A DNA stretch of 5,184 nucleotides, from contig CALALQ010000439.1 in the NCBI GenBank assembly GCA_937925595.1, forward strand, positions 1 to 5,184, read 5' to 3'. Of the stretch, positions 1 through 5,184 are shown piece after piece. The DNA is from an uncultured Demequina sp. Its GTDB lineage: Bacteria > Actinomycetota > Actinomycetes > Actinomycetales > Demequinaceae. The notes beneath the pieces were generated by a model. That model made no database searches. It had not been told where the DNA came from and saw only the letters and a list, made by a program, of their open reading frames with translations. The translations under genes and the position numbers were made by a program. The stretch's first letter is position 1. Each line of letters begins with the position of its first letter.

Positions 1-96
1 CAGACTGACTCGATCTCGCCGACTCAACGACATACGCGAGCGGTGCACTTCGGCCACGCTCTACCGTGGGACGTGGATGTGGCGGGCCGGAGGCGT

Positions 97-102
97 AGGA
101 GG
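97..102 (+). promoter_or_regulatory. Strong Shine-Dalgarno site for the truncated HAD ORF
   Basis: AGGAGG lies 8 nt before the ATG at 111, a near-ideal ribosome binding site. It matters because it shows that the very short ORF at 111-221 keeps the translation start of a once longer gene. It also fixes the N-terminus of the family, since the intact homologue on the minus strand has its conserved block at exactly the same distance from its Met. Confidence 0.6.
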
Positions 103-110
103 GTCAACGG

Positions 111-221
111 ATGGGTCAGGGCTGGGGTGACCACTACAGGCCGCTGGTCACGGTCGACATCGACCGCGTTCTTCGGCTGAGCTGCGTGAACGTCGAAGGT
201 TCGGAACGGCTAGGCACGTGA
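111..221 (+). pseudogene. Truncated HAD-family ORF (N-terminal remnant, 36 aa)
   Basis: This 36-codon ORF starts at ATG 111 behind AGGAGG. Residues 9-23 read YRPLVTVDIDRVLRL, and residues 9-23 of the intact HAD protein at 1448-2365 read YRPVVAIDIDGVLRL: 11 of 15 are identical, in the same register from the Met. The two motif I aspartates (D16, D18) are kept, but the usual Gly after the second one is Arg. After residue 23 similarity stops, and motifs II-IV are absent, so a phosphatase-type fold is impossible. Its TGA overlaps a possible GTG start at 218 (GTGA), so its translation could be coupled to the next gene. I infer a remnant left after most of a HAD gene was lost. The alternative is a leader peptide or small protein kept for coupling. 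Confidence 0.6.
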
Positions 222-244
222 GACGCGAACCCGGGGAGTGTGAG

Positions 245-748
245 GTGCCCGTCAAAGGAGTCCAAGACGAAGAGGGGAGCCGGCGCATCCGGAAGACCGA
301 CCAGACCCACGTTCACACGCCTACTCTGGCGGTCGCTGCGGCCCTGCAGGCGACAGAGAACGCGTGGCAGCGCATCGACCAGGAATTCGGACTCCTGAGT
401 TCGGCGCGCGTATCGCAACTCCTCGGAGCCGGTACCGCGAATCGAAACCTCGCGAACGAGATGCGCACCCGCGGCGAGCTTCTTGGCGTTCAGAGGCGCA
501 ATCAGTACCTCTACCCAGCATTCCAGTTCGATGCGCGGAACGGGACGGTGTGGCCCTGGGTCAAACCCCTGCATGAGCTGGCGAGCGACGAAAGCGTCGC
601 GGCGGAGGACGTGCTTCTGTGGCTGGTCCGCCCGACCACCTATCTGGGTGTCAAGAAGGATGGGACGGCGCCTCGGCCAGTTGACGTGGCGGAGGACGCA
701 CAGCTCCTGCTGAGCGTGGCGGCTAGGGCATGGGACGCACATCGCTGA
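245..748 (+). CDS. MbcA/ParS-like antitoxin-type DNA-binding protein
   Basis: A protein of 167 aa if read from GTG 245, which has GGGGAG 6 nt upstream. An alternative GTG at 218 adds nine residues and overlaps the preceding stop as GTGA. The first ~45 residues are hydrophilic and probably variable. A central block (about residues 50-95 from GTG 245) with LLSSARVSQLLG, then RNLANEMRTRGELLGV and LYPAFQFD, resembles the helix-turn-helix plus linker of Xre/MbcA/ParS-type proteins. The C-terminal block (about 101-165) with WPWVKPLHEL, DVLLWLVRPTTYLG and RPVDVAED resembles their toxin-binding domain (DUF2384-like). In that family such proteins bind DNA and neutralise a partner toxin, often RES-domain. 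No RES gene is visible here; its immediate upstream partner is the HAD remnant. The family match is from recall of sequence patterns, not a search. It is convergent with 824-1414. Confidence 0.7.
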   Translation: MPVKGVQDEEGSRRIRKTDQTHVHTPTLAVAAALQATENAWQRIDQEFGLLSSARVSQLLGAGTANRNLANEMRTRGELLGVQRRNQYLYPAFQFDARNGTVWPWVKPLHELASDESVAAEDVLLWLVRPTTYLGVKKDGTAPRPVDVAEDAQLLLSVAARAWDAHR

Positions 749-750
749 CC

Positions 751-798
751 GATGTGTTGATCGAACCGACCCACCAGCGCCGCCGCCGACAACACGTC
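751..798. terminator. Inverted repeat in the convergent intergenic gap
   Basis: GATGTGTTG (751-759) can pair with CAACACGTC (790-798): nine pairs including one G-T, around a 30-nt spacer rich in GCC triplets. A second small stem, GCCGA (785-789) with TCGGC (800-804), overlaps it. It sits in the 75-bp gap between two convergent genes, where a bidirectional terminator would be expected. There is no T-run on either strand, so a canonical intrinsic terminator is not shown. Confidence 0.25.
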
Positions 799-823
799 CT
801 CGGCACAAACCTCGAGGAGGGAT

Positions 824-1414
824 CTAAGGTGCCCGATGCAGATCCTCAATCAGCTCCCGTACCGTCCCGGGGTCGCCGCCCTGCAACAACCATCGGATGG
901 GCGAGACCCCGTCGAGCGACTCCCGGGGCGCGCAGAGAACGACGTGTCGGTCCAGGTCCGTGTAGTCCATCGGGAAGGCGCCGACGGCCGCGCGGAGCCC
1001 CGGGACGACTTCATCGAGCGGCAGGTCGGATAGACGATTCAGGCGCGCGCGCTCAGCACCTGACCGGATCGCGGACCACACAAGCCAGTCCTCAGCATCA
1101 CGCTCGCCTTGATCCGTGAACACCTTTGGCGACACGCCTCCCTGGATGACAAACGCGATCTGCTCTTCGCTGAGCGGGCTGACCGTCCAGGCGTCGGCGA
1201 GATCGTCCGTGACCGCACCGATGGCATCTATCAGACGCCGCAACACCGCGACCACCTCTACAAGCGTCGGACGCTGCTCGGAGGCGTCTGGCTCACCCAG
1301 CCGCTCTAGTAGCTTCCGGGCGTCGCGGTTTGCATCGCCGATCGCGGCGGCTAGTTCGGTTTGATTCGCGCGTGCCGGCAAGGGCGCCCCTTCAGCCTTG
1401 GAATCGATAGTCAT
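824..1414 (-). CDS. ParS/MbcA-like protein downstream of the HAD gene
   Basis: A protein of 196 aa. The ATG at 1414 is chosen over the one at 1429 because GGAGGA (1427-1422) lies 7 nt before it; the upstream ATG lacks a good site. Residues ~15-75 are predicted mostly helical (long Ala/Leu/Glu/Arg runs). Residues 81-97 (LSEEQIAFVIQGGVSPK) could form a helix-turn-helix. The C-terminus (about 160-193, with PRESLDGVSPIRWLLQGGD and TVRELIEDL) resembles the end of the MbcA/ParS toxin-binding domain, where a short helix, an SP(x)nWL segment and a final V..L..L helix recur. It lies 33 nt after the HAD gene on the same strand, so an operon is likely. I infer a regulator or neutralising partner of the HAD protein. 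No direct homology to 245-748 is obvious outside the C-terminal pattern, and the family call is weaker than for that gene. Confidence 0.55.
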   Translation of the reverse strand: MTIDSKAEGAPLPARANQTELAAAIGDANRDARKLLERLGEPDASEQRPTLVEVVAVLRRLIDAIGAVTDDLADAWTVSPLSEEQIAFVIQGGVSPKVFTDQGERDAEDWLVWSAIRSGAERARLNRLSDLPLDEVVPGLRAAVGAFPMDYTDLDRHVVLCAPRESLDGVSPIRWLLQGGDPGTVRELIEDLHRAP

Positions 1415-1447
1415 GCCCACATCCTCCATGTCGCGCCCGACATCCGC

Positions 1448-2365
1448 TCAGTTCGCCTCCTCGGTGGACTCCGTCCGCGACCAACGGATTATCGCGGCAA
1501 CGACGACATCGACTTCAGGGTCACCGCGCTGCCACCAATATTTGATAAGCGCACGCACCTGGTCGGCGTCGACCTCGGCGGTGTCGCGGAGGTAGTCCGC
1601 CACGTAGCTAGCGAATCGCGGGGGCGAACCACCGTTCAGTTGCGAGAGGAATTTGAAAGCGCCTCGCCACCGTCGTGCACGCTCGAGGGTGCCGTGACGG
1701 CTGAGCGCCCGTCGTCGACGCTGTGCCGCTTGTTCGTTGCGTCGTTGTCGACGGAGTGCGTCGTGTCCGTCCGGGGTGAAGGCGAGTTCGAGCCACGCCT
1801 CGACGCCGGCGATGTCGTTGGTCGTGATCCCTCGTCGGGGGTCCTTGATCCACCACGAAAGCGTGAGTGCTCGGTCGCGTGGGCTCCTCAACGCCTGCAG
1901 CTCGTAGGCATCGAGGTGTACTGGGGAGTCATCGACCCAGACCAGCGGGCGGCCTGGGTACCGGTATGCCAGCTCGCTGGTCTTCCACTCTGACGACGTG
2001 TATTGCTGTTCGTATGTCCCCTCCGTTCCGACGGGTAGGGGCGGGATGTTCAGGAGCGGGGCGAAGTAGACGTTTGCGAAGGATTGCCAGGTGGTCGCCC
2101 ACACGACCTCTATGTCGCGGGATAGGAGTGATCGGATCCAACGAGCTCCCGTTCCAGAGAGCCAGTAGGTGCGGGTAGCGGTGCCGTCGCGGTCCCAACG
2201 TGGGGCCTTGTGGTAGATCCTCGGGTACGCGTTCCGGTGAACGGTGAGTTCAACTTTGAACGCATCCGCGGGGCCCGGGCCTTCTGGTGGCACGGCAAGG
2301 CGGAGAACGCCGTCGATGTCGATTGCCACCACGGGTCGGTATCGGCTCTTGAGGGGGTCTTTCAT
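1448..2365 (-). CDS. HAD-fold protein (HAD_SAK_2-like) with basic C-terminal extension
   Basis: A protein of 305 aa starting at ATG 2365: AAGGA (2377-2373) is 7 nt upstream, and the truncated homologue at 111 begins at the equivalent Met. An ATG at 2416 would add 17 hydrophilic residues but has no clear ribosome site. HAD motifs are complete: motif I AIDIDGV (D16, D18), motif II VVWATTW (T91/T92), a motif III lysine K128 in EWKTSE, and motif IV VWVDDSP (D145, D146). The WATTW and VDDSP wording fits the HAD domain described in 'Swiss Army Knife' RNA-repair proteins (HAD_SAK_2), which may act on nucleic-acid phosphate ends; the substrate here is unknown. Residues ~196-305 are unlike the core: an Arg-rich stretch (205-234), then a helical tail, possibly for nucleic-acid or partner binding. 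Cytosolic: no signal or membrane segment. First gene of a likely operon with 824-1414. Confidence 0.75.
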   Translation of the reverse strand: MKDPLKSRYRPVVAIDIDGVLRLAVPPEGPGPADAFKVELTVHRNAYPRIYHKAPRWDRDGTATRTYWLSGTGARWIRSLLSRDIEVVWATTWQSFANVYFAPLLNIPPLPVGTEGTYEQQYTSSEWKTSELAYRYPGRPLVWVDDSPVHLDAYELQALRSPRDRALTLSWWIKDPRRGITTNDIAGVEAWLELAFTPDGHDALRRQRRNEQAAQRRRRALSRHGTLERARRWRGAFKFLSQLNGGSPPRFASYVADYLRDTAEVDADQVRALIKYWWQRGDPEVDVVVAAIIRWSRTESTEEAN

Positions 2366-2372
2366 GGATTCG

Positions 2373-2377
2373 TCCTT
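2373..2377 (-). promoter_or_regulatory. Shine-Dalgarno site deciding the HAD start
   Basis: On the minus strand AAGGA precedes the ATG at 2365 by 7 nt. It supports the shorter N-terminus over the ATG at 2416, in agreement with the register of the plus-strand remnant. Confidence 0.5.
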
Positions 2378-2380
2378 GCG

Positions 2381-2405
2381 GTCGGGCGATTTGGGCTCGT
2401 CCGAC
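2381..2405. promoter_or_regulatory. Imperfect inverted repeat just upstream of the HAD ribosome site
   Basis: GTCGGGCGA (2381-2389) and TCGTCCGAC (2397-2405) are inverted copies matching at 8 of 9 positions with a 7-nt spacer. The repeat ends 3 nt upstream of the HAD gene's Shine-Dalgarno site, so it could be an operator for an autoregulating DNA-binding partner or an mRNA hairpin near the ribosome site. It falls outside coding sequence only if the HAD gene starts at 2365. High GC makes chance repeats of this length possible. Confidence 0.3.
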
Positions 2406-2488
2406 GGGTCATGCATGCTGCGAGCTGTCGGCGGCCGCCTAAGTGGCGATGGTCCCTGCGGGTCGTGGAAATGATCCCCGCGAACGAC

Positions 2489-3038
2489 TCAGCCTGCCGG
2501 CGGCTCGTAGGGTGGTGTTCCTCCGTTCCGCCGTTCGCTCGTGTCGATCTGGCGCTGTCGCGGAGCGTTTGCGACCGTCCCGCGGTCAAGGCAAATGGCA
2601 GCGCGGCTTCTCCGATCATGTCCTGTGTCACCGACACCAAGCCGCCGATTATGCGACAGAGCAGACCCGTGCGGCTGAACGTGATCGCCATGTCCGGATG
2701 CTCACACTGGGACGAGCCAGTACCGATCCGAGTCTGCTGGTCGGACGACAGCGATTCCAATCCGAGCGCGGCCTCAGGCAACCGAGCAACACGGGGAAGA
2801 TCAGCCCGTACTCCGCGTCGAGATTGATGCCGTGGAAGGAGGACCCCGCTCCACCGCACCACTCGGTGAGGAACTCATCGTTCGCGGCTACCTCACCACC
2901 GGGCTTGGGAGGTGTGAAGAACCCGCTCGCCGACGGCTACCAGGGCGTCTGGGGCGCGGCTGCGTCCGAAGCGGTCTGCTGCGAGGCACGACGTGGACGG
3001 GGGGTGATCTCGTCAACGTGTGTGTCTGCGTGTGGGGC
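2489..3038 (-). pseudogene. Possible decayed coding sequence (frame-broken, unidentified)
   Basis: No intact convincing gene lies here, but the minus strand shows codon-like structure in successive frames. From 3038 one frame reads ITPRPRRASQQTASDAAAP, meets TAG at 2937-2939, then continues through NDEFLTEWCGGAGSS and NLDAEYGLIFPVL. By hand count, 36 of 45 codons from 2921 to 2787 end in G or C. Near 2775 the signal appears to move to a second frame (LGLESLSSDQQTRIG, then CRIIGGLV), and near 2580 to a third ending RNGGTPPYEPPAG at TGA 2489. No family is recognised. I infer a gene with one stop and two frame changes. The second frame alone is open from 2862 to 2362 (166 aa, ATGA overlap with the HAD start), so a real overlapping gene is the alternative; its Arg-rich, low-complexity C-terminus argues against that. 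Confidence 0.3.
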
Positions 3039-3114
3039 CTATCGAAGGGGCTAGTGCCTTCCTAGGCGCGAGCGGCCGCGCTACGGCAACGCAAAACAAT
3101 TTCGCGCCGCGTAC

Positions 3115-3474
3115 ATGGTCGGCATGAGTTCAGTAAGAACAGATCGATACCCAGATGACCTCTCAGAGATAACTCGCCGTATCGGGGAAGTCGGCATCGC
3201 CGCCTACGCCCGGGAGCTCGGCGGGAGCACACAAGCTCTTCGGCGCTACCTGCTGCGCAGGGGAGTCGACCTGGTGAAGGTGCCGACACCGGGTCGAATC
3301 GTAAAGGCCGCCTACCCGGAGACGGTAGTGATGCTTCGGCACATCGCCACCGCGGGGGTGGAGTCTCTTGCGCGCGAGGTCGGTGTCAGCGGGAATGCTA
3401 TTCGAAAGGAACTGGCCCGCCGCGGCGTCACTCTTCCGAGGAGGCCATACGTTCGCCGTATTGAAGCTTCATGA
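3115..3474 (+). CDS. Small protein with two tandem helix-turn-helix-like repeats
   Basis: A protein of 119 aa from ATG 3115; ATG 3124 (residue 4) is an equal alternative, and neither has a visible Shine-Dalgarno site. It is built from two copies of a ~39-residue unit, residues 19-57 and 73-111, identical at 17 of 39 aligned positions. Both share the pattern ARE(L/V)G.S..A(I/L)R..L.RRGV.L. In each, AREL/AREVG, a turn at G-S, and the A-I/L-R helix look like a helix-turn-helix of the kind that reads DNA, followed by a basic strand-like tail with proline. The calculated charge is clearly basic, with Arg dominant. I infer a DNA-binding regulator recognising two adjacent half-sites as a monomer, but no named family is recognised. 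It stands alone, divergent from the decayed region, with 151 nt before the next gene. Confidence 0.65.
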   Translation: MVGMSSVRTDRYPDDLSEITRRIGEVGIAAYARELGGSTQALRRYLLRRGVDLVKVPTPGRIVKAAYPETVVMLRHIATAGVESLAREVGVSGNAIRKELARRGVTLPRRPYVRRIEAS

Positions 3475-3530
3475 GAGCAGGCGACCGAACGGCGTGGGTC
3501 CCCGCGGCAGCGCCCTGTCAGCTTTCACCA

Positions 3531-3546
3531 CCGGCCTGCCCGCCGG
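3531..3546. repeat. Small GC-rich hairpin after the HTH gene
   Basis: CCGGC (3531-3535) pairs with GCCGG (3542-3546) around a 6-nt loop. It lies 57 nt after the stop of the helix-turn-helix gene. There is no T-run after it, so a role in termination is only a possibility; with this base composition it may be chance. Confidence 0.15.
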
Positions 3547-3560
3547 CTGCGGTCGCCCAG

Positions 3561-3592
3561 CTCGAACCGCAGACCACAGACCACGGTTCGAG
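3561..3592. repeat. Perfect 9-bp inverted repeat enclosing a tandem 7-bp repeat
   Basis: CTCGAACCG (3561-3569) and CGGTTCGAG (3584-3592) are perfect inverted copies 14 nt apart. The spacer region holds two consecutive copies of AGACCAC (3571-3577 and 3578-3584), the second sharing its last base with the right arm. It sits 34 nt upstream of the membrane-protein start, directly behind the two-repeat DNA-binding protein gene. An operator is the simplest reading; a regulatory hairpin is the other. Confidence 0.4.
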
Positions 3593-3606
3593 GGGCGCGG
3601 CCCTCG
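3589..3606. promoter_or_regulatory. Second inverted repeat sharing an arm with the first
   Basis: CGAGGG (3589-3594) and CCCTCG (3601-3606) form a perfect 6-bp stem with a 6-nt loop. Its left arm overlaps the last four bases of the upstream repeat, so in RNA the two stems could not form together. No T-run follows. It could be part of an operator, an attenuator-type switch, or a remnant terminator for the preceding gene. Confidence 0.3.
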
Positions 3607-3613
3607 CAGCCAT

Positions 3614-3619
3614 TAGCCT
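3614..3619 (+). promoter_or_regulatory. Candidate -10 element for a leaderless transcript
   Basis: TAGCCT fits the actinobacterial -10 pattern TANNNT and ends 6 nt before the ATG at 3626. With no Shine-Dalgarno site in front of that ATG, this spacing would place transcription start on or next to the start codon. No convincing -35 element is seen. One short match in a region of this length is weak evidence. Confidence 0.3.
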
Positions 3620-3625
3620 CCTCGT

Positions 3626-4123
3626 ATGGGGAAGAACCCGGAGATTTCAGATGACGCGATCTATGCGGCGGTCGCGTCACGGCGCGCTGGCTTCGACAGT
3701 ATGGCGTGGCAGGTGCCGATAATCAGCCTCACGGCGCAGGCGTTCCTGTTCACGATCGCGCTTGGGCCGGACTCTCGGCCCTTCGCCCGGATCATCTCGG
3801 CTTCCCTCGCAGTAGCGGTCACCGCGCTCAGCATGTTGCTCCTTGCCCGGCACCGACAGGCAGACATCGCCGATGCCCAGTGGCTGGCGGATCTCGAAGA
3901 GCGCAGAGGTCGTGCGAGCAAGCAGATTATGGAGGCGCACGGAAGCGCGTGGAGGGATCGCCGTGACGATACGGAGATCCATCCTTGGTTTGACTGGATG
4001 AAGCGGTATCGAGCGTTCGTGGTGTGGGAGATCGGACTCCTGTTGTTCGGAATCGCCGGTATCGCGGTGGTCATCGTGACTCTGGTGGCACCCGGCTGGC
4101 TGGAGGCACCGGCTTCGGGGTGA
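3626..4123 (+). CDS. Small three-helix membrane protein
   Basis: A protein of 165 aa from ATG 3626; no ribosome site is visible and a leaderless start is plausible. Hydrophobic segments: about 27-47 (QVPIISLTAQAFLFTIAL), 53-74 (SLAVAVTALSMLLL) and 129-155 (WEIGLLLFGIAGIAVVIV). The first two form a hairpin with a short loop. The 75-127 stretch is charged (HRQADIADAQWLADLEERR and further Arg/Asp), probably cytosolic and partly helical. The N-terminus is acidic/polar and has no cleavable signal. Similar small hypothetical membrane proteins occur in actinobacteria, but I cannot name a family. It lies between a DNA-binding protein and hsdM; small membrane proteins in such settings may be effectors of defence systems, but nothing here shows that. 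Well separated from both neighbours, so probably its own unit. Confidence 0.75.
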   Translation: MGKNPEISDDAIYAAVASRRAGFDSMAWQVPIISLTAQAFLFTIALGPDSRPFARIISASLAVAVTALSMLLLARHRQADIADAQWLADLEERRGRASKQIMEAHGSAWRDRRDDTEIHPWFDWMKRYRAFVVWEIGLLLFGIAGIAVVIVTLVAPGWLEAPASG

Positions 4124-4195
4124 TCATCAAATGTCGTTCGTGTACGAAGCAGGTTTGTAGGCCGCTCCCTAGCTCTGGTTTCTCGTCCTCATGAG

Positions 4196-4226
4196 TTGGT
4201 CGGGTGATTCCCCGTGCGCGTACCGT
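4196..4226 (+). promoter_or_regulatory. Candidate promoter for hsdM
   Basis: TTGGTC (4196-4201) resembles a -35 box and TACCGT (4221-4226) a -10 box of the TANNNT form, but the 19-nt spacing is longer than ideal. The 204-nt gap 4124-4327 otherwise shows no ORF or strong terminator. The call rests on short matches only. Confidence 0.25.
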
Positions 4227-4232
4227 ATGCGC
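4216..4232. promoter_or_regulatory. Near-palindrome over the candidate -10 box of hsdM
   Basis: GCGCGTAC (4216-4223) and GTATGCGC (4225-4232) are inverted copies around a single C, matching at 7 of 8 positions. The palindrome covers the candidate -10 TACCGT, so a bound protein would block the promoter. Restriction-modification operons are often controlled by such operators, but no controller protein gene is identified here. Confidence 0.3.
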
Positions 4233-4327
4233 GAGCGTCGCTTAGCGCCGGTGTCGTGTCCCGTGGATACATTGTTCATACCCGACGCCGTGAAGGACGC
4301 GGCACGCATGGAGAGCAGCACAACACG

Positions 4328-5184
4328 ATGACGCCCACGACGAGCGAAGCCCAGCGCGCGGAACTGCACAAGACGATCTGGAGGATCGCCAACGACCTTC
4401 GAGGGTCGGTGGACGGGTGGGACTTCAAGACCTACGTGCTCGGCATGCTGTTCTACCGGTTCATCTCCGAGAACCTCACTGCCTACATCAATGCCGGCGA
4501 ACGCGCGGCGGGCGAGGCGAGCTTCGACTACGCCACGCTCCCCGACGTGGACGCCGAGTTCGGACGTGCCGACACGGTGGCGGAGAAGGGGTTCTTCATC
4601 CTGCCGTCCGAGCTGTTCCAGAACGTCCGGGCACGGGCCGCGAAGGACGAGAACCTCAACGAGACCCTCGAGCGGGTGTTCAAGAACATTGAGGGCTCCG
4701 CGGTCGGCACCGACAGCGAAAACGACCTCAAGGGCCTGTTCGATGACCTCGACGTCAACAGCTCAAAGCTCGGGAACACGGTTGCCAAGCGCAACGAGAA
4801 GCTCGTCAAGCTCCTGAATGCCATCGGCGACTTGCCGCTGGGCGACTTCGCCGACAACTCGATCGACCTGTTCGGCGACGCGTACGAGTACCTCATGCAG
4901 ATGTACGCCTCGCAGGCCGGTAAGTCCGGTGGCGAGTACTACACGCCGCAGGAAGTGTCGGAAGTGCTCGCGCGGATCACCGTGATGGGAAAGACCCGCG
5001 TCAACAAGGTGTACGACCCTGCCGCCGGATCCGGGTCGCTGCTGCTGAAGTTCGCGAAGGTGCTCGGCAAGGAGAACGTCGGCGGCTTCTACGGTCAGGA
5101 GATCAACCTGACCACCTACAACCTCGCGCGCATCAACATGTTCCTGCACGACGTGAACTACGAGAAGTTCGACATCGCGCACGG
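4328..5184 (+). CDS. hsdM: Type I restriction-modification methyltransferase subunit HsdM (partial, 3' end outside window)
   Basis: The first 285 residues are present; the gene runs off the right edge. HsdM transfers a methyl group from S-adenosylmethionine to the N6 of adenine within the sequence chosen by HsdS, and is needed for both modification and HsdR-dependent cleavage. Residues ~10-165 form the HsdM N-terminal helical domain ([43 protein letters not shown]). The catalytic domain starts with [10 protein letters not shown] (201-210), then motif [12 protein letters not shown] (230-240, SAM binding) and GQEIN (256-260). The NPPY/F catalytic motif lies beyond the window. ATG 4328 is the first in-frame start; GGAGAG (4310-4315) is 12 nt upstream, longer than ideal. 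The closest family is the type IA HsdM. hsdS and hsdR are expected downstream. Confidence 0.95.

Follow-up and report, generated by a model that had tools for sequence, protein, structure and literature searches.

A HAD phosphatase encoded beside a relative of MbcA/ParS-type antitoxins: a candidate toxin-antitoxin-like module

Introduction

The stretch of DNA analysed here, referred to in its full length of 5184 nt as the window, carries two convergent gene pairs in which the start of a HAD-family protein is followed by a gene for a putative MbcA/ParS-like protein, termed the partner below. The usual effector of MbcA/ParS/Xre systems is a RES-domain NAD-consuming toxin and, to our knowledge, MbcA/ParS antitoxins are known only with RES toxins. 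The window raises the question of whether a protein of the antitoxin type has here been paired with a different enzyme, as an earlier note on this DNA had supposed when it described the two gene pairs as copies of one toxin-antitoxin module. In about half of the related loci that we collected, the two proteins are encoded close together or fused, which suggests a toxin-antitoxin-like module whose active component is an uncommon enzyme, and perhaps one that serves to fight viruses.

Results

Organisation of the window

On the minus strand, a complete gene for a HAD phosphatase of 305 aa (1448..2365; ORF 1448-2416) is followed by a gene for a partner with an MbcA/ParS-like C-terminal domain (824..1414; ORF 824-1429, open from ATG 1429). 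The likely start of the HAD is ATG 2365, with AAGGA upstream, and that of the partner is ATG 1414, with GGAGG upstream, 33 nt past the HAD stop; a database homologue, P0054, starts at the position matching 1414. The coordinates and the Shine-Dalgarno-like sequences thus agree with the complete HAD and closely following partner that had been read on this strand before.

The plus strand carries a HAD stub of 36 aa (111..221), equivalent to residues 1-36 of a HAD and ended by TGA, and then a partner with a winged helix and an MbcA/ParS-like C-terminal domain (245..748; ORF open from GTG 218). The earlier note had this partner follow the stub with a GTGA overlap, which lies at 218 and is probably not the start; GTG 245 is preferred, since GGGGAG was read by eye upstream of it and the database entry P0057 uses the equivalent start.

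The convergent stop codons lie 75 nt apart, and a search of this gap (749..823) for a terminator-like stem or an inverted repeat found none. Searches of the window for operator-like inverted repeats, promoters, terminators and Rfam families gave nothing useful, and one imperfect inverted repeat was seen inside the HAD stub. Beyond the two pairs lie two short ORFs, of which one looks HTH-like by eye and the other seems to have two membrane helices, and then the 5' part of hsdM of a type I restriction-modification system, which exits the window (4328..5184, plus strand; TIGR00497, E 2.1e-121).

The minus-strand HAD is a predicted capless phosphatase

The complete HAD protein contains the motifs AIDIDGV (I, DxD), WATTW (II, T/S), EWK (III, K) and WVDD (IV, DD), which we take to fill the roles of HAD motifs I-IV. 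Its structure model (pLDDT 93.9) matched capless HAD phosphatases in fold, contained the Rossmann-like HAD core and showed a capless core at about residues 8-208 with an extra helical C-terminal domain. By its four motifs and its modelled fold, the protein is a capless HAD phosphatase of predicted catalytic activity. The fold search alone led to HAD structures, a sequence profile of the family finding no HAD among solved structures.

A profile check of 1448-2365 for HAD_SAK_2 (PF18143), the assignment that had been anticipated, gave no match at E<=1, leaving the protein below the Pfam cut-off; its identity as a HAD comes from motifs and fold. Among 35 aligned relatives, 16 were matched by PF18143 at E<=5 (best E 9.2e-6), and the more distant HADs of two loci, L057 and L008, exceeded the cut-off (44.8 vs 27.5 bits for L057). 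One or both of the motif-I aspartates are gone in 10 of the 35 aligned HADs, which is odd for a toxin and counts against a toxin-antitoxin reading.

A HAD remnant of a different type on the plus strand

At 25 of 36 positions the stub agrees with the first 36 residues of the HAD P0013 (tblastn E 1.25e-9); among 2000 shuffled stubs compared with the 44 HADs P0001-P0044, none exceeded 13. The Gly that follows DxD in 35/35 aligned HADs is Arg in the stub. When the window was queried with P0013, the minus-strand HAD was, the stub aside, the sole significant HAD trace. The loss of a HAD with retention of its neighbour is thus borne out on the plus strand, where the stub matches P0013 and ends at TGA; the truncation proposed earlier is real, with 36 aa surviving and not 23.

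The two modules had been regarded as copies of one, and this idea was rejected. In a HAD tree into which P0013 was taken as the nearest relative of the stub, the stub itself being left out, P0013 fell outside a supported clade (99/93) containing the minus-strand HAD, and the two partners shared weak C-terminal similarity only (hhalign E 0.01, probability 4%). Since the two modules differ in the type of HAD and in the type of partner, neither is a recent copy of the other; to judge by its sequence, the plus strand keeps what is left of a second module, distinct from the first, that lost its HAD by deletion and retained its partner.

Both partners are related to MbcA/ParS-like antitoxins through their relatives

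Searches of Pfam, NCBIfam and PADLOC with both window partners at E<=1 gave no match other than a weak one of the plus-strand partner to DUF7002 (E 0.049); the MbcA/ParS model itself, PF09722 (Xre_MbcA_ParS_C), did not match either partner, its cut-off not being reached. As no family model gave either window partner a useful score, any MbcA/ParS similarity had to come through relatives. Two alignments were used for this, one of the plus-partner family (A2, 13 rows) and one of proteins encoded next to HADs or joined to them in a fusion (A6, 14 rows). PF09722 matched 6 of the 13 A2 members at E<=1 (best E 0.0019), and in Microbacterium exceeded its cut-off in 3 of 59 genomes only. The A2 profile reached Rv2175c (2kfs) with an E of 7.2e-10 across the winged helix and the C-terminal domain, and weakly MbcA (6fkg; E 0.21) over the toxin-binding part, while the A6 profile reached Rv2175c with an E of 3.3e-10.

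The two families could also be joined to one another. The A2 profile found members of the HAD-associated family (5.8e-10 for the HAD-partner fusion of L042 and 8.7e-10 for the partner of L040), and the HAD-associated profile found A2 rows down to 6e-8 and the two window partners at 4.7e-4 and 5.7e-3. One protein found by the A6 profile (L162, genome G316) scores 32.0 bits against the PF09722 cut-off of 24.5, and another, L164, stays just below that cut-off at 23.5 bits. A profile made of window-type, winged-helix-less sequences alone reached L166 and L167 at 6e-18, mainly over the C-terminal domain, and both of these proteins are encoded directly upstream of RES genes.

A DNA-binding winged helix precedes the C-terminal domain in the plus-partner family and is absent from the minus partner, which in a further alignment (A4) shows a gap of about 37 residues at the place of the winged helix of L040 and L049. 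A PDB search with the minus-partner profile gave nothing credible; the poor structure model of this partner (pLDDT 61) gave unconvincing helix matches, mostly over residues 12-83, and two fold searches returned no MbcA or ParS entry among the best 50 of each. The resemblance of the partners to MbcA/ParS proteins was nevertheless upheld by way of the Rv2175c and MbcA profile matches, of L162 and of the RES-adjacent relatives, and at the level of sequence both partners are related to winged-helix, MbcA/ParS-like antitoxins.

HAD and partner genes are close together or fused in 10 of 19 Microbacterium loci

The HAD family was matched in 23 of 366 Microbacterium genomes, and 19 loci from 18 of these, chosen by the HAD alone, were analysed; five genomes with weak matches only (G009, G133, G151, G202 and G364) were left out. 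The HAD was fused in frame to a partner domain in four of the 19 loci (L042, L043, L045 and L046), and in six more the partner lay on the same strand within 700 bp (L001, L004, L040, L044, L048 and L049). That HAD homologues elsewhere stand next to MbcA/ParS-like genes, or are fused with them, was thus confirmed in 10 of 19 loci. One of these, L001, is arranged like the minus strand of the window: its HAD is followed after 18 nt by a partner that shares 39% identity with the minus partner over 176 residues. A fusion to a minus-type partner was also present among 53 HAD homologues, in P0028 (442 aa), the partner part of which is 41% identical to the window's minus partner (alignment A3).

The partner lay 1.7 kb (L041) and 3.1 kb (L002) from the HAD in two further loci, and none was found within the sequence analysed in the remaining seven, four of which have partial or split HADs (L006, L047, L050 and L051). 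A partner within 700 bp is therefore absent from 9 of the 19 loci, which speaks against a toxin-antitoxin reading. Among 16 loci with more distant HADs, one has a partner: L057, from a genome outside the 366 of the genus (G647), carries an operon of a calcineurin-like metallophosphoesterase (MPE), partner and HAD in which the HAD overlaps the partner by 4 nt.

Partners are shared with RES and MPE genes

Exclusive pairing of the HAD with its antitoxin-like neighbour was considered and rejected. A total of 87 partner instances in 79 loci (the HAD loci and 60 others) were scored for enzymes encoded on the same strand at a distance of up to 700 bp. In this enriched sample, in which the 60 other loci came non-randomly from the upper part of the match list with near-duplicates included (L097/L098; L130-L133), 32 instances had an MPE only, 12 RES, eight a HAD, three both HAD and MPE, and 32 none. 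Partners are thus commoner beside MPE (35/87) or RES (12/87) than beside HAD (11/87), although HAD loci had been deliberately sampled, and the exclusivity implied before is not borne out, the more so as 9 of 19 HADs are partnerless within 700 bp. The 32 instances without any of the three enzymes again count against a toxin-antitoxin reading.

The same holds for the plus-type partner, which is present in 33 of 219 Microbacteriaceae genomes. In 15 of these 33, mostly those with the strongest matches, one locus each was read, and RES lay next to the partner, downstream of it, in eight, MPE in one and HAD in none, the last figure being a further argument against a toxin-antitoxin pairing with the HAD. 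RES genes were called in this count and in that of the 87 instances by a small profile made from three Pfam-confirmed RES proteins.

With the Pfam model itself (PF08808), RES was found at 24 places in 19 of 62 census genomes, and 17 of the 24 had an A6- or A4-type partner on the same strand within 300 bp, upstream of RES in 17/17. The partner is downstream of the HAD in 7 of 11 cases and of the MPE in 31 of 35; this reversal of order relative to RES systems likewise weighs against a toxin-antitoxin reading. Neither enzyme was found in the window: RES matched none of the six proteins scanned, a HAD or HAD stub standing there instead, and Metallophos matched none of the six in Pfam, nor did ORF clustering place the window in the MPE cluster. 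Since the partner is commoner than the HAD and its neighbours vary, these gene neighbourhoods suggest a unit in which the partner is exchangeable and the enzyme can be RES, MPE or HAD.

Distribution and genomic setting

The HAD family was strong only in Microbacterium among the genomes searched, and in 349 genomes of the wider bacterial family it was strong only in G001, itself a Microbacterium; by this distribution, the DNA probably comes from an actinobacterium resembling Microbacterium. The A6 profile matched 140 of the 366 Microbacterium genomes and A4 matched 40. A search of genome contigs gave no match with a single-protein query and seven loci with an alignment query. Viral sequences yielded two loci with a short HAD and no minus partner, and phage records no match. 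Plasmid records gave 43 partial HAD matches, all from actinobacterial genera and none covering 80% of the query; no partner was found in the three of these records that were read.

Some of the loci have defence genes nearby. The hsdM of the window and that of L042 share 92% identity over 284 residues; in L042, a type I restriction-modification operon lies between the HAD-partner fusion and a motif-less HAD, and hsdM adjoins the module also in L049 and L051. GajA (E 5e-186) and GajB (2.3e-186) are encoded 3.6 kb from the HAD in L005, a Dsr1-like SIR2 protein 1 kb from the HAD in L044, and a DUF4062 protein in L003. Ten large neighbouring proteins in 7 of the 19 HAD loci were picked by eye, so that the seven that matched a PADLOC model represent no rate; the proteins L003:2825-6085 and those of L004 and L048 had no match.

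Discussion

The direct results of this analysis are the identity of the HAD, the homology of the partners, their pairing and fusion, the decay of one HAD and the presence of defence genes near some loci. We give about even credence to the explanation that the minus-strand pair is a toxin-antitoxin-like module, consisting of a phosphatase effector and an MbcA/ParS/Xre-related partner that binds and restrains it. The effector would be the capless HAD phosphatase, and when freed from its partner it would harm the cell or an infecting phage. In Microbacterium, relatives of the partner would have been re-used with two phosphoesterases, the HAD and the calcineurin-like MPE, often together. Partners that bear a winged helix would in addition repress their operon; the minus partner could act by protein contact only, because its winged helix has been lost. 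In the second module of the window, the HAD would have been deleted and the partner kept. As to the toxin-antitoxin reading as a whole, the homology of the partners, their place beside HADs and the loss of one HAD speak for it, and the parts that did not stand are the derivation of both pairs from one module and the exclusivity of the pairing.

The main rival, which may overlap with the effector-antitoxin reading, is a defence operon without any toxin-antitoxin pair, in which HAD and MPE act together in the manner of DS-9, with the partner either binding DNA as a repressor or serving as a tether by which the enzymes are localised or assembled; fusion would then keep the enzyme with its regulator. 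We regard this as possible, if on the unlikely side. The proximity of MPE and HAD, which are at most 1 kb apart and share a strand in 10 of the 19 HAD loci, the occurrence of MPE and HAD without a partner in L003 and L039, the fusion of a HAD to a winged-helix partner and the dependence of DS-9 on MPE catalytic residues, as given in PMC13092281, are all in its favour. The window itself, however, has no MPE among its proteins by the Pfam scan of six and by ORF clustering, its minus partner has no winged helix, and relatives of the partners adjoin RES toxins.

Capless HADs take large substrates, and it could be envisaged that the pair is an RNA-repair or nucleic-acid-end module, in which a HAD of the HAD_SAK_2 kind strips phosphates from the ends of RNA or DNA and the partner controls expression. 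The PF18143 matches among aligned relatives and the scores of the distant L057 and L008 HADs are consistent with such a role, but the minus HAD was not matched by that model at E<=1, and we consider this explanation improbable. That HAD and partner have come together by chance in a mobile or defence island undergoing decay, with no functional link, is highly improbable, since the patchy spread (23/366 genomes), the partial or split HADs and the many partner-free loci that might suggest it are strongly outweighed by fusions with three partner types (P0028; L042; L043, L045 and L046), and pairing in 10 of 19 loci stands against a partner family with a match in no more than 140 of the 366 genomes, which measure about 3.4 Mb.

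To return to the effector-antitoxin reading, relatives of RES antitoxins would have been re-used with phosphoesterase effectors, probably in defence; toxicity, neutralisation and phage defence are inferred. A wider form of this proposal is that RES can be swapped for phosphoesterases, so that HAD and MPE would form a new class of toxin or abortive-infection effector held by MbcA/ParS-type antitoxins, sometimes fused to them, with the DS-9 enzymes belonging to the same effector set; this we put forward tentatively, our confidence falling somewhat short of even. Consistent pairing with HAD and MPE would make the MbcA/ParS antitoxin fold a general adaptor for enzymes and would give anti-phage systems built on MPE and HAD a possible controller. 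The existence of fused and split versions makes the contact between enzyme and partner directly testable.

Comparison with known systems

Among the matches listed in a literature search that mostly covered sources other than subscription journals and bioRxiv preprints, none dealt with a HAD paired with an antitoxin of the MbcA/ParS type. HAD_SAK_2 (PF18143) shares the HAD core with the relatives of the window HAD, whereas the minus HAD itself has no match to this model and an extra helical C-terminal domain. Rv2175c of M. tuberculosis (2kfs), a DNA-binding protein, is, among proteins of solved structure, the one closest in sequence to both profiles of winged-helix partners, and differs from the minus partner, which has no winged helix; we know of no role for it as an antitoxin.

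The RES-Xre, MbcTA and ParST systems, in which RES and DUF2384 (PF09722) are described as toxin and antitoxin (PMC3482391), have the C-terminal domain in common with the window partners; a winged helix is present in most of the relatives read, and members of the family adjoin RES. In contrast, the enzyme in those systems is RES and here a HAD, the gene order is mostly reversed, and the minus partner is without the winged helix.

DS-9 is, according to PMC13092281, an anti-phage system made up of two genes, one for a metallophosphatase and one for a HAD phosphatase; its activity requires the metallophosphatase, and the role of the HAD is stated there as unknown. The window differs from it in that no MPE was found, and the same text, as far as available, mentions no MbcA/ParS-like partner for DS-9 (PMC13092281). 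By gene content, the likeness to DS-9 lies in L003, L039, L043 and L045, where the MPE and HAD genes are immediate neighbours on one strand.

Paired HADs and their neighbouring genes

Three of the related loci (L003, L004 and L042) each carry two HADs, of which one has the motif-I (DxD) aspartates complete and the other does not; in L042 a complete type I R-M operon sits between the two.

A protein recognised by eye from the pattern APGxYxxxTxSxxxYxxE...RTTSRV was found repeatedly adjoining HADs, at five loci (L040:7351-7857, L043:8450-9382, L045:6246-6860, L046:8961-9989 and L003:8731-9672). In L043 and L046 the partner domain, related to MbcA/ParS, is joined to this protein itself; Pfam gave no match for the L040 and L043 copies. 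Separately, a small tryptophan-rich protein of 133-160 aa was seen repeatedly immediately upstream of HAD or metallophosphoesterase (MPE) genes (L002:7588-7989, L005:7528-7986, L043:5952-6434 and L100:5633-6109), with no Pfam match for those of L002 and L005.

In the window, two short ORFs (3115-3474 and 3626-4123) lie between the module and hsdM. As judged by eye, one is HTH-like with an internal repeat and the other has two likely membrane helices; family models gave nothing above cut-off for either.

Partner fusion and possibly mobile HADs

In L167 the partner domain adjacent to a RES toxin gene is joined to a phosphotransferase domain (APH, PF01636) in a single 804-aa frame, L167:1471-3885, the assigned start of which may be too far upstream.

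Short stand-alone HADs of 165-183 aa, without a partner, were found on actinobacterial plasmids and viral contigs (the Streptomyces plasmid records L175-L177 and the viral contigs L008 and L009), and these are a possible mobile source of the HAD family.
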